64,000 bases of DNA from contig JAFYXJ010000019.1 of NCBI GenBank assembly GCA_017546205.1, positions 1 through 64,000 of the forward strand, given 5' to 3'. The position numbers were made by a program, and so were the translations under genes. Under the pieces are notes generated by a model. The model was given only the letters and a program-made list of their open reading frames with translations, did not search any database and was not told where the DNA came from. This DNA comes from Clostridia bacterium. Lineage in GTDB: Bacteria > Bacillota > Clostridia > Monoglobales > Monoglobaceae. This document shows, piece after piece, positions 1 to 64,000 of the stretch (positions are counted from its first letter, which is position 1; each line of letters starts with the position of its first letter).

Positions 1-221
1 CACCACTGGTGTACCAGTTGTCTTGCCAAAGGCATGGCTGGGTAGCTATGTGCGGAAGGAATAAACGCTGAAGGCATCTAAGCGTGAAGTCCACCCTAAG
101 ATAAGATTTCCCACTGTTTTAAACAGGTAAGACCCCACGTAGACTATGTGGTTGATAGGTCGGAGGTGTAAGCGTGGTAACACGTTCAGCTGACCGATAC
201 TAATAGGTCGAGGGCTTGACC
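1..221 (+). rRNA. 23S ribosomal RNA, 3' end (partial)
   Basis: The end of the stretch carries the conserved 23S 3' sequence (CTGACCGATACTAATAGG followed by TCGAGGGCTTGACC), preceded by the typical GGTCGGAGGTGTAAGCG segment. The gene starts upstream of the window, so only domain VI remains. It is followed by about 140 bases of spacer with no tRNA and then by 5S, the usual 23S-5S order. The exact 3' end is set by homology to other Firmicutes and may be off by a few bases. Confidence 0.95.
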
Positions 222-363
222 TCAATTGTGAGTAAGAACAATTTCTTATTCTTCTCTTATTCAATCTTGACAATTAAGTGTTGACTGCAATGCTTGTGGC
301 TGCGGAGCAAGAGAGTATCTTAGGCAGTGAGTAGCAACGGCATTGGGTTAAGCGTCACGCTTA

Positions 364-480
364 TTCGGTGACTATGGCGAGAAGGTCACACCTGTTCCCA
401 TTCCGAACACAGTAGTTAAGCTTCTCTGCGCTGACAATACTTGGCGGGCGACCGCCCGGGAACATAAGTCGTCGCCGGAA
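364..480 (+). rRNA. 5S ribosomal RNA
   Basis: Contains the conserved 5S core GGTCACACCTGTTCCCATTC, then CGAACACAGTAGTTAAGC and GACAATACTTGGCGGG, and ends in GGGAACATAAGTCGTCGCCG. The ends (TTCGGTGAC and GTCGTCGCCGGAA) pair to form helix I. About 117 nt, the normal length. It closes an rRNA operon whose 23S end lies just upstream; a terminator follows directly. Confidence 0.94.
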
Positions 481-488
481 CTGAAAAG

Positions 489-519
489 CCTCCAACGGAA
501 GTTGGAGGTTTTTATTTTT
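489..519 (+). terminator. rRNA operon terminator
   Basis: Perfect 8-bp stem CCTCCAAC / GTTGGAGG with a GGAA tetraloop, followed by a T-rich run (TTTTTATTTTT). It sits directly after 5S and ends before the stop codon of the convergent AraC gene. Confidence 0.9.
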
Positions 520-529
520 GCAAATGTGA

Positions 530-1429
530 TTATCCCATCGGGGTCTGATACAGTTCCTTCATTTGTTTTCTGTATTGATGGGGCGTCATACCGGTTTCGT
601 GCTTAAAGGTTGCAATCAGGTGACTGGAGGAGGAAAACCCGGTCTGTTCCGCAATTTCAGTAACGGAAAGGGAACCGGTAAGCAGAAGGTTTTTTGCCGT
701 ATTAATTTGAACATTACTGATAAATTCAGAAAAACTCTTTCCCATAATCTGCTTAAACATTCTGGAAAAATAACTGTAACTTAAGTGGGAACGATCGGCG
801 GCTTCTTTCCCGGTAATGGTATCATAATGTTCTATACAGTAGTTGGCGGTAGCAAGAATGGTTGCTACTGTTTCATCATTTGCGTTAGAAACTGTTGGGG
901 TTAGGGCTGATGGGGTATGCATGCGTGACAAAAGGGAAAATAGACGCAAAATTTGCCCCCTTATGGCAAATTCATATCCGGGGGATTCTGCATCCCATTC
1001 CTGAAAAATGTCACGAATAATTTCCTGAAACAGGGATTTATCAAGCATGGAGGCAGGGGTAACATGCCTTTTATTTTTGCTTCGGTATAAGGTGAAAAAC
1101 AGTTGCTTAACTTCAGAAATCATCTGTCCATCGTAGCGGAGAATATCCGGCGAAAATTTAATGACATTATATTGGTTGTCTGACCGCTCGGAGTACATAA
1201 AATGTGTCTGGTCAGGATAAATAAAACAGATGTCTCCGGTTTGAAAACATTCCAGTTGATCATCAACCCAGATGTTGATATCACAATCTATACCGTACAA
1301 AATTTCGCAATAATTATGATAATGTGCATGGGTACATTCTCCGGGGTTTTTGATGTGTTCTTTCATACAATGCAGGGAACTGATCTGTCCGTTTATCATA
1401 AATGTATTTTCTTTATATCCCCTATCCAT
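530..1429 (-). CDS. AraC-family transcriptional regulator (sugar-responsive)
   Basis: 299 aa. The N-terminal half (about residues 10-150) looks like a cupin-type sugar-binding fold, with the HAHYHNYCEILYG stretch typical of AraC sensors. The C-terminal ~100 residues carry two helix-turn-helix motifs, the second ending in the family signature (GFSSSSHLIATFKHETGMTP). The start at 1429 is chosen because CGAGGTG lies 4 nt upstream; the reading frame is open 12 codons further, but that ATG has no ribosome site. It is divergent from the GH65/GH31 pair at 1528 and shares an overlapping promoter region with it, so it probably activates those genes in response to an alpha-glucoside. The inducer is inferred, not seen. 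Confidence 0.88.
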   Translation of the reverse strand: MDRGYKENTFMINGQISSLHCMKEHIKNPGECTHAHYHNYCEILYGIDCDINIWVDDQLECFQTGDICFIYPDQTHFMYSERSDNQYNVIKFSPDILRYDGQMISEVKQLFFTLYRSKNKRHVTPASMLDKSLFQEIIRDIFQEWDAESPGYEFAIRGQILRLFSLLSRMHTPSALTPTVSNANDETVATILATANYCIEHYDTITGKEAADRSHLSYSYFSRMFKQIMGKSFSEFISNVQINTAKNLLLTGSLSVTEIAEQTGFSSSSHLIATFKHETGMTPHQYRKQMKELYQTPMG

Positions 1430-1469
1430 AATACACCTCGACAAATATTTGATATTTTTAAACAAAATT

Positions 1470-1498
1470 ATTATAGCATGTTGTATTATAAAATGCTA
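1470..1498 (-). promoter_or_regulatory. Candidate promoter of the AraC gene
   Basis: On the minus strand, -10 TATAAT (1470-1475) and -35-position TAGCAT (1493-1498) are separated by exactly 17 bp. The -35 is poor. The element overlaps the oppositely directed promoter at 1474-1502 almost base for base. Confidence 0.5.
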
Positions 1499-1502
1499 TA
1501 CT
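1474..1502 (+). promoter_or_regulatory. Candidate promoter of the GH65-GH31 operon
   Basis: -10 TATACT (1497-1502), 17-bp spacer, and TAGCAT (1474-1479) in the -35 position. The weak -35 is what one expects of an activator-dependent promoter. The inverted repeat TATAGCAT-N13-ATGCTATA (1472-1500) supplies parts of both divergent promoters. Confidence 0.45.
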
Positions 1503-1527
1503 TTTTTTAAAGAAAGGGGTGTTATTT

Positions 1528-3795
1528 ATGAAAAACATGAAACAATGCTGTGAAAGTAAATGGAAATTGCAATCAAATACTCCCGATTTGACTAGAATGA
1601 AAAAACGGGAATCTCTTTGGACACAGGGAAATGGGTATATGGGGGTTCGTGCTTCCTTTGAAGAAGAATATGCAGATACTGTGAGGGATACCTTAATCAA
1701 CGGAGTTTTTGACCAATCTAAGGATGAACCGGCTGAGCTTGCCAACATCCCCGATACAACTAATTTTGAATTGTGGGTAGATGGGGAAAGATTTACCATG
1801 CAGAGTGAAGAAATTGACGATTTTGCTATGGAACTTAATATGCGAAATGGGGAATTTTCCCGTACATTGACATGGACGACATCATCCGGTAAAAAAGTTC
1901 GCATTGCATACAATAGATTTATCTCTCAAACACGAAAACATATTATGGCACAAACGGTGGAAGTTTCATCTCCACAAGCCATCTCCCTAAGTGTTGTGTC
2001 CGGTATTAACGGAAAAGTGACCAATACCGGCGTGCAGCACTTTGACCATCCGCAAAAAAGAGCGTATCCGGATGGGATTCGTGGATTGTATTTGTGTACT
2101 TTGCAATCCAAAGTGGATGTTGCCGTACATTACAGTCTGACGGCAAACCATGCGTGGGAGGGCAAGACCACAATTGACAGAAGAAGCGTTTATAATCATA
2201 TGGAGATGGAACTTGGTGCAGGGAAATCTGTTACCTTTACCAAGTTATCCTCTTTTGCAACTGCACGGGATATCGAGTACGCTGGACAAACTGTGGATGG
2301 GGCGACGCTTGCACAAGATGGAATTCGCTATATCCAAGAAGCGGAGCAAGTCGGGTTTGAGACACTTCGTAAGGAGAACCAAACTGCATGGGAAGCATTC
2401 TGGAATGATTCTCTGGTAGAAATTAAAAGCGGAGACATATTCCTTGACAGAGCAATTCTTTTTTCGCAATATCATTTGCATATTATGGCAAGTCCGGATG
2501 ACAATCGGCTCGGCATTGGTGGAAAAGCATTGAGTGGTGAAGGATATGGAGGACATTCTTTCTGGGATACAGAAATGTTTGTTTTTCCGTATTATCTGTT
2601 CCATGACCCTGCTTGTGCGCGGAGGCTTCTGGAATACCGGTATCAACTTTTAGATGTTGCAAAAGAAAAAGCGAAAGGCTATGGCTATCTTGGTGCGATG
2701 TATCCTTGGGAAAGTACATGGATTACAGATGGGGAGATGAGCAATCAGTTTGGAGATTTGGACCTGGTTACCGGTGAGAGAAGGCAGTACTACATGAACG
2801 AAACAGAAATTCACGTAACCGCAGGGATTGCCTATGCCATTGACCAGTATTTCCGTGTTACAGGAGATACAGAGTTTATGGAAAAATACGGAAACGAAAT
2901 GATTGTGCTGACGGCTCTTTTCTGGGCGAGCAGAGCAGAAAAGAAAAATGGTAGATATGAAATTCTGGGAGTTATCGGACCGGATGAGTATAAAGAATTT
3001 GTAGATAATAACGCTTATACAAATTATATGGCAAAGAAGAATCTGGAACTTGCAAAAAATATTTTGCAAAATTGTCCGGAAGACCTTTACAAAAAACTTA
3101 GATGCGATTATAATGTAGAAAAAATTACAGAAAAAATTACTGAGGTTGCAGAGAATATTTATCTTCCAAAACCACAGGAAGATGGAATCATAGAACAGTT
3201 CGTTGGTGTAAAGGATTTGAAACCTTATGACATTACACATTATAAGACAAAGACGAAAGTTTTTACTATGTTCTATGAATTTGGCTTTGCTGAAATTTTG
3301 AAGATGCAGGTATTCAAACAGGCAGATTTGGTAATGCTTTTTTACAGCATGAGAGAACTGTTTGACGAAGAAACCATTCGTAAAAATTTTGCCTATTATG
3401 AAGAAAGAACATTGCACGACTCATCCTTAAGTATGTGCATTCATGCTCTGGTTGCTGCAAGACTTGGTATCAAAGAGATGGCGGACAAACTTTTTTATGA
3501 TTCCTGCTGTGTGGATTTGGGTGACAACACCGATAACTCGGATGCCGGCATCCATTCAGCCTCCATCGGTGGTATATGGCTGGCAACGGTAATGGGATAC
3601 GGCGGATTATATGTGACGCCGGAAGGGTTATCTTTAGATCCTGTTTTACCGGATAGATGGGAAGAATATGCATTCTATATCACTTATCGGGGTACAAAAC
3701 TTAAGGTGTTGATTAATGTTGAAGGATGTACTGTCACACGTATTTCCGGACAGGAAGTAAAGATTACAGTTCAAGGGGAGGAACGAACTGTATAA
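1528..3795 (+). CDS. Glycoside hydrolase family 65 phosphorylase (maltose/disaccharide phosphorylase type)
   Basis: 755 aa, the normal length for GH65 phosphorylases, which cleave alpha-glucosidic disaccharides with phosphate to give beta-glucose 1-phosphate and a sugar. The order is an N-terminal beta-sandwich (NGYMGVRASFEEE near residue 35), a linker, an (alpha/alpha)6 barrel and a small C-terminal sheet domain. The predicted general acid is Glu487 in GPDEYKEFVDNNAYTN, and YPWESTWITDGE is a conserved barrel segment. There is no signal peptide, so it acts in the cytoplasm. The ATG at 1528 follows AAAGGGG with good spacing; an upstream in-frame GTG overlaps that site and is unlikely. It is followed after 38 bp by a GH31 enzyme. 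The exact disaccharide (maltose, kojibiose, trehalose, nigerose) cannot be told from motifs alone. Confidence 0.9.
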   Translation: MKNMKQCCESKWKLQSNTPDLTRMKKRESLWTQGNGYMGVRASFEEEYADTVRDTLINGVFDQSKDEPAELANIPDTTNFELWVDGERFTMQSEEIDDFAMELNMRNGEFSRTLTWTTSSGKKVRIAYNRFISQTRKHIMAQTVEVSSPQAISLSVVSGINGKVTNTGVQHFDHPQKRAYPDGIRGLYLCTLQSKVDVAVHYSLTANHAWEGKTTIDRRSVYNHMEMELGAGKSVTFTKLSSFATARDIEYAGQTVDGATLAQDGIRYIQEAEQVGFETLRKENQTAWEAFWNDSLVEIKSGDIFLDRAILFSQYHLHIMASPDDNRLGIGGKALSGEGYGGHSFWDTEMFVFPYYLFHDPACARRLLEYRYQLLDVAKEKAKGYGYLGAMYPWESTWITDGEMSNQFGDLDLVTGERRQYYMNETEIHVTAGIAYAIDQYFRVTGDTEFMEKYGNEMIVLTALFWASRAEKKNGRYEILGVIGPDEYKEFVDNNAYTNYMAKKNLELAKNILQNCPEDLYKKLRCDYNVEKITEKITEVAENIYLPKPQEDGIIEQFVGVKDLKPYDITHYKTKTKVFTMFYEFGFAEILKMQVFKQADLVMLFYSMRELFDEETIRKNFAYYEERTLHDSSLSMCIHALVAARLGIKEMADKLFYDSCCVDLGDNTDNSDAGIHSASIGGIWLATVMGYGGLYVTPEGLSLDPVLPDRWEEYAFYITYRGTKLKVLINVEGCTVTRISGQEVKITVQGEERTV

Positions 3796-3833
3796 CTGCT
3801 TTTCAAGGAAGGCGCTATGATTGGAGTGATTCT

Positions 3834-6245
3834 ATGATAAACAACAAATATCGTTATCCGACTATGCCGATTGCGGACCCCCGTGCTGTTGTGCAGGGAG
3901 ATACATACCGATTTACCATCCTCACTTCCCGTCTGATTCGGATTGAATATCATCCTGATGGGCAGTTTGAAGATCGGGCAACGCAGCTTGCAATTTGTAG
4001 GAATTTTGAAGTTCCTGAATTTACAGTTACCGAGAAAAATGGCATTTTGACGATAACGACAGAGCATGTGGAGATCACTTATACCAAAGAAAGATTTTCT
4101 CCTAACAGTTTACAGGTGCGGTATCGTGGAGAAAATTCCCGAGTAAAAGCCGGAAACAACAGTACCGTGTGGGGTTACGGCACGGAAACTTATGATAATC
4201 TCTTTGGAACTGCACGTACTTTGGATACTATCAATGGTGCCTGCCCGTTGGAAAAAGGCATTATGAGTATGGGAACCGTGACGGTATTGGATGACAGTTG
4301 TTCTTTAATCATTCGGGACGATGGCTGGGTGGAGCCAAGAAAAGATGCAGGAATTGACCAGTACCTTTTCTGTTACGGCGATGCAAAAAAACGGTTCGAT
4401 TACAGAGCGTGTCTTAAGGATTTTTATCGACTTACCGGACATACCCCTATGCTTCCTCGTTTTGCTTTAGGAAACTGGTGGAGCAGATACCATGCGTATA
4501 CTCAGGATGAATACATGAATCTGGTCAGACGGTTCAAACAGGAAGAAATTCCCTTCAGTGTTGCAGTGATCGATATGGACTGGCACTACACCCAGATTGA
4601 CCCCAAATATGGGACAGGTTGGACCGGTTATACATGGAATCGGGAATTATTTCCGGATTACAAAGGTTTCCTTGCCTTTTTGCATCAGGAGGGAATGGAA
4701 CCCAGTTTGAACTTGCATCCCCAAGAGGGCGTTGCCGCCCATGAGGAATCATATTCGCAAATGGCGACGGCAATGGGGATTGACCCTGCCACAGAAGAAA
4801 CGGTCCCCTTTGAAATCGAGAACCCTGTTTTTATGGAAAACTATTTCAAGTATCTCCACAATCCTATGGAAGAGGATGGAGTAAGATTCTGGTGGATGGA
4901 TTGGCAGCAAGGAAACACAACCCGAATCCCGGGATTGGATCCGCTTTGGATGCTCAATCATTTTCATTACATTGATAACTGCAGAAACGGTCAAAGAGGA
5001 ATGATGTTCTCCCGTTATGCAGGACCGGGAAGCCATCGGTATCCTATCGGGTTTTCAGGAGATACCCATATCACGTGGGAATCTTTGGACTTTCAGCCTT
5101 ATTTTACGGCGACGGCATCCAATATCGGTTATGGTTGGTGGAGTCATGATATTGGCGGACATATGGCTGGATATCGGGACGAGGAATTGATTACCCGCTG
5201 GTTCCAACTGGGCGTATTTTCACCCGTCAACCGTTTGCACAGTTCCAATAGTCCCTTTAATGGAAAAGAGCCATGGAAATACAATAAAATTTCGGAACTT
5301 TCCATGAAAGAATTTTTGAGATTGCGTCACAGGATGATTCCTTATCTCTACACCATGAATTATCGTGCCTCTACCCAGGGAGAGCCATTGGTTCAGCCTT
5401 TGTACTACGGATATACGGAACACGAAGCGTATCAATATAAAAATGAATATCTGTTCGGAACAGAAATGTTGGTTTCTCCCATTACATCTCCCCATGATGC
5501 AGTTACCACTATGGGAAGTGTAAAAACCTATTTGCCGGAGGGTGAATGGTATGACTTTTTCAGCAATATTCGGTATCAGGGTGGAAAAACGATGACCATG
5601 TTCCGTGAACTGGATGCCATGCCGGTTTTCGTGAAAAGCGGCGGTATTATTCCGTTAACAAAACACTCTCAGGGTAATCGTATGGCAAATCCTGAAGATA
5701 TGAATATCAGAGTATTTGCGGGCGCTGACAATGTTTTTGAACTGTACGAGGATGACGGAAATACAGAAAATTATAAGAATGGTCAGTTTGCGATTACCAA
5801 GATGGAATTGATCTGGGGTGAAACGACAGTCTTTACTGTTCACGCACCCATAGGAGATTGTTCTGTCGTGCCTGAGCAACGAGGATATGCCATTGAAATC
5901 GTTGGTGTACAGGAACCGGAGAATGTGATTGTAACAGAAGATGGTGTTGATAAAGAATTCTCAGCGTCTTATGTGAATGGCGTTTTGACAGTATATATGT
6001 TCAAGGTGAAAGGAACCCTTGAAATTCAGCTTGCCGGAATACAAAAAGCAGACAATGATATTGATGCAAAATTGTGTCATATCATAGAAAAATTAGAACA
6101 GATACCCAACGACAGCAAGGGTGTTTTGTATCAAATCATTCAAAAGGATACACCGATGCAGCATAAATTGATGGAACTTATGCAGTTGGATGTGGATAAA
6201 CATGCAATACTGGCAATCACTGAATTGCTGACTGCGGATTGCTGA
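3834..6245 (+). CDS. Glycoside hydrolase family 31 alpha-glucosidase
   Basis: 803 aa. An N-terminal beta-domain leads into the GH31 barrel. Asp356 in WWMDWQQ is the predicted nucleophile and Asp410 in SGDTHITW the acid/base. Other family blocks are AVIDMDWHYTQ, GYGWWSHDIGGHM and FSPVNRLHSS. It releases alpha-glucose from non-reducing ends of oligosaccharides. No signal peptide, hence cytoplasmic. The start at 3834 has GGAG 7 nt upstream; a longer open frame reaches back into the GH65 gene but lacks a ribosome site. The last ~65 residues are a predicted helical extension after the usual C-terminal sheet domains. It is the second gene of the GH65 operon and would supply or finish the same alpha-glucosides. 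Confidence 0.9.
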   Translation: MINNKYRYPTMPIADPRAVVQGDTYRFTILTSRLIRIEYHPDGQFEDRATQLAICRNFEVPEFTVTEKNGILTITTEHVEITYTKERFSPNSLQVRYRGENSRVKAGNNSTVWGYGTETYDNLFGTARTLDTINGACPLEKGIMSMGTVTVLDDSCSLIIRDDGWVEPRKDAGIDQYLFCYGDAKKRFDYRACLKDFYRLTGHTPMLPRFALGNWWSRYHAYTQDEYMNLVRRFKQEEIPFSVAVIDMDWHYTQIDPKYGTGWTGYTWNRELFPDYKGFLAFLHQEGMEPSLNLHPQEGVAAHEESYSQMATAMGIDPATEETVPFEIENPVFMENYFKYLHNPMEEDGVRFWWMDWQQGNTTRIPGLDPLWMLNHFHYIDNCRNGQRGMMFSRYAGPGSHRYPIGFSGDTHITWESLDFQPYFTATASNIGYGWWSHDIGGHMAGYRDEELITRWFQLGVFSPVNRLHSSNSPFNGKEPWKYNKISELSMKEFLRLRHRMIPYLYTMNYRASTQGEPLVQPLYYGYTEHEAYQYKNEYLFGTEMLVSPITSPHDAVTTMGSVKTYLPEGEWYDFFSNIRYQGGKTMTMFRELDAMPVFVKSGGIIPLTKHSQGNRMANPEDMNIRVFAGADNVFELYEDDGNTENYKNGQFAITKMELIWGETTVFTVHAPIGDCSVVPEQRGYAIEIVGVQEPENVIVTEDGVDKEFSASYVNGVLTVYMFKVKGTLEIQLAGIQKADNDIDAKLCHIIEKLEQIPNDSKGVLYQIIQKDTPMQHKLMELMQLDVDKHAILAITELLTADC

Positions 6246-6249
6246 CAAA

Positions 6250-6295
6250 AAACACGCTACGGAAAATCAATTCCGCAGCGTGTTTATTTTATTAT
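6250..6295 (+). terminator. Terminator of the GH65-GH31 operon
   Basis: Stem AAACACGCTACGGAA / TTCCGCAGCGTGTTT (15 bp, one mismatch) around a 6-nt loop, followed by a T-rich tail. It starts five bases after the GH31 stop codon. Confidence 0.85.
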
Positions 6296-6301
6296 TTTGT
6301 A

Positions 6302-6330
6302 TTGAAATTTTTGGGCGTATGGTATATAAT
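6302..6330 (+). promoter_or_regulatory. Promoter of hprK
   Basis: -35 TTGAAA (6302-6307), 17-bp spacer, -10 TATAAT (6325-6330). It lies inside the longer open frame in front of hprK, which supports the later start at 6389. Confidence 0.75.
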
Positions 6331-6388
6331 AAAAAAGATGGAATTTATCTTGGGGATGTATACCCAATTATCAGATAAAGAGGTGCAA

Positions 6389-7327
6389 ATGATGGAGAAA
6401 TTTACCGTTGCTTTGTCGAAGGTTATCAATGAAATGAAACTGGAAAAACTGTATGATCCGGAACGGAAAATCATGGTGGAAACAACTGATGTTAACCGAC
6501 CTGGATTGCAGATTACCGGATTTTTTGATTATTTTGATCCTAGACGAATACAGGTATTCGGCATGGTGGAAAATACATATCTTGCCACATTAAGTCCCAA
6601 GGAGAGATATGACTGTCTGGAACGTTTGTTTGAAAAACAGGTGACAGCGGTAGTGCTTACCCGCAATGCGGTACCCTCTCTTGAAATGATGAAACTGGCA
6701 GAGATATACCAGACGCCGGTGCTGCGGTCACCTCATTCTACCTCGTATTTTACCAGTACCCTCAATGCGTATCTGAATGTGGAACTGGCACCCAGAATTA
6801 CCCGACACGGGGTTTTGGTTGAGGTTTATGGTCAAGGCGTACTGATTATGGGAGATAGCGGTGTTGGTAAAAGTGAGGCTGCTGTGGAACTTATTAAAAG
6901 AGGTCACCGGCTGGTTGCCGATGATGCGGTGGAAATTAAACGTGTTTCGTCCAAGTCGCTGGTGGGATTCTCACCGGATATTATCCGGCACTTTATAGAA
7001 ATCCGTGGTATCGGTATCGTCGATGTAAAAAACATCTTCGGTATGGGTGCAGTCAAAGATTCGGAGAAAATTGATTTGATTATCCATCTGGAAGCATGGG
7101 AGCAGGGCAAACAGTATGACCGTCTGGGGTTGGTGGATGAATACACCAACATTCTTGGTCTGGATATTCCGTCTTTGACCATACCGGTACGGCCGGGAAG
7201 AAACCTTGCTGTTATCTTTGAGGTGGCTGCCATGAATAACCGACAGAAGAATCAGGGTTACAATGCAGCGGCAGAATTGAATCGCAGAATTACCGAACAT
7301 ATCAGCGGACTTTCTGCGGAAGAATAA
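6389..7327 (+). CDS. hprK: HPr kinase/phosphorylase
   Basis: 312 aa, full length. In Firmicutes this enzyme phosphorylates HPr on Ser46 with ATP or PPi and also removes that phosphate, setting carbon catabolite repression. The C-terminal catalytic half has the P-loop GDSGVGKSE (about residues 154-162) and the family signature EIRGIGIVDVKNIFGMGAV. The N-terminal half is the usual regulatory domain. The start at 6389 (tandem ATGs) follows AAAGAGGTG and is downstream of a clear promoter. It heads a run with a PHP phosphatase, murB, rapZ and whiA. The HPr encoded at 18979-19236 lacks Ser46, so the substrate of this kinase may be another HPr or Crh-like protein. Confidence 0.95.
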   Translation: MMEKFTVALSKVINEMKLEKLYDPERKIMVETTDVNRPGLQITGFFDYFDPRRIQVFGMVENTYLATLSPKERYDCLERLFEKQVTAVVLTRNAVPSLEMMKLAEIYQTPVLRSPHSTSYFTSTLNAYLNVELAPRITRHGVLVEVYGQGVLIMGDSGVGKSEAAVELIKRGHRLVADDAVEIKRVSSKSLVGFSPDIIRHFIEIRGIGIVDVKNIFGMGAVKDSEKIDLIIHLEAWEQGKQYDRLGLVDEYTNILGLDIPSLTIPVRPGRNLAVIFEVAAMNNRQKNQGYNAAAELNRRITEHISGLSAEE

Positions 7328-7342
7328 GAGAGGACAGATTGT

Positions 7343-8065
7343 ATGAACATTCAGGTAGATACCCATACCCATACCAATGCCAGTACTCACGCTTACGGAA
7401 CGCTGTGGGAAAATGTAAAAATAGCAAAAGAGAAAGGATTGAAAGGAATTTGCATGACCAATCATGCACCGAACCTTCCCGATTCGCCCCATCTCTGGCA
7501 TTTTGATAATCTGATTGGTACCATACCTGAGGTGATTGACGGGGTACGTGTGTTCTGCGGTGCCGAAGCGAATATTCTAGATAGCAACGGAACATTGGAT
7601 TTGCCTGAAAACATTTTATCCATTTTGGATGTAGTGATTGCATCGGTGCACATTCCGTGTTTTAATCCCATGACAGAAGAAGAATACACCAAATCATGGC
7701 TGAGTGTAACCCAAAACCCCTATGTAACCATTTTAGGGCATACAGGAAGATTTCGCCTGGGATATGACCATGAGGCCGTGATCTCTGCCGTACGGGACGC
7801 CAATCAATGTATCGAAATTAACAACCATTCTTTTGTGTGCGGACAAAAACCGGCCGTGCACTGCCGGGAGATTGCACTTACATGCAAGAAATTAGGGGCA
7901 AAGATTGTAGTAAGTTCCGATGCGCATACGCCCTTTGCGATAGGAGAAACGGAGCATGCCATGCAACTTCTGGAGGAAATTAAGTTCCCCGAAGAACTGA
8001 TTATGAACCTGACATTGGACAGATTTAGTCAATATTTGAAAGAGAGAAAGGAGCATCGCTCATGA
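7343..8065 (+). CDS. PHP-domain phosphatase, YcdX type
   Basis: 240 aa. PHP-family metal-dependent phosphoesterase with the metal ligands visible as DTHTHTNAS (residues 6-14), MTNHAPN, ASVHIPC, HTGR, NNHSF and SSDAHTPF. The closest recognisable subfamily is the trinuclear-metal YcdX-like phosphatases rather than histidinol phosphatase; the substrate is unknown. A GAGAGGA ribosome site precedes the ATG at 7343. Its stop overlaps the murB start by four bases (ATGA), so the two are translationally coupled. PHP phosphatase genes often travel with hprK and murB in Clostridia, with no established functional link. Confidence 0.85.
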   Translation: MNIQVDTHTHTNASTHAYGTLWENVKIAKEKGLKGICMTNHAPNLPDSPHLWHFDNLIGTIPEVIDGVRVFCGAEANILDSNGTLDLPENILSILDVVIASVHIPCFNPMTEEEYTKSWLSVTQNPYVTILGHTGRFRLGYDHEAVISAVRDANQCIEINNHSFVCGQKPAVHCREIALTCKKLGAKIVVSSDAHTPFAIGETEHAMQLLEEIKFPEELIMNLTLDRFSQYLKERKEHRS

Positions 8066-8961
8066 TAGCCGGGTTGACTGAAATTGTAGGTGCCGACCGT
8101 ATACTTAAACAAGAACCCATGAGTCGCCACACTACCTTTCGTATCGGAGGACCTGCCGATTGGATGATCCTTCCGCAAAATGAAAGCCAGATTCAGGCAG
8201 TCATTCACCTTTTGAAAGAGAATAAGTATCCTTATCTGGTTTTGGGTAACGGATCCAATATTTTAGTTGGTGACAAAGGAATTCGCGGCGCAGTGATACA
8301 GTTGGGGAATGAATTTGCAGATTGCCGGACAGAGGGAGATGCTTTGATTGCACAGGCCGGCATTAAGCTTTCCCGACTTGCCAATGTTGCTTTGCAAAAC
8401 GGGTTAAGCGGGCTGGAGTTTGCTGCCGGCATTCCCGGGACATTGGGTGGCGCTATCTATATGAACGCAGGTGCTTATGGCGGAGAAATGGCAGATGTGA
8501 TTGCATCGGTGACCTATTTGAATCCAGAGGGTGAGATCTGCACCGTGAATGGAGCCACTTGTGGTTTTGGGTATCGAACCAGTATATTCGCGAAGAATGA
8601 TTATGTGATTTTATCCTGCAAACTGCAGCTTAAAAATGGTGACAGTGATGCCATTCGGGCGGTTATGGACGATTTGCAAGAAAGACGCACATCCAAACAA
8701 CCGCTGCATCTTCCCAGTGCAGGCAGTACGTTTAAGAGACCGGAAGGATATTTTGCCGGAAAGCTGATTCAGGACGCCGGTCTGATGGGCTTCCGTGTGG
8801 GAGGAGCTTCCGTGTCTGAAAAACATGCAGGATTTGTTGTGAATGATAAAGGCGCAACGGCAAACGATGTACGGACATTGGTGGAAGCGATACAGCGTAA
8901 GGTAAAAGCAGAATTTGGTGTAACACTGGAACCGGAAGTTAAGTTTATCGGTGAGTTTTAA
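8062..8961 (+). CDS. murB: UDP-N-acetylenolpyruvoylglucosamine reductase (MurB)
   Basis: 299 aa. FAD- and NADPH-dependent enzyme making UDP-MurNAc, the second committed step of peptidoglycan precursor synthesis in the cytoplasm. The FAD-binding stretch LGNGSNILVGD is present near residue 65. GLEFAAGIPGTLGGAIYMNAGAYGGEM follows. The catalytic serine block PSAGSTFKRPEG and the C-terminal LEPEVKFIGEF are intact. The start overlaps the previous stop (ATGA). A gap of 43 bp leads to rapZ. Confidence 0.96.
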   Translation: MIAGLTEIVGADRILKQEPMSRHTTFRIGGPADWMILPQNESQIQAVIHLLKENKYPYLVLGNGSNILVGDKGIRGAVIQLGNEFADCRTEGDALIAQAGIKLSRLANVALQNGLSGLEFAAGIPGTLGGAIYMNAGAYGGEMADVIASVTYLNPEGEICTVNGATCGFGYRTSIFAKNDYVILSCKLQLKNGDSDAIRAVMDDLQERRTSKQPLHLPSAGSTFKRPEGYFAGKLIQDAGLMGFRVGGASVSEKHAGFVVNDKGATANDVRTLVEAIQRKVKAEFGVTLEPEVKFIGEF

Positions 8962-9004
8962 CATCGCAACCCAACTCTGCTTTGCGATACAGAGGTGAAG
9001 GAAA

Positions 9005-9859
9005 ATGAAATTTATTATTATCACCGGATTGAGCGGTGCAGGAAAATCCCAAGCCGTAAAAGCCATGGAGGATTTGGGATATTATTGCGTGGACAATATG
9101 CCTCCTGCCCTGATTCCCAAATTTGCTGAAATTTATCATAAAGCGTCAGCACCGTCGGATGTTGCGGCATTGGTATGTGATATTCGGGGCGGAAATTTGT
9201 TTGGCGAATTGTCCGGTGCCCTTAGCCAGATTGCGGAATTGGGATACCCGTATGAAATCTTGTTTTTGGAAGCGTCGGAAGAAACCTTGATCAAACGGTA
9301 TAAGGAAACCCGGCGCCTGCATCCGTTGGCAGAAAGCGGAAGACTGATTGAAGGAATCCGAAAAGAACGGGAACTTCTGGCGGGGCTTCGGGCACAGGCG
9401 GATAAAATTGTGGATACGTCTCTGATGACAGCTGCCCATTTGAAAGGATATCTGATGTCTTTGTACGGAGGGCAGGAGCCGGGTGAAAACATGATGATTC
9501 ATCTGGTAACCTTTGGATTTAAGAACGGGATTCCCTTGGATGCGGATATGGTGTTTGACGCCAGATTCTTGCCCAATCCTTTTTATATTCCGGAACTTCG
9601 GAATCATACCGGACTGGAAACCTGTGTCCGGGACTATGTGATGGAACAACCTGAAAGTCTTACTTTTCTGGATAAACTGACTGATTTGGTGGAATATTTG
9701 CTTCCTCAATATGAAAAAGAGGGAAAGCCGCAACTAGTAATAGCCATTGGCTGTACCGGCGGTCACCACCGCAGTGTGAGTATCGCAGAAGAACTTGCCA
9801 AGCGACTGAGCAAACAGAAACATTCTGTCACAGTTACCCATAGAGATATCACAAAATAG
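9005..9859 (+). CDS. rapZ: RNase adapter protein RapZ (YvcJ family)
   Basis: 284 aa. GTP/ATP-binding protein with Walker A GLSGAGKSQA at residues 8-17, the YCVDNMPP block near residue 27, and the C-terminal GCTGGHHRSV motif that binds glucosamine 6-phosphate in characterised homologues. In E. coli RapZ guides RNase E to a small RNA controlling GlmS; in Gram-positives its role is less clear. It sits between murB and whiA. A GAGGTGAAGG site precedes the ATG. The gene usually found between rapZ and whiA in Firmicutes (yvcK/gluconeogenesis factor) is absent here. Confidence 0.95.
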   Translation: MKFIIITGLSGAGKSQAVKAMEDLGYYCVDNMPPALIPKFAEIYHKASAPSDVAALVCDIRGGNLFGELSGALSQIAELGYPYEILFLEASEETLIKRYKETRRLHPLAESGRLIEGIRKERELLAGLRAQADKIVDTSLMTAAHLKGYLMSLYGGQEPGENMMIHLVTFGFKNGIPLDADMVFDARFLPNPFYIPELRNHTGLETCVRDYVMEQPESLTFLDKLTDLVEYLLPQYEKEGKPQLVIAIGCTGGHHRSVSIAEELAKRLSKQKHSVTVTHRDITK

Positions 9860-9870
9860 GCGGTGAGAAG

Positions 9871-10641
9871 ATGGTATCCTTTTCCCAACAAACTAAGGAA
9901 GAACTATATAGAACGGAGACAGAATCTCCCTGCTGTGTAAGGGCGGAATATGCGGGATTATTGTTGTTTGGCGCTAATCTGGACCGGTACGGCGAAGATG
10001 AAGCCATGCTTCAAACCTTGAATGTACTGGATGAAAACGGAAAACTTTGCTATCGCATTGCGACCGAGACTGTACGGGAGGAATGTTGCCGACGTGCGTT
10101 GGTGAAAGGTGCTTTTTTAAGCGCCGGAACGGTCATTGATCCCAGAAAGAATTATAATCTGGAGATTGTTACACCCCATAAGGAATTGAGCGAGGATATG
10201 CTCCGGCTGTTGCAGGAAATTGGCTTTCCGTTCCGCTTGGTTCTCCGTAAGTCCAAATATGTGTTGTACCTGAAAAACAGTGAAGCGATTGCAGATTTTT
10301 TGTCTTATATCGGTGCGTTTCAGGCACAAATGGAAGTTTTAAATGTAAAAATAGAAAAAGAAATTCATAATGAATTTAACCGGGCTGCCAATAGTGAAAC
10401 TGCCAATCTGGAAAAAACCATCAATGCGGCGGTGGAACAGATTCAGGCGATTATGATACTGGATAAGATGGTGGGACTTGATAATCTTCCTGATGATTTG
10501 AGGGAAGTTGCTTATCTAAGGTTGGAACATAAGGAAATGAGCCTTGCAGAATTGGGAACATTGGTAGAGCCGCCTCTCAGTAAATCCGGTGTCAATCACC
10601 GTTTAAAGCGCTTGATGAAGATGGCGTTACAGGAATCGTAA
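9871..10641 (+). CDS. whiA: Sporulation/cell-division regulator WhiA, short form
   Basis: 256 aa. WhiA proteins join a LAGLIDADG-homing-endonuclease-like domain to a C-terminal helix-turn-helix and act in division, chromosome segregation and sporulation. Conserved blocks seen are SFSQQTKEEL at the N-terminus, CCRRALVKGAFLSAGTV, LEIVTPHKEL, NRAANSETANLEKTI, and the C-terminal HTH around LAELGTLVEPPLSKSGVNHRLKRL. It is about 50-60 residues shorter than the B. subtilis protein (about 316 aa as I recall it). The loss falls in the first LAGLIDADG lobe, between GLLLFGANL and CCRRALVKGAF. Frame and flanks are intact, so this looks like a natural short form. It begins 11 bp after rapZ. Confidence 0.92.
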   Translation: MVSFSQQTKEELYRTETESPCCVRAEYAGLLLFGANLDRYGEDEAMLQTLNVLDENGKLCYRIATETVREECCRRALVKGAFLSAGTVIDPRKNYNLEIVTPHKELSEDMLRLLQEIGFPFRLVLRKSKYVLYLKNSEAIADFLSYIGAFQAQMEVLNVKIEKEIHNEFNRAANSETANLEKTINAAVEQIQAIMILDKMVGLDNLPDDLREVAYLRLEHKEMSLAELGTLVEPPLSKSGVNHRLKRLMKMALQES

Positions 10642-10662
10642 TAAAACAAAGGAGGGATTTCC

Positions 10663-13600
10663 ATGGCATTTGCACATTTGCATACACATACGGCGTACAG
10701 TTTGCTGGATGGTGCGGGCACTATTCCCAAACTTTTAGACCGTGCCAAGGAGTTGGGGCAGACCGCCATGGCAATTACCGACCATGGCAATATGTTTGGT
10801 GTCATCGAATTTTATGAAGAAGCTTTAAAACGGGGCATCAAACCCATTCTGGGTTGTGAGGTTTATGTTGCCGCACGTACCCGATTTGATAAAGTGCATG
10901 AATATGATTCCTCCAGCTACCATCTGATTCTTCTGGCGGAAAATGAGACTGGCTATCACAACCTGATGAAACTGGTTTCCATTGGCTTTGTAGATGGCTA
11001 TTATTACCGCCCAAGAATCGACATGGAGGTGCTGAGACAGCACAGCGAGGGGTTGATTGCATTAAGTGCCTGCATGGCCGGGGTGCTTTCCAGACAGATT
11101 CTTTCCGGAAATTATGAGGAAGCAAAACGCCGTGCATTAGAGTTTGTCGATATTTTTGGTAAAGATAGATATTTCATAGAGGTTCAGGACCACGGTATGG
11201 TGGAACAGCAGAAACTGAATCGGGAACTGGTTGCTCTTTCCAAGGAACTTGGACTTTCTTTGGTTGCCACCAATGATGTGCATTATGTCCGTCGGGAGGA
11301 TGCCCAGAACCAGGATGTTCTTATGTGTATCCAGATGGGAAAAACGGTGGATGATGAGGACAGACTGAAAATGTCTACCGACCAACTGTATCTGAAATCC
11401 GAAGAAGAGATGCAGGAGTTGTTTTCCTATCTTCCGGATGCGGTTTCCAACAGTCAAACGATTGCTGACCGTTGTCATGTGGAAATCGAGTTTGGCAAAC
11501 TGCATCTTCCTAAATTTGATGTGCCTGACGGGATGACCTCCTATCAGTATTTGAAAAAACTTACCGATGAGGGATTTGCTATGCGGTATCCCAACGATGA
11601 TGGAACTGTCCGGCAAAGACTGGACTATGAACTTTCTACCATCCAGCAAATGGGATACGTAGATTATTTCTTGATTGTTTGGGATTTTATTCACCATGCC
11701 CGAGAAAATGGGATTATGGTTGGCCCTGGGCGTGGCAGTGCGGCAGGTAGCGTAGTTTCTTACTGTCTGCAGATTACCAATATTGACCCCATAAGGTATA
11801 GTTTGATTTTTGAACGATTTTTAAATCCGGAACGAGTAAGTATGCCGGATATTGATATCGACTTTTGCTATGAACGCAGAGGCGAGGTCATTGACTATGT
11901 GAACCGAAAATATGGGACAGAGCAGGTTTGTCAGATTGTTACCTTTGGTACTATGGCAGCGCGTCTTGCAGTAAGAGATGTGGGAAGAGCCTTAAATGTT
12001 CCTTACGGTGTGGTAGATGAGGTGGCAAAACAGATTCCCATGGAACTGAAGATGACCATCGAAAAGGCACTGACCGTGAATTATAAGTTAAAAGAACTGT
12101 ATGATGGCAATCCCCAGATACAAAAACTGCTGGATACGGCAATGGAATTGGAGGGGCTTCCAAGGCATACATCTACCCATGCGGCAGGCGTGGTTATTAC
12201 GCGGGAACCGGTGCAGAACTATGTGCCACTGCAGAAAAATGATGATGTCATTACCACCCAGTTTACCATGACCACCATTGAGCGACTGGGACTTTTGAAG
12301 ATGGACTTTCTGGGACTTCGTACCTTGACAGTGATTCGGGATGCGGTGCGGCATATCAAAGAACAATATGGTGTGGATGTGGACATTGACCATCTGTCTT
12401 TTGACGATGCAGAGACCTATGCCATGATATCTGCCGGAGAGACCGACGGCGTGTTCCAGTTGGAAAGCGGCGGTATGCGTCAGTTTATGAAAGAACTGAA
12501 ACCTACCTCTTTGGAGGATATTATTGCGGGAATTTCTCTTTACCGGCCGGGTCCTATGGATTCCATTCCCCGTTACATTGCCAATAAAAATCATCCGGAT
12601 AAAATTCGGTATAAGCATCCCATGCTGGAGCATATTCTGAATATGACATACGGCTGTATTGTGTATCAGGAACAGGTTATGCAGATTGTTCGTGAACTTG
12701 GCGGATATTCGCTGGGGCGTGCGGATTTGGTTCGCCGTGCCATGTCCAAAAAGAAAGCCGATGTGATGGAACAGGAAAGAAAGAACTTCATCTACGGTAC
12801 CTGCGAAGACGGACAGACAGTGGACGGTGCGGTCAAACGGGGTGTAGATGAGAAAATTGCATCGGAAATCTTTGATGAAATGATGGATTTTGCATCCTAT
12901 GCGTTCAACAAGTCTCATGCGGCGGCATACGCTGTGGTTGCATACCAGACCGCATGGCTGAAATGCCATTATCCGGTGGCGTTTATGGCGGCACTTTTGA
13001 CATCGTTTATCGAACATTCTGACAAAGTGACCAAATACATCGCAGTAGTCAAAAATATGGGAATCACCGTACTTCCGCCGGACATCAACAAAAGCGGAAG
13101 ACAGTTTTCTGTTGATGGTGAGAAAATCCGATTTGGCATGGCAGCAGTGAAAAATGTAGGCGGTGCCGTGGTGGATGAGATTGTTGCGGAGCGGGAAAGC
13201 GGAGGACCGTTTACCGGATTTCGTGATTTCTGCCGCAGAATGGCAGGAAGAAAAGTCAATAAGCGTGTGGTAGAGAACCTAATTCGCGCAGGTGCCTTTG
13301 ATAGTTTTGGATTAAAGCGTGCTGTTTTGATGAATGAGTTTGAAAAGGTACTTGACGATGCTGTTAAAGAACAAAAGACGGTTATTCCCGGGCAGATGGA
13401 TATGTTCGGTGCTTTGATGAGTGAAGAAGAATTGGTTCAGGATAATTTTCCAGATTGTGAGGAATTTCCGGAGCGGGATATTCTGGCAATGGAGAAGGAA
13501 GCCATCGGTATGTATGTATCCGGACATCCCATGAACCAGTATCGGGAACTTGCCAAGCAGACGGCAACGGCAGAAATTTATGAGATTACTGAAAATGAGG

Positions 13601-14121
13601 ACGGAAGATTCAATATTGGTTCTCAGGTAAGGCTTGCAGGAATTATCAATCGGGTACGGAACCAACTTACCAAAAAAGGTGAGATTATGCGATATCTGGA
13701 ACTTGAAGATTTGACGGGAACCATAGAAGTTCTTGTATTCCCAAGTCTTGTGAGAAAGTTTGATACCTTTCTCCTAGAAGATTCCATTGTGGCGATTTCA
13801 GGAAATCTGGATATGGCGGAGGATGCGCCGCCAAAGTTGCGATTGGAAAGTGTTTGCTTCCTTGCTGATTGCGCCCCCAAAAAACAACCGGAAACCTCTG
13901 GATATAAGTTGTATCTGAGGCTGATGAACAACCAGTTGGAGGAAGGTGTTAAGCATATTCTTCGCGGCGGAGAGGGAGATATCCCTGTTATTCTTCGTTA
14001 TGAGGATACCAAGCAGACCATGATGGCGGGCAGAAGTATGTGGGTTTCCCTCGGTGACGGACGGGAAGAACAACTGATAACATTGCTGGGCGCTGAAAAT
14101 GTGAAACTGGTGGAGAAATAG
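10663..14121 (+). CDS. dnaE: DNA polymerase III alpha subunit, DnaE type
   Basis: 1152 aa. Replicative polymerase subunit. The N-terminal PHP domain begins at FAHLHTHTAYSLLDG. The catalytic core has PGRGSAAGS and the active-site aspartates Asp396 and Asp398 in PDIDIDF. It continues with FNKSHAAAYA, a helix-hairpin-helix region and an OB-fold near residue 985 (VRLAGIINRVRNQLTKKG). This arrangement is the DnaE1/DnaE3 type without the exonuclease insertion of PolC; Firmicutes usually also carry polC elsewhere. The start follows AAAGGAGGG. It is 21 bp after whiA and 2 bp before birA, so it probably belongs to the hprK-led transcript. Confidence 0.96.
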   Translation: MAFAHLHTHTAYSLLDGAGTIPKLLDRAKELGQTAMAITDHGNMFGVIEFYEEALKRGIKPILGCEVYVAARTRFDKVHEYDSSSYHLILLAENETGYHNLMKLVSIGFVDGYYYRPRIDMEVLRQHSEGLIALSACMAGVLSRQILSGNYEEAKRRALEFVDIFGKDRYFIEVQDHGMVEQQKLNRELVALSKELGLSLVATNDVHYVRREDAQNQDVLMCIQMGKTVDDEDRLKMSTDQLYLKSEEEMQELFSYLPDAVSNSQTIADRCHVEIEFGKLHLPKFDVPDGMTSYQYLKKLTDEGFAMRYPNDDGTVRQRLDYELSTIQQMGYVDYFLIVWDFIHHARENGIMVGPGRGSAAGSVVSYCLQITNIDPIRYSLIFERFLNPERVSMPDIDIDFCYERRGEVIDYVNRKYGTEQVCQIVTFGTMAARLAVRDVGRALNVPYGVVDEVAKQIPMELKMTIEKALTVNYKLKELYDGNPQIQKLLDTAMELEGLPRHTSTHAAGVVITREPVQNYVPLQKNDDVITTQFTMTTIERLGLLKMDFLGLRTLTVIRDAVRHIKEQYGVDVDIDHLSFDDAETYAMISAGETDGVFQLESGGMRQFMKELKPTSLEDIIAGISLYRPGPMDSIPRYIANKNHPDKIRYKHPMLEHILNMTYGCIVYQEQVMQIVRELGGYSLGRADLVRRAMSKKKADVMEQERKNFIYGTCEDGQTVDGAVKRGVDEKIASEIFDEMMDFASYAFNKSHAAAYAVVAYQTAWLKCHYPVAFMAALLTSFIEHSDKVTKYIAVVKNMGITVLPPDINKSGRQFSVDGEKIRFGMAAVKNVGGAVVDEIVAERESGGPFTGFRDFCRRMAGRKVNKRVVENLIRAGAFDSFGLKRAVLMNEFEKVLDDAVKEQKTVIPGQMDMFGALMSEEELVQDNFPDCEEFPERDILAMEKEAIGMYVSGHPMNQYRELAKQTATAEIYEITENEDGRFNIGSQVRLAGIINRVRNQLTKKGEIMRYLELEDLTGTIEVLVFPSLVRKFDTFLLEDSIVAISGNLDMAEDAPPKLRLESVCFLADCAPKKQPETSGYKLYLRLMNNQLEEGVKHILRGGEGDIPVILRYEDTKQTMMAGRSMWVSLGDGREEQLITLLGAENVKLVEK

Positions 14122-14123
14122 CC

Positions 14124-14867
14124 ATGAATCAGGAATTGAACAAAGAAGTAATTCTTTCATATTTAACCGAAGATGCACCGTTCCTAACGGTGCTGGATAC
14201 GGTGGATTCCACCAACACAGAGGCAAAACGTTTGTTGGCACAAGGTTTAACTTCGGATAGGGTGATTCTGGCAGATTGTCAGACTCAGGGAAGAGGACGA
14301 TTGGGAAAATCTTTTTATTCCCCAAAGGGAAGCGGACTTTATATGAGCCTGATGATGGAACATAGCCTCTCTGTCGAAGAATTGAGTCTGGTTACACCCT
14401 TTGCGGCAGTTGCAGCGTATGATGCTATTGTTGCTGTCTGTGGCGTAGAACCGGAAATCAAATGGGTGAACGATTTGTATCTTCATGGTAAAAAGATTTG
14501 TGGAATCCTTACTGAATTGGTGGAAAACACCTTAATCATTGGGGTAGGTATCAATTGCACCACCGTGTTTGACGGGGAACTCTCTGCTATTGCAGGAAGC
14601 CTGAATGCAGAGGGAATCCGGTGCCGCCTGGCAGCGGAACTTGTAGGACGGCTCCGAAATCTCAAACAGGCAATGCAGGAAAAAACTTTTCTTATAACCT
14701 ATCGTGAGCGGTCTATGCTGATTGGAAAGACTGTTACCATAGTGGGTGAGGATGGTTGCTATACTGTAACAGGCATTGGCGATTGGGGAGAACTGCAACT
14801 TCGGTCAATGAATGGTAATATACGGGAGTTGCGTTGCGGAGAAGTCAGTGTAGCATTGATAAAATAA
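14124..14867 (+). CDS. birA: Biotin--[acetyl-CoA-carboxylase] ligase, no DNA-binding domain
   Basis: 247 aa. Attaches biotin to the carboxyl carrier of biotin-dependent carboxylases through biotinyl-AMP. The substrate-recognition start (DTVDSTNTEAKRL near residue 24), the biotinyl-AMP loop GRGRLGKSFYSP, and the catalytic EIKWVNDLYLHGKKICGIL block are present, followed by the SH3-like C-terminal domain. The N-terminal helix-turn-helix of bifunctional BirA is missing, so this is a ligase only and not the biotin operon repressor. It starts 2 bp after the dnaE stop. Confidence 0.92.
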   Translation: MNQELNKEVILSYLTEDAPFLTVLDTVDSTNTEAKRLLAQGLTSDRVILADCQTQGRGRLGKSFYSPKGSGLYMSLMMEHSLSVEELSLVTPFAAVAAYDAIVAVCGVEPEIKWVNDLYLHGKKICGILTELVENTLIIGVGINCTTVFDGELSAIAGSLNAEGIRCRLAAELVGRLRNLKQAMQEKTFLITYRERSMLIGKTVTIVGEDGCYTVTGIGDWGELQLRSMNGNIRELRCGEVSVALIK

Positions 14868-14905
14868 AAGTTTCTGGGCAAACTGAAGAAGAAGGAGTGA
14901 CAGAA

Positions 14906-15160
14906 ATGAGAAGAAATCATGACGGATGGTGGAAAGTATTTGGAGTTCTCGGTTTCCTGATCGGAATCGGGATGGCGATATTTTCGTATCTGTTGTATCG
15001 AAAAAATCAACAATATCGGGATGCGTTAATTTCGGTTTCGGATCAGTTTCCTGATGAAGGGCAGCAGGCGCGCCGTGCAGCGTGGCAGAGCCATCATGCG
15101 CCTGCCAACCAAAAGACAACCGAAGAACGGCTGGAGACACAACGAATCAAAGAAGAATAA
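14906..15160 (+). CDS. Small single-pass membrane protein, unknown function
   Basis: 84 aa. One hydrophobic helix at about residues 9-30 (WWKVFGVLGFLIGIGMAIFSYLLY) is followed by a charged, probably cytoplasmic, tail rich in Gln, Arg and Glu. The start at 14906 has AAGGAGTGA 5 nt upstream; an upstream in-frame ATG at 14834 lies inside birA and lacks a site. No domain is recognised. It is the last gene before a strong terminator, so it closes the hprK-birA transcript. Confidence 0.7.
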   Translation: MRRNHDGWWKVFGVLGFLIGIGMAIFSYLLYRKNQQYRDALISVSDQFPDEGQQARRAAWQSHHAPANQKTTEERLETQRIKEE

Positions 15161-15163
15161 AGG

Positions 15164-15190
15164 AAAAGCAGGCGTCAGCCTGCTTTTGTA
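15164..15190 (+). terminator. Terminator after the hprK-birA cluster
   Basis: Perfect stem AAAAGCAGGC / GCCTGCTTTT with a 3-nt GTC-type loop region; the T run is supplied by the 3' arm. Located 3 bases after the small membrane protein. Confidence 0.75.
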
Positions 15191-15199
15191 TGGAGAAAA

Positions 15200-16303
15200 A
15201 TGATGCAAAAAATCAAAAAATTTGTCAGGAAAAATACAGTAATGACCATTGCCTTTCTGGCGGCGGTATTGACTGCGGTTGCAGTTCCGCCAGATCAGGC
15301 ATATCTGGGCTATTTTGACTGCAAAACGCTGAGTTGTCTGTTTTGTGTACTTGCGGTGGTTTGTGCTTTGAAGAATATCAACTTCTTTTATCTTCTGGCG
15401 CGGAAGATTGTCAGGTGTTTCAAAACCACAAGAATGTGTATTCTTGCATTGGTCTACATAACCTTTATCGGATCTATGCTGATTGCCAATGATATGGCAC
15501 TTTTGACTTTTTTGCCGCTGGGGTATTTTGTGTTAAACAGTACCGGCAAACAAAAACTAATGTCTTTTACTTTTATTATGCAGAATATTGCAGCAAACCT
15601 GGGAGGCATGCTGACACCTTTTGGCAACCCTCAGAACTTGTATCTGTATACTAAATTTCATATTCCCACCGGAGAGTTCATGGGAATCATGCTACCACCG
15701 TTTTTGGTTTCCATTCTTCTGATTACCATTTGCTGTCTTTTTGTGAAAGCAGAGCCGCTTTCTCTTAAGGACGAACCTATGGAACTACATCCATGGAGAA
15801 CGGCGGTCTATTTGCTGTTGTTCGTGTTATCCATCGCCATAGTGTTCCGCACCATACCCTATGTCGTAGGGTTGATTGTTATCCCTCTGTTCTTATTGGT
15901 GATGGACAGAAAAGCTTTGAAGATGGTAGATTATCCGTTGCTTTTTACCTTTGTTTTCTTTTTTGTTTTTGCGGGAAATATGGCACGAATCGAGGCTGTT
16001 CGGGAATTTTTCTCTATGTTACTGGAAAAGAGTACGTTGATTTTCAGTATTCTTTCCTGTCAGATTATCAGCAATGTGCCATCGGCAATACTTCTTTCTC
16101 AGTTTACCGAAAATTATCGGGATCTGTTATTGGGCGTCAATATCGGAGGTGCAGGGACGTTGATTGCATCGCTGGCAAGCTTGATTACCTTTCAGGAGTA
16201 TATCCGTCACAATCCGGGAAAGGAACTTTCCTATATCGGTTCTTTTTCGGCGTACAATTTTGGATTTGTTATTATCTTGACTGCTATGATGTTGATATTA
16301 TAA
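15200..16303 (+). CDS. Ion-transporter superfamily permease (SLC13/ArsB/CitMHS type)
   Basis: 367 aa, strongly hydrophobic with about 10 membrane segments. Two half-repeats each carry a conserved loop: IANDMALLTFLPLGYF near residue 93 and GGMLTPFGNPQNLYLY near residue 135. These are the family hallmarks of ArsB, NhaD and CitM-like carriers, which move anions or exchange ions in the cytoplasmic membrane. A second-half match lies around SNVPSAILLSQF. The substrate cannot be assigned. The ATG at 15200 is preceded by TGGAGAAAA. The gene stands alone between two terminators, with the promoter not obvious. Confidence 0.82.
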   Translation: MMQKIKKFVRKNTVMTIAFLAAVLTAVAVPPDQAYLGYFDCKTLSCLFCVLAVVCALKNINFFYLLARKIVRCFKTTRMCILALVYITFIGSMLIANDMALLTFLPLGYFVLNSTGKQKLMSFTFIMQNIAANLGGMLTPFGNPQNLYLYTKFHIPTGEFMGIMLPPFLVSILLITICCLFVKAEPLSLKDEPMELHPWRTAVYLLLFVLSIAIVFRTIPYVVGLIVIPLFLLVMDRKALKMVDYPLLFTFVFFFVFAGNMARIEAVREFFSMLLEKSTLIFSILSCQIISNVPSAILLSQFTENYRDLLLGVNIGGAGTLIASLASLITFQEYIRHNPGKELSYIGSFSAYNFGFVIILTAMMLIL

Positions 16304-16306
16304 AAT

Positions 16307-16340
16307 ATGACCTTTCCCCATACGGGAAAGGTCATAATCT
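16307..16340. terminator. Bidirectional terminator between convergent genes
   Basis: Stem ATGACCTTTCCC / GGGAAAGGTCAT with a short loop, T-rich to the right and A-rich to the left. It serves the permease on the plus strand and the ECF S component on the minus strand. Confidence 0.82.
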
Positions 16341-16829
16341 TTTTAATACCAAAAGTATTTTGGGGATCAAAAGTCCCATAATAAAGTTACTGATACCGTG
16401 AAGTATATCCCATGGAAACCCTGCGGCAATCCATGCCAGCGTCCCTTTGAAATCCATCCCGAACCAAAACGCCTGAAAGGGAGCGTATAAGGTTCCGTAC
16501 AAAAATCCGTGGGCACTGCAGACAATGGCACAGACCCATGGCATAAGGCGCGGAGAAAGATTCTTTGGAATCAGCATGGTAACGCCCCAGAGCACCGTCC
16601 AAAGATACAAATGGGGAATCCACCAGACGGGAAATCCAAAAAACAAACCCATAATGACAACAAAAATATAAATGGGATACAAAGCTTTTTGCCGGTATAC
16701 TAGGGTAATGCAGATGGTTAATGTCGCAAGTAGGTGAATGTTGGGAAAAAGTTCCATCAGCATTTTAGATGCATACATCAAAGCTCCCAACATTCCGAAA
16801 ACTGCAATTTCTTTGGTAGAAACTTTCAT
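16332..16829 (-). CDS. ECF transporter S component (substrate-binding membrane subunit)
   Basis: 165 aa, about five or six membrane helices, the size of S components of energy-coupling-factor vitamin transporters. The sequence MKVSTKEIAVFGMLGALMYA near the N-terminus holds the small-residue helix-1 motif used to dock with EcfT. No AAT module (ecfA/ecfA'/ecfT) is nearby, so it would share one encoded elsewhere (group II ECF). It starts one base after the stop of the DUF4430 lipoprotein gene, whose fold is that of the cobalamin-binding C-terminal domain of transcobalamin. A cobalamin-like substrate is therefore a reasonable inference, not proof. A GGGTAGAG site precedes the ATG. Confidence 0.75.
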   Translation of the reverse strand: MKVSTKEIAVFGMLGALMYASKMLMELFPNIHLLATLTICITLVYRQKALYPIYIFVVIMGLFFGFPVWWIPHLYLWTVLWGVTMLIPKNLSPRLMPWVCAIVCSAHGFLYGTLYAPFQAFWFGMDFKGTLAWIAAGFPWDILHGISNFIMGLLIPKILLVLKRL

Positions 16830-16830
16830 A

Positions 16831-17229
16831 TTACTCTACCCGGAAACTGTAGGTTTCACCCTCGCTTATTTTGGTGGCGTCGACCCCGGATGTAGCGTAG
16901 GTATCACCATGGTAAAATGCCCAGTATTTTCCGTCTTTGTTATAATCCACGGTTGTGCCGGCAACGGTTTTTACATACATGCCGTAAGGTCCGGGTTCTC
17001 CATCGATCAACTTCAGTTCTACCAGTGCTTTCCCCACAGTTTCACAGTCAGTATGGACCTGATATGCGGTCTGAGCACCCTCGCGGTCTGTTACGGTAAG
17101 AATAAAACTGGTTTCGCCTTCCCCTATGGAAATGATTTCGGTATCGGATTGTAATTGAGGAGCATCAGCTTGTCCGCATCCAACAAGAAGGATGACCAAT
17201 AAAAGTGCAAGAATTGATTTTAATCTCAT
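16831..17229 (-). CDS. DUF4430 lipoprotein
   Basis: 132 aa. Lipoprotein signal peptide MRLKSILALLLVILLVGCGQ with lipobox LVGC, Cys18 lipidated. The mature part (about residues 40-132) matches the DUF4430 / transcobalamin-C-terminal-like fold: ILTVTDREG, GKALVELKLIDG, GPYGMYVKTVAG, KYWAFYHGDTYATSGVDA, ISEGETYSFRVE. The YWAFYHGD stretch is the family hallmark. It would sit on the outer face of the membrane as a capture protein for the ECF S component encoded immediately downstream. The SD lies inside a 14-bp-arm palindrome (17238-17273). It is 77 bp downstream of ptsI, and it has its own promoter candidate. Confidence 0.82.
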   Translation of the reverse strand: MRLKSILALLLVILLVGCGQADAPQLQSDTEIISIGEGETSFILTVTDREGAQTAYQVHTDCETVGKALVELKLIDGEPGPYGMYVKTVAGTTVDYNKDGKYWAFYHGDTYATSGVDATKISEGETYSFRVE

Positions 17230-17237
17230 AAAAACAT

Positions 17238-17273
17238 CTCCTTTTTATGATGTTAGCATATCATAAAAAGGAG
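17238..17273. promoter_or_regulatory. Perfect palindromic operator or RNA hairpin before DUF4430
   Basis: Arms CTCCTTTTTATGAT (17238-17251) and ATCATAAAAAGGAG (17260-17273) are perfect 14-bp inverted repeats with an 8-nt centre. The centre forms the -10 of a minus-strand promoter, and the proximal arm holds the ribosome site of the lipoprotein gene. As DNA it would be a repressor operator. If reached by read-through from ptsI it could fold as an RNA hairpin hiding the Shine-Dalgarno sequence. Confidence 0.6.
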
Positions 17274-17283
17274 GTGCTTTCAA
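17255..17283 (-). promoter_or_regulatory. Candidate promoter of the DUF4430-ECF pair
   Basis: On the minus strand, -35 TTGAAA (plus-strand 17278-17283), spacer 17 bp, -10 TATGCT (17255-17260). The predicted start of transcription falls in the proximal arm of the palindrome at 17238-17273. Confidence 0.5.
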
Positions 17284-17306
17284 GTAAATGTTTATAATTT
17301 TTGTAA

Positions 17307-18968
17307 TTATTTTAACAGATTCAACGCAGTTTCCCGAATTTGGGAAATATTGCAGGAAAGAATTTTTTGTTTTAAGGGAAGAATCTGGTTGGGAGAAACA
17401 GAGAGCTCATCTACCTCCATGGCAAGAAATAATTCAGTTAGTTCCAAGTCGCCGGCAAGTTCTCCGCAGATGCCGGCCCAGATGCCTGCTTGGTGTGCCG
17501 CTTTGATCACGGTGTCAATGAGTCGAAGTATTGCAGTATGATGTGGATTTAAGAAAGCGGTGGCATCGGGATTCTGTCGGTCAACGGCAAGAGTATATTG
17601 GGTCAGGTCATTGGTCCCGATGGAGAAAAAGTCTACTTCTGGCGCCAATTTATCGCAAATAATAGCGGCGGCAGGAGTCTCAATCATAATACCGAATTCG
17701 CAGTCCTCCCGAAAGGTGAGATGCTCCTGTCTTAATTCTTCACGGACTTCTTTCATCAAATCTTTGACCTGCAGCACTTCATCCAATGAGGTGATCATGG
17801 GTACCATAATAGCAAGTTTCCCAAACATGGATGCACGATATAGAGCTCGAAGCTGTGTCTTGAATACGGCAGGACGGGTCAGACACAGACGGACAGCACG
17901 GACCCCCATGGCAGGGTTGTCTTCTTGTGGCATGGCGAAATAATCCGCTTGTTTATCGGCACCGATATCCAGTGTACGAATGACAACCCGTTTTCCCATT
18001 GCCTTTTGTAAAACGCTTTTGTAAATAGAAAACTGTTCTTCCTCGGATGGATAGGTTTTTCTTCCCAGATACAAGAATTCACTGCGGAACAGTCCTACAC
18101 CCATGCCGTCGTTGGCATATACCAACGCCATGTCCGAAAGGGAACCAATGTTGGCATAGAGCAATACCGATTGACCATCCTTGGTAATGGGTTTTACCCC
18201 TTTTAATTTGGAGAGAAGTTCGGTTTGGCGGTCTGTTTGTTCTTTTTTCTTTTGCATGGTCAAAACTGTTTGCATATCCGGATCCACATAGATTTTCCCG
18301 CTGAATCCATCTACAATGATATCGGCACCATCGTAGGTTGATTCCATAATGCCAACGGCACCGATAACGGCGGGACTGTTCATGGTGCGCGCCAAAATGG
18401 CAGTATGTGAGGAGGAAGAACCTTTTTCTGTGACAAAGGCGAGAATGCCGGATTTGTCCATTTCCACCGTTTCAGAGGGAGCAAGGTCTTCAGCCCCGAT
18501 AATTACCGGCGCATGTGAGGAAAGACGGAGCCGTCCTTCGTCGGTTAGAATGGAAAGAATTCGCTGTGAAATATCCTTGACATCCGCACCTCTTGCTTGC
18601 ATATAAGAGTTGTCCATGGATGCAAACATTTCGGAAAAGGTGTCCGCTGTAATGGAAACTGCACTCTCTGCGTTCAGGCGTTGTTCCTGTATGATGGTCT
18701 TTACCGAATCCAGATAATCCGGATCTTCCAGCATCATCCGGTGAATTTCAAAAATCATGGCATTTTCTTCGCCAACCTCCCCAATGGCTTTCTGGTACAG
18801 GTCATCCAATTGTTGCTCGGCGGACTTTCTGGCTTCTTCAAATCGTTTCCACTCTTTTTGGGTATCCTGAATGTAGGTGCGTGGAATTTTGCTTCCTGCC
18901 TTTTTTAAATGGAGCAGTTTCCCGAAAGCAACTCCACCGCATACCCCTTGGCCTTGAATGGTAATCAT
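17307..18968 (-). CDS. ptsI: PTS enzyme I (phosphoenolpyruvate-protein phosphotransferase)
   Basis: 553 aa. Takes phosphate from PEP and passes it to HPr, the first step of all PTS sugar uptake; cytoplasmic. The predicted phospho-acceptor is His188 in GSSSSHTAILAR (this stretch usually reads GGRTSHTAI). The C-terminal PEP-binding barrel shows FLYLGRKTYPSEEEQF, the metal-site region FGIMIETPAA, FFSIGTNDLTQYTLAVDR and the catalytic GICGELAGD. An AGGAGGCATACC site precedes the ATG. It lies 10 bp after ptsH in the standard ptsHI order. There are no sugar-specific PTS genes in this operon; the EIIBC at 43889 is a possible client. Confidence 0.95.
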   Translation of the reverse strand: MITIQGQGVCGGVAFGKLLHLKKAGSKIPRTYIQDTQKEWKRFEEARKSAEQQLDDLYQKAIGEVGEENAMIFEIHRMMLEDPDYLDSVKTIIQEQRLNAESAVSITADTFSEMFASMDNSYMQARGADVKDISQRILSILTDEGRLRLSSHAPVIIGAEDLAPSETVEMDKSGILAFVTEKGSSSSHTAILARTMNSPAVIGAVGIMESTYDGADIIVDGFSGKIYVDPDMQTVLTMQKKKEQTDRQTELLSKLKGVKPITKDGQSVLLYANIGSLSDMALVYANDGMGVGLFRSEFLYLGRKTYPSEEEQFSIYKSVLQKAMGKRVVIRTLDIGADKQADYFAMPQEDNPAMGVRAVRLCLTRPAVFKTQLRALYRASMFGKLAIMVPMITSLDEVLQVKDLMKEVREELRQEHLTFREDCEFGIMIETPAAAIICDKLAPEVDFFSIGTNDLTQYTLAVDRQNPDATAFLNPHHTAILRLIDTVIKAAHQAGIWAGICGELAGDLELTELFLAMEVDELSVSPNQILPLKQKILSCNISQIRETALNLLK

Positions 18969-18978
18969 GGTATGCCTC

Positions 18979-19236
18979 CTAAAAGTTTTCCTTAAAAAAT
19001 AATTCTAGTGTGTGGATGGCTGCGTCCTCATCTTTACCCTCCGCAGTCACAGTGACAGTTGCTCCGCTAAGGACACTCAATCCCATTACCGAAAAAATCC
19101 GTTTTGCATCACCACTTTTCCCATTACACTGCAAAGAAATATCTGATTCAAATTGGGACGCCTCTTTTACCAGCAAACCTGCTGGTCGTGCATGAATACC
19201 TTGTGGGTCAGTAATTGTAAATGTAAATTGTTGCAT
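18979..19236 (-). CDS. ptsH: Phosphocarrier protein HPr, Arg at position 46
   Basis: 85 aa. Carries phosphate from enzyme I to EIIA domains on His15, which is present in GIHARPAG. The usual regulatory Ser46 is Arg here: after His15, counting from the Met at 19236, Lys45-Arg46-Ile47-Phe48-Ser49 replaces the common Lys-Ser-Ile-Met-Gly. The codon reads CGG. Sequence outside this site (GATVTVTAEGKDEDAAIHTL) is a normal HPr. The start is the ATG before QQFTF, preceded by GGGAGGAAAAG; an upstream in-frame ATG lies beyond that site. It is the first gene of ptsHI. Loss of Ser46 means this HPr cannot take part in HprK-driven repression in the classical way. Confidence 0.94.
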   Translation of the reverse strand: MQQFTFTITDPQGIHARPAGLLVKEASQFESDISLQCNGKSGDAKRIFSVMGLSVLSGATVTVTAEGKDEDAAIHTLELFFKENF

Positions 19237-19287
19237 GGCTTTTCCTCCCGATTTCAAATATAGGGTTATCCTTGACCATCTCAAGAT

Positions 19288-19316
19288 ATTTTATGCAAGG
19301 GATAACTTCGATACAA
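19288..19316 (-). promoter_or_regulatory. Candidate promoter of ptsHI
   Basis: Minus strand: -35 TTGTAT (plus 19311-19316), spacer 17 bp, -10 TAAAAT (19288-19293). One arm of the inverted repeat described for this intergenic region lies in the spacer and the other just downstream of the start. Confidence 0.45.
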
Positions 19317-19452
19317 AAAGGATACACTAATTTTGGATTGAGAAAAGAAAGAAAGATGTCGACAAAAAGCACATAAATACAATTTTTTTCTTTTAATAAT
19401 TTGGGCACATGTACAAAAAATGGGTTTTTTATGAAAAATGCCTACATTTTTC

Positions 19453-19481
19453 TTGAAAAAATGTTAAAAATCATGTAAACT
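19453..19481 (+). promoter_or_regulatory. Promoter of pfkA
   Basis: -35 TTGAAA (19453-19458), 17-bp spacer, -10 TAAACT (19476-19481). The leader to the pfkA start is about 80 nt. Confidence 0.6.
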
Positions 19482-19567
19482 TTAATTTGATTCTTCTATC
19501 TACAGAGGAATTATGAGTATGATAGTGCGACTTGGTCGCAAGTGTTTCCTTACAGGAGGTAATGATG

Positions 19568-20671
19568 ATGAGTGAAATTAAGAGAATTGGTGTTATGACA
19601 GCCGGTGGTGACTGCCCCGGATTGAACGCTGTTATCCGTGCGGTCACCAAAACTGCAATCCAGAAATACGGTCTGGAGGTTGTTGGTATTAAGCATGGTT
19701 ACCGTGGACTTTTCCTTGGTGGAGATGAGTTTGTTAACTTAACTTTGGAGAATGTTTCCGGTATCATTTCTAAGGGTGGTACAATTTTGTACAGCTCCAA
19801 TAAGGATAATCTTTTTGATTATACCTATACCGATGAAAACGGTGTAGAACATAAAAATGTGGATATGTCTGATGTGGGCGTTGAAAACCTGAAAAAAGCA
19901 GGCATCGACGCTATGGTGATTATCGGCGGTGACGGCACTTTGACTTCCGGCCGTGACTTTGCAAGAAAGGGTGTCAAGGTAATTGGTGTTCCCAAGACCA
20001 TTGACAATGACCTTGCAGCAACGGATACTACATTCGGCTTTGATACAGCAGTTGCAACAGCGACTGAGTCTATCGACCGTCTGCGTACAACTGCGGAATC
20101 TCACAGCCGTGTTATCGTAGTTGAAGTTATGGGAAGATATGCTGGATTTATCGGTATTGCATCCGCTATTGCCGGCGGTTGTGATGCTTGTCTGATTCCG
20201 GAAGTTCCTTATGATATCAATAAGGTTGCAGAAGCAATCAAAGCAAACCGTGCAAGAGGTAAGAATTTTGGTTTGGTGGTTGTTGCAGAGGGTGCAAAAC
20301 CGCTGAATGGTGAAGTTGTCGTTTCCAAGGTTGTAGAAGATAGTCCTGATCCCATCAGATTGGGCGGTATTGGCAGTGTTGTTGCAGATCAGCTGGAAAA
20401 ACTGGTAGGTCTGGAATGCCGTGCAACCATCCTTGGCCATGTACAGAGAGGCGGTGTTACCACTGCAAACGACAGAATCCTGTCTACTCGTTACGGAACG
20501 TATGCTGTTGACCTTTTGATGGAGGGCAAGTTTGGCAATATGGTTGCGCTGAAAGGTGCAGAACTGGGTTATGAGTCTTTGGAAAACGTCATTGGCGCCA
20601 ACAAGTCTGTAGAAGAAGACGGTTATTGGTTGAAGACTGCTCGTAACGTGGGCATCTGCATGGGTGATTAA
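19568..20671 (+). CDS. pfkA: 6-phosphofructokinase
   Basis: 367 aa. Phosphorylates fructose 6-phosphate in glycolysis. N-terminal GVMTAGGDCPGLNAVIR is the nucleotide-binding start. GGDGTL near residue 100 has the glycine typical of ATP-dependent enzymes. PKTIDNDL has Lys where E. coli PfkA has Gly; this lysine is also found in PPi-dependent and in the long ATP-PFK clade. The protein is about 45 residues longer than E. coli PfkA, as in that clade. ATP is the more likely donor. Three tandem ATGs occur at 19562-19570; the third is 8 nt from AGGAGG and is chosen. Monocistronic, with its own promoter. Confidence 0.93.
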   Translation: MSEIKRIGVMTAGGDCPGLNAVIRAVTKTAIQKYGLEVVGIKHGYRGLFLGGDEFVNLTLENVSGIISKGGTILYSSNKDNLFDYTYTDENGVEHKNVDMSDVGVENLKKAGIDAMVIIGGDGTLTSGRDFARKGVKVIGVPKTIDNDLAATDTTFGFDTAVATATESIDRLRTTAESHSRVIVVEVMGRYAGFIGIASAIAGGCDACLIPEVPYDINKVAEAIKANRARGKNFGLVVVAEGAKPLNGEVVVSKVVEDSPDPIRLGGIGSVVADQLEKLVGLECRATILGHVQRGGVTTANDRILSTRYGTYAVDLLMEGKFGNMVALKGAELGYESLENVIGANKSVEEDGYWLKTARNVGICMGD

Positions 20672-20695
20672 TTTTCAGAAACTTCAAAAAAGTAC

Positions 20696-20724
20696 TTGCT
20701 TTTTTGAAAAAGTTATGCTATAAT
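20696..20724 (+). promoter_or_regulatory. Promoter of rpmE
   Basis: -35 TTGCTT (20696-20701), 17-bp spacer, consensus -10 TATAAT (20719-20724). It lies 25 bp after the pfkA stop. Confidence 0.8.
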
Positions 20725-20797
20725 AATTCACGCTTGTTTCTACAAGCCATGAATTTTCGTAAATAATTGATTTCATAGATTGAAAGAGGTGAAAACA

Positions 20798-21001
20798 ATG
20801 AGAGAGGGCATCCATCCCGATTACAAGCAGACCACCATTAAGTGCGCATGCGGCAATGTTATCGAAACTGGTTCTACCAAAGAAGACATCCGTATTGAAA
20901 TTTGTTCTGCATGTCACCCTTTCTACACCGGTAAGCAGAAGTTGGTTGATACCGGCGGTAGAGTGGATAAGTTCAGAAAACGTTACGGTCTGGAAAAATA
21001 A
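20798..21001 (+). CDS. rpmE: 50S ribosomal protein L31, zinc-binding form
   Basis: 67 aa. Large-subunit ribosomal protein. The cysteines in KCACGN and [11 protein letters not shown] form the zinc site, so this is the C+ type used when zinc is plentiful. The full family sequence is present, from [10 protein letters not shown] to [12 protein letters not shown]. The start is the ATG after AAAGAGGTG; an upstream in-frame TTG overlaps that site. The gene is transcribed alone between a consensus promoter and a perfect terminator. Confidence 0.96.
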
Positions 21002-21008
21002 GAAAAAG

Positions 21009-21040
21009 AACGCCGATTCTACGGAATCGGCGTTTTTCTC
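21009..21040 (+). terminator. Terminator of rpmE
   Basis: 11-bp perfect stem AACGCCGATTC / GAATCGGCGTT with loop TACG, followed by TTTCTC. It starts 7 bases after the rpmE stop. Confidence 0.88.
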
Positions 21041-21052
21041 TTTTCTTTGACA

Positions 21053-21080
21053 GTATAAAATTGCCGGCACAGTCAATACT
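21053..21080 (+). promoter_or_regulatory. Possible forespore-type (SigF/SigG) promoter before sigG
   Basis: GTATA (21053-21057) and CAATACT (21074-21080), 16 bp apart, resemble the forespore pattern GNATA ... CATNNTA. No good sigma-A -10 is seen in the 80-bp gap between the rpmE terminator and sigG. The match is partial. A short inverted repeat TGAGA-N6-TCTCA (21080-21095) lies just downstream. Confidence 0.3.
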
Positions 21081-21120
21081 GAGATCATGTTCTCAATTTC
21101 TACGACGGGAGAGAGGTTAC

Positions 21121-21891
21121 ATGATCAATAAGGTGGAGATTTGCGGGGTAAATACATCCAGACTTCCGGTGTTGACCGAGGCGGAAAAGCAGGAACTATT
21201 CCAAAGGATTCGGCAGGGGGATATGGAGGCAAGGCAGGAATTTATTTACGGAAACCTACGTTTGGTATTAAGTATTCTGCAACGGTTCCATAATCGGGGA
21301 GAAAGTGCAGATGATTTATTCCAGATAGGCTGTATCGGTCTCATTAAGGCACTGGATAATTTTGACCCGTCTCACGAGGTGAAGTTTTCTACCTATGCTG
21401 TTCCCATGATTATTGGAGAGATTCGTCGCTATTTACGGGATAATAATGCCATTCGTGTCAGTCGCTCCATTCGGGATATGGCATATAAGGCGCTAGCGGT
21501 GAAAGAAAAACTGACTGCCAGAGAGGGTCGGGAACCTACTGTGGAGGAGATTGCTAAGGAATTGTCTGTTCCCAAAGAGGAAGTGTCCCTTGCGTTGGAT
21601 GCCATTTTGGATCCGGTTTCTCTGCAGGAACCGGTGTATCATGACGGCGCAGATGCGGTTTTTGTCATGGATCAGGTAAAAGATGAAAAGAATAAGGATG
21701 AAAACTGGCTAGAGAAAATTTCCCTTATGGAAGCAATGAAACGATTGGGAGATAGAGAACAACACATCCTGAAACTCCGGTTTTTTGAGGGGAAAACCCA
21801 AATGGAGGTTGCGGGAGAAATTGGGATTTCTCAGGCACAAGTGTCCCGCCTGGAAAAAAATGCGCTAAAGCACATGAAGAAATATTTATAA
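21121..21891 (+). CDS. sigG: RNA polymerase sporulation sigma factor SigG
   Basis: 256 aa. Forespore-specific sigma factor directing late forespore genes. The N-terminus MINKVEICGVNTSRLPVL is the SigG hallmark that separates it from SigF. Region 2 (GNLRLVLSILQRF...DDLFQIGCIGLIKALDNFD...FSTYAVPMIIGEIRRYLRD), region 3 (VSRSIRDMAYKAL) and region 4 with its HTH (GKTQMEVAGEIGISQAQVSRLEKNAL) are intact. In many Firmicutes sigG follows spoIIGA-sigE; here it stands alone between rpmE and a MATE gene. The start at 21121 has GGGAGAGAGG upstream. It shows the organism has endospore machinery. Confidence 0.95.
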   Translation: MINKVEICGVNTSRLPVLTEAEKQELFQRIRQGDMEARQEFIYGNLRLVLSILQRFHNRGESADDLFQIGCIGLIKALDNFDPSHEVKFSTYAVPMIIGEIRRYLRDNNAIRVSRSIRDMAYKALAVKEKLTAREGREPTVEEIAKELSVPKEEVSLALDAILDPVSLQEPVYHDGADAVFVMDQVKDEKNKDENWLEKISLMEAMKRLGDREQHILKLRFFEGKTQMEVAGEIGISQAQVSRLEKNALKHMKKYL

Positions 21892-21896
21892 TAGAA

Positions 21897-21930
21897 AAAC
21901 GGCAAGGAAAAAGTCCTTGCCGTTTGTATT
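21897..21930. terminator. Bidirectional terminator between sigG and the MATE gene
   Basis: 12-bp perfect stem AAACGGCAAGGA / TCCTTGCCGTTT around AAAAG, 5 bases after the sigG stop and just before the stop of the convergent MATE gene. Confidence 0.85.
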
Positions 21931-23302
21931 ATTGCTCGTTGATTTGTCGATTTAATTTTTTCAGTTCCTTGATAATCAATGGAACGACTACGCAACCGGT
22001 AATAATATCGGCGAACAAATACGAGAAAAGAACGCCGTCCAATCCGATAAAACGGGGCAGAATCAGGAGCATAGGTACCAGAAGTAAAATTTGTCGGAGC
22101 AAAGAAAGAAAATTTGCCTTCATAGGTTGTCCGGTAGATTGGAAGTAGTGGGTGGTAACAATCTGCATACCCGCTACAAACAAAGCTCCGTTACAGATGC
22201 GCATACAACGCACTGCAAAGTCGGTGAACGTGGCATTTTCGCGTCCGAACAGTAAGAGCACATACTCTGGAATACACTCTGATAAAATCCAGCCCAGGGT
22301 GGTAAAGGAAACCGCGAAAGCCAGTGCGGTTAAGTAACTTTTCTTGACCCTAGCCGGTTGGTTGGCACCCCGATTGAATCCGAGAATAGGCTGGTTGCCG
22401 ACGCCAATGCCTACACAGATGGAAATGACAATCATGGAGATTTTCATGACAATCCCCATGGCGCTGAGTGCCACATCTCCGCCCACAGCACTCTGGTCTC
22501 CGTAAGTAACCAGAAGATTGTTCAATAAAATATTCAAAACAGTGGAAGCAAGGTGCAAAGCACAACTGGAAACCCCGAGAATTAAAATCTGTTTCAGAAT
22601 TCTGAAATCCGGTTTCAGGGAACAGAATTTTAACCGCATCTGACTGTTATGGGTAAAATACCAAATCAGCATAACCGCACTGACGACCTGAGAAATGGCG
22701 GTTGCAACAGCAGCACCTGCCACGCCCCAATGAAAAACAAAGATGAAGATGGGATCCAGTATGGTATTTAGAATTGCGCCTACCAACATGCTGGTCATAG
22801 AAAGCAATGGGTTACCATCGGTGCGGGCAAAGTTGGATAGACAAATACTCAAAAGATTGAAAGGTGCCGCCATCAGGATAATTCCTGTATATTGCTGCGC
22901 GTATAGGAGAGTGGTTTCTCCGGCACCGAACAAAGTAACCAATGGTGTCAGAAAACCAAGCCCTAAGGTTGATAAAAGAAGTCCGGACACCACACCTACA
23001 GTAAAGACGGTTCCCAAGGAGCGGTCTGCTGCACGATGGTTGCCCTCACCCAACTTGATTGCGGCGAAGGCACTTCCACCGGCACCTAGCAGGGTGGAGA
23101 CTGCCAGAATAATGGTTACAATGGGAAGAGCGATGGTGGTGGCGGCATTCCCTAAAAAGCCTACGCCGTGACCAATAAAAATCTGGTCAACAATGTTGTA
23201 GATGGCGTTGACCAGCATGGAGATTACCGCAGGCAGAGCGAACCGCATCAAAAGTTTGCCGATGGGTTCATGCCCCAGTGGATTCATTGTCTGTTCTTGC
23301 AT
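21929..23302 (-). CDS. MATE-family multidrug/cation efflux transporter
   Basis: 457 aa, about 12 membrane helices in two related halves. Na+- or H+-coupled export across the cytoplasmic membrane; substrates are typically cationic drugs or dyes but are not predictable here. Family features are PAVISMLVNAIYNIVDQIFIGHGVG at the N-terminus, GAGGSAFAAIKLGEG, and GNQPILGFNRGANQPARVKKS in the second half, closest to the MepA/DinF-type branch. The gene starts within the end of the pyridoxal kinase gene (35-bp overlap), so they are co-transcribed. AAGGAT lies 9 nt before the ATG. Confidence 0.9.
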   Translation of the reverse strand: MQEQTMNPLGHEPIGKLLMRFALPAVISMLVNAIYNIVDQIFIGHGVGFLGNAATTIALPIVTIILAVSTLLGAGGSAFAAIKLGEGNHRAADRSLGTVFTVGVVSGLLLSTLGLGFLTPLVTLFGAGETTLLYAQQYTGIILMAAPFNLLSICLSNFARTDGNPLLSMTSMLVGAILNTILDPIFIFVFHWGVAGAAVATAISQVVSAVMLIWYFTHNSQMRLKFCSLKPDFRILKQILILGVSSCALHLASTVLNILLNNLLVTYGDQSAVGGDVALSAMGIVMKISMIVISICVGIGVGNQPILGFNRGANQPARVKKSYLTALAFAVSFTTLGWILSECIPEYVLLLFGRENATFTDFAVRCMRICNGALFVAGMQIVTTHYFQSTGQPMKANFLSLLRQILLLVPMLLILPRFIGLDGVLFSYLFADIITGCVVVPLIIKELKKLNRQINEQ

Positions 23303-24140
23303 AGTATAATCCTTTCTGTAAACGTTCTATTAGCAAGGGAAGTGCTTCCTCAAAATTGACACCGTAATCGCGGGCATCAGGGTCAAGCATGGTTGCCCGG
23401 GCGGAAGCAAGGGTAAAGTCCACGGCCAGAGAAAGGGCGTCGGGAAAAGACATGCCCCTTATATATGCTCCGGTTACTGCTGATGCAAAAATGTCTCCAG
23501 TTCCATGGAAGACCACCGGCAATTTTTCATTGGAGTAGTAAGAAAAGTCTTCTTTTACTGCATCGTAAAAATAGTAGCCGATTTCATCGGGTTTCAGACT
23601 GATTCCGGTTAGCGCCACTCGTTTGGCACCCAGACTGGTCAGTTTCTTCAAAATTTGTTGAAGATAAGTTTCGTCATAATCTTCCCGGTACGGTTCGTTC
23701 AGTAAATACGCCGCTTCAGTCATATTAGGCAAAAGTAGGTCGGCGTGCCGGCAGAGCGTTGCCATTTTTTCTGCGAATTCCGGAGTGAATCCGGCATATA
23801 ATTTGCCATGATCGCCCATAACCGGGTCAATAATGACCGTCGGGTGATTGGGTAGACGGCTCAGTAGCCTGTCTACAAAATCAAGTTGAGAAAATGAACC
23901 CAGATATCCGGTGTAAATGGCATCAAAATTGAGATGTAAATCCCGGAAGGTATCGGCAATGGGGTCCAGTTCCTCAGTTAGATCGTGGAAGGTATAGGAG
24001 GGGAACGCTGTGTGAGTGGAAAGTACTGCGGTAGGCAGAACGGAACATTCTACACCGGCGGCGGAAATGATGGGAAGTGCAACCGTGAGGGAGCATCTGC
24101 CCACACATGATATGTCCTGAATCGTAAGAATCCGTCTCAT
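23268..24140 (-). CDS. pdxY: Pyridoxal/pyridoxamine kinase, PdxY type
   Basis: 290 aa. Ribokinase-fold enzyme that phosphorylates pyridoxal and pyridoxamine in the B6 salvage path. Seen are the N-terminal QDISCVGRCSLTVALPIISAAGVE, the VIIDPVMGDHGKLY block, LLPNMTEAAYLL, and the GTGDIFASAVTGAY anion-hole/catalytic motif with its catalytic Asp. The start at 24140 is preceded by AAGGAGGGTTATTTT; 11 further upstream codons are open but lie before that site. First gene of a two-gene unit with the MATE exporter, with which it has no evident metabolic link. Confidence 0.9.
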   Translation of the reverse strand: MRRILTIQDISCVGRCSLTVALPIISAAGVECSVLPTAVLSTHTAFPSYTFHDLTEELDPIADTFRDLHLNFDAIYTGYLGSFSQLDFVDRLLSRLPNHPTVIIDPVMGDHGKLYAGFTPEFAEKMATLCRHADLLLPNMTEAAYLLNEPYREDYDETYLQQILKKLTSLGAKRVALTGISLKPDEIGYYFYDAVKEDFSYYSNEKLPVVFHGTGDIFASAVTGAYIRGMSFPDALSLAVDFTLASARATMLDPDARDYGVNFEEALPLLIERLQKGLYYARTDNESTGA

Positions 24141-24263
24141 AAAATAACCCTCCTTTTTCTTTTCATAAGGCATAGTTTAGCACAGTATATGGGGTTTTTC
24201 AAGGAAAAGTTGCACAAAAATACCTATAAGAGAGAAAAAAGTCTGTTTTTTCTTAAATTTTAG

Positions 24264-24292
24264 TTGAAAAACTGCATAGAATTTGGTATGAT
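24264..24292 (+). promoter_or_regulatory. Promoter of the DUF2232-gdpP-rplI-dnaB cluster
   Basis: -35 TTGAAA (24264-24269), 17-bp spacer, -10 TATGAT (24287-24292). The ~90-nt leader contains two small hairpins (AAACC...GGTTT and AAGAGG...CCTCTT); neither matches a riboswitch I know. Confidence 0.6.
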
Positions 24293-24386
24293 ACTATAAT
24301 AGATAATTTTTGCTTTTTCCGGGAAAACCGATGGGTGGTTTTATCCCGAATAAGAGGGCGAATGTCCTCTTTGATAAGGAGAGTTT

Positions 24387-25379
24387 ATGAACAAAAATCG
24401 TAGAACGCAACTTGCCCACGGAGCAGTGTCTGCAACTTTGACGGTGGTGCTGATGATGGTGGCAAGGTTTGTGAGTGGATTTTCAGTGATTACTGTGTTG
24501 TTGACCGGTCTGCCGATTGCATTTTTAGGGACCCGGCATGGTACAAGAATTTCTGCTTTGACGGCAATTGTATCTGTTCTGGTTCTGGCGTTGGTTACGG
24601 GTGATATTCTTTCAACCCTTTTGCTTGGAGCGTTACACCTGCTTCCGGGGTTGGGAATCGGCTATGCCCTTTCCCACAGAAAGGGGTATTACGGTGCACT
24701 TCTTTATGGTAGCACAGGTGTGCTTGCAGGATTGCTTTTGCAAATTCTGGCATTGAATTTCTTAAATGGAGGAAATGGTTTTGCCCAACTGATCAGCGGA
24801 ACACTTCAGGAAACCGAGGCTATGATGCAGCAACTGATCTCCCGTATGGATGGAAATAACGCGCAGGAAATGATGGCAACGGCGGAAAATGTTCTCAAAG
24901 TGGCAGAACAACAGTTCATGCTGTATCTTCCTACTATGCTGATTGCTATATCGGCAGTTTTGGGATATGCTACTGTTGCAGTTGCCTTGTTTATGCTGAA
25001 ACGGCTGAAAATAAAAAGAGTGAGTTACTTGCGGTTTTCAGAACTGATTGCACCACGTTCCGTATGCTATCTTTCGGTACTTCTCAGCATTTTTGCTATG
25101 ATGCAGAGGGAGATTACGGTTTTTGCGGCAGGAATATTGAATTTGTCCATGTTGTTGGAACTGTTTCTGGCGGTATGCGGCCTTTCCTTGATTGATGCGA
25201 AACTGGAAAAAAAGATTTCTGCAGGGGTTGCCCGAGGCGGGGTTTATCTGGCAGTATTTTTGGTAGGATATTTGTTTTTAGGAATGCTTTTCAGAGTGTT
25301 GAGTTTGCTTGGTATGATAGACGGCTTGTTTGGCTTCCGGTATGGTAAGAAAGGTGAGAACCATGGCGAAGAAAAATAA
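24387..25379 (+). CDS. DUF2232 (YybS-like) integral membrane protein
   Basis: 330 aa with about eight membrane segments and a hydrophilic stretch at residues 135-180. The N-terminal third (AHGAVSATLTVVLMMVARF, ITVLLTGLPIAFLGTRHG) and the LPGLGIGYAL region match the DUF2232 family. In Firmicutes the family member YybS sits upstream of gdpP and rplI, as here. Its function is unknown; the membrane shape resembles ECF S-type proteins. The ATG follows GGAGAGTTT. The 3' end overlaps gdpP by 17 bp, so the two are coupled. Confidence 0.82.
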   Translation: MNKNRRTQLAHGAVSATLTVVLMMVARFVSGFSVITVLLTGLPIAFLGTRHGTRISALTAIVSVLVLALVTGDILSTLLLGALHLLPGLGIGYALSHRKGYYGALLYGSTGVLAGLLLQILALNFLNGGNGFAQLISGTLQETEAMMQQLISRMDGNNAQEMMATAENVLKVAEQQFMLYLPTMLIAISAVLGYATVAVALFMLKRLKIKRVSYLRFSELIAPRSVCYLSVLLSIFAMMQREITVFAAGILNLSMLLELFLAVCGLSLIDAKLEKKISAGVARGGVYLAVFLVGYLFLGMLFRVLSLLGMIDGLFGFRYGKKGENHGEEK

Positions 25380-27414
25380 TAATTTACTTTCTTTGGGCAG
25401 ACGATATGTATTTCGATACACATTGGCTGTCGCGGTGGGCTTTTTGATATTCGGTCTGATTTCTTTTATCAGCGAATGGGTTACTGATGGTGAGGTTGCG
25501 ATTGCTGCAATCGTGGAGATTCTGGTGGCAATGGTAATTGGCGTGAGCAGTTTGTTTTTGTCTGCAAAACAACGCAAAATTATGGCAAACCAGTTGACGG
25601 ATTTTGCTTATTGTGTGGAGAGTACCACACGGGCGGCAGTACTTACATTTCCATCACCCTTGGTGGTGGTTTCGCTGGGCGGTGCTGTTCAGTGGCATAA
25701 CCGGAGCTTTGCTGAGATGTTTGGAAGAGAAAATTTGTATGAGGAATATATGCAGGATTTGTTTCCGGAAATTTCCTTTAACCGGTTTGTGGAAAGCGAT
25801 GATCCTACGCCGGAAGAATACGGGTACAAGGGCAAGACCTATCTGGTTTCCGGTGAGGTAGTGCGTACTGTACGGGGGGAATTGACTGAAACGCTGGTTG
25901 CACTTTATTTTACTGATGTTTCTGATGTTAAGGCGTGTCGGAAACAACTCTCCGATAAGAAAACCGTGGTATGCTCTCTGATGGTGGACAACTACGAAGA
26001 GGTGGTGAAAACCACCCCAAATGCTAATCACAGTGCATTGGTTGCCGAAATCGAACATTGTGTCAACGATTGGATGGAACAGGCGGAAGGTCTTAGCGTC
26101 CGGTATGAAAAAGACCGGTTTATGATTCTTTTTGAGGCGGCAAAATTCGAAACGCTTCTGGAACAAAAGATGGATATTCTTCGCCAGATTAAATTGATTG
26201 AAAAAGGAAACCGATTCCCGGTAACTTTGAGTATTGGCGTGGGTGCTGCAGGAGAAACCTTGCGTGAAAATCAGGAGCAGGCAACAGCAGCTCTGGATAT
26301 GGCGTTGGGAAGAGGCGGCGACCAGGCGGTAGTAAAAACTGAAAAAGGTTTTCAGTTCTATGGTGCCAAGAGTCGGGAACTGGAAAAGAGTACCCGGGTC
26401 AAAGCGAGAGTTATTGCCCATGCATTGCGTGACCTTGCGGACCAGGCATCCCGTGTTATTATCATGGGACATAAAAATGCGGACGCCGACAGTCTGGGAG
26501 CATCAGCAGGATTGTTCTGGGCACTTCGCAGCCGGAAGGTTGATGCCTATATCGCCGTTGACCGCAATCATAACAATGCACCGGCTTTGTTGGAAATGTT
26601 GCTGACCGGTGAGGAATATGCATCTCGCATTGTAGGGGAAGACAGAGCGCTTTCCCTGATTGACGGAAGAACGATGCTGATTGTTGTGGACACTCACCGA
26701 CCCAGCATGGTGGAATATCCTGAGCTGCTTCGGAATGTTGATGAGGTGGTTTTGATTGACCATCACAGACGCAGTGAGGAATTCATTGAGGATTCCGTGC
26801 TGACCTATCATGAGCCGTTTGCGTCGTCAGCCAGTGAAATGGTAACAGAAATTTTGCAGTACATGGTTCCGGGCAGAACGATGCATCTGAGTGAGGCAGA
26901 GGCACTTTACAGCGGTATTTATATTGACACTAAGGGATTTACATTCAAGACGGGAGTACGTACCTTTGAGACAGCATCGTACTTAAGAAAAATGAGTGTT
27001 GATCCGGTTAAGGTGAGACGATTGTTCCGTACCGATCTGGACATGTATATCTTGAAATCCAACATCATCAGCGGAGCAAAAATTTATCGGGATAATATCG
27101 CACTGGCAACATGTGTTGATATGGGTACCGATACCCGTCTTGTGACGGCACAGGCGGCGGATGAACTTTTGAATATCCAAGGGATTGAGGCGGCATTTGT
27201 GCTGGCTGAAATCGGTGGAAATATCAGTATCAGCGGACGGTCTTTGGATTCTGTCAATGTCCAAGTGATACTGGAAAAACTGGGCGGAGGCGGGCATATT
27301 ACCATTGCGGGCGCTCAGGTGAAAAATAACGGATTGGAGTTGGCAGAGATGCAATTAAAGGATGCCATTGATGAGGTTCTCTTTGATGAACTGCCGATTT
27401 TGAAACCCAGATGA
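25363..27414 (+). CDS. gdpP: Cyclic-di-AMP phosphodiesterase GdpP
   Basis: 683 aa. Degrades c-di-AMP, the second messenger for potassium and cell-wall balance. Order: two membrane helices (about residues 18-72), a PAS-like sensor domain, a degenerate GGDEF domain (around LSIGVGAAGETLREN), then the DHH domain and DHHA1. DHH motifs are GHKNADADSLG, VVDTHRPSM and IDHHRR; DHHA1 has GGGGHITIAGAQV. The ATG at 25363 follows AGGTGAGAACC; a longer upstream frame is rejected because it lies fully inside DUF2232. It is followed 14 bp later by rplI, the conserved Firmicutes order. Confidence 0.95.
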   Translation: MAKKNNNLLSLGRRYVFRYTLAVAVGFLIFGLISFISEWVTDGEVAIAAIVEILVAMVIGVSSLFLSAKQRKIMANQLTDFAYCVESTTRAAVLTFPSPLVVVSLGGAVQWHNRSFAEMFGRENLYEEYMQDLFPEISFNRFVESDDPTPEEYGYKGKTYLVSGEVVRTVRGELTETLVALYFTDVSDVKACRKQLSDKKTVVCSLMVDNYEEVVKTTPNANHSALVAEIEHCVNDWMEQAEGLSVRYEKDRFMILFEAAKFETLLEQKMDILRQIKLIEKGNRFPVTLSIGVGAAGETLRENQEQATAALDMALGRGGDQAVVKTEKGFQFYGAKSRELEKSTRVKARVIAHALRDLADQASRVIIMGHKNADADSLGASAGLFWALRSRKVDAYIAVDRNHNNAPALLEMLLTGEEYASRIVGEDRALSLIDGRTMLIVVDTHRPSMVEYPELLRNVDEVVLIDHHRRSEEFIEDSVLTYHEPFASSASEMVTEILQYMVPGRTMHLSEAEALYSGIYIDTKGFTFKTGVRTFETASYLRKMSVDPVKVRRLFRTDLDMYILKSNIISGAKIYRDNIALATCVDMGTDTRLVTAQAADELLNIQGIEAAFVLAEIGGNISISGRSLDSVNVQVILEKLGGGGHITIAGAQVKNNGLELAEMQLKDAIDEVLFDELPILKPR

Positions 27415-27428
27415 AAGGATGACGAAAC

Positions 27429-27875
27429 ATGAAAGTAATTTTAACGCAGGATGTAAAATCACAGGGTAAAAAAGGTGATTTGATTGATGTCAGCGATGGA
27501 TATGCAAACAACTTTTTGCTCCCTAAGGGATTGGCAAAGCCGGCAACCAAGCAGGCAATGAATGAACTGGAAGGCAAAAAGGGTGCAGAACAGTATCATC
27601 GCAATCAAGAGGAACTGAAAGCGACCAAGATTGCAGAACGATTGAAAGAAGTGACAGTAAAACTGTCTGCCAAAGCAGGAAAAGAAGGAAAATTGTTTGG
27701 ATCCATCACGTCCAAAGATGTGGCACAGGCTTTGAAAGAACAGCATAATATTGATGTGGATAAGCGGAAAATTGATTTGCCGGATGGCATCAAAAACTGC
27801 GGAATCCGTGAGGTGCAGGTAACGCTGTACCCCAAAATTGTGGGAACCTTTAAGGTAGAGGTAACCGAAGCGTAA
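27429..27875 (+). CDS. rplI: 50S ribosomal protein L9
   Basis: 148 aa, full length. N-terminal rRNA-binding domain with the signature GKKGDLIDVSDGYANNFLLPKGLA, a long linking helix (EGKKGAEQYHRNQEELKATKIAE) and the C-terminal domain (GKLFGSITSKDVAQAL...LPDGIKNCGIREVQVTLYP). It sits at the base of the L1 stalk. The start is preceded by GAAAGGATGACGAAAC. Located between gdpP and dnaB as in most Firmicutes. Confidence 0.96.
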   Translation: MKVILTQDVKSQGKKGDLIDVSDGYANNFLLPKGLAKPATKQAMNELEGKKGAEQYHRNQEELKATKIAERLKEVTVKLSAKAGKEGKLFGSITSKDVAQALKEQHNIDVDKRKIDLPDGIKNCGIREVQVTLYPKIVGTFKVEVTEA

Positions 27876-27906
27876 ATCATTGTTACCTGAAAAGTAGGTG
27901 AAAAAC

Positions 27907-29265
27907 ATGAATGAACCAATCACACAACAGACGGAGCAACTAAACGATATGGCGATGCCTTTCAGCAATGAGGCAGAACAATCGGTGCTGGGTGCTATGT
28001 ATCTGGACCGCAACAGCATCCCGGACGTACTGGGCTTGGTGCGAAGTGAAGATTTTTATATCAGCCGGCATCGGGAATTGTTTGAGGCGATTGTGGAACT
28101 TTACAATACCGGAAAACCCATTGATTTGGTTACCCTGAAAGAGCATTTGACACTCAGAGGGACGCTGGAATCTATTGGGGGCATTTCCTTTGTGGTAGAG
28201 GTGGCTAATCTGGTGCCGTCGACAGAAAGCGTTGGCTTCTATGCTGCCATCGTTCGGGATAAAGCCGTTCAGCGGCGTATGATTCGTATGGCAGATGAGC
28301 TTCGGGGAAAGTGTTACCGCGGAGATGAGGAGACCGATGATATACTGGCATCGGCTCAGCAGTCGATTATTGAAATTTCTCAAGACCGTAGCACCCGTGG
28401 ACTGGTGCATATTGGTCGGTATCTGGATGAGGGTGTGGACAAACTGGAACGGCTGTCCAAGAAAAGCGACAACGTTACCGGTATCCCTACGGGATTTCAT
28501 GATATTGACCGGAGAACATCGGGATTGCATGCGGCGGAGTTGATTATTCTGGCGGCACGTCCTGCTATGGGTAAAACCAGTCTGGCGTTGAACATTGCCC
28601 AAAATGTGGCAGTAAAGGCAAAGAAAAACGTTGCCGTGTTCAGTCTGGAGATGCCCGGCGTTCAGGTGGCAAATCGTATGCTCAGTAGCGAGGCAAGACT
28701 GAGTGCCGAGAAGATAAAAAAAGGCGAGATTAAGGACGATGAATGGAGCAAAATCGGTTCGGCGCTGGCAGTGCTGGCGCAGGCAGGTATTTATGTGGAT
28801 GATACCTCCAGCATCACGGTCAGCGAAATTGGTGCCAGATGCCGGAAACTGATGCTGGAGAAAGGCCTTGACCTTGTGGTGATTGACTATCTGCAGTTAA
28901 TCACCGGAGGTGGACGGGGAATGAACCGACAACAGGAGATTACCGAAATTTCTCGTAATTTGAAAATTCTTGCCAATGATTTGAATATTCCCGTGATTGC
29001 TCTTTCTCAGCTAAGCCGTGCATCTGATAAGGAAAAGCGTGAGCCGGTGTTGAGTGACCTCCGTGATTCCGGTGCTATTGAGCAGGATGCGGATATGGTT
29101 ATGTTTTTACATCGAGAAGGGTACTATCATGAAGATGCGGAAGAACCCAATAAGGCAAAATGTAGTTTTGCCAAGCACAGAAACGGTGAGGTAGGATATG
29201 AATACCTGACCTGGTTGGGAGAATATACCATGTTTGCAGACTGGAGCGGCGACCATGCAAAATGA
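27907..29265 (+). CDS. dnaB: Replicative DNA helicase DnaB/DnaC
   Basis: 452 aa. Hexameric 5'-3' helicase at the replication fork. N-terminal DnaG-interacting domain starts at MPFSNEAEQSVLGAMYLD; the RecA-like domain begins near residue 190 (TGIPTGFHDIDRRTSGLHA). Walker A is AARPAMGKTSLAL; Walker B is LVVIDYLQL; SQLSRASDKEKREPVLSDLRDSGAIEQDAD is the conserved arginine-finger region. The ATG at 27907 follows AGTAGGTG; a GTG nine bases upstream is part of that site. The end overlaps tilS by 11 bp. Confidence 0.96.
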   Translation: MNEPITQQTEQLNDMAMPFSNEAEQSVLGAMYLDRNSIPDVLGLVRSEDFYISRHRELFEAIVELYNTGKPIDLVTLKEHLTLRGTLESIGGISFVVEVANLVPSTESVGFYAAIVRDKAVQRRMIRMADELRGKCYRGDEETDDILASAQQSIIEISQDRSTRGLVHIGRYLDEGVDKLERLSKKSDNVTGIPTGFHDIDRRTSGLHAAELIILAARPAMGKTSLALNIAQNVAVKAKKNVAVFSLEMPGVQVANRMLSSEARLSAEKIKKGEIKDDEWSKIGSALAVLAQAGIYVDDTSSITVSEIGARCRKLMLEKGLDLVVIDYLQLITGGGRGMNRQQEITEISRNLKILANDLNIPVIALSQLSRASDKEKREPVLSDLRDSGAIEQDADMVMFLHREGYYHEDAEEPNKAKCSFAKHRNGEVGYEYLTWLGEYTMFADWSGDHAK

Positions 29266-30652
29266 TACCATCAAGGTACTGGATACCTTGCGGAAAACCA
29301 TTGCAAAATATCAGATGTTGTCCCCGAATGAAACGGTGCTTGTGGCGGTTTCGGGGGGAGCAGATTCAGTTTGTCTGCTCCATGGACTGAAAACCATCGG
29401 AAAAGAATGGAACCTACAGATTGTGGCGGCACATCTGAATCATAAAATCCGCGGTAAAGAAGCGGAGCGGGATGCAGAATTTGTCCGGAAACTTTGTAGA
29501 GCATGGCGGATTCCCTGCTATCAGAAAACGGTGGATGTACCTGCCCTTGCACTGGAAATGGATGTTTCCGAGGAAACGGCAGGCAGAATTGCCCGATATC
29601 AGTTTTTTCATGAATTGACAGAGGAAAAGAAAATCAACCGGATTGCCACCGCCCATAATCAGGACGATCAGGCGGAAACCGTATTGATGCGAATGATAAG
29701 GGGAAGCGGGATAGAAGGTCTTTCCGGAATTCGGTATGTGAGAGCAGATGGCGTTATTCGGCCGTTACTGGATGTATCCAGAACAGAAATTGAGGGATAT
29801 CTGAAAGAGAACGCCATTGATTTTGTGACAGACAGTACCAATGAAAGTGATGCTTATACCAGAAACAAAATTCGACACGGCTTGTTGCCAATGCTGAAAG
29901 AGGAGTTTAATCCGAATATTGTCAGTGCTCTTTCTGCCATGGCACAGAACATGGCGGAAGACAGCGATTTCATAAAAGGCTATACCAGACGGTTGTATCA
30001 AAGAATCAATAGTCCGTTGCCGGCAAAAAAACCGGTGGTTCTGGATATTGAGACTATGCGTCTTGTAGAGCCGGGGATCCGGACAAGATTACTTCTTTAT
30101 GCAGTACAGGATGCCATGGGAAAATCCTATCGGTTGGAACACTGCCATACCGAAGCGGTGCTTTCCCTTTTGGATAAAGAAACTGGTGCAACGGTACATC
30201 TTCCCGGCGGTCTTTCTGCTGTGGTTCGCTACGGATGGCTGGCTTTTGAAACAGGTCGGGAAGAAATCTCTCCGTTTGCAAGTGACATCCAATATGAGGT
30301 GGAACTTGGGAGAGTGTATGATTTGGAGGGGATTTCGGTCAGCGTATCGTTGAAAGAGATGCCGGTTTCAAAGCAAGAGGGACAGTCGGTATTGGATTAT
30401 GACAAGGTAAAAGATTTTCCCCTTGTGATTCGTACCCGCCGTAAGGGAGACCGGATTGCGGTGTTCCGTGATGGCAGAGAACGAAAATTGAAGGATTTTT
30501 TGATTGATTTGAAAGTGCCGGTTTCCAAACGTGATGACATTCCCCTTTTGTGTAGCGGGGATAAAGTGCTTGCTGTGGTTGGTTATCGTGTTGCAGAACC
30601 ATACAAAACGGATAAAAATACAAAGAGAGGACTGGTGATTCAGCATGGCTGA
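29255..30652 (+). CDS. tilS: tRNA(Ile)-lysidine synthase
   Basis: 465 aa. Converts C34 of tRNA-Ile(CAU) to lysidine so that it reads AUA rather than AUG. The PP-loop SGGADSVCLLHGL starts near residue 31 after VLVAVSG. IVAAHLNHKIRG, HNQDDQAETVLMRMIRGSG and DVSRTEIEGYL are family blocks. The C-terminal TilS-C domain (IRTRRKGDRIAVF...KLKDFLIDLKVP) is present. It starts within dnaB (11-bp overlap) after a GGAG site, and its own stop overlaps hpt by 8 bp. Translation of the three is probably coupled. Confidence 0.95.
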   Translation: MQNDTIKVLDTLRKTIAKYQMLSPNETVLVAVSGGADSVCLLHGLKTIGKEWNLQIVAAHLNHKIRGKEAERDAEFVRKLCRAWRIPCYQKTVDVPALALEMDVSEETAGRIARYQFFHELTEEKKINRIATAHNQDDQAETVLMRMIRGSGIEGLSGIRYVRADGVIRPLLDVSRTEIEGYLKENAIDFVTDSTNESDAYTRNKIRHGLLPMLKEEFNPNIVSALSAMAQNMAEDSDFIKGYTRRLYQRINSPLPAKKPVVLDIETMRLVEPGIRTRLLLYAVQDAMGKSYRLEHCHTEAVLSLLDKETGATVHLPGGLSAVVRYGWLAFETGREEISPFASDIQYEVELGRVYDLEGISVSVSLKEMPVSKQEGQSVLDYDKVKDFPLVIRTRRKGDRIAVFRDGRERKLKDFLIDLKVPVSKRDDIPLLCSGDKVLAVVGYRVAEPYKTDKNTKRGLVIQHG

Positions 30653-31175
30653 ACAGAGAAAAGTCGGAGAAATTTTATTGACAGAGGAAGAAATCCGTGT
30701 AAAAGTTACGGAATTGGCAGATAAAATCAATGCCGACTATAAGGGCGGAAACCTGTTGGTCATTGGTATCCTGAAAGGATGCTTTGTGTTTGTCAGCGAT
30801 TTGGTTCGTAAATTACAAGGCGATATTCAGGTGCAGTTTATGCAGATATCCAGTTACGGAGACGGCACCGTCAGTTCCGGGAAAATTAAGATCAAAAAAG
30901 ATTTGGATGTGGATATTGCAGGAAAGAATGTCCTGATTGCAGAAGATATCATCGATTCCGGCAATACTCTAAGTCAGTTGGTTTCTATACTTCAGGAACG
31001 GAACCCGAAGTCGATTAAGGTTTGCACCTTGCTCAGCAAACCGTCACGGCGTCAGGTTGCTTTTGAAGCAGATTATACCGGATTTGAAATTCCGGACGAA
31101 TTTATCGTAGGCTACGGTCTGGATTGCGGGGAATCGTTCCGGCAACTCCCTTACATAGCAGTTATAGAAGATTAA
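30645..31175 (+). CDS. hpt: Hypoxanthine phosphoribosyltransferase
   Basis: 176 aa. Purine salvage enzyme forming IMP/GMP from hypoxanthine/guanine and PRPP. The PRPP loop VLIAEDIIDSGNTLSQL is near residue 90; LLVIGILKGCFVFVSDLVR and FMQISSYGDGTVSSG are conserved blocks, and EADYTGFEIPDEFIVGYGLD lies in the C-terminal hood. The tilS-hpt order is the common Firmicutes arrangement (often followed by ftsH, which is not present here). Confidence 0.95.
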   Translation: MAEQRKVGEILLTEEEIRVKVTELADKINADYKGGNLLVIGILKGCFVFVSDLVRKLQGDIQVQFMQISSYGDGTVSSGKIKIKKDLDVDIAGKNVLIAEDIIDSGNTLSQLVSILQERNPKSIKVCTLLSKPSRRQVAFEADYTGFEIPDEFIVGYGLDCGESFRQLPYIAVIED

Positions 31176-31188
31176 GGAGAATAGAAAA

Positions 31189-32388
31189 ATGGAGAACATA
31201 CAAGCAAAATTTTCTGATAAAGTAAAGCATCTGGAGGCTTCTGCCATCCGTGAAATTTTCAAGTTGTTGGCAAAGCCGGGAATTATTTCCTTTGCAGGCG
31301 GTGCACCGGACCCCAAACTCTTTCCCAAAAAGGAATTGAGTGAGATTGCGGCAGATATCCTGCTGAATCAAGGCGAGGTTGCGTTGCAGTACGGAGTAAC
31401 CGAGGGGTATGCACCTTTGCGGAATTGGGTGATTGACCGCCTGACCAAGCAGGGAATTATTACCGAGAAGGATTCTACCATTATTGTCAGCGGTGGACAG
31501 CAGGGCATCGATCTTGCGGCAAAATCTTTACTGAATCCCGGCGACGGCGTTATCTGTGAAGAACCCAGTTTTATCGGTGGATTGAATTCCTTCCGTGTAA
31601 ACAATGCCGAACTTTACGGGGTAAAGGTAGAAAGTGACGGTATTGATACCGAAGCACTGGAAAATCTTTTGAAAGAACACAGCAATATTAAGATTCTCTA
31701 TACCATTGCAACGTTCCAGAATCCGTCCGGTATTACTATGTCGCTGGAAAAGAGAAAGAAGATTCTGGAACTGGCGGAAACCTATGATTTCATGATTTTT
31801 GAGGACAACCCTTATGGTGAACTCCGGTTTGCAGGAGAAGATGTTCCTACTATGAAATCCATGGATAAAAACGGCAGAGTGGTATACTTTGGATCCTTCT
31901 CTAAGATTCTGTCTCCGGGTTTGCGTCTTGGATTTGTCAGCTGTGATCCCGCATTGATGGAGCGGATGATTATCTGCAAACAGGTGGAAGATGTGCACAC
32001 CAATGTACTTTCCCAGATGGTTGCCTATGAGTTCGTTACCCGATATGACATTGATGCCCATATTGCAAAACTACGTCAGGTGTACGGTGAAAAATGCCGG
32101 CTGATGATGGAAATGATGGATAAATATTTCCCTGCGTGTGTGACGCATACATGTCCCGAGGGTGGTTTGTTCCTTTTCTGTACCATGCCGGAACAGTATG
32201 ACGCCAAGGCGGTTATGCAAAAGGCTCTGGAAAAAGGTGTGGCGTTTGTGCCTGGCGCGACTACCATGATTGATGACAAAAAGACTTACAGCACCTTCCG
32301 TATGAATTATTCCACCGCATCCAAAGAGGATATTGAACGGGGTGTTCAGGCATTGGGTGATGTATTGAAAGAAGTGGTAGGTGAATAA
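31189..32388 (+). CDS. PLP-dependent aminotransferase, class I/II (2-aminoadipate/MocR-like)
   Basis: 399 aa. Fold-type I aminotransferase. FSDKVKHLEASAIREIFKLLAKPGIISFAGGAPDPKLFP is typical of the LysN/aromatic aminotransferase branch. The predicted PLP lysine lies in FGSFSKILSPGLRLGF; DNPYGELRFAG and the C-terminal arginine region FRMNYSTASKEDIERGV are also present. No GntR-type DNA-binding domain is fused, so it is an enzyme rather than a MocR regulator. The amino donor cannot be fixed. RBS AAGGAG at 31174. Its stop is 1 bp before the trpS start. Confidence 0.85.
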   Translation: MENIQAKFSDKVKHLEASAIREIFKLLAKPGIISFAGGAPDPKLFPKKELSEIAADILLNQGEVALQYGVTEGYAPLRNWVIDRLTKQGIITEKDSTIIVSGGQQGIDLAAKSLLNPGDGVICEEPSFIGGLNSFRVNNAELYGVKVESDGIDTEALENLLKEHSNIKILYTIATFQNPSGITMSLEKRKKILELAETYDFMIFEDNPYGELRFAGEDVPTMKSMDKNGRVVYFGSFSKILSPGLRLGFVSCDPALMERMIICKQVEDVHTNVLSQMVAYEFVTRYDIDAHIAKLRQVYGEKCRLMMEMMDKYFPACVTHTCPEGGLFLFCTMPEQYDAKAVMQKALEKGVAFVPGATTMIDDKKTYSTFRMNYSTASKEDIERGVQALGDVLKEVVGE

Positions 32389-32389
32389 T

Positions 32390-33391
32390 ATGGATGAAAA
32401 GAAAAGAATTTTAAGCGGTATTCAACCCTCTGGTGCATTGACGTTGGGAAACTATGTAGGTGCGCTCAGAAACTGGGTGGAACTGCAGAAAAGCGATGAA
32501 TACGATTGCTATTTTATGTTGGCAGATATGCACACGATTACGGTACGGCAGCTTGCCAAGGATTTTCGGAAAAATGCTATAGACTTGCTGGCTCTGTTTT
32601 TAGCTTGCGGACTGGATCCGGAAAAAAGCCCTATTTTCTTTCAGTCTCATGTTCCCGCCCATGCACAATTGGGTTGGGTGCTGACCTGTAATACCTATAT
32701 GGGCGAAATTTCCCGCATGTCCCAGTTAAAGGACAAGTCTCAGAAACATGAGGGAAATATCTATGCAGGACTTTTCACATATCCGTCCTTGATGGCGGCA
32801 GACATTCTGCTTTATCAGGCAGATTTGGTTCCGGTAGGCGCTGACCAGAATCAGCATCTGGAACTGACAAGAGATTTGGCAAATCGATTCAACAACGCAT
32901 ATAGCGAAACTTTTAAGGTTCCTGAGGGATACATTCCTAAAATCGGAGCAAGGGTTATGAGTTTGCAGGACCCCACCCAGAAAATGTCCAAGTCCGACCC
33001 CAATGAAAATAGCTATATCTTGATGCTGGATTCCCCCGATGCAGTGGTTCGTAAAATTAAGCGTGCGGTCACCGATTCCGGTTCCGAAGTGAAACGGGGC
33101 GAGGGAAAAGAAGGGGTAGAAAACCTGATGAGTATTTACTGTGCTGTCAGCGGAAAAACCATGGAAGAAACCGAAGCTGAGTTTTTGGGTAAAGGTTACG
33201 GCGATTTCAAGACGGCTGTGGCAGAAGCGGTTGTGGAGACTCTCAAACCCATTCAGGCGCGCTACAATGAACTGATGGCAAATAAAGATTATCTGGAACA
33301 GGTTTACAGAAACGGAGCAGAAGTTGCCTCCCGTACAGCAATGAAAACCCTTTCTAAGGTATATCGAAAGGTTGGCTTTATTCAGCCGTAA
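32390..33391 (+). CDS. trpS: Tryptophanyl-tRNA synthetase
   Basis: 333 aa. Class I synthetase. The HIGH-equivalent is in SGIQPSGALTLGNYVGAL (near residue 10), and the second ATP motif is KMSKSDP. GADQNQHLELTRDLANRFN is the conserved tryptophan/tRNA segment. The ATG at 32390 follows GGTAGGTGAATA; a GTG at 32381 would add three residues. It starts directly after the aminotransferase stop, so it is transcribed with it. A T-box leader is absent, at least right here. Confidence 0.95.
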   Translation: MDEKKRILSGIQPSGALTLGNYVGALRNWVELQKSDEYDCYFMLADMHTITVRQLAKDFRKNAIDLLALFLACGLDPEKSPIFFQSHVPAHAQLGWVLTCNTYMGEISRMSQLKDKSQKHEGNIYAGLFTYPSLMAADILLYQADLVPVGADQNQHLELTRDLANRFNNAYSETFKVPEGYIPKIGARVMSLQDPTQKMSKSDPNENSYILMLDSPDAVVRKIKRAVTDSGSEVKRGEGKEGVENLMSIYCAVSGKTMEETEAEFLGKGYGDFKTAVAEAVVETLKPIQARYNELMANKDYLEQVYRNGAEVASRTAMKTLSKVYRKVGFIQP

Positions 33392-33423
33392 TATTTTACA
33401 AAGCCTGAGAGGAGGAACCACAT

Positions 33424-34518
33424 ATGGTCTCAAACAATAATCTTTATGTCCTGTTATCGTTGATGGTTGCGTTTTTGATTTCTTTTGCGGCAACGCCTGC
33501 GGTGATTTCTTTGGCACATAAAATCAACGCAATCGATGTTCCGAAAGATAACAGGCGGGTGCATAAAAAACCCATCCCGTTGATTGGCGGGCTTGCGATT
33601 TTCTACGGATTTGTGGTCAGCGTTATTTGTTTTGCTACTATGGACCACGCAACGATGGGAATTCTTCTGGGTTCTTTGGTTGTGGTGACGGCGGGTATCA
33701 TTGATGATATGTCTGACATGAAAGCAACTGTGAAACTCTTGTTCCAGATTGCCGCAGCTGCTATTGTGGTTTATTCCGGTGTGCGAATCGAACATTTTGC
33801 CAACCCCTTTTATGGTTGGTTTGGCCCGGAGTATCTGGTGATGGATTACTGGTTTTCTGTTGCTGTTACTATCATTTGGATTGTCGGTGTTTGCAATGCG
33901 GTCAACCTGATTGACGGTCTTGACGGCCTTGCAGTAGGTGTTTCTTCGATTGCGTCCATGTCATTGCTGGCACTGACCATCATCAGCAACAGCCCCAATG
34001 TCGCCATTCTTACTGCGGCTGTTGCCGGCGCAGGATTTGGATTTTTGCCGTATAACTTCAATCCGGCAAAAATTTTTATGGGAGACACCGGTGCACTCTT
34101 TTTAGGTTTTATTCTGGCATGTATTTCGGTAGAAGGTTTCTTGAAACTGTCTGCCATTATATCGTTTGCGGTTCCTCTTCTGGTACTGGGACTTCCTATT
34201 TTTGATACGGTGTTTGCGATTTTCCGCCGCATTCTTACCGGGCGATCCCCTATGTCGCCGGACAGAGGACATCTGCATCACAGACTTTTGGATATGGGAT
34301 TTTCTCAACGGCAAACCGTTGCAATTTTGTATACCATGACAGCAGCACTTTGCTTGACCGCGGTTGTCATTTCGATTAAGGGGTATTTGCGCGGCATGTT
34401 GTTGATTCTCTCAATCTTTGCAATTATTTTGCTGTCTTTAAGATTCATGGGTGAATTGAAAGACCCGTCATCCCATACCGATTATTTAATGGAGGAAGAA
34501 AAGCATGAACAAGATTAA
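33424..34518 (+). CDS. Undecaprenyl-phosphate GlcNAc-1-phosphate transferase (WecA/TagO type)
   Basis: 364 aa, about 11 membrane helices. Transfers GlcNAc-1-P to undecaprenyl phosphate, starting teichoic-acid or other surface-glycan synthesis. Motifs: GIIDDMSDMKATVKLLFQ (DDxxD-type), NAVNLIDGLDGLAVGV, FMGDTGALFLGF and GHLHHRLLDMGFSQRQ. These match WecA/TagO rather than MraY (no MraY N-terminal signature). The ATG at 33424 follows GAGGAGGAACC. It overlaps wecB by 14 bp, and UDP-GlcNAc is a substrate of both, so the pair serves one surface-polymer pathway. Confidence 0.9.
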   Translation: MVSNNNLYVLLSLMVAFLISFAATPAVISLAHKINAIDVPKDNRRVHKKPIPLIGGLAIFYGFVVSVICFATMDHATMGILLGSLVVVTAGIIDDMSDMKATVKLLFQIAAAAIVVYSGVRIEHFANPFYGWFGPEYLVMDYWFSVAVTIIWIVGVCNAVNLIDGLDGLAVGVSSIASMSLLALTIISNSPNVAILTAAVAGAGFGFLPYNFNPAKIFMGDTGALFLGFILACISVEGFLKLSAIISFAVPLLVLGLPIFDTVFAIFRRILTGRSPMSPDRGHLHHRLLDMGFSQRQTVAILYTMTAALCLTAVVISIKGYLRGMLLILSIFAIILLSLRFMGELKDPSSHTDYLMEEEKHEQD

Positions 34519-35629
34519 AGTTATGACCATCTTCGGCACCAGACCGGAGGCGATTAAGATGGCGCCCTTGGTTAAGGAGCTGGAAAAATACAACGACCAA
34601 ATTGAATCTCTGGTTTGCGTTACTGCACAACATCGTCAGATGTTGGATCAGGTTCTGGAAATTTTTGATATTCAGCCCGATTATGATTTGAATATTATGA
34701 AAGAACGCCAGACGTTGATAGAGATTCTTACCCGTTCTCTGGAAGGACTGGATCGCGTTATGAAAGAGGCAAAACCGGATATTGTTCTGGTTCACGGTGA
34801 TACCTCTACCACCTTTGTTGGTTCATTGGCAGCATTTTACAACCAAATTGCCGTAGGTCATGTGGAAGCGGGACTTAGAACCTATGACAAATATTCTCCT
34901 TATCCGGAGGAAATCAACCGTCGGATTACCGGTGTCATTGCGGATATGCATTTTGCACCCACCCAGCGGAATTACGATAATCTTATCAAAGAAAACACCA
35001 ACCCCGATACAATTTATGTTACCGGAAATACGGTTATTGATGCCTTAAAAACCACCGTGCGAGAAGACTATCAGTTCAAGGATGAGACTTTGAAATCCAT
35101 GCATTGGGACACCAAAAAGGTGATAGTCATGACGGCGCACCGGCGGGAAAATTTGGGTGAACCGCTTCGGAACATCTGCTATGCTGTACGGGAATTGGTG
35201 GAGGAATTTGATGATATTGAGGTTGTTTATCCGGTACACATGAATCCGGCAGTCCGTGAGGTTGCACAGGAAATCCTGGGCGATCTGGAACGGGTGAAAC
35301 TAATTGAACCGGTGAACGCGGATGAACTTCATAACGCCATCAATCGGGGATATCTGGTGCTGACAGACTCCGGTGGTTTGCAGGAAGAAGCACCGTCTCT
35401 GGGTAAGCCGGTATTGGTGCTCCGGAACGAAACCGAGCGTCCTGAAGCAGTGGATGCCGGTACCGTGAAGATTGCTGGTGTGAAAAAAGAGGATATCGTT
35501 TCTATGGCAAAAGAATTGCTTTGTGATAAAGATGCATATAACAAAATGGCAAAAGCGGTGAATCCTTATGGCGATGGTTTGGCATCGAAACGTATTGTCG
35601 AGGCAATTTTGGAGCATTTTAAGAAGTAA
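34505..35629 (+). CDS. wecB: UDP-N-acetylglucosamine 2-epimerase (non-hydrolysing)
   Basis: 374 aa. Interconverts UDP-GlcNAc and UDP-ManNAc. GTRPEAIKMAPLVKEL at the N-terminus, VHGDTSTTFVG, GHVEAGLRTYDKYSPYPEEINRR, ADMHFAPTQRNYDNLIKE, MTAHRRENLGEPL, LTDSGGLQEEAPSLGKPVLVLRNETERPEA are all intact, including catalytic acidic residues. It starts inside the preceding transferase gene (RBS GAGGAAGAAAAG). The product UDP-ManNAc would feed linkage-unit synthesis of wall teichoic acid-like polymers; the later enzymes (TagA etc.) are not in this window. Confidence 0.95.
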   Translation: MNKIKVMTIFGTRPEAIKMAPLVKELEKYNDQIESLVCVTAQHRQMLDQVLEIFDIQPDYDLNIMKERQTLIEILTRSLEGLDRVMKEAKPDIVLVHGDTSTTFVGSLAAFYNQIAVGHVEAGLRTYDKYSPYPEEINRRITGVIADMHFAPTQRNYDNLIKENTNPDTIYVTGNTVIDALKTTVREDYQFKDETLKSMHWDTKKVIVMTAHRRENLGEPLRNICYAVRELVEEFDDIEVVYPVHMNPAVREVAQEILGDLERVKLIEPVNADELHNAINRGYLVLTDSGGLQEEAPSLGKPVLVLRNETERPEAVDAGTVKIAGVKKEDIVSMAKELLCDKDAYNKMAKAVNPYGDGLASKRIVEAILEHFKK

Positions 35630-35644
35630 GACGGAGATGATTGG

Positions 35645-36037
35645 ATGAAAGCGACAGTTTTATATTATCATTTGGCAAAAGAAAAGGAAGATGCAATCGT
35701 TGAGGCGGTTTCTCTCTTGGGAGCAATCGCCCGTCGGGTGGAAGATACTGAGGTCGGCATGACGGTAGGCTATCTTGCAGGAGATGACGATGCGCCAACT
35801 ATGGAAGGTGAGAACTTGCCCAAGGCTATTGAGGCAGAGGTTCTGGTTATGTGCGGCTTTACGCAATTGCAGTTTAATCTTTTGATGGCAATGTTTCAGA
35901 AAAAGAAAATACCGCAGGTGCAGTTAAAAGCCATGCTGACACCTACCAACCGGGACTGGACATTTGCTAAATTAGTCGGGGAATTGAAGGTGGAACATAC
36001 CCTGATGACAGCACAGAAAAAATCCAAAAAAAATTGA
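35645..36037 (+). CDS. DUF3783 protein
   Basis: 130 aa. Small soluble protein of the DUF3783 family. The C-terminal half (VLVMCGFTQLQFNLLMAMFQKKKIPQVQLKAMLTPTNRDWTFAKLVGELKVEH) is the recognisable domain; the N-terminal half predicts an alpha/beta fold. Function unknown in the family. It ends in a lysine-rich tail. It lies 15 bp after wecB with a GGAGATGATTGG site and precedes a tRNA promoter, so it closes the trpS-wecB transcript. Confidence 0.75.
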   Translation: MKATVLYYHLAKEKEDAIVEAVSLLGAIARRVEDTEVGMTVGYLAGDDDAPTMEGENLPKAIEAEVLVMCGFTQLQFNLLMAMFQKKKIPQVQLKAMLTPTNRDWTFAKLVGELKVEHTLMTAQKKSKKN

Positions 36038-36045
36038 AAAAATGC

Positions 36046-36074
36046 TTGACATTCCACAGAAATTCTGTTAGAAT
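36046..36074 (+). promoter_or_regulatory. Promoter of the tRNA-Met/tRNA-Glu unit
   Basis: -35 TTGACA (36046-36051), 17-bp spacer, -10 TAGAAT (36069-36074), about 30 bp before the first tRNA. Confidence 0.82.
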
Positions 36075-36104
36075 ACTATTCGTGCCTGTAAAAGGCACAA
36101 CCAT

Positions 36105-36181
36105 GGCGGTATAGCTCAGTTGGCTAGAGCATACGGTTCATACCCGTAGTGTCACTGGTTCGAATCCAGTTACCGCTACCA
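36105..36181 (+). tRNA. tRNA-Met (CAT), elongator
   Basis: Cloverleaf with acceptor GGCGGTA / TACCGCT, anticodon stem TACGG / CCGTA and loop TTCATAC giving CAT, T-arm GGTTCGAATCC, and an encoded CCA. The anticodon stem lacks the three GC pairs of initiator tRNA, so this is the elongator form. A tRNA-Ile(CAT) read by lysidine cannot be fully excluded but the body matches clostridial tRNA-Met. Confidence 0.92.
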
Positions 36182-36184
36182 TAC

Positions 36185-36259
36185 GGCTCCTTGGTCAAGT
36201 GGTTAAGACTCCGCCCTCTCACGGCGGCTACAGGGGTTCGAATCCCCTAGGAGTCACCA
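36185..36259 (+). tRNA. tRNA-Glu (CTC)
   Basis: Acceptor GGCTCCT / AGGAGTC, anticodon stem CCGCC / GGCGG with loop CTCTCAC giving CTC, T-arm GGGGTTCGAATCCCC, CCA encoded. It begins three bases after the tRNA-Met CCA, so both are cut from one transcript. Confidence 0.93.
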
Positions 36260-36260
36260 A

Positions 36261-36296
36261 AAAAGACAACTTTCAATTGAAAGTTGTCTTTTTTTA
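36261..36296. terminator. Bidirectional terminator after the tRNAs
   Basis: Long perfect inverted repeat, arms AAAAGACAACTTTCAA (36261-36276) and TTGAAAGTTGTCTTTT (36277-36292), followed by more T. It serves the tRNAs and the convergent ASKHA gene. Confidence 0.88.
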
Positions 36297-37691
36297 TCAA
36301 AACAGCATATTTTCAATATATTTTTTCATAAAGAAATGGTTGGAGGACAACTCTTCTGTTTTGGCAATGGAGGCAATATATTCTGCCTCTTTTAGAAAAT
36401 CTTTATTGTGCAGAAGCATGATGGAACCGGTTCCTGCGGCGTTCCCGATTACCATCGTTTTGGGAAGAAAGGCATCTGGAATCAGTTTCAGAATTGCCCC
36501 GTTGCGTATATCGAGATAGGAACCAAATCCTCCAGCAAGATAGAAGGTGTCGATATCATCATAACAAAGGCTGTTGCAGTTGAGTAAGGTATCTATGCCG
36601 GAACGAATGGCGGACTTGGCAAGTTGTACCTGTCGTACATCCTCGGGCGTCAGACAGATGCCACTGTCTCCAATAGGAAATGTCTGTTCCATATATCCGG
36701 TTTCATCAATGACACCCAATTGCAAAAGGCAGGCTATAGTGTCAATCAGTCCGCTGCCGCATAATCCTACAGCAGGAAGATTCTCAATGGTGGTGTATTC
36801 CACTGCCCCGTCTTTGATAAAAACTTTGTTGATGGCGCCGCCTACGGCACAAGTACCATGTGTAATACCGGCACCCTCTAAGGCAGGACCGGCGGCAGTG
36901 GAGCAACAAGTTAGCGTTCCATTGTGCCAGAGTACCATCTCTCCGTTGGTACCAATATCTACCAGAAGAGAAGTTTTGTCTTTTAACATACCGCTGGCGA
37001 GGATAGCAGTGGTAATATCTGCCCCCACATAAGCCGATATACAAGGAGGAAGATAGGCGTTCTTATACCACCCTCCAAACAGTGTTTGAGGTGTATAGGG
37101 GGAAATTGCAATACCTGAGGGGTCCTTCCCGGTTAAAAGGTGGAGCATAGTGGTATTTCCGGTAATCACATATTTTTCAATGGGATAATCCTCTGCTAAG
37201 TTGCGGATGCAGTTGCAGATTTCCTCTTGCAGTTGACAAAGCCCGCCTTTGCCAGCGTGCTCAATCCGGGAGATTACATCAGCACCATACACAGCCTGCG
37301 GGTTGGGTACGGCAACACATTTAATCTGTCGGCATTGGGGGAACTGATAAAGATATCCGGCAACGGTGGTGGTCCCAATGTCAACCGCCATGCCATACCC
37401 GTCTGTTATTAATGGTTTTTTTTCAAATGCGGGCATAAAGCCATCGGTCATTCCTTGCAGGGTTTGTTCCTTTATGACATATTCAATCAAAGTGTCGGAG
37501 TTCACATAGGTCTGACAAGAAAGAACCTCTTTGCCATTGGCAGTTACTCTGCATTTTTTGCAGCTACCTTTTCCGCCACAAGGCTTATCCTGAGGGAGCC
37601 CCAACTGTTCCAAAGCAACAGAAAGAAGCACCTGCTCATAAAAGGTGCCGGATAATTCTTTATCGTTGGTTTTTACCTTGATGGTGAACAT
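36297..37691 (-). CDS. ASKHA-domain ferredoxin protein (corrinoid activation/RACE-like, DUF4445)
   Basis: 464 aa. The N-terminal ~80 residues form a plant-type [2Fe-2S] ferredoxin domain with Cys38, Cys44, Cys47 and Cys59. The rest is the ATP-binding ASKHA domain seen in reductive activators of corrinoid proteins (RamA/AcsV group): MAVDIGTTTVAGYLY, VITGNTTMLHLLTG, LLVDIGTNGEMVLW, GLCGSGLIDTIACLL, FYLAGGFGSYLDI. Such proteins use ATP to reduce Co(II) corrinoid in methyltransferases. It is shorter than the ~600-residue activators. No corrinoid protein or methyltransferase gene lies next to it, so its partner is unknown. Confidence 0.82.
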   Translation of the reverse strand: MFTIKVKTNDKELSGTFYEQVLLSVALEQLGLPQDKPCGGKGSCKKCRVTANGKEVLSCQTYVNSDTLIEYVIKEQTLQGMTDGFMPAFEKKPLITDGYGMAVDIGTTTVAGYLYQFPQCRQIKCVAVPNPQAVYGADVISRIEHAGKGGLCQLQEEICNCIRNLAEDYPIEKYVITGNTTMLHLLTGKDPSGIAISPYTPQTLFGGWYKNAYLPPCISAYVGADITTAILASGMLKDKTSLLVDIGTNGEMVLWHNGTLTCCSTAAGPALEGAGITHGTCAVGGAINKVFIKDGAVEYTTIENLPAVGLCGSGLIDTIACLLQLGVIDETGYMEQTFPIGDSGICLTPEDVRQVQLAKSAIRSGIDTLLNCNSLCYDDIDTFYLAGGFGSYLDIRNGAILKLIPDAFLPKTMVIGNAAGTGSIMLLHNKDFLKEAEYIASIAKTEELSSNHFFMKKYIENMLF

Positions 37692-37771
37692 GGCGTAGCC
37701 TCATTTCTAGTGTACATGAGAGTATCATATCAAATTTTTTTCGTAGTTGCAAGTCATTGTTGGGAAGATAT

Positions 37772-37810
37772 AAAAAATCTGTAATGTCCATTGGGAATTA
37801 CAGATTTTTT
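37772..37810 (-). terminator. Terminator of the DtxR-family gene
   Basis: Perfect 14-bp stem AAAAAATCTGTAAT / ATTACAGATTTTTT (37772-37785, 37797-37810) whose T run on the minus strand follows the stop codon region of the regulator. Confidence 0.78.
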
Positions 37811-38163
37811 TCTTCCAGATATTGTTTCATGGCAAGTAATGTTGTTTCGCTGATGACATGTTCCATGCGGCAGGCATCTTCCTCTGCAGTCTCTTCATCT
37901 ACCCCCAGAGAAAGCAACATTTCCGTCAGTACAGTGTGCCGCTCAAAAATACTTTGGGCAGTTTGGACACCGTATTCTGTCAAAGAAATATAGCCGTCAT
38001 CGTCTACCGTGATATATCCCTGTTGTTTCAAAAGTCCTACAGCGCGACTGACGCTTGGCTTGGAGTAATTCATGTGCTCCGCTACATCAATAGAACGAAC
38101 CGATGCCTTGGAACGGCAAAGGACATAAATGGATTCAAGATACATTTCACCGGATTCTTTCAA
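37798..38163 (-). CDS. Metal-dependent DtxR/MntR-family repressor
   Basis: 121 aa. N-terminal winged HTH (SVRSIDVAEHMNYSKPSVSRAVGLLKQQGYITVDDDGYISLTEYG) and metal-binding dimerisation domain (FERHTVLTEMLLSLGVDEETAEEDACRMEHVISETTLLAM), with the usual ligands His, Glu, Cys, Glu, His. There is no SH3-like third domain, as in MntR. Start codon is TTG at 38163, preceded by GGAGGTGAT; no ATG alternative is available. It is divergent from feoAB, whose promoter region carries three TTAGC-N4-GCTAA palindromes of the kind bound by this family. It therefore likely represses feo when Fe(II) or Mn(II) is plentiful. Confidence 0.88.
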   Translation of the reverse strand: MKESGEMYLESIYVLCRSKASVRSIDVAEHMNYSKPSVSRAVGLLKQQGYITVDDDGYISLTEYGVQTAQSIFERHTVLTEMLLSLGVDEETAEEDACRMEHVISETTLLAMKQYLEEKNL

Positions 38164-38189
38164 AGATATATCACCTCCTCATCTCTTGT

Positions 38190-38218
38190 ATCATAGCATA
38201 AAGTTTTTGGAAAATCAA
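38190..38218 (-). promoter_or_regulatory. Promoter of the DtxR-family gene
   Basis: Minus strand -35 TTGATT (38213-38218), 17-bp spacer, -10 TATGAT (38190-38195). It does not overlap the TTAGC palindromes, so autoregulation is not indicated. Confidence 0.65.
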
Positions 38219-38254
38219 GATAGAAAAATTTTTTAAAAATAAGGCAAAAAAAGG

Positions 38255-38283
38255 TTGACAAATTTTTCAAAGGGTGATAAGAT
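38255..38283 (+). promoter_or_regulatory. Promoter of feoAB
   Basis: -35 TTGACA (38255-38260), 17-bp spacer, -10 TAAGAT (38278-38283). The first operator palindrome begins about two bases after the predicted start site. Confidence 0.8.
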
Positions 38284-38291
38284 AATTAGTG

Positions 38292-38307
38292 GTTAGCGAA
38301 TGCTAAC
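38292..38307. promoter_or_regulatory. Metalloregulator operator 1
   Basis: Perfect palindrome GTTAGC-GAAT-GCTAAC just downstream of the feo transcription start; matches DtxR/MntR-type boxes. Confidence 0.75.
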
Positions 38308-38325
38308 TAAAATTTTCAACAAGCA

Positions 38326-38341
38326 GTTAGCCTTTGCTAAT
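38326..38341. promoter_or_regulatory. Metalloregulator operator 2
   Basis: GTTAGC-CTTT-GCTAAT, embedded in a longer inverted repeat that extends to AAGCA on the left and TGCTT on the right. It lies in the feoA leader, 34 bp centre to centre from operator 1. Confidence 0.65.
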
Positions 38342-38377
38342 TGCTTGTCCAAAAAGTGTGAAAATCAGGTGACAATC

Positions 38378-38590
38378 ATGAATCTAAGAGAAGCAATCGA
38401 AGGAAAAGAATATATCATTCAAGAAATTCAAACCTACGACGAAGAATTGGATTCTTTTTTATTTTCGTTGGGTTGTTACAGCGGAGAGCCTATTACCGTT
38501 GTTTCTCATATGAAAAGCGGATGTGTGGTTTCTATCAAAGACAGTCGGTATAACATAGACAACCAGTTGGCAGAGGCGATTCTAATTTAA
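38378..38590 (+). CDS. feoA: Ferrous iron transport protein FeoA
   Basis: 70 aa. SH3-like cytoplasmic partner of FeoB. MNLREAIEGKEYIIQEIQ, FLFSLGCYSGEPITVVSHMKSGCVVSIKDSRYNIDNQLAEAILI is the complete FeoA fold. The start at 38378 has AGGTGACAATC upstream; the frame is open further but crosses operator 2. First gene of the feo operon. Confidence 0.9.
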   Translation: MNLREAIEGKEYIIQEIQTYDEELDSFLFSLGCYSGEPITVVSHMKSGCVVSIKDSRYNIDNQLAEAILI

Positions 38591-38613
38591 GAACAGTTAA
38601 GTTTTTGCACTTT

Positions 38614-38631
38614 AGTTAGCAATTGCTAACT
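38614..38631. promoter_or_regulatory. Metalloregulator operator 3 between feoA and feoB
   Basis: Perfect 18-bp palindrome AGTTAGCAATTGCTAACT, the same half-site as the two upstream boxes. Its position inside the operon suggests a road-block or an internal promoter. Confidence 0.65.
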
Positions 38632-38684
38632 TGGAATTTGATGAATCTCTAGTGATGATTTTAATGTAAGGAGGAAGAATATTT

Positions 38685-40685
38685 ATGAGAATTGCCTTAA
38701 CGGGGAACCCCAATTCTGGTAAAACAACCATGTACAATGCTCTTACGGGGAAAAGCGAAAAGGTGGGAAACTGGGCAGGTGTTACCGTTGAAAAGAAGGA
38801 ACATTCCATGAAAAAGATGTATTGGGATGGGAACGAGGAATTGATTGCGGTTGACCTTCCGGGCGCATACTCTATGTCTCCTTTTACGTCAGAGGAAAGC
38901 ATAACCAGTTCTTATGTAAAGCAAGAAAATCCGGATGTTATTATTAATATTGTGGATGCCACCAATCTTAGCAGAAGTTTGTTTTTTACTACGCAACTTT
39001 TAGAATTGGGAATTCCGGTTGTTGTAGCGTTGAACAAAAGCGATATTAATAAGAAAAAAGAAACGGATATTGATACGGCAATACTTGCTGAAAAACTTGG
39101 GTGTCCGGTAGTGGAGACGGTTTCTACCTCTGCAGATGGACTGAAAACATTGATGAAAACCGCGGCCAAACAAAAAGGGCGGATACAGACTGCACCTTAT
39201 ATTCAAAAAGAAATTGATGTAACAGACAAATGCGCAGTAGTGGCTGCGGACCGTGAGCGGTTTGAATTTGTGAATAAAATTGTAGAAGATGTTGAACGTA
39301 GAAAAGTTTTCACCAAGGATAGAAACTTTGCAGATAAAATTGATGCAGTTTTGATTAACAAATGGCTGGGCATTCCTATTTTTGCTGTTGTGATGTGGCT
39401 GGTATTCCAGATTTCTCAGGTTTGGATAGGCACTCCTGTTGCAGATTGGATGGTAGGCGGCATGGAAATCTTCCAAGGTTGGGTCGGCGACTTGCTTGCA
39501 GATGCCAATCCGTTACTTTCTGCTTTGTTGGTTGATGGCGTTATCGGCGGCGTCATTGCAGTTGTAGGCTTTTTGCCTTTAGTTATGGTGATGTATTTCC
39601 TGATTGCGTTGTTAGAGGATTGCGGATATATGTCCAGAGTTGCCGTTGTCCTTGATCCCATCTTCAAAAAAGTAGGACTTTCCGGCAAATCGGTCATCCC
39701 CTTTGTTATTACTGTTGGCTGTGCTGTGCCGGGAATCATGGCAAGCCGTACCATCCGGAATGAGCGTGAACGCAGAGCGACTGCGATGCTGGCACCCTTT
39801 ATGCCGTGTGGTGCTAAGATTCCGGTCATTGCACTGTTTGCCGGTGCATTTTTTGAGGGGGCAGGATGGGTCAGCACAGCGATGTATCTTTCCGGTATTC
39901 TGCTGATCTTCTTGGGGGCGTTGTTGGTAAATCGCATTACTGGGTACAAAGCGAGAAAATCCTTCTTTATCATTGAACTTCCGGAATATAAGACACCCTC
40001 TTTCTGGGGGGCATTTCAGTCTATGTGCAGTCGGGGATGGGCATACATTGTCAAGGCGGGAACCATTATTCTCCTTTGTAATACTGCCATCCATATTATG
40101 CAAACCTTTGCATGGAGTTTTCAGGTTGCAGAAACCGCGGATGTATCCATTCTGGCATCCCTTGCAAGACCTTTTGCTTATGTGATGATTCCTATCATCG
40201 GATATCATGCGTGGCAACTTGCGGCAGCTACGGTAACTGGTTTTATTGCCAAAGAAAATGTAGTAGCCACAATTGCAGTTTGTTATCTGCTGACGGATGT
40301 AACGGGTGAACTTCGGGGTGCAGTTCCGGAACTAACTTCGGTTGCAGCCCTTGCATACCTTATGCTGAATCTTTTTACTCCGCCTTGTTTTGCAGCAATT
40401 GGTGCCATGAACGCCGAAATGAGGAGCGCAAAATGGGTGTGGGGCGGTATTGGACTGCAACTTAGCGTAGGCTTTACGGTTGGTTATTTGGTATATACGA
40501 TTGGCACATTAATTACAGCGCCGGAAACTTTGAATATTGTTGCGGCGTTTGCAGGATTTGTTGCAATAGTTGTTATGGCAATCATGATTGGCATTTTAAT
40601 TAATAAGGCAGATAAAAAACTGCAGGAAGAATACGCAAGCAAGGCGCGAAAGGCCGCCAAGAAACCGGAGCGTGCCTGTCAATGA
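38685..40685 (+). CDS. feoB: Ferrous iron transporter FeoB
   Basis: 666 aa. G-protein-coupled Fe(II) importer of the cytoplasmic membrane. N-terminal GTPase: G1 GNPNSGKTT, G2 region GNWAGVTVEKKEH, G3 DLPGAYS, G4 NKSD. The membrane part starts near residue 225 and contains two Gate domains (PFVITVGCAVPGIMASRTI...PFMPCGAKIPVIALFAGAF; FIAKENVVATIAVCYLL). The protein is somewhat shorter than E. coli FeoB (about 770). RBS AAGGAGGAAG. The last bases overlap the start of a small Cys-rich gene (ATGA). Confidence 0.96.
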   Translation: MRIALTGNPNSGKTTMYNALTGKSEKVGNWAGVTVEKKEHSMKKMYWDGNEELIAVDLPGAYSMSPFTSEESITSSYVKQENPDVIINIVDATNLSRSLFFTTQLLELGIPVVVALNKSDINKKKETDIDTAILAEKLGCPVVETVSTSADGLKTLMKTAAKQKGRIQTAPYIQKEIDVTDKCAVVAADRERFEFVNKIVEDVERRKVFTKDRNFADKIDAVLINKWLGIPIFAVVMWLVFQISQVWIGTPVADWMVGGMEIFQGWVGDLLADANPLLSALLVDGVIGGVIAVVGFLPLVMVMYFLIALLEDCGYMSRVAVVLDPIFKKVGLSGKSVIPFVITVGCAVPGIMASRTIRNERERRATAMLAPFMPCGAKIPVIALFAGAFFEGAGWVSTAMYLSGILLIFLGALLVNRITGYKARKSFFIIELPEYKTPSFWGAFQSMCSRGWAYIVKAGTIILLCNTAIHIMQTFAWSFQVAETADVSILASLARPFAYVMIPIIGYHAWQLAAATVTGFIAKENVVATIAVCYLLTDVTGELRGAVPELTSVAALAYLMLNLFTPPCFAAIGAMNAEMRSAKWVWGGIGLQLSVGFTVGYLVYTIGTLITAPETLNIVAAFAGFVAIVVMAIMIGILINKADKKLQEEYASKARKAAKKPERACQ

Positions 40686-40828
40686 TAGATGTAATTTTGG
40701 TACTTATATTTCTGGCGGTGATAGGCGGAGCGGGATGGTATCTGTACAGGGCAAAGCGAAAAGGGCAGACCTGTATCGGTTGCCCGCATGCCAAAACCTG
40801 CGGAAAAAAACAATGTAACGGTAAATAA
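40682..40828 (+). CDS. FeoB-associated Cys-rich membrane protein
   Basis: 48 aa, MIDVILVLIFLAVIGGAGWY at the start. One membrane helix (residues 3-22) is followed by a basic stretch and a Cys-rich tail with cysteines at 31, 34, 40 and 45 (CIGCPHAKTCGKKQC). This is the small protein commonly encoded directly after feoB in Clostridia. It may bind iron or an iron-sulfur cofactor near FeoB; this is inference. The ATG overlaps the feoB stop (ATGA). Too short for routine gene calling but clearly supported by context and motif. Confidence 0.85.
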   Translation: MIDVILVLIFLAVIGGAGWYLYRAKRKGQTCIGCPHAKTCGKKQCNGK

Positions 40829-40831
40829 AAT

Positions 40832-40866
40832 AGAGGCTGTATCGCTTCAAGCGAGACAGCCTCTTA
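40832..40866. terminator. Terminator of feo operon and of sfsA
   Basis: Stem AGAGGCTGT-ATCGC / GCGAG-ACAGCCTCT with a small loop, between convergent feo and sfsA, whose stop codon is at 40864. Confidence 0.78.
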
Positions 40867-41538
40867 TAGTTTTATGGGAAGAAAATTTTTTACCGCAAGA
40901 GTATCCGGGGTAACATCACAGGTGACGCAGATAAGGTTGACCCCTTGCCGTTCTGCCTTGGCTAAAGCATCGGCAAAAGCCGGATGGGTCCGGCGGTTGG
41001 GTGTAAAATAATCTGCTTTCTCCATCTGTACCACAAAAAAGAGGTAAGCATCGTATCCGTATTGAATACAATGGCAGAGCTCGTGGAGGTGTTTGACTCC
41101 CCGTTCTGTGGGAGCGTCGGGAAACAGAACAACGCCGTTATCCTCCAATGTGACACCTTTGACTTCGGCAAAAATTTTTTTGCCGTTTGCTTCCAGATAA
41201 AAATCAAAGCGAGAATCTCCATACTTTGCCTCCGGTTTCACAAGGGAGAGATTAGAGAAAAAGGAGGGGATCCATTCTTTGATAACCTGATTGGGTGCTT
41301 GACTGTCTATGTTAATCAGTCGGTCACCTTTACATACGGCAATCAGGTCGTATTGGGTTTTCCTTGCCGGATTTTCTGATTTTTCCACAAAAACGGTTGC
41401 TCCGGGCAAAAGCAATTCCTTGCATCGACCGGTGTTTTTGACATGACAAACCGCAATCGTTCCATCAAGATCAATATGAGCAATAAAACGATTGGGGCGG
41501 TCAATAAATTTTCCTTGTTTGATGTTTGCGTATTTCAT
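40864..41538 (-). CDS. sfsA: DNA/RNA nuclease SfsA family protein
   Basis: 224 aa. SfsA proteins, once called sugar fermentation stimulation proteins, have an N-terminal OB-like fold and a C-terminal PD-(D/E)XK-type nuclease fold. Visible blocks: FIAHIDLDGTIAVCHVKNTGRCKELLLPGATVFVE (residues 17-51), DSRFDFYLEANGKKIFAEVKGVTL (nuclease core with Asp, Glu-Val-Lys) and FPDAPTERGVKHLHEL. The ATG at 41538 has no Shine-Dalgarno; the -10 box TATACT ends only 6 nt upstream, so the transcript should start at or beside the ATG. Codons further upstream would lie in the promoter. It is divergent from glgP. Confidence 0.9.
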   Translation of the reverse strand: MKYANIKQGKFIDRPNRFIAHIDLDGTIAVCHVKNTGRCKELLLPGATVFVEKSENPARKTQYDLIAVCKGDRLINIDSQAPNQVIKEWIPSFFSNLSLVKPEAKYGDSRFDFYLEANGKKIFAEVKGVTLEDNGVVLFPDAPTERGVKHLHELCHCIQYGYDAYLFFVVQMEKADYFTPNRRTHPAFADALAKAERQGVNLICVTCDVTPDTLAVKNFLPIKL

Positions 41539-41544
41539 AAATGC

Positions 41545-41573
41545 AGTATACCACGGGAAAGTCTGTATGTCAA
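41545..41573 (-). promoter_or_regulatory. Promoter of sfsA, leaderless type
   Basis: Minus strand -35 TTGACA (41568-41573), 17-bp spacer, -10 TATACT (41545-41550), then GCATTT and the ATG at 41538-41536. Confidence 0.8.
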
Positions 41574-41634
41574 AGCATAAAATTGTATAGATTGGAAATG
41601 CTAACCCTGATTCAAAAAAACGGGGAGGATTCCA

Positions 41635-43875
41635 ATGACAGTTGCAGAACGTTTGAAAAAACATTGCCCGAAACCGATTTATGACTGTACCTATCGGGAA
41701 CTTTATGCAGGTATCAGCCAGATGGTCAATGAGATGATTGCTGAGAGAAAACCAGAACCTTGTCAGAAGAAATTGTATTATGTTTCAGCAGAATTTTTGA
41801 TCGGCAAATTACTGGTCAGCAATTTGTTGAGTTTGGGGATTTATGATCAGGTAGAACGATTGCTGACCGAAAATGGCAAAAGCCTGAATGAAGTGGAGGG
41901 TGCAGAGGAAGAACCATCCTTAGGAAACGGGGGACTTGGCAGACTTGCAGCGTGTTTTATGGATTCGGTTGCCGCATTAAACCTTTGCGGAGACGGCATC
42001 GGTCTTTGTTATCGGTTTGGACTTTTTAAGCAGGTATTTGAAGAAAACCGCCAGACGGAGCAACCGAACCCGTGGATGGACACATCAAGTTTTCTGGAAA
42101 AAGGGCGACGATCCTATGAAATCCCTTGCGGAGATACGGTGTTGCATTCCCGTGAATACACCATTTCGGTAGTTGGCGAAAAACGGGTGAATGCACTGCA
42201 TCTTTTTGATCTTGAGACGGTAGATGAAACGTTGGTCGAAGAGGGGATTCTTTATGATAAAGCACAGATTGAAAAAAACCTGACGCTGTTTCTTTATCCT
42301 GATGACAGCGATGAGGCAGGAAAACTGCTCCGCTTGTACCAGCAGTATTTTATGGTTGCCAACGGGGCACGGCTGATTCTGGATGAGTGCAGAGAACGGG
42401 GCGGAAACCTGAGACGGCTTTATGATTATGCGGTAATTCAAATCAATGATACCCATCCTGTCCTGATGATACCGGAACTGATTTATCTCCTTGTCAAAGA
42501 GGGAATCGGGATAAGGGAAGCAACTGAAATTGTGAAGAAAACCTGTGCATACACCAATCACACCATTCTGGCAGAAGCATTGGAATGTTGGCCTCTTGCC
42601 ATGATGCGGAAGGTGGTACCGCATCTGGTGCCAATGATTCAGGTTCTGGATGAATGGACGAAAAAAAAATATTCCAATCCTAAAGTGGCGATTATCGATG
42701 CGGACAACAGAGTGCAAATGGCAAACCTTGCCATTCACAACACCTTTAGTATCAATGGGGTTGCATTTCTGCACACTGAAATTTTAAAGCACAGTGAATT
42801 AAACCACTTTTATCAGATTTATCCGGAGCGATTTAACAACAAAACCAACGGTATTACATTCCGTCGTTGGCTGACACAATGCAATCCGGATTTGGATGCC
42901 TTTCTTTGCCGTACCATAGGCGATCGATTCCGTAAAGATCCAAGTGCGTTGGAAGATTTGCTTGCCCATGCCAAAGATAAAAAAGTGCTGGAGGAATTGC
43001 TGATTATCAAACAGGCAAACAAACGGCGTCTGTGTGAGTATTTGCCGTGGGAATTGAATGAAAATTCTATTTTTGACATTCAGATCAAACGGCTTCACGA
43101 ATACAAACGACAACAGTTGAATCTGCTTTACCTGATTGACCGGTATCTCAGCATCAAAGCCGGGAAACTCCCGTCAATGCCTATTACCGCTATTTTTGGA
43201 GCAAAGGCGGCACCGGCGTATACCATTGCCAAAGATATTATTCATTTGATTTTGTGTATGCAGGAGCTAACTGAAAATGATAGCGAAGTATCGCCGTATC
43301 TCAGAGTCGCTATGGTGGAAAATTATAATGTGACATCTGCATCCAGATTAATTCCTGCCTGTGAAGTTTCCCAGCAGATTTCCCTTGCTTCCAAAGAGGC
43401 AAGTGGAACGGGGAATATGAAACTGATGCTCAACGGAGCAATTACGCTGGGAACCGAAGATGGTGCTAATGTAGAGATTCACCGATTGGTGGGGGACGAC
43501 AATATTTATATCTTCGGAGCACGAGCGGAAACAGTATTGAAACGTTACGGGGAAAAAAGTTATGTAGCAAGAGAATACTATGAGACAGTGCCGGAACTGA
43601 AAAGGGCGGTAGACTTTATTACCGGAGATAAGCTTTGCAGTGTAGGAAACCGACAATGTTTAAAACGGCTGCAAAATGAACTGATTGAAAAGGATTGGTT
43701 CATGACGTTTCCGGACTTTGCGGCGTATAAGGAGACCAGAAATGCCGTATACTCGGATTACCAGGACAGAATGGAATGGGCTAAGAAAATGCTGGTCAAT
43801 ATTGCCATGGCAGGGTATTTTTCCTCTGACCGTACCATCATGGAATACAACACACAATTGTGGAAATTGAAGTAA
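41635..43875 (+). CDS. glgP: Glycogen/maltodextrin phosphorylase (GT35)
   Basis: 746 aa. PLP enzyme releasing glucose 1-phosphate from alpha-1,4-glucans. The PLP lysine is predicted as Lys596 in EASGTGNMKLMLNGA. Other blocks: LGNGGLGRLAACFMDS, VIQINDTHPVLMIPEL, TNGITFRRWL, RLHEYKRQQLN, NYNVTSASRLIPACEVSQQISLASKE. Shorter than the ~800-820-residue E. coli enzymes but comparable to compact Clostridia forms. The start follows GGGGAGGATTCC. It is the first of three genes with 13-bp and 11-bp gaps (EIIBC, MapP-MalQ), so it acts with them on maltose and maltodextrin. No clear promoter was seen in the 96-bp gap to sfsA. Confidence 0.94.
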   Translation: MTVAERLKKHCPKPIYDCTYRELYAGISQMVNEMIAERKPEPCQKKLYYVSAEFLIGKLLVSNLLSLGIYDQVERLLTENGKSLNEVEGAEEEPSLGNGGLGRLAACFMDSVAALNLCGDGIGLCYRFGLFKQVFEENRQTEQPNPWMDTSSFLEKGRRSYEIPCGDTVLHSREYTISVVGEKRVNALHLFDLETVDETLVEEGILYDKAQIEKNLTLFLYPDDSDEAGKLLRLYQQYFMVANGARLILDECRERGGNLRRLYDYAVIQINDTHPVLMIPELIYLLVKEGIGIREATEIVKKTCAYTNHTILAEALECWPLAMMRKVVPHLVPMIQVLDEWTKKKYSNPKVAIIDADNRVQMANLAIHNTFSINGVAFLHTEILKHSELNHFYQIYPERFNNKTNGITFRRWLTQCNPDLDAFLCRTIGDRFRKDPSALEDLLAHAKDKKVLEELLIIKQANKRRLCEYLPWELNENSIFDIQIKRLHEYKRQQLNLLYLIDRYLSIKAGKLPSMPITAIFGAKAAPAYTIAKDIIHLILCMQELTENDSEVSPYLRVAMVENYNVTSASRLIPACEVSQQISLASKEASGTGNMKLMLNGAITLGTEDGANVEIHRLVGDDNIYIFGARAETVLKRYGEKSYVAREYYETVPELKRAVDFITGDKLCSVGNRQCLKRLQNELIEKDWFMTFPDFAAYKETRNAVYSDYQDRMEWAKKMLVNIAMAGYFSSDRTIMEYNTQLWKLK

Positions 43876-43888
43876 GGGAGGAAATAGA

Positions 43889-45523
43889 ATGGGAAGAGAA
43901 AAAGTTTTTGATTTTTTACAGAAGTTAGGTAAGGTCCTGATGGTGGTTATTGCTGTTATGCCTGCTGCCGGTATTGCAATCAGTTTGGGCAAACTGATTG
44001 GCATGTTTGCAACGGAAACGCCGATTCTTGTGACCATTGGCAGTATCATTGAAAATATTGGATGGGCAATTATTACCAATTTAAATATTTTGTTTGCAGT
44101 TGCCATCGGCGGCTCCTGGGCAAAAGACAGAGCGGGTGGTGCATTTGCCGCGTTGCTTGCCTTTATCTTAATCAACAATATTACGGGAACCATTTTCGGT
44201 GTGACCAATGCCATGCTGCAAGACCCGGAAGCCGTGACACACACTTTGTTTGGTCAGGAAATTCTGGTCAACGGATACTTTACTTCGGTGCTGGGGTCTC
44301 CTGCGTTGAATACTGGTGTGTTTGTAGGCATTATCTCCGGTTTTGTGGGAGGAGTTATCTACAATAAATATTATAATTACCGCCGGTTACCGGATGTTCT
44401 TTCCTTTTTCAACGGAAAACGGTTTGTGCCTTTGGTGGTGATTTTTTGGTCTATTGTTATCGGACTTTTGTTTGCCATCATCTGGCCACTGATTCAGTTG
44501 GGAATCAATAATTTTGGTGTGTGGATTGCAAACTCTAATGACACCTCCCCGCTTTTGGCACCCTTCCTGTATGGAACGTTGGAGCGTTTACTGATTCCCT
44601 TCGGTTTGCATCATATGCTGACCATTCCTATGAATTATACCTCTTTTGGAGGAACCTATATTATTCAAACCGGAGTCAATGCAGGAAACGCCGTGTTCGG
44701 TCAGGATCCTCTCTGGCTTGCGTGGGTATCGGATTTGATTAACCTAAAGGATGCCGGCAATACTGAGGCGTATCAGAATCTTCTGGCAACCGTTGTACCG
44801 GCACGATTCAAGGTGGGACAGATGATTGGCGCAACCGGACTTTTGATGGGTGTTGCATTGGGTATGTACCGGAGGATTGAGCCCGCCAAGAGAACAAGAT
44901 ACCGTTCTATGTTTATTTCTACTGCATTGGCAGTCTTTTTGACTGGGGTCACCGAACCTTTTGAGTTTATGTTTATGTTCTGTGCCATTCCCTTATATAT
45001 TGTCTATTCCTTTTTGCAAGGTTTGGCGTTTGCCTCTGCGGGAATCGTTCCTCTGCGACTGCATTCCTTTGGCAATCTGGAACTTTTGACAAGAGTTCCC
45101 ATTTCTTTGCGTGCAGGTCTGGGTGGAGATATCATCAATTTTATTCTTGCGGTGATTGTATTCTTTGCTATCGGGTATCTGGTTTCTTATTTTATGATTG
45201 GAAAATTCCGATACGCAACGCCGGGACGGTTGGGTAATGATATGGATCTGATGGCAGACGAGGAAGAAAGACCAAAAGCCCATGGTGGTGATTCTCAGGC
45301 GGAGCGGATTATTGCTTTGCTTGGAGGAAGAGAAAACATTGCATTGGTGGATGCCTGTATGACGCGACTTCGGGTAACGGTTAAGGAGCCTGAGAAAGTG
45401 AAAGAGGAGGAGGATTGGAAAAAAGAAGGTGCCTTGGGACTTTTGAAAAAGGGGACAGGGATTCAGGCAATCTATGGGCCTAAGGCGGATGTGTTAAAGT
45501 CAGATATTCTGGATATTTTGTAG
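43889..45523 (+). CDS. PTS maltose/glucose-family EIIBC transporter
   Basis: 544 aa. EIIC (about residues 1-430, ten or so membrane segments) with EIIB at the C-terminus (460-544); phospho-Cys is Cys490 in ALVDACMTRLRVTV. GGAFAALLAFILINN, LTGVTEPFEFMFMFCAIPLY and LERLLIPFGLHHM are glucose-superfamily EIIC blocks. There is no EIIA domain, so an EIIA-Glc-like protein from elsewhere must supply it. The following gene begins with a maltose-6'-phosphate phosphatase-type domain, which argues that the substrate is maltose, imported as maltose 6'-phosphate. It starts after AAGGGAGGAAATAG. Confidence 0.9.
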   Translation: MGREKVFDFLQKLGKVLMVVIAVMPAAGIAISLGKLIGMFATETPILVTIGSIIENIGWAIITNLNILFAVAIGGSWAKDRAGGAFAALLAFILINNITGTIFGVTNAMLQDPEAVTHTLFGQEILVNGYFTSVLGSPALNTGVFVGIISGFVGGVIYNKYYNYRRLPDVLSFFNGKRFVPLVVIFWSIVIGLLFAIIWPLIQLGINNFGVWIANSNDTSPLLAPFLYGTLERLLIPFGLHHMLTIPMNYTSFGGTYIIQTGVNAGNAVFGQDPLWLAWVSDLINLKDAGNTEAYQNLLATVVPARFKVGQMIGATGLLMGVALGMYRRIEPAKRTRYRSMFISTALAVFLTGVTEPFEFMFMFCAIPLYIVYSFLQGLAFASAGIVPLRLHSFGNLELLTRVPISLRAGLGGDIINFILAVIVFFAIGYLVSYFMIGKFRYATPGRLGNDMDLMADEEERPKAHGGDSQAERIIALLGGRENIALVDACMTRLRVTVKEPEKVKEEEDWKKEGALGLLKKGTGIQAIYGPKADVLKSDILDIL

Positions 45524-45534
45524 AGGAGGCAGGT

Positions 45535-47808
45535 ATGCGACTCATAACATTGAATGCACACAGCACGCCGGGGGAAGCCAAGGCGTTTGCAGATGCTGTG
45601 ACACGGCTCTGCCCGGATATCATTGCCCTGCAGGAAGTGAATCAAGGGAAAAATGCATCTGTATGTGTTGAGGAGGAGGGCATCATTTCCCGGGGAATAC
45701 CCCTTAAGGAAGATAATTTTGCATTGTGTGCGGTGAGGGAACTTAAGCAAAAAGGATGGATGTATCATCTGGTGTGGCTGGGAATTAAAAGCGGGTATGA
45801 CCGCTATGATGAAGGGCTGGCATTCCTTTGCCGATGTCCCATAAAGGAAACCGATACGGTTCTTTTGAGCAAGGAGAACGATTATAACAACTGGAGATGC
45901 CGGATGGCATTAGGGATCCGAATAGGAGATGAGTGGTTTTACAATCTGCATACCGGCAGATGGGAAGATCAGGAAGAACCATTTCTCTCCCAATGGAACA
46001 ACTTGCAAAAGAGAAGAAAACAGGGCTTCCGTAATTGGCTGATGGGAGATTTCAACGCACCGGCAGAACAACGGAATAAAGGGTATGACAAGGTCCTTAG
46101 TGACGGATGGAAAGACACCCGCCATTTAGCGGAGAAAAAGGCGGGGAAATTTACCGTTCCCGGCAGTATTGATGGCTGGGAAGATGCCGATGATGAGTCC
46201 GGAATGCGGATGGATTTTATTATGGTGGACAAGGATGTCCCGATCAAGGAATCGGCGGTGGTTTTTGACGGCATACGGGAAGAGGTGCTATCCGACCATT
46301 TCGGTGTTATGGTGACGCTGGGAACTGAACGGGGAGCAGGGATTTTACTTCCGGTCACAGCCCTCCCATCTCCTTATGGCATAGGTTGCTTTTCCAAAGA
46401 GGCGTACCGCTTTGTAGATTGGCTCAAGGAGGCGGGACAAAGCTATTGGCAAATTCTTCCTTTAGGGCCTACCGGATTCGGGGATTCACCTTATCAGTCC
46501 TTTTCCACTTTTGCAGGGAATCCGCATATGATTGACTTGGAAGCCTTGATAGAGGAGGGACTACTCACCAAAGAAGAATGTGAAAAAACGGATTTTGGAA
46601 AGGACAAATCATCTGTTTCCTATGAAAAACTGTATCAAAATCGATTCCCTCTCCTGAAAAGGGCGTTTTATAGATACCAACCGGATGAAACATTTTATAC
46701 GTTTCGGGAAGAACAGAAGTTCTGGCTAGAGGAATATGCCTTTTTTATGGCAATCAAGGGTGCTTTTGAAGATTGCAGTCTCTCTGCATTACCGGAGCCT
46801 ATTCGCAAACGAGATAAGACAACTTTGAAAAAATACAAGGAAGAATTAGGTGGAGACATAGCATTTTGGGAATTTCTTCAATATCTTTTTTATCAGCAAT
46901 GGCACAAACTGAAAACTTACGCCAATCAAAAGGGTATACAAATCATCGGGGATTTACCCATTTATGTTTCGGCAGACAGCAGTGATGTGTGGACAAATCC
47001 GGAACTGTTTTCTGTGGATGACGGCTGTATTCCCGTGGAGGTTGCAGGTTGTCCGCCTGATGGTTTTTCTGCTGAGGGACAACTATGGGGAAATCCGGTG
47101 TTTCAGTGGAAGGAACATCAGCGTACCGGTTATGCATGGTGGCTGAAGCGATTGGAACATTGCTTTTCGATGTATGACATTGTGCGAATTGATCATTTCC
47201 GAGGATTTGATGCCTTTTATACAATTCCGTACGGGAGCAAAAATGCGGTTGACGGCGTCTGGAAAGATGCACCCGGGAAAGAGTTTTTCCGTAAAGTAAG
47301 GAAGGTTTTTCCCCAAGGGAAAATCATTGCAGAAGATTTGGGCTTTGTGACGGATTCTGTCAAAGAATTACTTTCCGATTGTGGGTTTCCGGGCATGAAA
47401 GTACTGCAGTTTGCATTTGACGCCCGGGATACCGGTGTTAGTAACGAATATCTTCCGCACAAGTATCCTAAAAACTGCGTGGCGTATACCGGAACCCATG
47501 ACAATCCCACCTTGCAGGGATGGTTTGGACAGATTGCGGAAGCAGAAAGGAACAATGTGCGAAAGTATCTTTGTGATGGTTATACCCCAAAGGAGAAGTT
47601 GAACAATGGATTGATTGCTCTGCTGCTAAGGAGCGGGGCAGATACCTGTATTATTCCAATGCAGGATTATCTGGGACTTGGTGACAATGCGCGAATGAAC
47701 ACTCCGTCTACAGCAAACGGAAACTGGAGATGGCGTGTCACGGAAGAACAACTTTCCTTGACATTGGCAGGAGAGATTGCGGATACTGCCCGGCGATACG
47801 GACGATAA
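45535..47808 (+). CDS. Fusion: maltose-6'-phosphate phosphatase-like (EEP) domain + 4-alpha-glucanotransferase (GH77)
   Basis: 757 aa. Residues ~1-262 are an endonuclease/exonuclease/phosphatase-fold domain: Asn7 in LITLNAHS, Glu34 in LQEVNQ, His139 in HTGRW, Asp172 and Asn174 in GDFNAP, Asp254-His255 in LSDHFGV. The stretch IKSGYDRYDEGLAFLCRCPI matches MapP-type maltose 6'-phosphate phosphatases. From ~265 a complete GH77 MalQ follows (GILLPVTALPSPYGIGCF), with Asp553 (nucleophile, RIDHFRGFDAFY), Glu600 (AEDLGFVTD) and Asp656 (GTHDNPT). All catalytic residues are present in both halves and one frame spans them without a stop. RBS GAGGAGGCAGG. It follows EIIBC by 11 bp. The phosphatase substrate is inferred from similarity and context. 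Confidence 0.92.
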   Translation: MRLITLNAHSTPGEAKAFADAVTRLCPDIIALQEVNQGKNASVCVEEEGIISRGIPLKEDNFALCAVRELKQKGWMYHLVWLGIKSGYDRYDEGLAFLCRCPIKETDTVLLSKENDYNNWRCRMALGIRIGDEWFYNLHTGRWEDQEEPFLSQWNNLQKRRKQGFRNWLMGDFNAPAEQRNKGYDKVLSDGWKDTRHLAEKKAGKFTVPGSIDGWEDADDESGMRMDFIMVDKDVPIKESAVVFDGIREEVLSDHFGVMVTLGTERGAGILLPVTALPSPYGIGCFSKEAYRFVDWLKEAGQSYWQILPLGPTGFGDSPYQSFSTFAGNPHMIDLEALIEEGLLTKEECEKTDFGKDKSSVSYEKLYQNRFPLLKRAFYRYQPDETFYTFREEQKFWLEEYAFFMAIKGAFEDCSLSALPEPIRKRDKTTLKKYKEELGGDIAFWEFLQYLFYQQWHKLKTYANQKGIQIIGDLPIYVSADSSDVWTNPELFSVDDGCIPVEVAGCPPDGFSAEGQLWGNPVFQWKEHQRTGYAWWLKRLEHCFSMYDIVRIDHFRGFDAFYTIPYGSKNAVDGVWKDAPGKEFFRKVRKVFPQGKIIAEDLGFVTDSVKELLSDCGFPGMKVLQFAFDARDTGVSNEYLPHKYPKNCVAYTGTHDNPTLQGWFGQIAEAERNNVRKYLCDGYTPKEKLNNGLIALLLRSGADTCIIPMQDYLGLGDNARMNTPSTANGNWRWRVTEEQLSLTLAGEIADTARRYGR

Positions 47809-47835
47809 AGGGTTGGCACAACGCCAATCCTTTTA
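47808..47835 (+). terminator. Terminator after mapP-malQ
   Basis: Stem AAAGGGTTGGC / GCCAATCCTTT with one G-T pair and a 4-nt loop, then a short TTTT tract. Weaker than the other terminators in the window. Confidence 0.6.
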
Positions 47836-47858
47836 ACATTTGTGCATAATTTTTAACC

Positions 47859-47897
47859 ATTTATGTATTTTTTTGCATTCATAAGTTATGGTACAAT
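47859..47897 (+). promoter_or_regulatory. Candidate promoter of the ABC binding-protein gene, with a shared 13-base motif
   Basis: -10 TACAAT (47892-47897) with an upstream TGG (extended -10). The -35 position is a poor T-run. The 13-mer ATTTATGTATTTT (47859-47871) overlaps that -35 position. The same 13-mer lies next to the -35 of the AraC gene at 53814-53842, suggesting an activator site. Confidence 0.4.
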
Positions 47898-47937
47898 GCA
47901 GACAAAAATAAAAATTACATAATAAGGAGAGAAGAAA

Positions 47938-49338
47938 ATGAAAAAAAGATTGTTGAAAGTGGTTGCATTGTTGGCGGCAATTTCCTTATCCGCCGGTCTG
48001 TTTGCAGGTTGTGGAGAAGAAACCAGTGACAAAAATGAGCAGGGACAAACTGTGATTTCCATTGGCGGATGGCCGGCAAAAGAGGGCAATACTCTGGATG
48101 TGTATACAGATAGAAAGAACCTTTTTGAAGCCAATAATCCGGATGTACAGATTGTTCCGGATACCTGGGCATTTGATATTAAGACCTTCTATCCCAAGGC
48201 TGCAGGAAACCAACTTCCTACCGTGTATACAGCGCACTTTACCGAAGCATCTTCTATCATTGAGTCCGGCTATTCTGCGGACTTAAGTGATGGCTTGAAG
48301 AAACGTGGCTATGATGGCATGTTCAATCCGCAGATTCTGAAGTTGTTGACCAAAGACGGCAAAGTGTGCGGATTTCCTACGGCTGCGTATATTCTAGGTT
48401 TGACATACAATGTGGAACTGTTTGAAGCGGCAGGATTGATGGAAGCAGACGGCACCCCCAAGCAGCCGAAAGACTGGTATGAGATGGTAGAGTTTGCAGT
48501 AAAAATTAAGGAAGCAACCGGAAAACCCGGAATGGTATTCCCCACAGCAGCCAATAGCGGTGGATGGATTTTTAATCCGGTTGCATGGTCCTTTGGTGTT
48601 GATTTTATGGAGCAGGATGCAGACGGCAATTGGAAAGCAACCTTCAACACCCCTGAGGCTGTCGAAGCACTGCAATTCATTAAGGATTTAAAGTGGAAAT
48701 ATGATATTCTGCCTAACAACACCTTGATTAGCGGAGAAGAGATGTATAAGACTTTTGCTACCGGTAATGCAGGTATGCTGATTACCGCCGGAGATATGCC
48801 CGGAAGAATGGTAAAATACGGAATGAAGCCGGACCAGATGGGTATTATGGCGCTTCCTGCAGGGCCTAAACGCCATGTAACCTTAATGGGCGGTATGCTG
48901 ACTGCCATTGAACCCAATGCAACAGAGGATCAGATTGATGCAAGTCTTCGTTGGATTGAAAGCACCAACAGCTTTAAACTGACGGAAGAATTCAAGACCA
49001 ATCTGGAGAAGAGCATTGCAACACAGGTTGCGAATAATCAGTTGGTTGGCATTAAGAGTATGAGCGCCTGGTCTGATGAGTCTGAGGCGTTAAATTTCCA
49101 GAATGAGTTGATTGAGAAAAATGCAAACAGCAATCCCAATCATGTAAGACTCTACAATGAATTTGTTGCCAACTGTCCTGCAGAACTTCAGGCAGAAGAA
49201 CCGGTATGTGCACAAGGTCTTTATGGCATTCTGGATGGATGCATTCAGGAAGTACTTACCAATAAGGATGCAGATTGTAAGAAATTGATTGAAAAAGCGG
49301 CATCTGATCTGCAGATGAATTATCTGGACAACATCTAA
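47938..49338 (+). CDS. ABC sugar transporter, extracellular substrate-binding lipoprotein
   Basis: 466 aa. Family 1 (CUT1-type) solute-binding protein. Lipoprotein signal MKKRLLKVVALLAAISLS with lipobox LFAGC; Cys25 lipidated. VISIGGWPAKEGNTLDVYTDRKNLFEANNPDVQIVPD is the start of the mature domain; the hinge and C-terminal lobe extend to about residue 440. It binds a carbohydrate oligomer outside the cell and hands it to the permeases at 49589 and 50539. RBS AAGGAGAGAAG. A strong terminator and a separate promoter lie between it and the permeases. The GH30 enzyme nearby suggests a beta-glucosyl sugar. Confidence 0.9.
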   Translation: MKKRLLKVVALLAAISLSAGLFAGCGEETSDKNEQGQTVISIGGWPAKEGNTLDVYTDRKNLFEANNPDVQIVPDTWAFDIKTFYPKAAGNQLPTVYTAHFTEASSIIESGYSADLSDGLKKRGYDGMFNPQILKLLTKDGKVCGFPTAAYILGLTYNVELFEAAGLMEADGTPKQPKDWYEMVEFAVKIKEATGKPGMVFPTAANSGGWIFNPVAWSFGVDFMEQDADGNWKATFNTPEAVEALQFIKDLKWKYDILPNNTLISGEEMYKTFATGNAGMLITAGDMPGRMVKYGMKPDQMGIMALPAGPKRHVTLMGGMLTAIEPNATEDQIDASLRWIESTNSFKLTEEFKTNLEKSIATQVANNQLVGIKSMSAWSDESEALNFQNELIEKNANSNPNHVRLYNEFVANCPAELQAEEPVCAQGLYGILDGCIQEVLTNKDADCKKLIEKAASDLQMNYLDNI

Positions 49339-49346
49339 AAACAAAC

Positions 49347-49376
49347 TGTCCGGCATTTTTGCCGGACATTTTTTAT
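49347..49376 (+). terminator. Terminator between binding protein and permeases
   Basis: 8-bp GC-rich stem TGTCCGGC / GCCGGACA with an ATTTTT loop and a T6 tract. It should stop most transcripts after the binding-protein gene. Confidence 0.88.
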
Positions 49377-49468
49377 AATTTTTGGTTTCAAAATGTAGAA
49401 AAAATTATTTTTCAAGGATAAATTGGTAAAAAAGCACAAATTTTTTAGAAAAAAATTGGCATTCTCTA

Positions 49469-49497
49469 TTGACATGCCGGATATTTTATGCTATTAT
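49469..49497 (+). promoter_or_regulatory. Promoter of the ABC permease genes
   Basis: -35 TTGACA (49469-49474), 17-bp spacer, -10 TATTAT (49492-49497). The -10 lies inside the palindrome at 49486-49510. Confidence 0.75.
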
Positions 49498-49510
49498 GCA
49501 TATAGCATAA
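49486..49510. promoter_or_regulatory. Palindromic operator over the permease promoter
   Basis: TTATGCTAT-N7-ATAGCATAA, perfect 9-bp arms, spanning the -10 and the start of transcription. Typical position for a repressor operator. Confidence 0.6.
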
Positions 49511-49588
49511 ATTTGCCCGAGGTGGGCATGGACGGATTGTGCGACTTATCTACAATCTGTGAAATTTCAAACGAAAGGACATTCTGCT

Positions 49589-50521
49589 ATGAAAACTCAA
49601 CAAATTGACGTGGCAACAGCGCAAAAACGGATAAAAAGAAAATCCAGTTTTCGCAACGACTTGGATGCATGGATTTTGATGCTTCCTATGGTAATCATTC
49701 TGTACATATTTGTATGGCGTTCTACCGTGCTGGGTGGTGTCTGGTCCCTTTTTAAGATGCAGGCATACACAGTTAAGGAATTCTGTGGTCTTGATAACTA
49801 TGTAAAAGTTATCAGCCATACCCAGTTCCTCCCGACCCTCTGGAATACAGTACAATATGTATTGTGGTCGTTGGTTATTGGATATCTGCCCCCGCTGTTT
49901 ATTGCAATCATGATTAACGAAATCGTTCACTTTAAAGGCGGGTTCCGTGTCCTGATTTATATACCGGCAGTTATCCCCGGTATTGCTGCTATGTTGATGT
50001 GGTATTTCATGTATTATCCGGATCAGACCGGTCTTCTTAACATGGTGCTGAACAAACTTGGCTTTGAATCCTTTGGATGGCTCAATAATCCTGACTTTAC
50101 CATTGTGGGTATTATTATTTATAACACATGGAAAGCGTTTGCAGGTACCATGCTTCTTTATTATGCAACCCTGCAAGGCGTTTCTGTGGAACTTTACGAG
50201 GCAGCTTTGATTGATGGTGCAGGTCCTTTCAAACGTTTGTGGCATGTTACCAGACCTGCGATTGAAGGTTTGCTTCTTCTGAATGTGGTATCCCAGATTA
50301 TTAGCGTGTTCCAGATTATGGAACAGCCTCTTGCGATGACTGGCGGTGGGCCGAACGGTGCATCCACCTCTTTGGGTTATCAACTTTACCAGTACGGTTT
50401 TAACAGCGGCGGTAAAGGTACCGGTCAGGCGATGGCTCTGGGCGTTATCACTTTCTTGATTTTGATCTGTTTTACTATTTTCTACTTCTGGCTTAACAAA
50501 AAAGTAGAAAACCGTTATTAG
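49589..50521 (+). CDS. ABC sugar transporter permease 1 (MalF/LacF type)
   Basis: 310 aa, six membrane segments. The cytoplasmic EAA loop is EAALIDGAGPFKRLWHVTRPAI, the contact with the ATPase. LDAWILMLPMVIILYIFVW is the first helix. GGGPNGASTSLGYQLYQYGF matches the C-terminal loop of CUT1 permeases. The start at 49589 follows AAAGGACATTC; codons upstream are weakly supported. It is 17 bp before the second permease. No ATPase is encoded here, so a shared MsmX-type ATPase elsewhere is expected. Confidence 0.92.
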   Translation: MKTQQIDVATAQKRIKRKSSFRNDLDAWILMLPMVIILYIFVWRSTVLGGVWSLFKMQAYTVKEFCGLDNYVKVISHTQFLPTLWNTVQYVLWSLVIGYLPPLFIAIMINEIVHFKGGFRVLIYIPAVIPGIAAMLMWYFMYYPDQTGLLNMVLNKLGFESFGWLNNPDFTIVGIIIYNTWKAFAGTMLLYYATLQGVSVELYEAALIDGAGPFKRLWHVTRPAIEGLLLLNVVSQIISVFQIMEQPLAMTGGGPNGASTSLGYQLYQYGFNSGGKGTGQAMALGVITFLILICFTIFYFWLNKKVENRY

Positions 50522-50538
50522 AAAGGAGGACTTAAGAC

Positions 50539-51450
50539 ATGAAAAAATTTGACACAAAACAAACAGGCGTTTTAAGTTCTTCTGATCTTAAAAGTTGGAA
50601 AGGCTTGACTATTTATTGGATATTCTTTACAATTCTTTGTATTTCTGCACTTTGTAGTTTGATTCCGGCAATCTGGACCATCTGTACATCATTTAAGGAC
50701 ACACAGGAAATTTATGCAGCGTTCAGTTTCTTCCCATCAGAAATGTCATGGGATCGTTTTGTCGGCAGAATTACTGAGTCCTGGGGATATCTGCAGTTGG
50801 GTAGATCTTTTGTTAATACCATTGTATTGTCTCTCGGTAGCTTGGTTGTAAGAATTGTTGTTTGCGGATTTGGTGGATATGTGCTTTCTAAGTTGAAGCC
50901 CAGAGGTTCCAAACTGTTGTTTACGCTGGTTGTATGGACGATGATGATGCCTGGCCAGATCAGAATGGTGCCGAACTATATCACCTATCTGCACTTCCCC
51001 TTCGCATTTGACTGGGGTATGGGCGTCAGCCTTCTTGACACCTACTGGCCCATGTGGCTGGGTGCCGGCGGTGACTGTTTTGCAGTACTGCTCTTTAAGA
51101 ATGCTTTCGACGCACTTTCCAACTCTTACGTTGAGGCTGCGAAACTGGATGGTTGTAGCAACTACGGCGTATTCTTCCGTATTATGCTGCCCCTGGCAAT
51201 GCCGGTTATTATCTACCAGTCCATCGGTGTATTGAGTGCAGCATGGTCTGACTTCTTTACGCCTCTTCTGGTTCTTGATAAGAACTCCGTTGTACCTCTT
51301 GAGGTATATCGTATGCAGGGCGACTCCAGCATTCAGATGAATACGTATTTCATGGGACTTGTGTTTGCAAGTATTCCACCGTTTATTATCTTCCTGTTCT
51401 TCCAGAAGAGAATTCTGGGCGGCATCAATATTGGTGGCGTAAAGGGATAA
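50539..51450 (+). CDS. ABC sugar transporter permease 2 (MalG/LacG type)
   Basis: 303 aa, six membrane segments. EAA loop EAAKLDGCSNYGVFFRIMLPLAMPVI. N-terminal soluble segment about 30 residues, then YWIFFTILCISALCSLIPAIWTICTSFK. CUT1 permease pattern throughout, pairing with permease 1. RBS AAAGGAGGACTTAAG. Codon usage is similar to permease 1. A strong terminator follows. Confidence 0.92.
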   Translation: MKKFDTKQTGVLSSSDLKSWKGLTIYWIFFTILCISALCSLIPAIWTICTSFKDTQEIYAAFSFFPSEMSWDRFVGRITESWGYLQLGRSFVNTIVLSLGSLVVRIVVCGFGGYVLSKLKPRGSKLLFTLVVWTMMMPGQIRMVPNYITYLHFPFAFDWGMGVSLLDTYWPMWLGAGGDCFAVLLFKNAFDALSNSYVEAAKLDGCSNYGVFFRIMLPLAMPVIIYQSIGVLSAAWSDFFTPLLVLDKNSVVPLEVYRMQGDSSIQMNTYFMGLVFASIPPFIIFLFFQKRILGGINIGGVKG

Positions 51451-51470
51451 TCTCATACGAATTTACAGTG

Positions 51471-51502
51471 AAATCCCCGAACTTTTGTTCGGGGATTTTT
51501 TT
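51471..51502 (+). terminator. Terminator of the ABC permease unit
   Basis: 12-bp perfect stem AAATCCCCGAAC / GTTCGGGGATTT with TTTT loop and T run. Confidence 0.9.
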
Positions 51503-51521
51503 GCGTATAATAAATTTTTTA

Positions 51522-51550
51522 TTGACAAAAAAATTGGGGGGTGCTATAAT
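51522..51550 (+). promoter_or_regulatory. Promoter of the GH30 gene
   Basis: Fully consensus -35 TTGACA (51522-51527), 17-bp spacer with a G6 tract, -10 TATAAT (51545-51550). A promoter this strong usually needs a repressor or is simply high-level; no palindrome is seen at it. Confidence 0.85.
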
Positions 51551-51591
51551 ACCAAACCATAAATAAGAGTAGACCTGAGGGAGGAAACATT

Positions 51592-52911
51592 ATGGAAATT
51601 AAGGTCTTTCAAACAGCACAAGGGCAACCACCTATGCAGGAGGTAAAAGGTCATGTTGCAGTTTTGGACACAGGAGAAGAATGGCCTGTGATCAATCTGA
51701 TGCCGGAAATCACATATCAGGAAATCAAAGGATTTGGCGGTGCTTTTACCGAGGCGGCTGCAGTAACTGTTGATAAATTGAGCAAGGAAAAGCGTGGAGA
51801 AATTATCAAACTCTATTTTGATAAGGAAGAGGGCATCGGTTACAACTTTGGGCGGGTTCACATGAACAGTTGTGATTTCTCTTTGGGAAATTACAGTTGT
51901 GTCGACGAAAATGATGAAACGCTGGATACCTTTCAAATTAACCGTGATAAACAATCTATGATTCCTATGATTCAGGATGCACAAAAATATGGGGATATTG
52001 ACCTGTTGGTTTCTCCGTGGAGTCCTCCGGCTTATATGAAAACAACCGGAAGAATGAATGAGGGCGGGTCCCTTCTCCCTGAATATCGTGAACTGTGGGC
52101 AAAGTTCTATGAAAAATTTATTACCTGCTATCGGGAAGAGGGAATTCCTGTCTGGGGTGTTACGGTACAGAATGAGCCCAAAGCCGTACAACGATGGGAT
52201 TCCTGCGTATATACCGCAGAAGAGGAACGGGATTTTGTCCGGGATTATCTTGGGGAAAAAATGAAAGATATGGGTGTGAAACTGTTCTTCTGGGATCACA
52301 ATAAAGAACGCATCTATGACCGTTCCAAGGTGATGATGGAAGATGAAAAAGCGAAATCTTTGGTTGACGGTGTTGCATTCCATTGGTACAGTGGAGACCA
52401 TTTTGAACAACTTGCCCTGTTTAGCCAGTTGTATCCGGATAAAGAATTGATGTTCACAGAGGGATGTTATGAATACAGTCTTGGTGCTATGGATACCGTC
52501 AAAATCGGAGAAAAATATGCCCATGATATGATTGGAAATTTCAACAACGGATGCAATATTTTCTGTGACTGGAACCTTGTTCTGGATGAAAAGGGCGGTC
52601 CCAACCACGTGGGGAATTACTGTGATGCACCGATTATGGTGGATACGCAAAAAGGAAATTACTATGTAAGGGATTCCTATTATTACATCGGTCACTTCAG
52701 TAAGTTCATTCAAAAAGGTGCCAAACGGATTGCAAACAGCAAATGGACGCCGGATTTGGATGTGGCAGCATTCAAAAATCCGGATGGAGAAATTGTGACA
52801 GTTGTTCTAAATGCTTCGGATGAAGATAAGAGATTTTTCTTCCGGATGGATGGGCAACAAGTAGAAACCACCGTGAAAGCACACAGCATCCGCACATATT
52901 TGTTTGAGTAA
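51592..52911 (+). CDS. Glycoside hydrolase family 30 (beta-glucosidase/glucosylceramidase-like)
   Basis: 439 aa. (beta/alpha)8 barrel with a side beta-domain. Predicted acid/base Glu195 in TVQNEPKAVQ and nucleophile Glu290 in LMFTEGCYE. EIKGFGGAFTEAAA and SPWSPPAYMKTTGRMNEGG are GH30 blocks. It has no signal peptide, so it acts in the cytoplasm on an imported sugar rather than on a polymer. It lies between the ABC permeases and the AraC gene, which points to a joint role in uptake and cleavage of a beta-glucoside such as a gentiobiose-like oligomer. Exact specificity is unknown. RBS GAGGGAGGAAAC. Confidence 0.9.
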   Translation: MEIKVFQTAQGQPPMQEVKGHVAVLDTGEEWPVINLMPEITYQEIKGFGGAFTEAAAVTVDKLSKEKRGEIIKLYFDKEEGIGYNFGRVHMNSCDFSLGNYSCVDENDETLDTFQINRDKQSMIPMIQDAQKYGDIDLLVSPWSPPAYMKTTGRMNEGGSLLPEYRELWAKFYEKFITCYREEGIPVWGVTVQNEPKAVQRWDSCVYTAEEERDFVRDYLGEKMKDMGVKLFFWDHNKERIYDRSKVMMEDEKAKSLVDGVAFHWYSGDHFEQLALFSQLYPDKELMFTEGCYEYSLGAMDTVKIGEKYAHDMIGNFNNGCNIFCDWNLVLDEKGGPNHVGNYCDAPIMVDTQKGNYYVRDSYYYIGHFSKFIQKGAKRIANSKWTPDLDVAAFKNPDGEIVTVVLNASDEDKRFFFRMDGQQVETTVKAHSIRTYLFE

Positions 52912-52950
52912 AAAGAACTCTGTTCCGTAAAACGGAACAGAGTTCTTTTT
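52911..52950. terminator. Bidirectional terminator between GH30 and AraC gene
   Basis: 18-bp perfect inverted repeat (AAAAGAACTCTGTTCCGT and its complement, loop AAA) between the GH30 stop and the stop of the convergent regulator. Confidence 0.9.
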
Positions 52951-53782
52951 ATTGCTTTTCTTTTCGGTATTCTGTGGGAGTTCTGCCGGTACGTGCCTTA
53001 AAGAGTCTGGAAAAATATAACGGATTATCAAAGCCGACGGCGATAGAAATCTCTTTGATGGAATAGGAGGGGTATTTGCTCCTGAGAAGTTGCTTTGCTC
53101 TTTCAATACGGAACGAGAGCATATAATCCTGAGGAGAAACGCCGTATTCCCGTTTGAATAGAGTGTATAAATAATTTCTGCTGATATGGAAACTGTCAGC
53201 AATATCGCTGACCTTGATTGGACCAAAATAGTTGGTCTGAATGTAATTTGCAATATTTTGTGCGATGGAGTTGGTAGCGTTGATAATTTCCTTGGATTCG
53301 GTTGTGTGAATCGCAAGTATTTTATAGAAGAGGGATTGTAGTTCATAGGCTTCCTCTGCTTCGCTGGTGTATTCCTTGTGAAAGAGAGTGTCTTCAATGA
53401 GTTTGACGCACAACTTGTTTTGAGAAAAAGGAAAAACGCAGTTATGTTTTAGTTGGAATGTCTTTAGCATTTCGCCGGCAAGTTTTCCTCGAAACATAAT
53501 CCAATAACTTTCATAAGGATGATGTCGGTCTGCCTGAATGACCTCCAATTCATGAGGTGTGACAAAATATCCACAGTTTTCATCAAAGGGGGTATCCATA
53601 TAGACACCTTTTCCGCTTGCGATGTAATGAAGAATATAAACATCGCGTAGCAAAGTCTGTTTCTGACCCGGCATAACCCGGTTATAACCAACCTCAACGA
53701 CGGAGATTTCTGCATTAATGGTGTAAATGGGATTTCTGGAAATCAGCGGATATCCCGGGGAAAATTGGTTGCGCCATAACAT
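52949..53782 (-). CDS. AraC-family transcriptional regulator of the ABC/GH30 locus
   Basis: 277 aa. The N-terminal cupin-like sensor (about residues 10-140; VYILHYIASGKGVYMD, GYFVTPHELEVIQADRHHPYESYWIMFRG) binds the inducer. The C-terminal double HTH is intact (IKVSDIADSFHISRNYLYTLFKREYGVSPQDYML and IKEISIAVGFDNPLYFSRLFKARTGRTPTEYR). Start at 53782 with GAGGTGATACT. It is convergent with GH30 and near the ABC genes, so it likely controls them; its promoter carries the same 13-base motif as the binding-protein gene. Confidence 0.9.
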   Translation of the reverse strand: MLWRNQFSPGYPLISRNPIYTINAEISVVEVGYNRVMPGQKQTLLRDVYILHYIASGKGVYMDTPFDENCGYFVTPHELEVIQADRHHPYESYWIMFRGKLAGEMLKTFQLKHNCVFPFSQNKLCVKLIEDTLFHKEYTSEAEEAYELQSLFYKILAIHTTESKEIINATNSIAQNIANYIQTNYFGPIKVSDIADSFHISRNYLYTLFKREYGVSPQDYMLSFRIERAKQLLRSKYPSYSIKEISIAVGFDNPLYFSRLFKARTGRTPTEYRKEKQ

Positions 53783-53813
53783 AGTATCACCTCAGTAGAT
53801 TACATTTGTGTAT

Positions 53814-53842
53814 AGTTTATCACGATTTATGTATTTTGTAAA
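53814..53842 (-). promoter_or_regulatory. Promoter of the AraC gene at 53782
   Basis: Minus strand -35 TTTACA (53837-53842), 17-bp spacer, -10 TAAACT (53814-53819). The 13-mer ATTTATGTATTTT (plus strand 53825-53837) lies in the spacer next to the -35. Confidence 0.6.
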
Positions 53843-54047
53843 GTAGCTTTTTTTGTTAGAATAAATATGACATAATGAGATGTTTGTGCAGTATGTGGAA
53901 AAAATGGAAGGGTTTTCCGTCATTTTGCACGATAAACAAAAGATAACATTTGTTTAATTGTTATCCCTTGATTGCCAAGAATGCGATAGGGGTTCCATCA
54001 ACTTATGAGAAATAACAGAAATTACATCAAGAAAGGATTGAGAGGTA

Positions 54048-55754
54048 ATGAGGAAAAAACTTTTTGGTTTGGTTGGTTTCGTGACGGCGTGCGTTATGGT
54101 TTGTACTTCCGGTTATGCGGCTACAACCATTGACAAAATCAGCGTAACGGAAGGGAAAGTGACGGTGGAAGGGTCTACCGACACATCCACTTATCTTACC
54201 TATGAGGTGTATGACAGAACAATTAGTGAGCCGGCCAAGACGGACATTGATGGGTTTGGAGAGAAGTATTTAACCCAAAAGGGTGACTTTACCCTGCGTT
54301 TTGGAATGAAGAACGGCGGCAGCTACAAAGTTCGCATCTTTGATGGCGTAAGTAAAGTGATTGGTGAGTTTGATTATGCAAGCCAAGCAGACAGAGACGC
54401 CTTCGTTGCAGGCATTACAACAATCCTGAGCACGCCGGATACGGCGGTAGCATTGCTGGACGCGGCGTTTGCCGACCCGGCAAACAGAGCCCAGATAAAA
54501 ACGATAGGCTTGGATTATGATGCTTACGTTGGATACGCGCCGGAACTGAAAGCAGCTCTTTGTCAGGACATGGCAACCAAGGGCGCCAATCAGACCTTGA
54601 ATGAGACAACGTTCCGCACCTTGTACACCAACGCAGAGAACCTTGCGAAAATCAATGTGGGTGGACTCACTTATGCATCCCAGGTGTTGGATGCTTTGAA
54701 CTACAGTTTTGAAGAGATCAGCCACACAAGCATTACGGATACAGCCCAAAAAGCATGGATTGAAAAAGCGGTGGTTGCAAACAAACCCTATGCATCAGCA
54801 GACGCGCTTGCGACAGGGTATCAAAAAGCGAGAGCGCTTTATGTTGTGAATGGTGCAAAGGTTACCAACTTCCAGGAAAAGGTGATGGCCTATGCAACAT
54901 TGTTGGGTATTGATACCGCAGTAGAATACACAACCTACATAGCCAATGCATCCTATCCGGTTCATAGTACAGCGGTGTTGGCATTGGCAAGCGCGAAAGC
55001 GGAGACAGTAACCCAACTGCTTGCGGTGTTGGATGCGGCAGTAAAATCCAATCCTCCAAGCGGTAACACGCCCGGCGGCGGTTCCTTCGGCGGCGGAGGC
55101 GGTGGCGGAGGTGGCGGCAGTATGCCGAGCAAAACACCTACCGTGAACAAAGATATTACCATCAAGCCTGATGAGACGGTGCCGGAAAATCCCTCTGCTG
55201 AGGTACAGACCAAGCCGGCATTTACCGATATGAATCAAAACCATTGGGCGTATGAAGCAGTTAGCACCATGAAAGAAGCGGGAATCATCAACGGCTATCA
55301 GGATGGTTCCTTTGGCCCTGACAACACCGTAACAAGAGAAGAATTTGTAAAAATGATTGTTGTAGCGTTCGGACTTGAAAATGATGCGGCAAACAGTTAC
55401 TTCCATGATGTGTTCGAGAGCGACTGGTTCTATCCATATATCAGTGCTGCATTCCAGCGTGAAATTGTCAAAGGTGACTCTCTGGGTCTCTTTGGAGTTC
55501 ACGCAGGGATTACCAGACAGGATGCTACGGTGATTGCAGCCCGTGCTATGAGAACGGCAGGCAAGGTTTTGAGTAATCAAAGAAATTATGCAGCATTCAA
55601 AGATGAAGCGCATATTGCAGATTACGCAAAAGAAGATGTGAAAGAGCTTTATTGTGCCGGCAAAATCAATGGTACGGATGCAGGGGTGTTTGAACCCGGA
55701 CGGTTCTGTACCAGAGCGGAAGCGGCGATGATTATTTACGGAATTTTACGATAG
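54048..55754 (+). CDS. Exported S-layer-homology (SLH) protein
   Basis: 568 aa. Signal peptide in the first ~25 residues (GFVTACVMVCTSGYAAT, cleavage near Ala-Ala). Residues ~26-110 look like a bacterial Ig-like beta-domain, then a helical region of unknown family to about residue 345. A glycine run (a ten-residue Gly tract inside GGGSFGG...GSMPS) forms a flexible linker. The C-terminal ~180 residues hold three SLH repeats (beginning AFTDMNQNHWAYEAVSTMKEAG, YFHDVFESDWFYPYISAA and FKDEAHIADYAKEDVKELY) that anchor to wall polysaccharide. It starts a run of four exported proteins. The ATG follows GATTGAGAGGTA. No clear sigma-A promoter was found in the 265 bp before it, though GATAAC-N12-GTTATC (53942-53965) is there. 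Confidence 0.88.
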   Translation: MRKKLFGLVGFVTACVMVCTSGYAATTIDKISVTEGKVTVEGSTDTSTYLTYEVYDRTISEPAKTDIDGFGEKYLTQKGDFTLRFGMKNGGSYKVRIFDGVSKVIGEFDYASQADRDAFVAGITTILSTPDTAVALLDAAFADPANRAQIKTIGLDYDAYVGYAPELKAALCQDMATKGANQTLNETTFRTLYTNAENLAKINVGGLTYASQVLDALNYSFEEISHTSITDTAQKAWIEKAVVANKPYASADALATGYQKARALYVVNGAKVTNFQEKVMAYATLLGIDTAVEYTTYIANASYPVHSTAVLALASAKAETVTQLLAVLDAAVKSNPPSGNTPGGGSFGGGGGGGGGGSMPSKTPTVNKDITIKPDETVPENPSAEVQTKPAFTDMNQNHWAYEAVSTMKEAGIINGYQDGSFGPDNTVTREEFVKMIVVAFGLENDAANSYFHDVFESDWFYPYISAAFQREIVKGDSLGLFGVHAGITRQDATVIAARAMRTAGKVLSNQRNYAAFKDEAHIADYAKEDVKELYCAGKINGTDAGVFEPGRFCTRAEAAMIIYGILR

Positions 55755-55764
55755 GAGGGATACC

Positions 55765-58332
55765 ATGGGAAGAAAAATCATTTGTATTCTCGTTGCACTG
55801 GCAACGCTTTGCAGCCTTATGGTTGTCCAGGTTAGCGCAGCGGATTACATAGCGGAGAACACCCAACTGGATGTGCTAAAAGCACTTGAAATCGTAAATG
55901 GCTACGAGAATGAAAATCAAGCCTTTTCCAAGATGAACAAGGCGACCTTTATCAACTTTTTGCTCAATATGATGGAGGGTGGAAAGTACACGGCAGCCTA
56001 CGATGGAGATGCACTTCTTCAGGCAGAACAACTGGGGTTGATTGAAACTGCCTCTGCTGTTGGACAATCAGATGTGTTGAGAAACGACGAGGCTGTGAAA
56101 ATGGCGATGTCTCTTCTTGGATACAAAGACTTGTGCATGGAGATGGGTGGCTATCCGGCGGGATTTTTAGTAAAAGCCAATCAGATAGGCTTGACTGACG
56201 GACTTACACTCAGCGAAGAAATGACCAATCTGGAAGCATACCACCTTTTGTATGAGACCATGAATACCGGTGTGATGGATGTGGTTGCATATGGTACAGA
56301 GGGCAATTCTTATGCAGAATACGAAGACAGAACCATCCTCAATATCTACCGGAGAATTTATCAGGTAGAGGGCGTGGTGACAGCGAACGGAATTAGCGGC
56401 CTTTATGAACCGGCAGCAGTTTCTGAAGGATACGTTGCCATTGAAGGTGATTTGTATCAAGATACCAACGGTCTCTTATACGATTATCTGGGATACAAAG
56501 TTCTGGCGTATGCAAAAAAGGAAACAGACGGAAGTTTTTCCATTGTCTACGGAGAACCTTACCAGACAGTTGAGGTTGTAGAGATTGATTCCAACAACAT
56601 TTTGAATGTGGCGTCAGACATTAGTTCTATTGAATATTACAGTGACGAAAACGCAAGCAGCAGCAGAAAGATCAACCTTCCGCCTACCATTGTAGTGCTT
56701 TCCAACAATGTAGTATGGAGTGATTACACCGCAGCAGACTTTACCAAGCCTGACGGATTGGTAACATTGATTGACCAACAAGGTGACAACAACATTGATG
56801 TGGTGAAATTGGATTTTACCCGTACCATGATTGTGTCTTCAGTTTCCACAAGCACCAAAACGATCAGCGGTGTGTATACCTATACCGGTGCGTTCAGCAA
56901 ATTGGAACTCAAACCCTATGACGACCCGGGCAATCGCGTGGAATTTTTCCTGAACGGGGAGGCAGCAACCTTTGAGGATGTGAAGCAAGGCGATGTGCTG
57001 AGTGTATATGAATCAAACGGTGCCGGAGGAAAAGTTGCCAGAATTTCTATCATCCGCAATAAGGTAGTAGAAACGGTAACCGCATATTATCAGGCAGAGA
57101 ACGAACTGGTAGCCGGAGATGTAGTTTATGAACTTTCCGCTCTTTATCAGAAAGCAACGAGCGAGAGCGAACAGTTTGCAGAACCCATCGTAGTAGGAAA
57201 AAGTTATGCTTTTTATCTGGATGAAAACGGTAAAATTATCGGTGCAAGAACCGAGAGTAATGACGGAGTACAGTACGGATACCTGAAAGCAGTCGGAGAT
57301 GGCAAAGGTGTATTTGATGTTCCCGTTATTTTGAGAATCTTCACGGCAGAAGGGGAATGGAAAGAGTTTAACTTTGCAGAAAAAGTAAAGGTAAACGGCA
57401 ATTCGGCGGATACGGCAGCCAATGCAAAGGCACATGCACAAAGCGCGATAGGAAAATTGATTGGATATTCCTTAAATAGTGAGGGTGCCATTGTACGCTT
57501 GGAAACACCTCAGAGTATAGCAGAGTTTCAGGATGCGGCAACTCTCAATCCGGAGCGGTTGAATGTACTTCCCATCGCGTCCAATACCTTCCGATATAAT
57601 AACACAACCTTTGGTGGTGTTCATTACATGACAGGAAATACCAAGGTGTTCTTTGTTCCGTCGGAAGAACCGGATAATGAAGATTTGTATGACATTGGCA
57701 ACAACTACTCTTTCAGATCCAATATCGGCTATTCCTATACCGGATATAATACGGATGAATTTGGATTCCTTGACATGGTTCTTGTAGAGCTGAACCAGAC
57801 AGATAGTAAGAAACCGACCGATTCGGTCTACTTTGTCCGCGAAGTGGGAACCGGCATTGATGGAGAGGGCAATGCAGTTGGGCAGATTACGGTTGCCTCT
57901 GCTGCGTATTACGGCGTTTCGATTCTGGTGGATGATTCCTATGATATCAGCGGTATTAATCCCGGTGATTTGATTAAAATTCATGTCAATGCCAAAGGCT
58001 ACGTGGATAATCTGGAACAAATTTACAAGGTGAGCGACAAAGTGGTTTTGTCCGCACCAAGTGTTATCGAGGACGGCAGAATCCAAGGCGTGATTGACAA
58101 GATGGATTTGTCAGGAGAAAGAATCCGCGTAGACACCATGAGAGATGCGAAAGAAACAAAACTTGGATTAAAGGTTCCGGCAAGCATTTCGGTTATGATT
58201 TATGATGCAAAGCGGAATACCGTAACAGCAGGGAAAACGGCTGATTTGTCTATGGATGATTTTATCATCGTACAACTTAACAAAAACAATGTTGCCGGCA
58301 TCTATGTCTACAGAAATTTTAGTAACCTGTAA
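55765..58332 (+). CDS. Exported protein with N-terminal SLH-like repeats
   Basis: 855 aa. Signal peptide MGRKIICILVALATLCSLMV ending near VSAA. Residues ~26-165 read as degenerate SLH repeats (DVLKALEIVNGYENENQAFSKMNKATFINFLLNMM; AEQLGLIETASAVGQSDVLRNDEAVKMAMSLLGY; QIGLTDGLTLSEEMTNLEAYHLLYETM). The rest is beta-rich and unrecognised, with repeated segments around VVTANGISG, KVLAYAKK, VETVTAYYQAEN, KVVLSAPS. It lies 10 bp after the SLH protein and uses RBS ATAGGAGGGATACC. It is probably a structural S-layer or cell-surface scaffold protein. No catalytic motif was found. Confidence 0.75.
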   Translation: MGRKIICILVALATLCSLMVVQVSAADYIAENTQLDVLKALEIVNGYENENQAFSKMNKATFINFLLNMMEGGKYTAAYDGDALLQAEQLGLIETASAVGQSDVLRNDEAVKMAMSLLGYKDLCMEMGGYPAGFLVKANQIGLTDGLTLSEEMTNLEAYHLLYETMNTGVMDVVAYGTEGNSYAEYEDRTILNIYRRIYQVEGVVTANGISGLYEPAAVSEGYVAIEGDLYQDTNGLLYDYLGYKVLAYAKKETDGSFSIVYGEPYQTVEVVEIDSNNILNVASDISSIEYYSDENASSSRKINLPPTIVVLSNNVVWSDYTAADFTKPDGLVTLIDQQGDNNIDVVKLDFTRTMIVSSVSTSTKTISGVYTYTGAFSKLELKPYDDPGNRVEFFLNGEAATFEDVKQGDVLSVYESNGAGGKVARISIIRNKVVETVTAYYQAENELVAGDVVYELSALYQKATSESEQFAEPIVVGKSYAFYLDENGKIIGARTESNDGVQYGYLKAVGDGKGVFDVPVILRIFTAEGEWKEFNFAEKVKVNGNSADTAANAKAHAQSAIGKLIGYSLNSEGAIVRLETPQSIAEFQDAATLNPERLNVLPIASNTFRYNNTTFGGVHYMTGNTKVFFVPSEEPDNEDLYDIGNNYSFRSNIGYSYTGYNTDEFGFLDMVLVELNQTDSKKPTDSVYFVREVGTGIDGEGNAVGQITVASAAYYGVSILVDDSYDISGINPGDLIKIHVNAKGYVDNLEQIYKVSDKVVLSAPSVIEDGRIQGVIDKMDLSGERIRVDTMRDAKETKLGLKVPASISVMIYDAKRNTVTAGKTADLSMDDFIIVQLNKNNVAGIYVYRNFSNL

Positions 58333-58368
58333 AAAAATTTATAATTTATATATAAAGGAGTTTTGAAA

Positions 58369-60933
58369 ATGAAAACAAAAATGACCAAAGTTTTGTCCTT
58401 AATGGTAGTTATGGCTCTGATTCTCGGAACCATGCCAATGGTATTTGCGGCAGATGAGGATACTTCATTGAAAACTGCGGCAGGCACCATTCAGGAGTTT
58501 AAGTTTGAATCTCAGGGTGCTCTGACTTATGCAACCGACCATGCGTATGCAGGTGCACGTTCTCTGAAAATTACCACCGATGGTAATAACACCTTTGTAT
58601 TACCTGCATCGCAGTATTTTAACGGCGGTACCTACAATTTTGAATTTTATATGTATCCCAAAACTGTTGATGGAAACATCAATCTGAGAATGGGTTGGGC
58701 AGCCGGTTGCAATACCCAGATTATGACCGGCGGAACCATGAAAACCGGAAGACTCAATGAAACCACCGAGGTAGAGGCAGTTACCGGCGCAGCAGTTGGT
58801 GACGGCACCTGGTACAAAGTAACCGGAAATGGTTATACGGCAGAAAACCAGGCAGCCTGCGGTTTGATTTCTCTCTTCGGTTGTACCAATGCAGCAGAGG
58901 TATATATTGACAATTTGAAGATTACCAGAACCGATGGCGGTATTCTCTTTAACAATCCCAGCGGTGATTTTGAAGTGTTTACTGCAGGAACAGGGGCTTT
59001 CTCCACAAATGTTGGAGGATTGACTGCGAAAAATACCGGTGGCAGTATCGTGAGAAATGCTGATGCATACGGCAACGGTTATGTTCTGGACGTTGTGGAA
59101 AAAGGAAACACCAATGCTCTTTATGTTAACACCATGGATATGAGAAAACTCGGGAAAAAGGAAATGTATATTGGTACAAGAGCAAACTTCGGCATGAATA
59201 CTGCCGCAGGGAATATGGATACCTATCGTTTCGAATTCTACATGTTGCCCCTCCAATGGACGGACGGCGGAAATATATGGGTTTCTATCAGTGCTAATAA
59301 CAGAGGATATATGAGAAACAGTGGTATTTCTAATGTGTATTTCACCAATGCAAACTATACCTTGACCAAGGTGACAGAAGGTGAGAAAGCCGGTTGGTAC
59401 AAAGTAACTAGTGTCAACACGGTGGGTATAGGTTCATGGGATCCCAATATGTTCATCATTGAAACCGGTCTGGAAATGTATCTGGACGATTTGACAGTTT
59501 ATCAGATTAACGGAAGTACTGAAAAACTGTTAAAGAAATTTGATTTTGAGCCTACCTATGATTTGGCAAAAAATATGATTGCGGCTCAGGTTGATTCTGA
59601 CAAAGTTTCCGTTTCCTGGAGAAATCCGAAAGCGCCTGCTGCACAGCAGATTAAACTTTATGATGTATCAAACGGAACCGATGTACTGCTCGCGGATAAT
59701 TTTGCAACTACCGCAGGCGGTCTCAATGAATATCTGGACGCAACTGCTACAGCAGGCACCAATAAAGTATATCGTGTAGACTTTATCTACGCAGACGGTG
59801 CTGTAAAATCCCAGACCGCAGGTACTACGGTTGCAACCGGCGCAGGCTGGGTATATGATGCGGCAAAATGGCATTTGGGCACAAGCGCATCACCGAAACA
59901 ATCGATCAGAATGAATATTGATGATAAGGTCTATCATACAGCGGCGCCTTCCATCCATGTTGCTTCCAATAAGAATGGATTTGGTAGCGGACCGGTATTG
60001 ACCCTTACCTTGGACGATACCATTCCTGCCGGCACCTACCAAGTATCTTTCTACAGAAAGGTTGTTAACGCAGAATATATCTGGACTTATGCTTTTGGAA
60101 TCAATCAAACAGCCAACAGACTTTACCCGACCGGTACATGGGGTGCAGGAAAGTTGAATAATGGAGATTGGGATCTAATTAGCAGGGAGATTACGATTGC
60201 TGAAGCCACTACCAAGCCTGTTATTACGTTGGATTTCCAAGGTGTATGTGAAGATTTCTGGATTGACGATGTAGCGCTTTACAAGGTAGAAAATGGTGCA
60301 ACTGTTGGAGAAAATCTGGTTGCAGCAATCGGCACTGTCAGCGATGTAGCAGCAGCACCGGCAGCACCTACCGCAGTAGCGGCAGATACCGAAGGCGTTT
60401 ACAATGAAGCAACGCTGACCTGGACAGTTGGAGAGGATGCAAAATATCTTGCAATCTATAATAAGGGCGCAGAAGATATTCCTGTTGCATATATTCCGAC
60501 CAATTGTCATTATGTGGATATGAAGAATCTGACCGGCGGTAAGGCGTATACCTATACTGTGAAAACAGTGAATGCAGAGGGTAGAGAGAGTGCAAGCGGC
60601 TTTGATGTAACCGTAATACCCAACGCAAAGCCGCTGGTAATTGGTGAGTTTGCAACTTCCAAGACCGGTGACAATGTAACAGTCAGCGTGGATGTGAAGA
60701 ACAATGGCGAAGGCAGCGGCGTTACTGCACAGTTGATTCTGGCAACTTACTATAATGACACACTGCAATCTTTCAAAGCAACCAATGTAACAACCATCCC
60801 GGAAACTGCAGTTTCAGCAGCTCCGATTACCTTGAGTGAGACCATTACAGTACCCAGCGGTTATACCATGGTGATGTATCTGTGGGATAGTCTGAAGGGT
60901 ATGAGACCCTTAAAACAAAGCAAAACTTATTAA
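58369..60933 (+). CDS. Exported CBM-like / FN3 protein, putative carbohydrate-binding surface protein
   Basis: 854 aa. Signal peptide with VLSLMVVMALILGTMPMVFA. Three or more jelly-roll (CBM_4/9-like) modules: one starting EFKFESQGALTYATDHAYAG, one near NNPSGDFEVFTAGTGAFSTN, one near GAGWVYDAAKWHLG. An FN3 domain follows (TAVAADTEGVYNEATLTWTV...YTVKTVNAEGRESAS), and a C-terminal Ig-like domain ends MVMYLWDSLKGMRPLKQS. No catalytic domain, no SLH, no dockerin. It would bind polysaccharide at the cell surface; the surface attachment is unclear. The ATG at 58369 is 8 nt after AAAGGAG; a TTG six bases upstream is unlikely. Confidence 0.75.
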   Translation: MKTKMTKVLSLMVVMALILGTMPMVFAADEDTSLKTAAGTIQEFKFESQGALTYATDHAYAGARSLKITTDGNNTFVLPASQYFNGGTYNFEFYMYPKTVDGNINLRMGWAAGCNTQIMTGGTMKTGRLNETTEVEAVTGAAVGDGTWYKVTGNGYTAENQAACGLISLFGCTNAAEVYIDNLKITRTDGGILFNNPSGDFEVFTAGTGAFSTNVGGLTAKNTGGSIVRNADAYGNGYVLDVVEKGNTNALYVNTMDMRKLGKKEMYIGTRANFGMNTAAGNMDTYRFEFYMLPLQWTDGGNIWVSISANNRGYMRNSGISNVYFTNANYTLTKVTEGEKAGWYKVTSVNTVGIGSWDPNMFIIETGLEMYLDDLTVYQINGSTEKLLKKFDFEPTYDLAKNMIAAQVDSDKVSVSWRNPKAPAAQQIKLYDVSNGTDVLLADNFATTAGGLNEYLDATATAGTNKVYRVDFIYADGAVKSQTAGTTVATGAGWVYDAAKWHLGTSASPKQSIRMNIDDKVYHTAAPSIHVASNKNGFGSGPVLTLTLDDTIPAGTYQVSFYRKVVNAEYIWTYAFGINQTANRLYPTGTWGAGKLNNGDWDLISREITIAEATTKPVITLDFQGVCEDFWIDDVALYKVENGATVGENLVAAIGTVSDVAAAPAAPTAVAADTEGVYNEATLTWTVGEDAKYLAIYNKGAEDIPVAYIPTNCHYVDMKNLTGGKAYTYTVKTVNAEGRESASGFDVTVIPNAKPLVIGEFATSKTGDNVTVSVDVKNNGEGSGVTAQLILATYYNDTLQSFKATNVTTIPETAVSAAPITLSETITVPSGYTMVMYLWDSLKGMRPLKQSKTY

Positions 60934-60949
60934 ATTGAGAAAGTGAACT

Positions 60950-63900
60950 ATGATGAAACAAAGAATTCTGAGCGTATGCATCGTACTATGTGTTCTTCTT
61001 GGCACGGTACAGCCTGTTTTTGCAGGCAGATTTTCTGATGTGGTGTCTCAGACACCGGTCAATCAAGGAAATCTTACCCTGAATCCGGTAGAAATATCCG
61101 GAGACAAACTTGTCCTGAGCGGAACCCACACATCTGGGAAAGCCGGAAAACACCTTTCCTGGCAGATTGTTGATGGGATGGGAAGAGTTTACGGAATTGG
61201 GGAAATGCGTACCGCATCAGATGGTAAGTTTTCTGTTACGTCGGGGGTTCTGCCCTCGGCGTACGGAAAATTGCTGACTGCGCAAGTACGCAGTTTAGAG
61301 AATGACGCCATTTCCTCGGCACCCTTTACCTGTGTCTATGAGGTAGATGCCGGTGACTTTATTGCGGCGGGGCAGGTAACCCTTACGGATACCATCTGGA
61401 TTGATTCCATTACATACATGAACCCGGCAGTTGTGATTCAAGGTGCTTATGCAGGCAATGCAGGAAAAACGATAAAACTTACCGTGGTAGATGCTGTGGA
61501 TGAGAGTGTAGTTTATCTTTCTGACCTGACGGCAAGAACTACTGCCGGCGGTGGATATATCTTTACACTCAATTTGCCTTCTTCCGCATGGGACAAGCGA
61601 GTCAAGGCGGTGATTACTTGTACGGCTGAAGCAAACGGAGCAGCGGCAACGGTGGAATTCGCTTTTGCAGGCGGTTATCAGGCAAATCGTGAGAAGATGG
61701 TAGCGTATGTCAGCGAGATAGAAAGTCTGATTGCGACATGTGAAGCACAAGGACTTTCGGTGGAATATGAAAAAGCAAATTATCATATTGTCAATCGGTT
61801 CTTAGGATTTTTGGATGAGTTCCTGTCTGCCGGACAAATGGCAGAATATGAATATAATTATGCCGCAATGCTCAAATTGGTGGGGGAAACGATAGAGGCG
61901 TTAAACGGATATCTTGACGGAACCCTTTTGGAAAAAGTTGCGCCCATGTATGTTGCCTCGGATATCACTGTAAGAGGACAGAGCCTGGTGGCAACCACCA
62001 ATGTTAAGGGAGAAAGGAAAGAGCAGCCTATATTCCTGAATGGTTACGGGCATTGGGCTGATTCGTTGGGGGATTATCCCTATCTTCCCGATTACGGTGC
62101 CAACTATGCCCATTATGAAGTAGGCGTTTCCAGTATCCTGAAAGGAATCGATGAATCCGGAAATTATATTATTAATGAAGAAAATCTGGCAAGAGTAAAA
62201 GAGGTCTTTCGGCGCGCAGAAGAAAATAATCTTGCCCTGACTCTGGCAACCATTACGCATTATTTCCCGAAATTCATTTATGAAAAATATCCGGAAATTT
62301 CCAATGGATACCATCCGGATGATGAAGATTTCCCTTATCCGGATTTTATGCCTTTTAATCCTACTCATCCTGAGGTATTGCGTGCCATCAAAGCGTATCT
62401 GGATGCGTTGATTCCGGCGGTCAAGGAGTATAAGTCCTTATCGGATATTATGATTGCCAATGAACCGTTCTTTATTTCATCAGAATATCCTGATTATTAT
62501 TTGAAAGACTATCAGGCGTTTTTGGAAGAAAAATACGGGAATGTAATTTCTTTGTATCGGGCATACGGAAAATGGTTTAATTCCTTTGAGGATGTAACCA
62601 TGCCGACAGGACAAGGAATGAATGCCAGATATATGGATTGGCGTGAATTTAATGATTCCATCCTGACCCAGTGGTTTACGGAACTTACAGATATGGTGCA
62701 TGAACTTGATGCAACCATTCCGGTGCATGCAAAATGTTCGGCATATATTGCAAGCCATAATACCGGACGGAGAAGAAACTTCTGCGGAACCAACTATGAA
62801 CAATGGTCACAGGTTTTTGATATCAACGGCTGTGATGCATGGGCAATTTATGGCGAGGCGGCAAACACGCTCCAAGGAAAAACCATGTGGTATGATTTCC
62901 AGACCTCTCTCAAGAATGCTCCCATCATTAATAGTGAGGACCATATCTTAAGAGATAGCGTGAACGAAGAAAACACCGTAGTATACCGGGATATGGAATA
63001 CCGAATGAATGTTGCGGATATGTGGCAGGGCGCCATCCATGGAAGAGCAGGCTCGGTTTACTGGCTCTGGGACAAGAGTGCAAGAACCGGAGAGGGAAGT
63101 ATCTATTACAACTCCAACCTGACCCGCCGTGTTGACCATGTGGCTGCAATCGGTAAGGTGAATTTGGACCTGAACCGACTTGCCAATGAAGTAACTGCCA
63201 TTCAGCAAAAACCTGCAAGAGTTGCAGTTATGTATTCCAATTATACGCAGGTTGGCGTGGAGTATCATGTGGCTGCCATGTATGAGGCATATAAGTATTT
63301 GCAGAATAACGGCGAAAAGGTCTTTATTGCCAATGATACTTATCCCGAAAAAATAAACGAGAATGAGAATCTTGAACTGTTGATTGTCCCTGTGGGCGCG
63401 TATATGCCGCAAAAGGTATGGGAGGAAATCCAGAAATTCCAGAACAAAGGTAAGCAAGTTATTTTTGCAGAACTGGATACTGCCTACTATACAGAGATAG
63501 GGGGATCCATTGGTTCTACGCTGAAAAATGCTGTTTTGAACAATGCAACCAGGGTAGAGTTTGGAAGATGGGATTCCGTAAACATGGAAATGAGCGGATG
63601 TGATGCTGTTTATGGGACAATCAGGGAAGCAATCCAAGGCTTCCGCCAAGATGTTCAGGTTACAACCGGTAACGGTGCCGTTGAGTGGACAGCGGCAGAA
63701 TATGGAGATGGATATGTAGTGAATCTGTGTAACCATGCAGAGGAAAGCGCAGAGGTAACCATTTCCTCGGAGTATGAAATTATTGGGGACTTGTTCGACT
63801 TAACAGAAAACAAGGCAATTGGTGAAACATTCACCCTTGCTCCCTTTGAAACAAAACTTATAAAAATTACAACGGTAAACAGTAAGACAGAATTTTTCTA

Positions 63901-64000
63901 TTCTGACGGGACGAAAGCGGATAAAGTCCAAAACGATACCATTACCGTCAAACTCACAGCGAAGGCGGATGCCGGTAATGACTATGTGCACTTGGTTGCG
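60950..64000 (+). CDS. Exported GH42-like glycoside hydrolase, 3' end outside the window
   Basis: At least 1017 codons, no stop before the window end. Tandem ATGs at 60950; signal peptide MMKQRILSVCIVLCVLLGTVQP, then two Ig-like beta-domains (about residues 40-250) and a helical linker (EKMVAYVSEIESLIATCEAQG). The catalytic (beta/alpha)8 domain begins near residue 345. Predicted acid/base Glu505 in IMIANEPFF and nucleophile Glu663 in IINSEDHI, as in clan-A GH42/GH35-type enzymes; YWLWDKSARTGEG and MYSNYTQVGVEYH follow, the latter like the GH42 trimerisation domain. RBS weak (AAGTGAAC). Probably a secreted beta-galactosidase-type enzyme; an SLH anchor may lie beyond the window. Confidence 0.82.
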   Translation, partial: MMKQRILSVCIVLCVLLGTVQPVFAGRFSDVVSQTPVNQGNLTLNPVEISGDKLVLSGTHTSGKAGKHLSWQIVDGMGRVYGIGEMRTASDGKFSVTSGVLPSAYGKLLTAQVRSLENDAISSAPFTCVYEVDAGDFIAAGQVTLTDTIWIDSITYMNPAVVIQGAYAGNAGKTIKLTVVDAVDESVVYLSDLTARTTAGGGYIFTLNLPSSAWDKRVKAVITCTAEANGAAATVEFAFAGGYQANREKMVAYVSEIESLIATCEAQGLSVEYEKANYHIVNRFLGFLDEFLSAGQMAEYEYNYAAMLKLVGETIEALNGYLDGTLLEKVAPMYVASDITVRGQSLVATTNVKGERKEQPIFLNGYGHWADSLGDYPYLPDYGANYAHYEVGVSSILKGIDESGNYIINEENLARVKEVFRRAEENNLALTLATITHYFPKFIYEKYPEISNGYHPDDEDFPYPDFMPFNPTHPEVLRAIKAYLDALIPAVKEYKSLSDIMIANEPFFISSEYPDYYLKDYQAFLEEKYGNVISLYRAYGKWFNSFEDVTMPTGQGMNARYMDWREFNDSILTQWFTELTDMVHELDATIPVHAKCSAYIASHNTGRRRNFCGTNYEQWSQVFDINGCDAWAIYGEAANTLQGKTMWYDFQTSLKNAPIINSEDHILRDSVNEENTVVYRDMEYRMNVADMWQGAIHGRAGSVYWLWDKSARTGEGSIYYNSNLTRRVDHVAAIGKVNLDLNRLANEVTAIQQKPARVAVMYSNYTQVGVEYHVAAMYEAYKYLQNNGEKVFIANDTYPEKINENENLELLIVPVGAYMPQKVWEEIQKFQNKGKQVIFAELDTAYYTEIGGSIGSTLKNAVLNNATRVEFGRWDSVNMEMSGCDAVYGTIREAIQGFRQDVQVTTGNGAVEWTAAEYGDGYVVNLCNHAEESAEVTISSEYEIIGDLFDLTENKAIGETFTLAPFETKLIKITTVNSKTEFFYSDGTKADKVQNDTITVKLTAKADAGNDYVHLVA

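Follow-up and report, generated by a model that had tools for sequence, protein, structure and literature searches.

In the textbook scheme for Firmicutes, one HPr carries both of the sites that matter, His15 for transport and Ser46 for regulation, and CcpA is the reader of the phosphorylated serine. The HPr encoded in the window, by which we mean the whole 64,000-nucleotide stretch of DNA analyzed here, has an arginine at position 46 while an intact HPr kinase/phosphorylase (HprK) is encoded in the same window, which raises the question of what this kinase acts on. Our findings indicate that the Arg46 protein is most likely a PTS carrier immune to HprK and that the kinase would act on separate proteins that have Ser46, a division of labor in which different proteins would serve transport and regulation.

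The window is part of contig 11 of an assembly of 1.48 Mb in 30 contigs that is 74% complete (features in Table 1). Membership of the ptsH product in the HPr family is clear from a PF00381 score of 95 bits against a cut-off of 23. The sequence-only reading had rightly named the gene and given its coordinates, to which the strand must be added: the plus strand of this interval contains stops in translation, and ptsH reads on the minus strand from an ATG at 19236, with gggaggaaaagcc just before it and the purine-rich stretch gggaggaaaa. The translation runs MQQFTFTITDPQGIHARPAG...GKSGDAKRIFSVMGL...KENF. Its active center, GIHARPAG, has the pattern expected around His15 (G-I/L-H-A-R-P-A), and a phmmer alignment places Ser46 of solved HPrs gap-free against its Arg46, so that translation and alignment bear out the earlier description of a normal His15 combined with a CGG arginine codon. 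The serine found at position 46 in HprK-regulated Firmicutes HPrs is therefore absent here; codon 49 is TCG (Ser).

Table 1. Features discussed in the text. Positions are those of the window, except for the class C gene, which is numbered on contig 9 of the same assembly (G000).
Feature	Position	Strand	Product length	Basis
ptsH (HPr, His15 and Arg46)	18979..19236	minus	85 aa	PF00381 E 2.7e-27, translation
ptsH codon 46, CGG (Arg)	19099..19101	minus		codon reading
ptsH codon 15, CAT (His), PTS phosphorylation site	19192..19194	minus		codon reading, alignment to solved HPrs
ptsI (enzyme I), directly downstream of ptsH	17307..18968	minus		TIGR01417 584.8 bits, cut-off 341.7
hprK (HPr(Ser) kinase/phosphorylase), intact	6389..7327	plus		TIGR00679 374.7 bits, cut-off 240
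PTS IIBC	43889..45523	plus		TIGR02003 858.7 bits, cut-off 649.85; PF02378/PF00367
class C gene, contig 9	28240-28467		75 aa	PF00381; aggagg before ATG

The HPr sits in a PTS context made up of the adjacent ptsI and one EIIBC in the assembly; the IIBC of the window was the sole EIIC found in a search of the genome and is the presumed client of the Arg46 HPr. The kinase scores above its TIGR00679 cut-off and has both a Walker A motif (GDSGVGKS from residue 155) and, from residue 204, EIRGIGIVDV, which we take to be the HprK signature motif, confirming the earlier statement that it is intact. Its gene is the first of the run hprK-PHP-murB-rapZ-whiA. The WhiA ORF as listed (9871-10641, plus strand) aligns only with residues 90-303 of the WhiA model (304 positions), so its N-terminal part is missing or lies in another frame. 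Elsewhere in the window, ptsHI diverges from a phosphofructokinase gene (19532-20671, plus) across a shared intergenic stretch; glycogen/alpha-glucan phosphorylase, the PTS IIBC (TIGR02003, of unassigned type), and malQ stand in a row at 41635-47808 (plus); and the matches of a RACo-like protein at 36297-37691 (minus) are confined to the middle and C-terminal RACo domains.

Arginine at position 46 is shared by the HPr of a genus-mate, G017 (Ructibacterium gallinarum, whose class C stretch, described below, is identical to NZ_JADCKB010000012.1), which is 66% identical to that of the window. With a profile model built from four Arg46 HPrs we searched 195 genomes of the class, comprising the own genome and others at least 95% complete, and read the best 30 loci: residue 46 was Arg, Lys, or Thr in 23 of these, Ser in six, and Gln in one, which agrees with the earlier remark that some Clostridia have Arg46 HPrs. 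Of the 23 loci, 19 have ptsI, a fructose-type EIIBC, or both as neighbors (14 ptsI, 9 EIIBC, 4 both; two of the neighboring EIIBCs were checked), and neither gene was seen within about 1.5 kb in the other four (L225, L232, L239, and L241), while one of the six Ser46 loci of the same best-30 set has such a neighbor (L246). All 24 genomes with an Arg/Lys/Thr46 HPr (those of the 23 loci and G018) encode another HPr-family protein with Ser46. In 22 of them PF00381 detects the protein that we call class C, which was not found in G049 and is represented in G114 by a weak 46-bit match to the class C model. The co-occurrence in 24 of 24 genomes resolves the puzzle of a kinase beside an HPr that has no Ser46, though it does not establish a special link between Arg46 and Ser46 proteins.

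Two readings that would leave regulation on the window HPr itself fare poorly against this survey. A sequencing or assembly error at codon 46 might be suspected in an assembly of 30 contigs, and we rejected it, since the Arg46 of the genus-mate and the Arg, Lys, or Thr at this position in 23 of 30 related loci reduce its probability to a negligible level. The sequence-only reading had also offered Ser49 as a substitute; on this view, which can be widened to other serines of the protein, HprK would phosphorylate the Arg46 HPr there and the outcome would be unchanged. Residue 49 is indeed Ser in the window HPr and in six of the 23 Arg/Lys/Thr46 loci, whereas it is Ala in 12, including the genus-mate, Gly in three, Met in one, and Glu in one, a distribution that makes the proposal most improbable; in a clostridial HPr, moreover, a Ser46Ala substitution abolished phosphorylation by the organism's own HprK, according to the accessible portion of the report (PMC4634974).

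A search of the genome for a second HPr or Crh with Ser46, the check proposed at the outset, was successful. PF00381 matched two proteins, the window HPr and the class C protein on contig 9, MKTFTVLLSSINDVKNFVNIVTKYDFEIDLTSGRYIVDAKSIMGIFSLDLSKPIKVEALSDNCDQLLSELAPYIQ, which has no equivalent of His15 and a complete Ser46 helix (KSIMGIFSL). Class C of the genus-mate (L003) is 88% identical to it, and an AlphaFold2 model of that protein, computed with 31 relatives, has a mean pLDDT of 95.4 and a predicted beta-alpha-beta-beta-alpha-beta-alpha arrangement, which we take to be the element order of HPr. The first 40 matches of this model in a Foldseek search of the PDB were all HPr-family proteins by title and length (HPr, Crh, NPr), with TM-scores on the query of up to 0.79. 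The contig 9 protein thus shares two attributes with Crh: an HPr fold, as predicted from the L003 model, without His15, and Ser46 within the HprK target helix. Across the 32 rows of class C in our A3 alignment, Ser46 and its helix show no variation, and the His15 loop differs; these rows came from a scan that used a Ser46 motif among six, and Ser46 is present as well in 18 of 18 further class C loci picked by PF00381 independently of that scan. As class C has no His15 and would carry no PTS phosphate there, its conserved serine helix would serve regulation alone.

The class C gene of the own genome is followed by a tadA-like ORF and then by the gene for pyruvate phosphate dikinase, and among 80 named loci (L003-L082) each of these two genes is found downstream of class C in 14. 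The tRNA methylthiotransferase gene mtaB is transcribed away from class C at a distance of no more than 600 bases in 58 of the 80 and belongs to a looser cluster in 63. By gene order, pyruvate phosphate dikinase is a candidate link to the class C pathway.

Within the order, which we sampled with 24 genomes including the own one, HprK occurs in all 24, enzyme I above its cut-off in 13, a LacI-family gene in 11, and class C, by PF00381, in 19, the genomes without it though HprK is present being G001, G007, G014, G022, and G023. A further Ser46 protein, class A, is an HPr with both His15 and Ser46 (...GLHARPATFFIQKANE...NAKSLLGVLSLGI...) and occurs in 23 of the 23 other genomes of the order. The PF00381 search did not find it in the own 74%-complete assembly; as the genus-mate (99% complete) has it (L106) in addition to class C, the own class A gene may be lost or may lie in the missing part. 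Class A keeps His15 in 21 of 23 order genomes and may therefore double as a PTS phosphocarrier in those with enzyme I. Residue 15 is Gln in one small genome without ptsI (G015, L103) and Arg in another (G004, L105), with Ser46 kept in both, and these His15-less versions look like Crh in the making. Neither ptsI above the cut-off nor a LacI-family gene was found in G002, G004, G005, G015, G021, G022, and G023, yet all of these have HprK and class A; ptsH without ptsI has been described for a few species, such as Ureaplasma and Bartonella, in the available text of PMC2405797.

The surroundings of class A were read at 40 loci (L083-L106 without L088, plus 17 of the loci L253-L278). None of the 40 has ptsI beside it, the lone ptsI match in that neighbor search being L088, an Arg46 locus, and the WhiA, RapZ, HprK, MurB, and DnaE of the window found no match there that would mark class A as a Crh by gene order. 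Next to the class A gene lies uvrC in 36 of the 40. Arg46 HPrs are confined to four of the 24 order genomes (the own genome, G017, G018, and G019), and a further type of HPr, type D, keeps Ser46 beside ptsI in ten (G006-G014 and G016); loss of Ser46 is thus no general rule for PTS HPrs. The own family also contains another HPr-like family without Ser46, read by eye (L121-L126 and L147-L150), of which nine of ten loci are without His15 as well (AAKPA...DIGKLFILLS) and L121 keeps LHAKPA. In G018 (contigs 12 and 123), three genes score above the cut-off for enzyme I, and the HPrs are of different types.

If HprK marks these Ser46 proteins, the identity of the reader becomes the next question. No genome among the 195 passes the cut-off of TIGR01481 (ccpA), and we therefore checked the residues that contact HPr instead, reading the best match in all 75 genomes with a match at 1e-60 and requiring Tyr/Phe295, Arg303, and Lys307 together (3oqm chain numbering). 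Tyr295 and Lys307 presumably serve as HPr-contact residues. In 3oqm, the B. subtilis CcpA, the stretch YDIGAVAMRLLTK holds the Arg at chain position 303, which is Arg304 of the protein, reported in the accessible part of PMC4591507 to contact the serine phosphate of HPr. The triad is present in 30 of the 75 genomes, with Tyr in 27 and Phe in three (G117, G150, and G165), where an earlier score line at 289 bits had given 23 CcpA genomes.

Class C was called in 106 of the 195 genomes, three of the calls being weak (G014 at 53 bits, G114 at 46, and G162 at 50), and HprK in 153, among them every one of the 106. None of the 30 triad genomes has class C. Conversely, the triad is missing from the best CcpA-like match (with a second one read in G065 and G182) of all 35 class C genomes with a match at 1e-60, and the other 71 class C genomes have no CcpA-like match at that threshold; scoring covered ten candidates per genome, and where there were more, a CcpA may have escaped notice. 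Arg alone is an unsafe mark of CcpA, given that two class C genomes of one genus (G025 and G118) have it without Lys and that L155 and L157 have it alone. By family group, triad CcpA occurs in nine and class C in 37, with none common to both, and 17 of the 153 HprK genomes have neither.

In the own order, the triad was found in none of 17 LacI-family proteins, the Arg of L155 and L157 standing alone, and no LacI-family gene was seen in 13 of the 24 genomes, six of which are 96-99% complete. The 99%-complete genus-mate has three LacI-family genes (L157, L164, and L168), none with the triad. For the own genome, the earlier suggestion that repression works differently agrees with a search that returned no CcpA or LacI-family gene from the 74%-complete assembly, whose missing part may hold CcpA or a class A HPr, and we grade that suggestion as likely.

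The mutual exclusion of class C and CcpA is weakened as proof that one functionally replaced the other. On a quick tree of 64 HprK rows, a single branch (SH-aLRT 72) sets the 18 rows from CcpA genomes apart from the others, and a single independent class C versus CcpA pair can be drawn, so the exclusion represents one deep split between groups of Clostridia and not many independent replacements. The p values computed for the genome counts take no account of such relatedness. The 106 genomes with HprK and class C in which no CcpA was seen nevertheless fit the idea that class C works without CcpA.

Together, these results support the first of the three options raised by the sequence-only reading, a second HPr or Crh with Ser46, and suggest how the system may operate. 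Enzyme I, encoded next to ptsH, would hand phosphate to His15 of the Arg46 HPr, from which it would pass on to the EIIs. Since arginine is not phosphorylatable as serine is, HprK could neither mark nor brake the carrier at position 46, and the flow from enzyme I to HPr should escape the kinase. HprK would signal instead through HPr-fold proteins with Ser46, class C here and probably also class A, which is present in the genus-mate but was not seen in the incomplete assembly of the own genome. In this lineage, phospho-Ser46 is probably read by something other than CcpA.

Against this division of labor stands the possibility of canonical carbon catabolite repression, in which CcpA and a His15 and Ser46 HPr lie in the unassembled 26% of the genome, with class C as a Crh and the window HPr as a spare carrier. 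The 74% completeness of the assembly, the class A of the genus-mate (L106), and the chance that CcpA was overlooked in genomes with more than ten candidates, of which ten were scored, all leave room for it, and Crh, His15-less and CcpA-dependent, is an established kind of protein that occurs with HPr, HprK, and CcpA in one clostridial genome, by the available text of PMC3526391. Nonetheless, with no triad among the three LacI-family genes of the genus-mate, no LacI-family gene in 13 of 24 order genomes, and no triad in the 35 best CcpA-like matches of class C genomes, we regard it as unlikely. HprK could also be a relic, or could have switched to substrates other than HPr, with Ser46 of class A and class C kept for, e.g., folding; in Gram-negatives, HprK is on record without CcpA and with effects not tied to it (PMC6916182, accessible part). 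A relic would hardly be expected in 24 of 24 order genomes and in 106 of 106 class C genomes, compared with 153 of 195 overall, nor with intact Walker A and signature motifs in the window, and the Ser46 helix is invariant in the 32 motif-scanned A3 rows despite a different His15 loop, with Ser46 in the 18 motif-independent loci; we consider this reading very unlikely. We thus favor a carrier free of the HprK brake alongside separate Ser46 targets.

Extending this reading to much of the Clostridia is more tentative, and we put its chances at slightly under even: across the 37 sampled family groups with class C, a CcpA-free pathway may operate in which HprK writes the metabolic state both on class C and on a Ser46 HPr, a non-CcpA effector reads it, HprK and the Ser46 HPr are kept even without enzyme I above the cut-off or a LacI-family gene, and some PTS carriers have been freed by Arg or Lys at position 46. 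In a group that includes gut Clostridia, the two sites of HPr thus lie on different proteins with no CcpA found, so applying to them models of carbon repression taken from Bacillus may be misleading, and it becomes a testable question which protein responds to the HprK mark in bacteria lacking CcpA. In the open full-text literature (PMC, with most subscription papers outside it), no title or abstract described a clade of Arg46 HPrs or, from Clostridia lacking CcpA, an HPr-like protein that has Ser46 but no His15.

Comparison with known systems places these proteins close to familiar ones. The window HPr has the family (PF00381/TIGR01003), length, GIHARPAG with His15, and ptsI neighbor of Firmicutes HPrs, and differs from them in having Arg46 at the HprK site, Ser46. 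Class C and B. subtilis Crh alike have the HPr fold (predicted for class C), Ser46, no His15, and an HprK in the same organism, but class C has the N-terminal loop INDVKNFVN where HPr has GIHARPA, and its A3 profile matches crh chains weakly, at 26.2-26.6 bits against 31.9 for the best HPr. Crh acts through CcpA, as the available text of PMC3526391 states, whereas class C was not found alongside a triad CcpA. Xanthomonas campestris has HprK, HPr, and enzyme I without CcpA, which was not found here either, but it is Gram-negative, and a separate Ser46 protein, present here, goes unmentioned in the accessible part of that report (PMC6916182). Within the class, the Ser46 equivalent of Clostridioides difficile HPr is phosphorylated in cells, according to the part of PMC8730811 available, so the mark itself is in use. 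Thermoanaerobacterium, in which T. saccharolyticum was reported from BLAST to have HPr, HprK, Crh, and CcpA together (PMC3526391, accessible part), shares with our lineage HprK and Ser46 as the mark (PMC4634974; PMC3526391); by the available text of these papers, its HPr unites His15 and Ser46 and CcpA reads the mark, whereas here, where CcpA was not found, the two sites reside on separate proteins.
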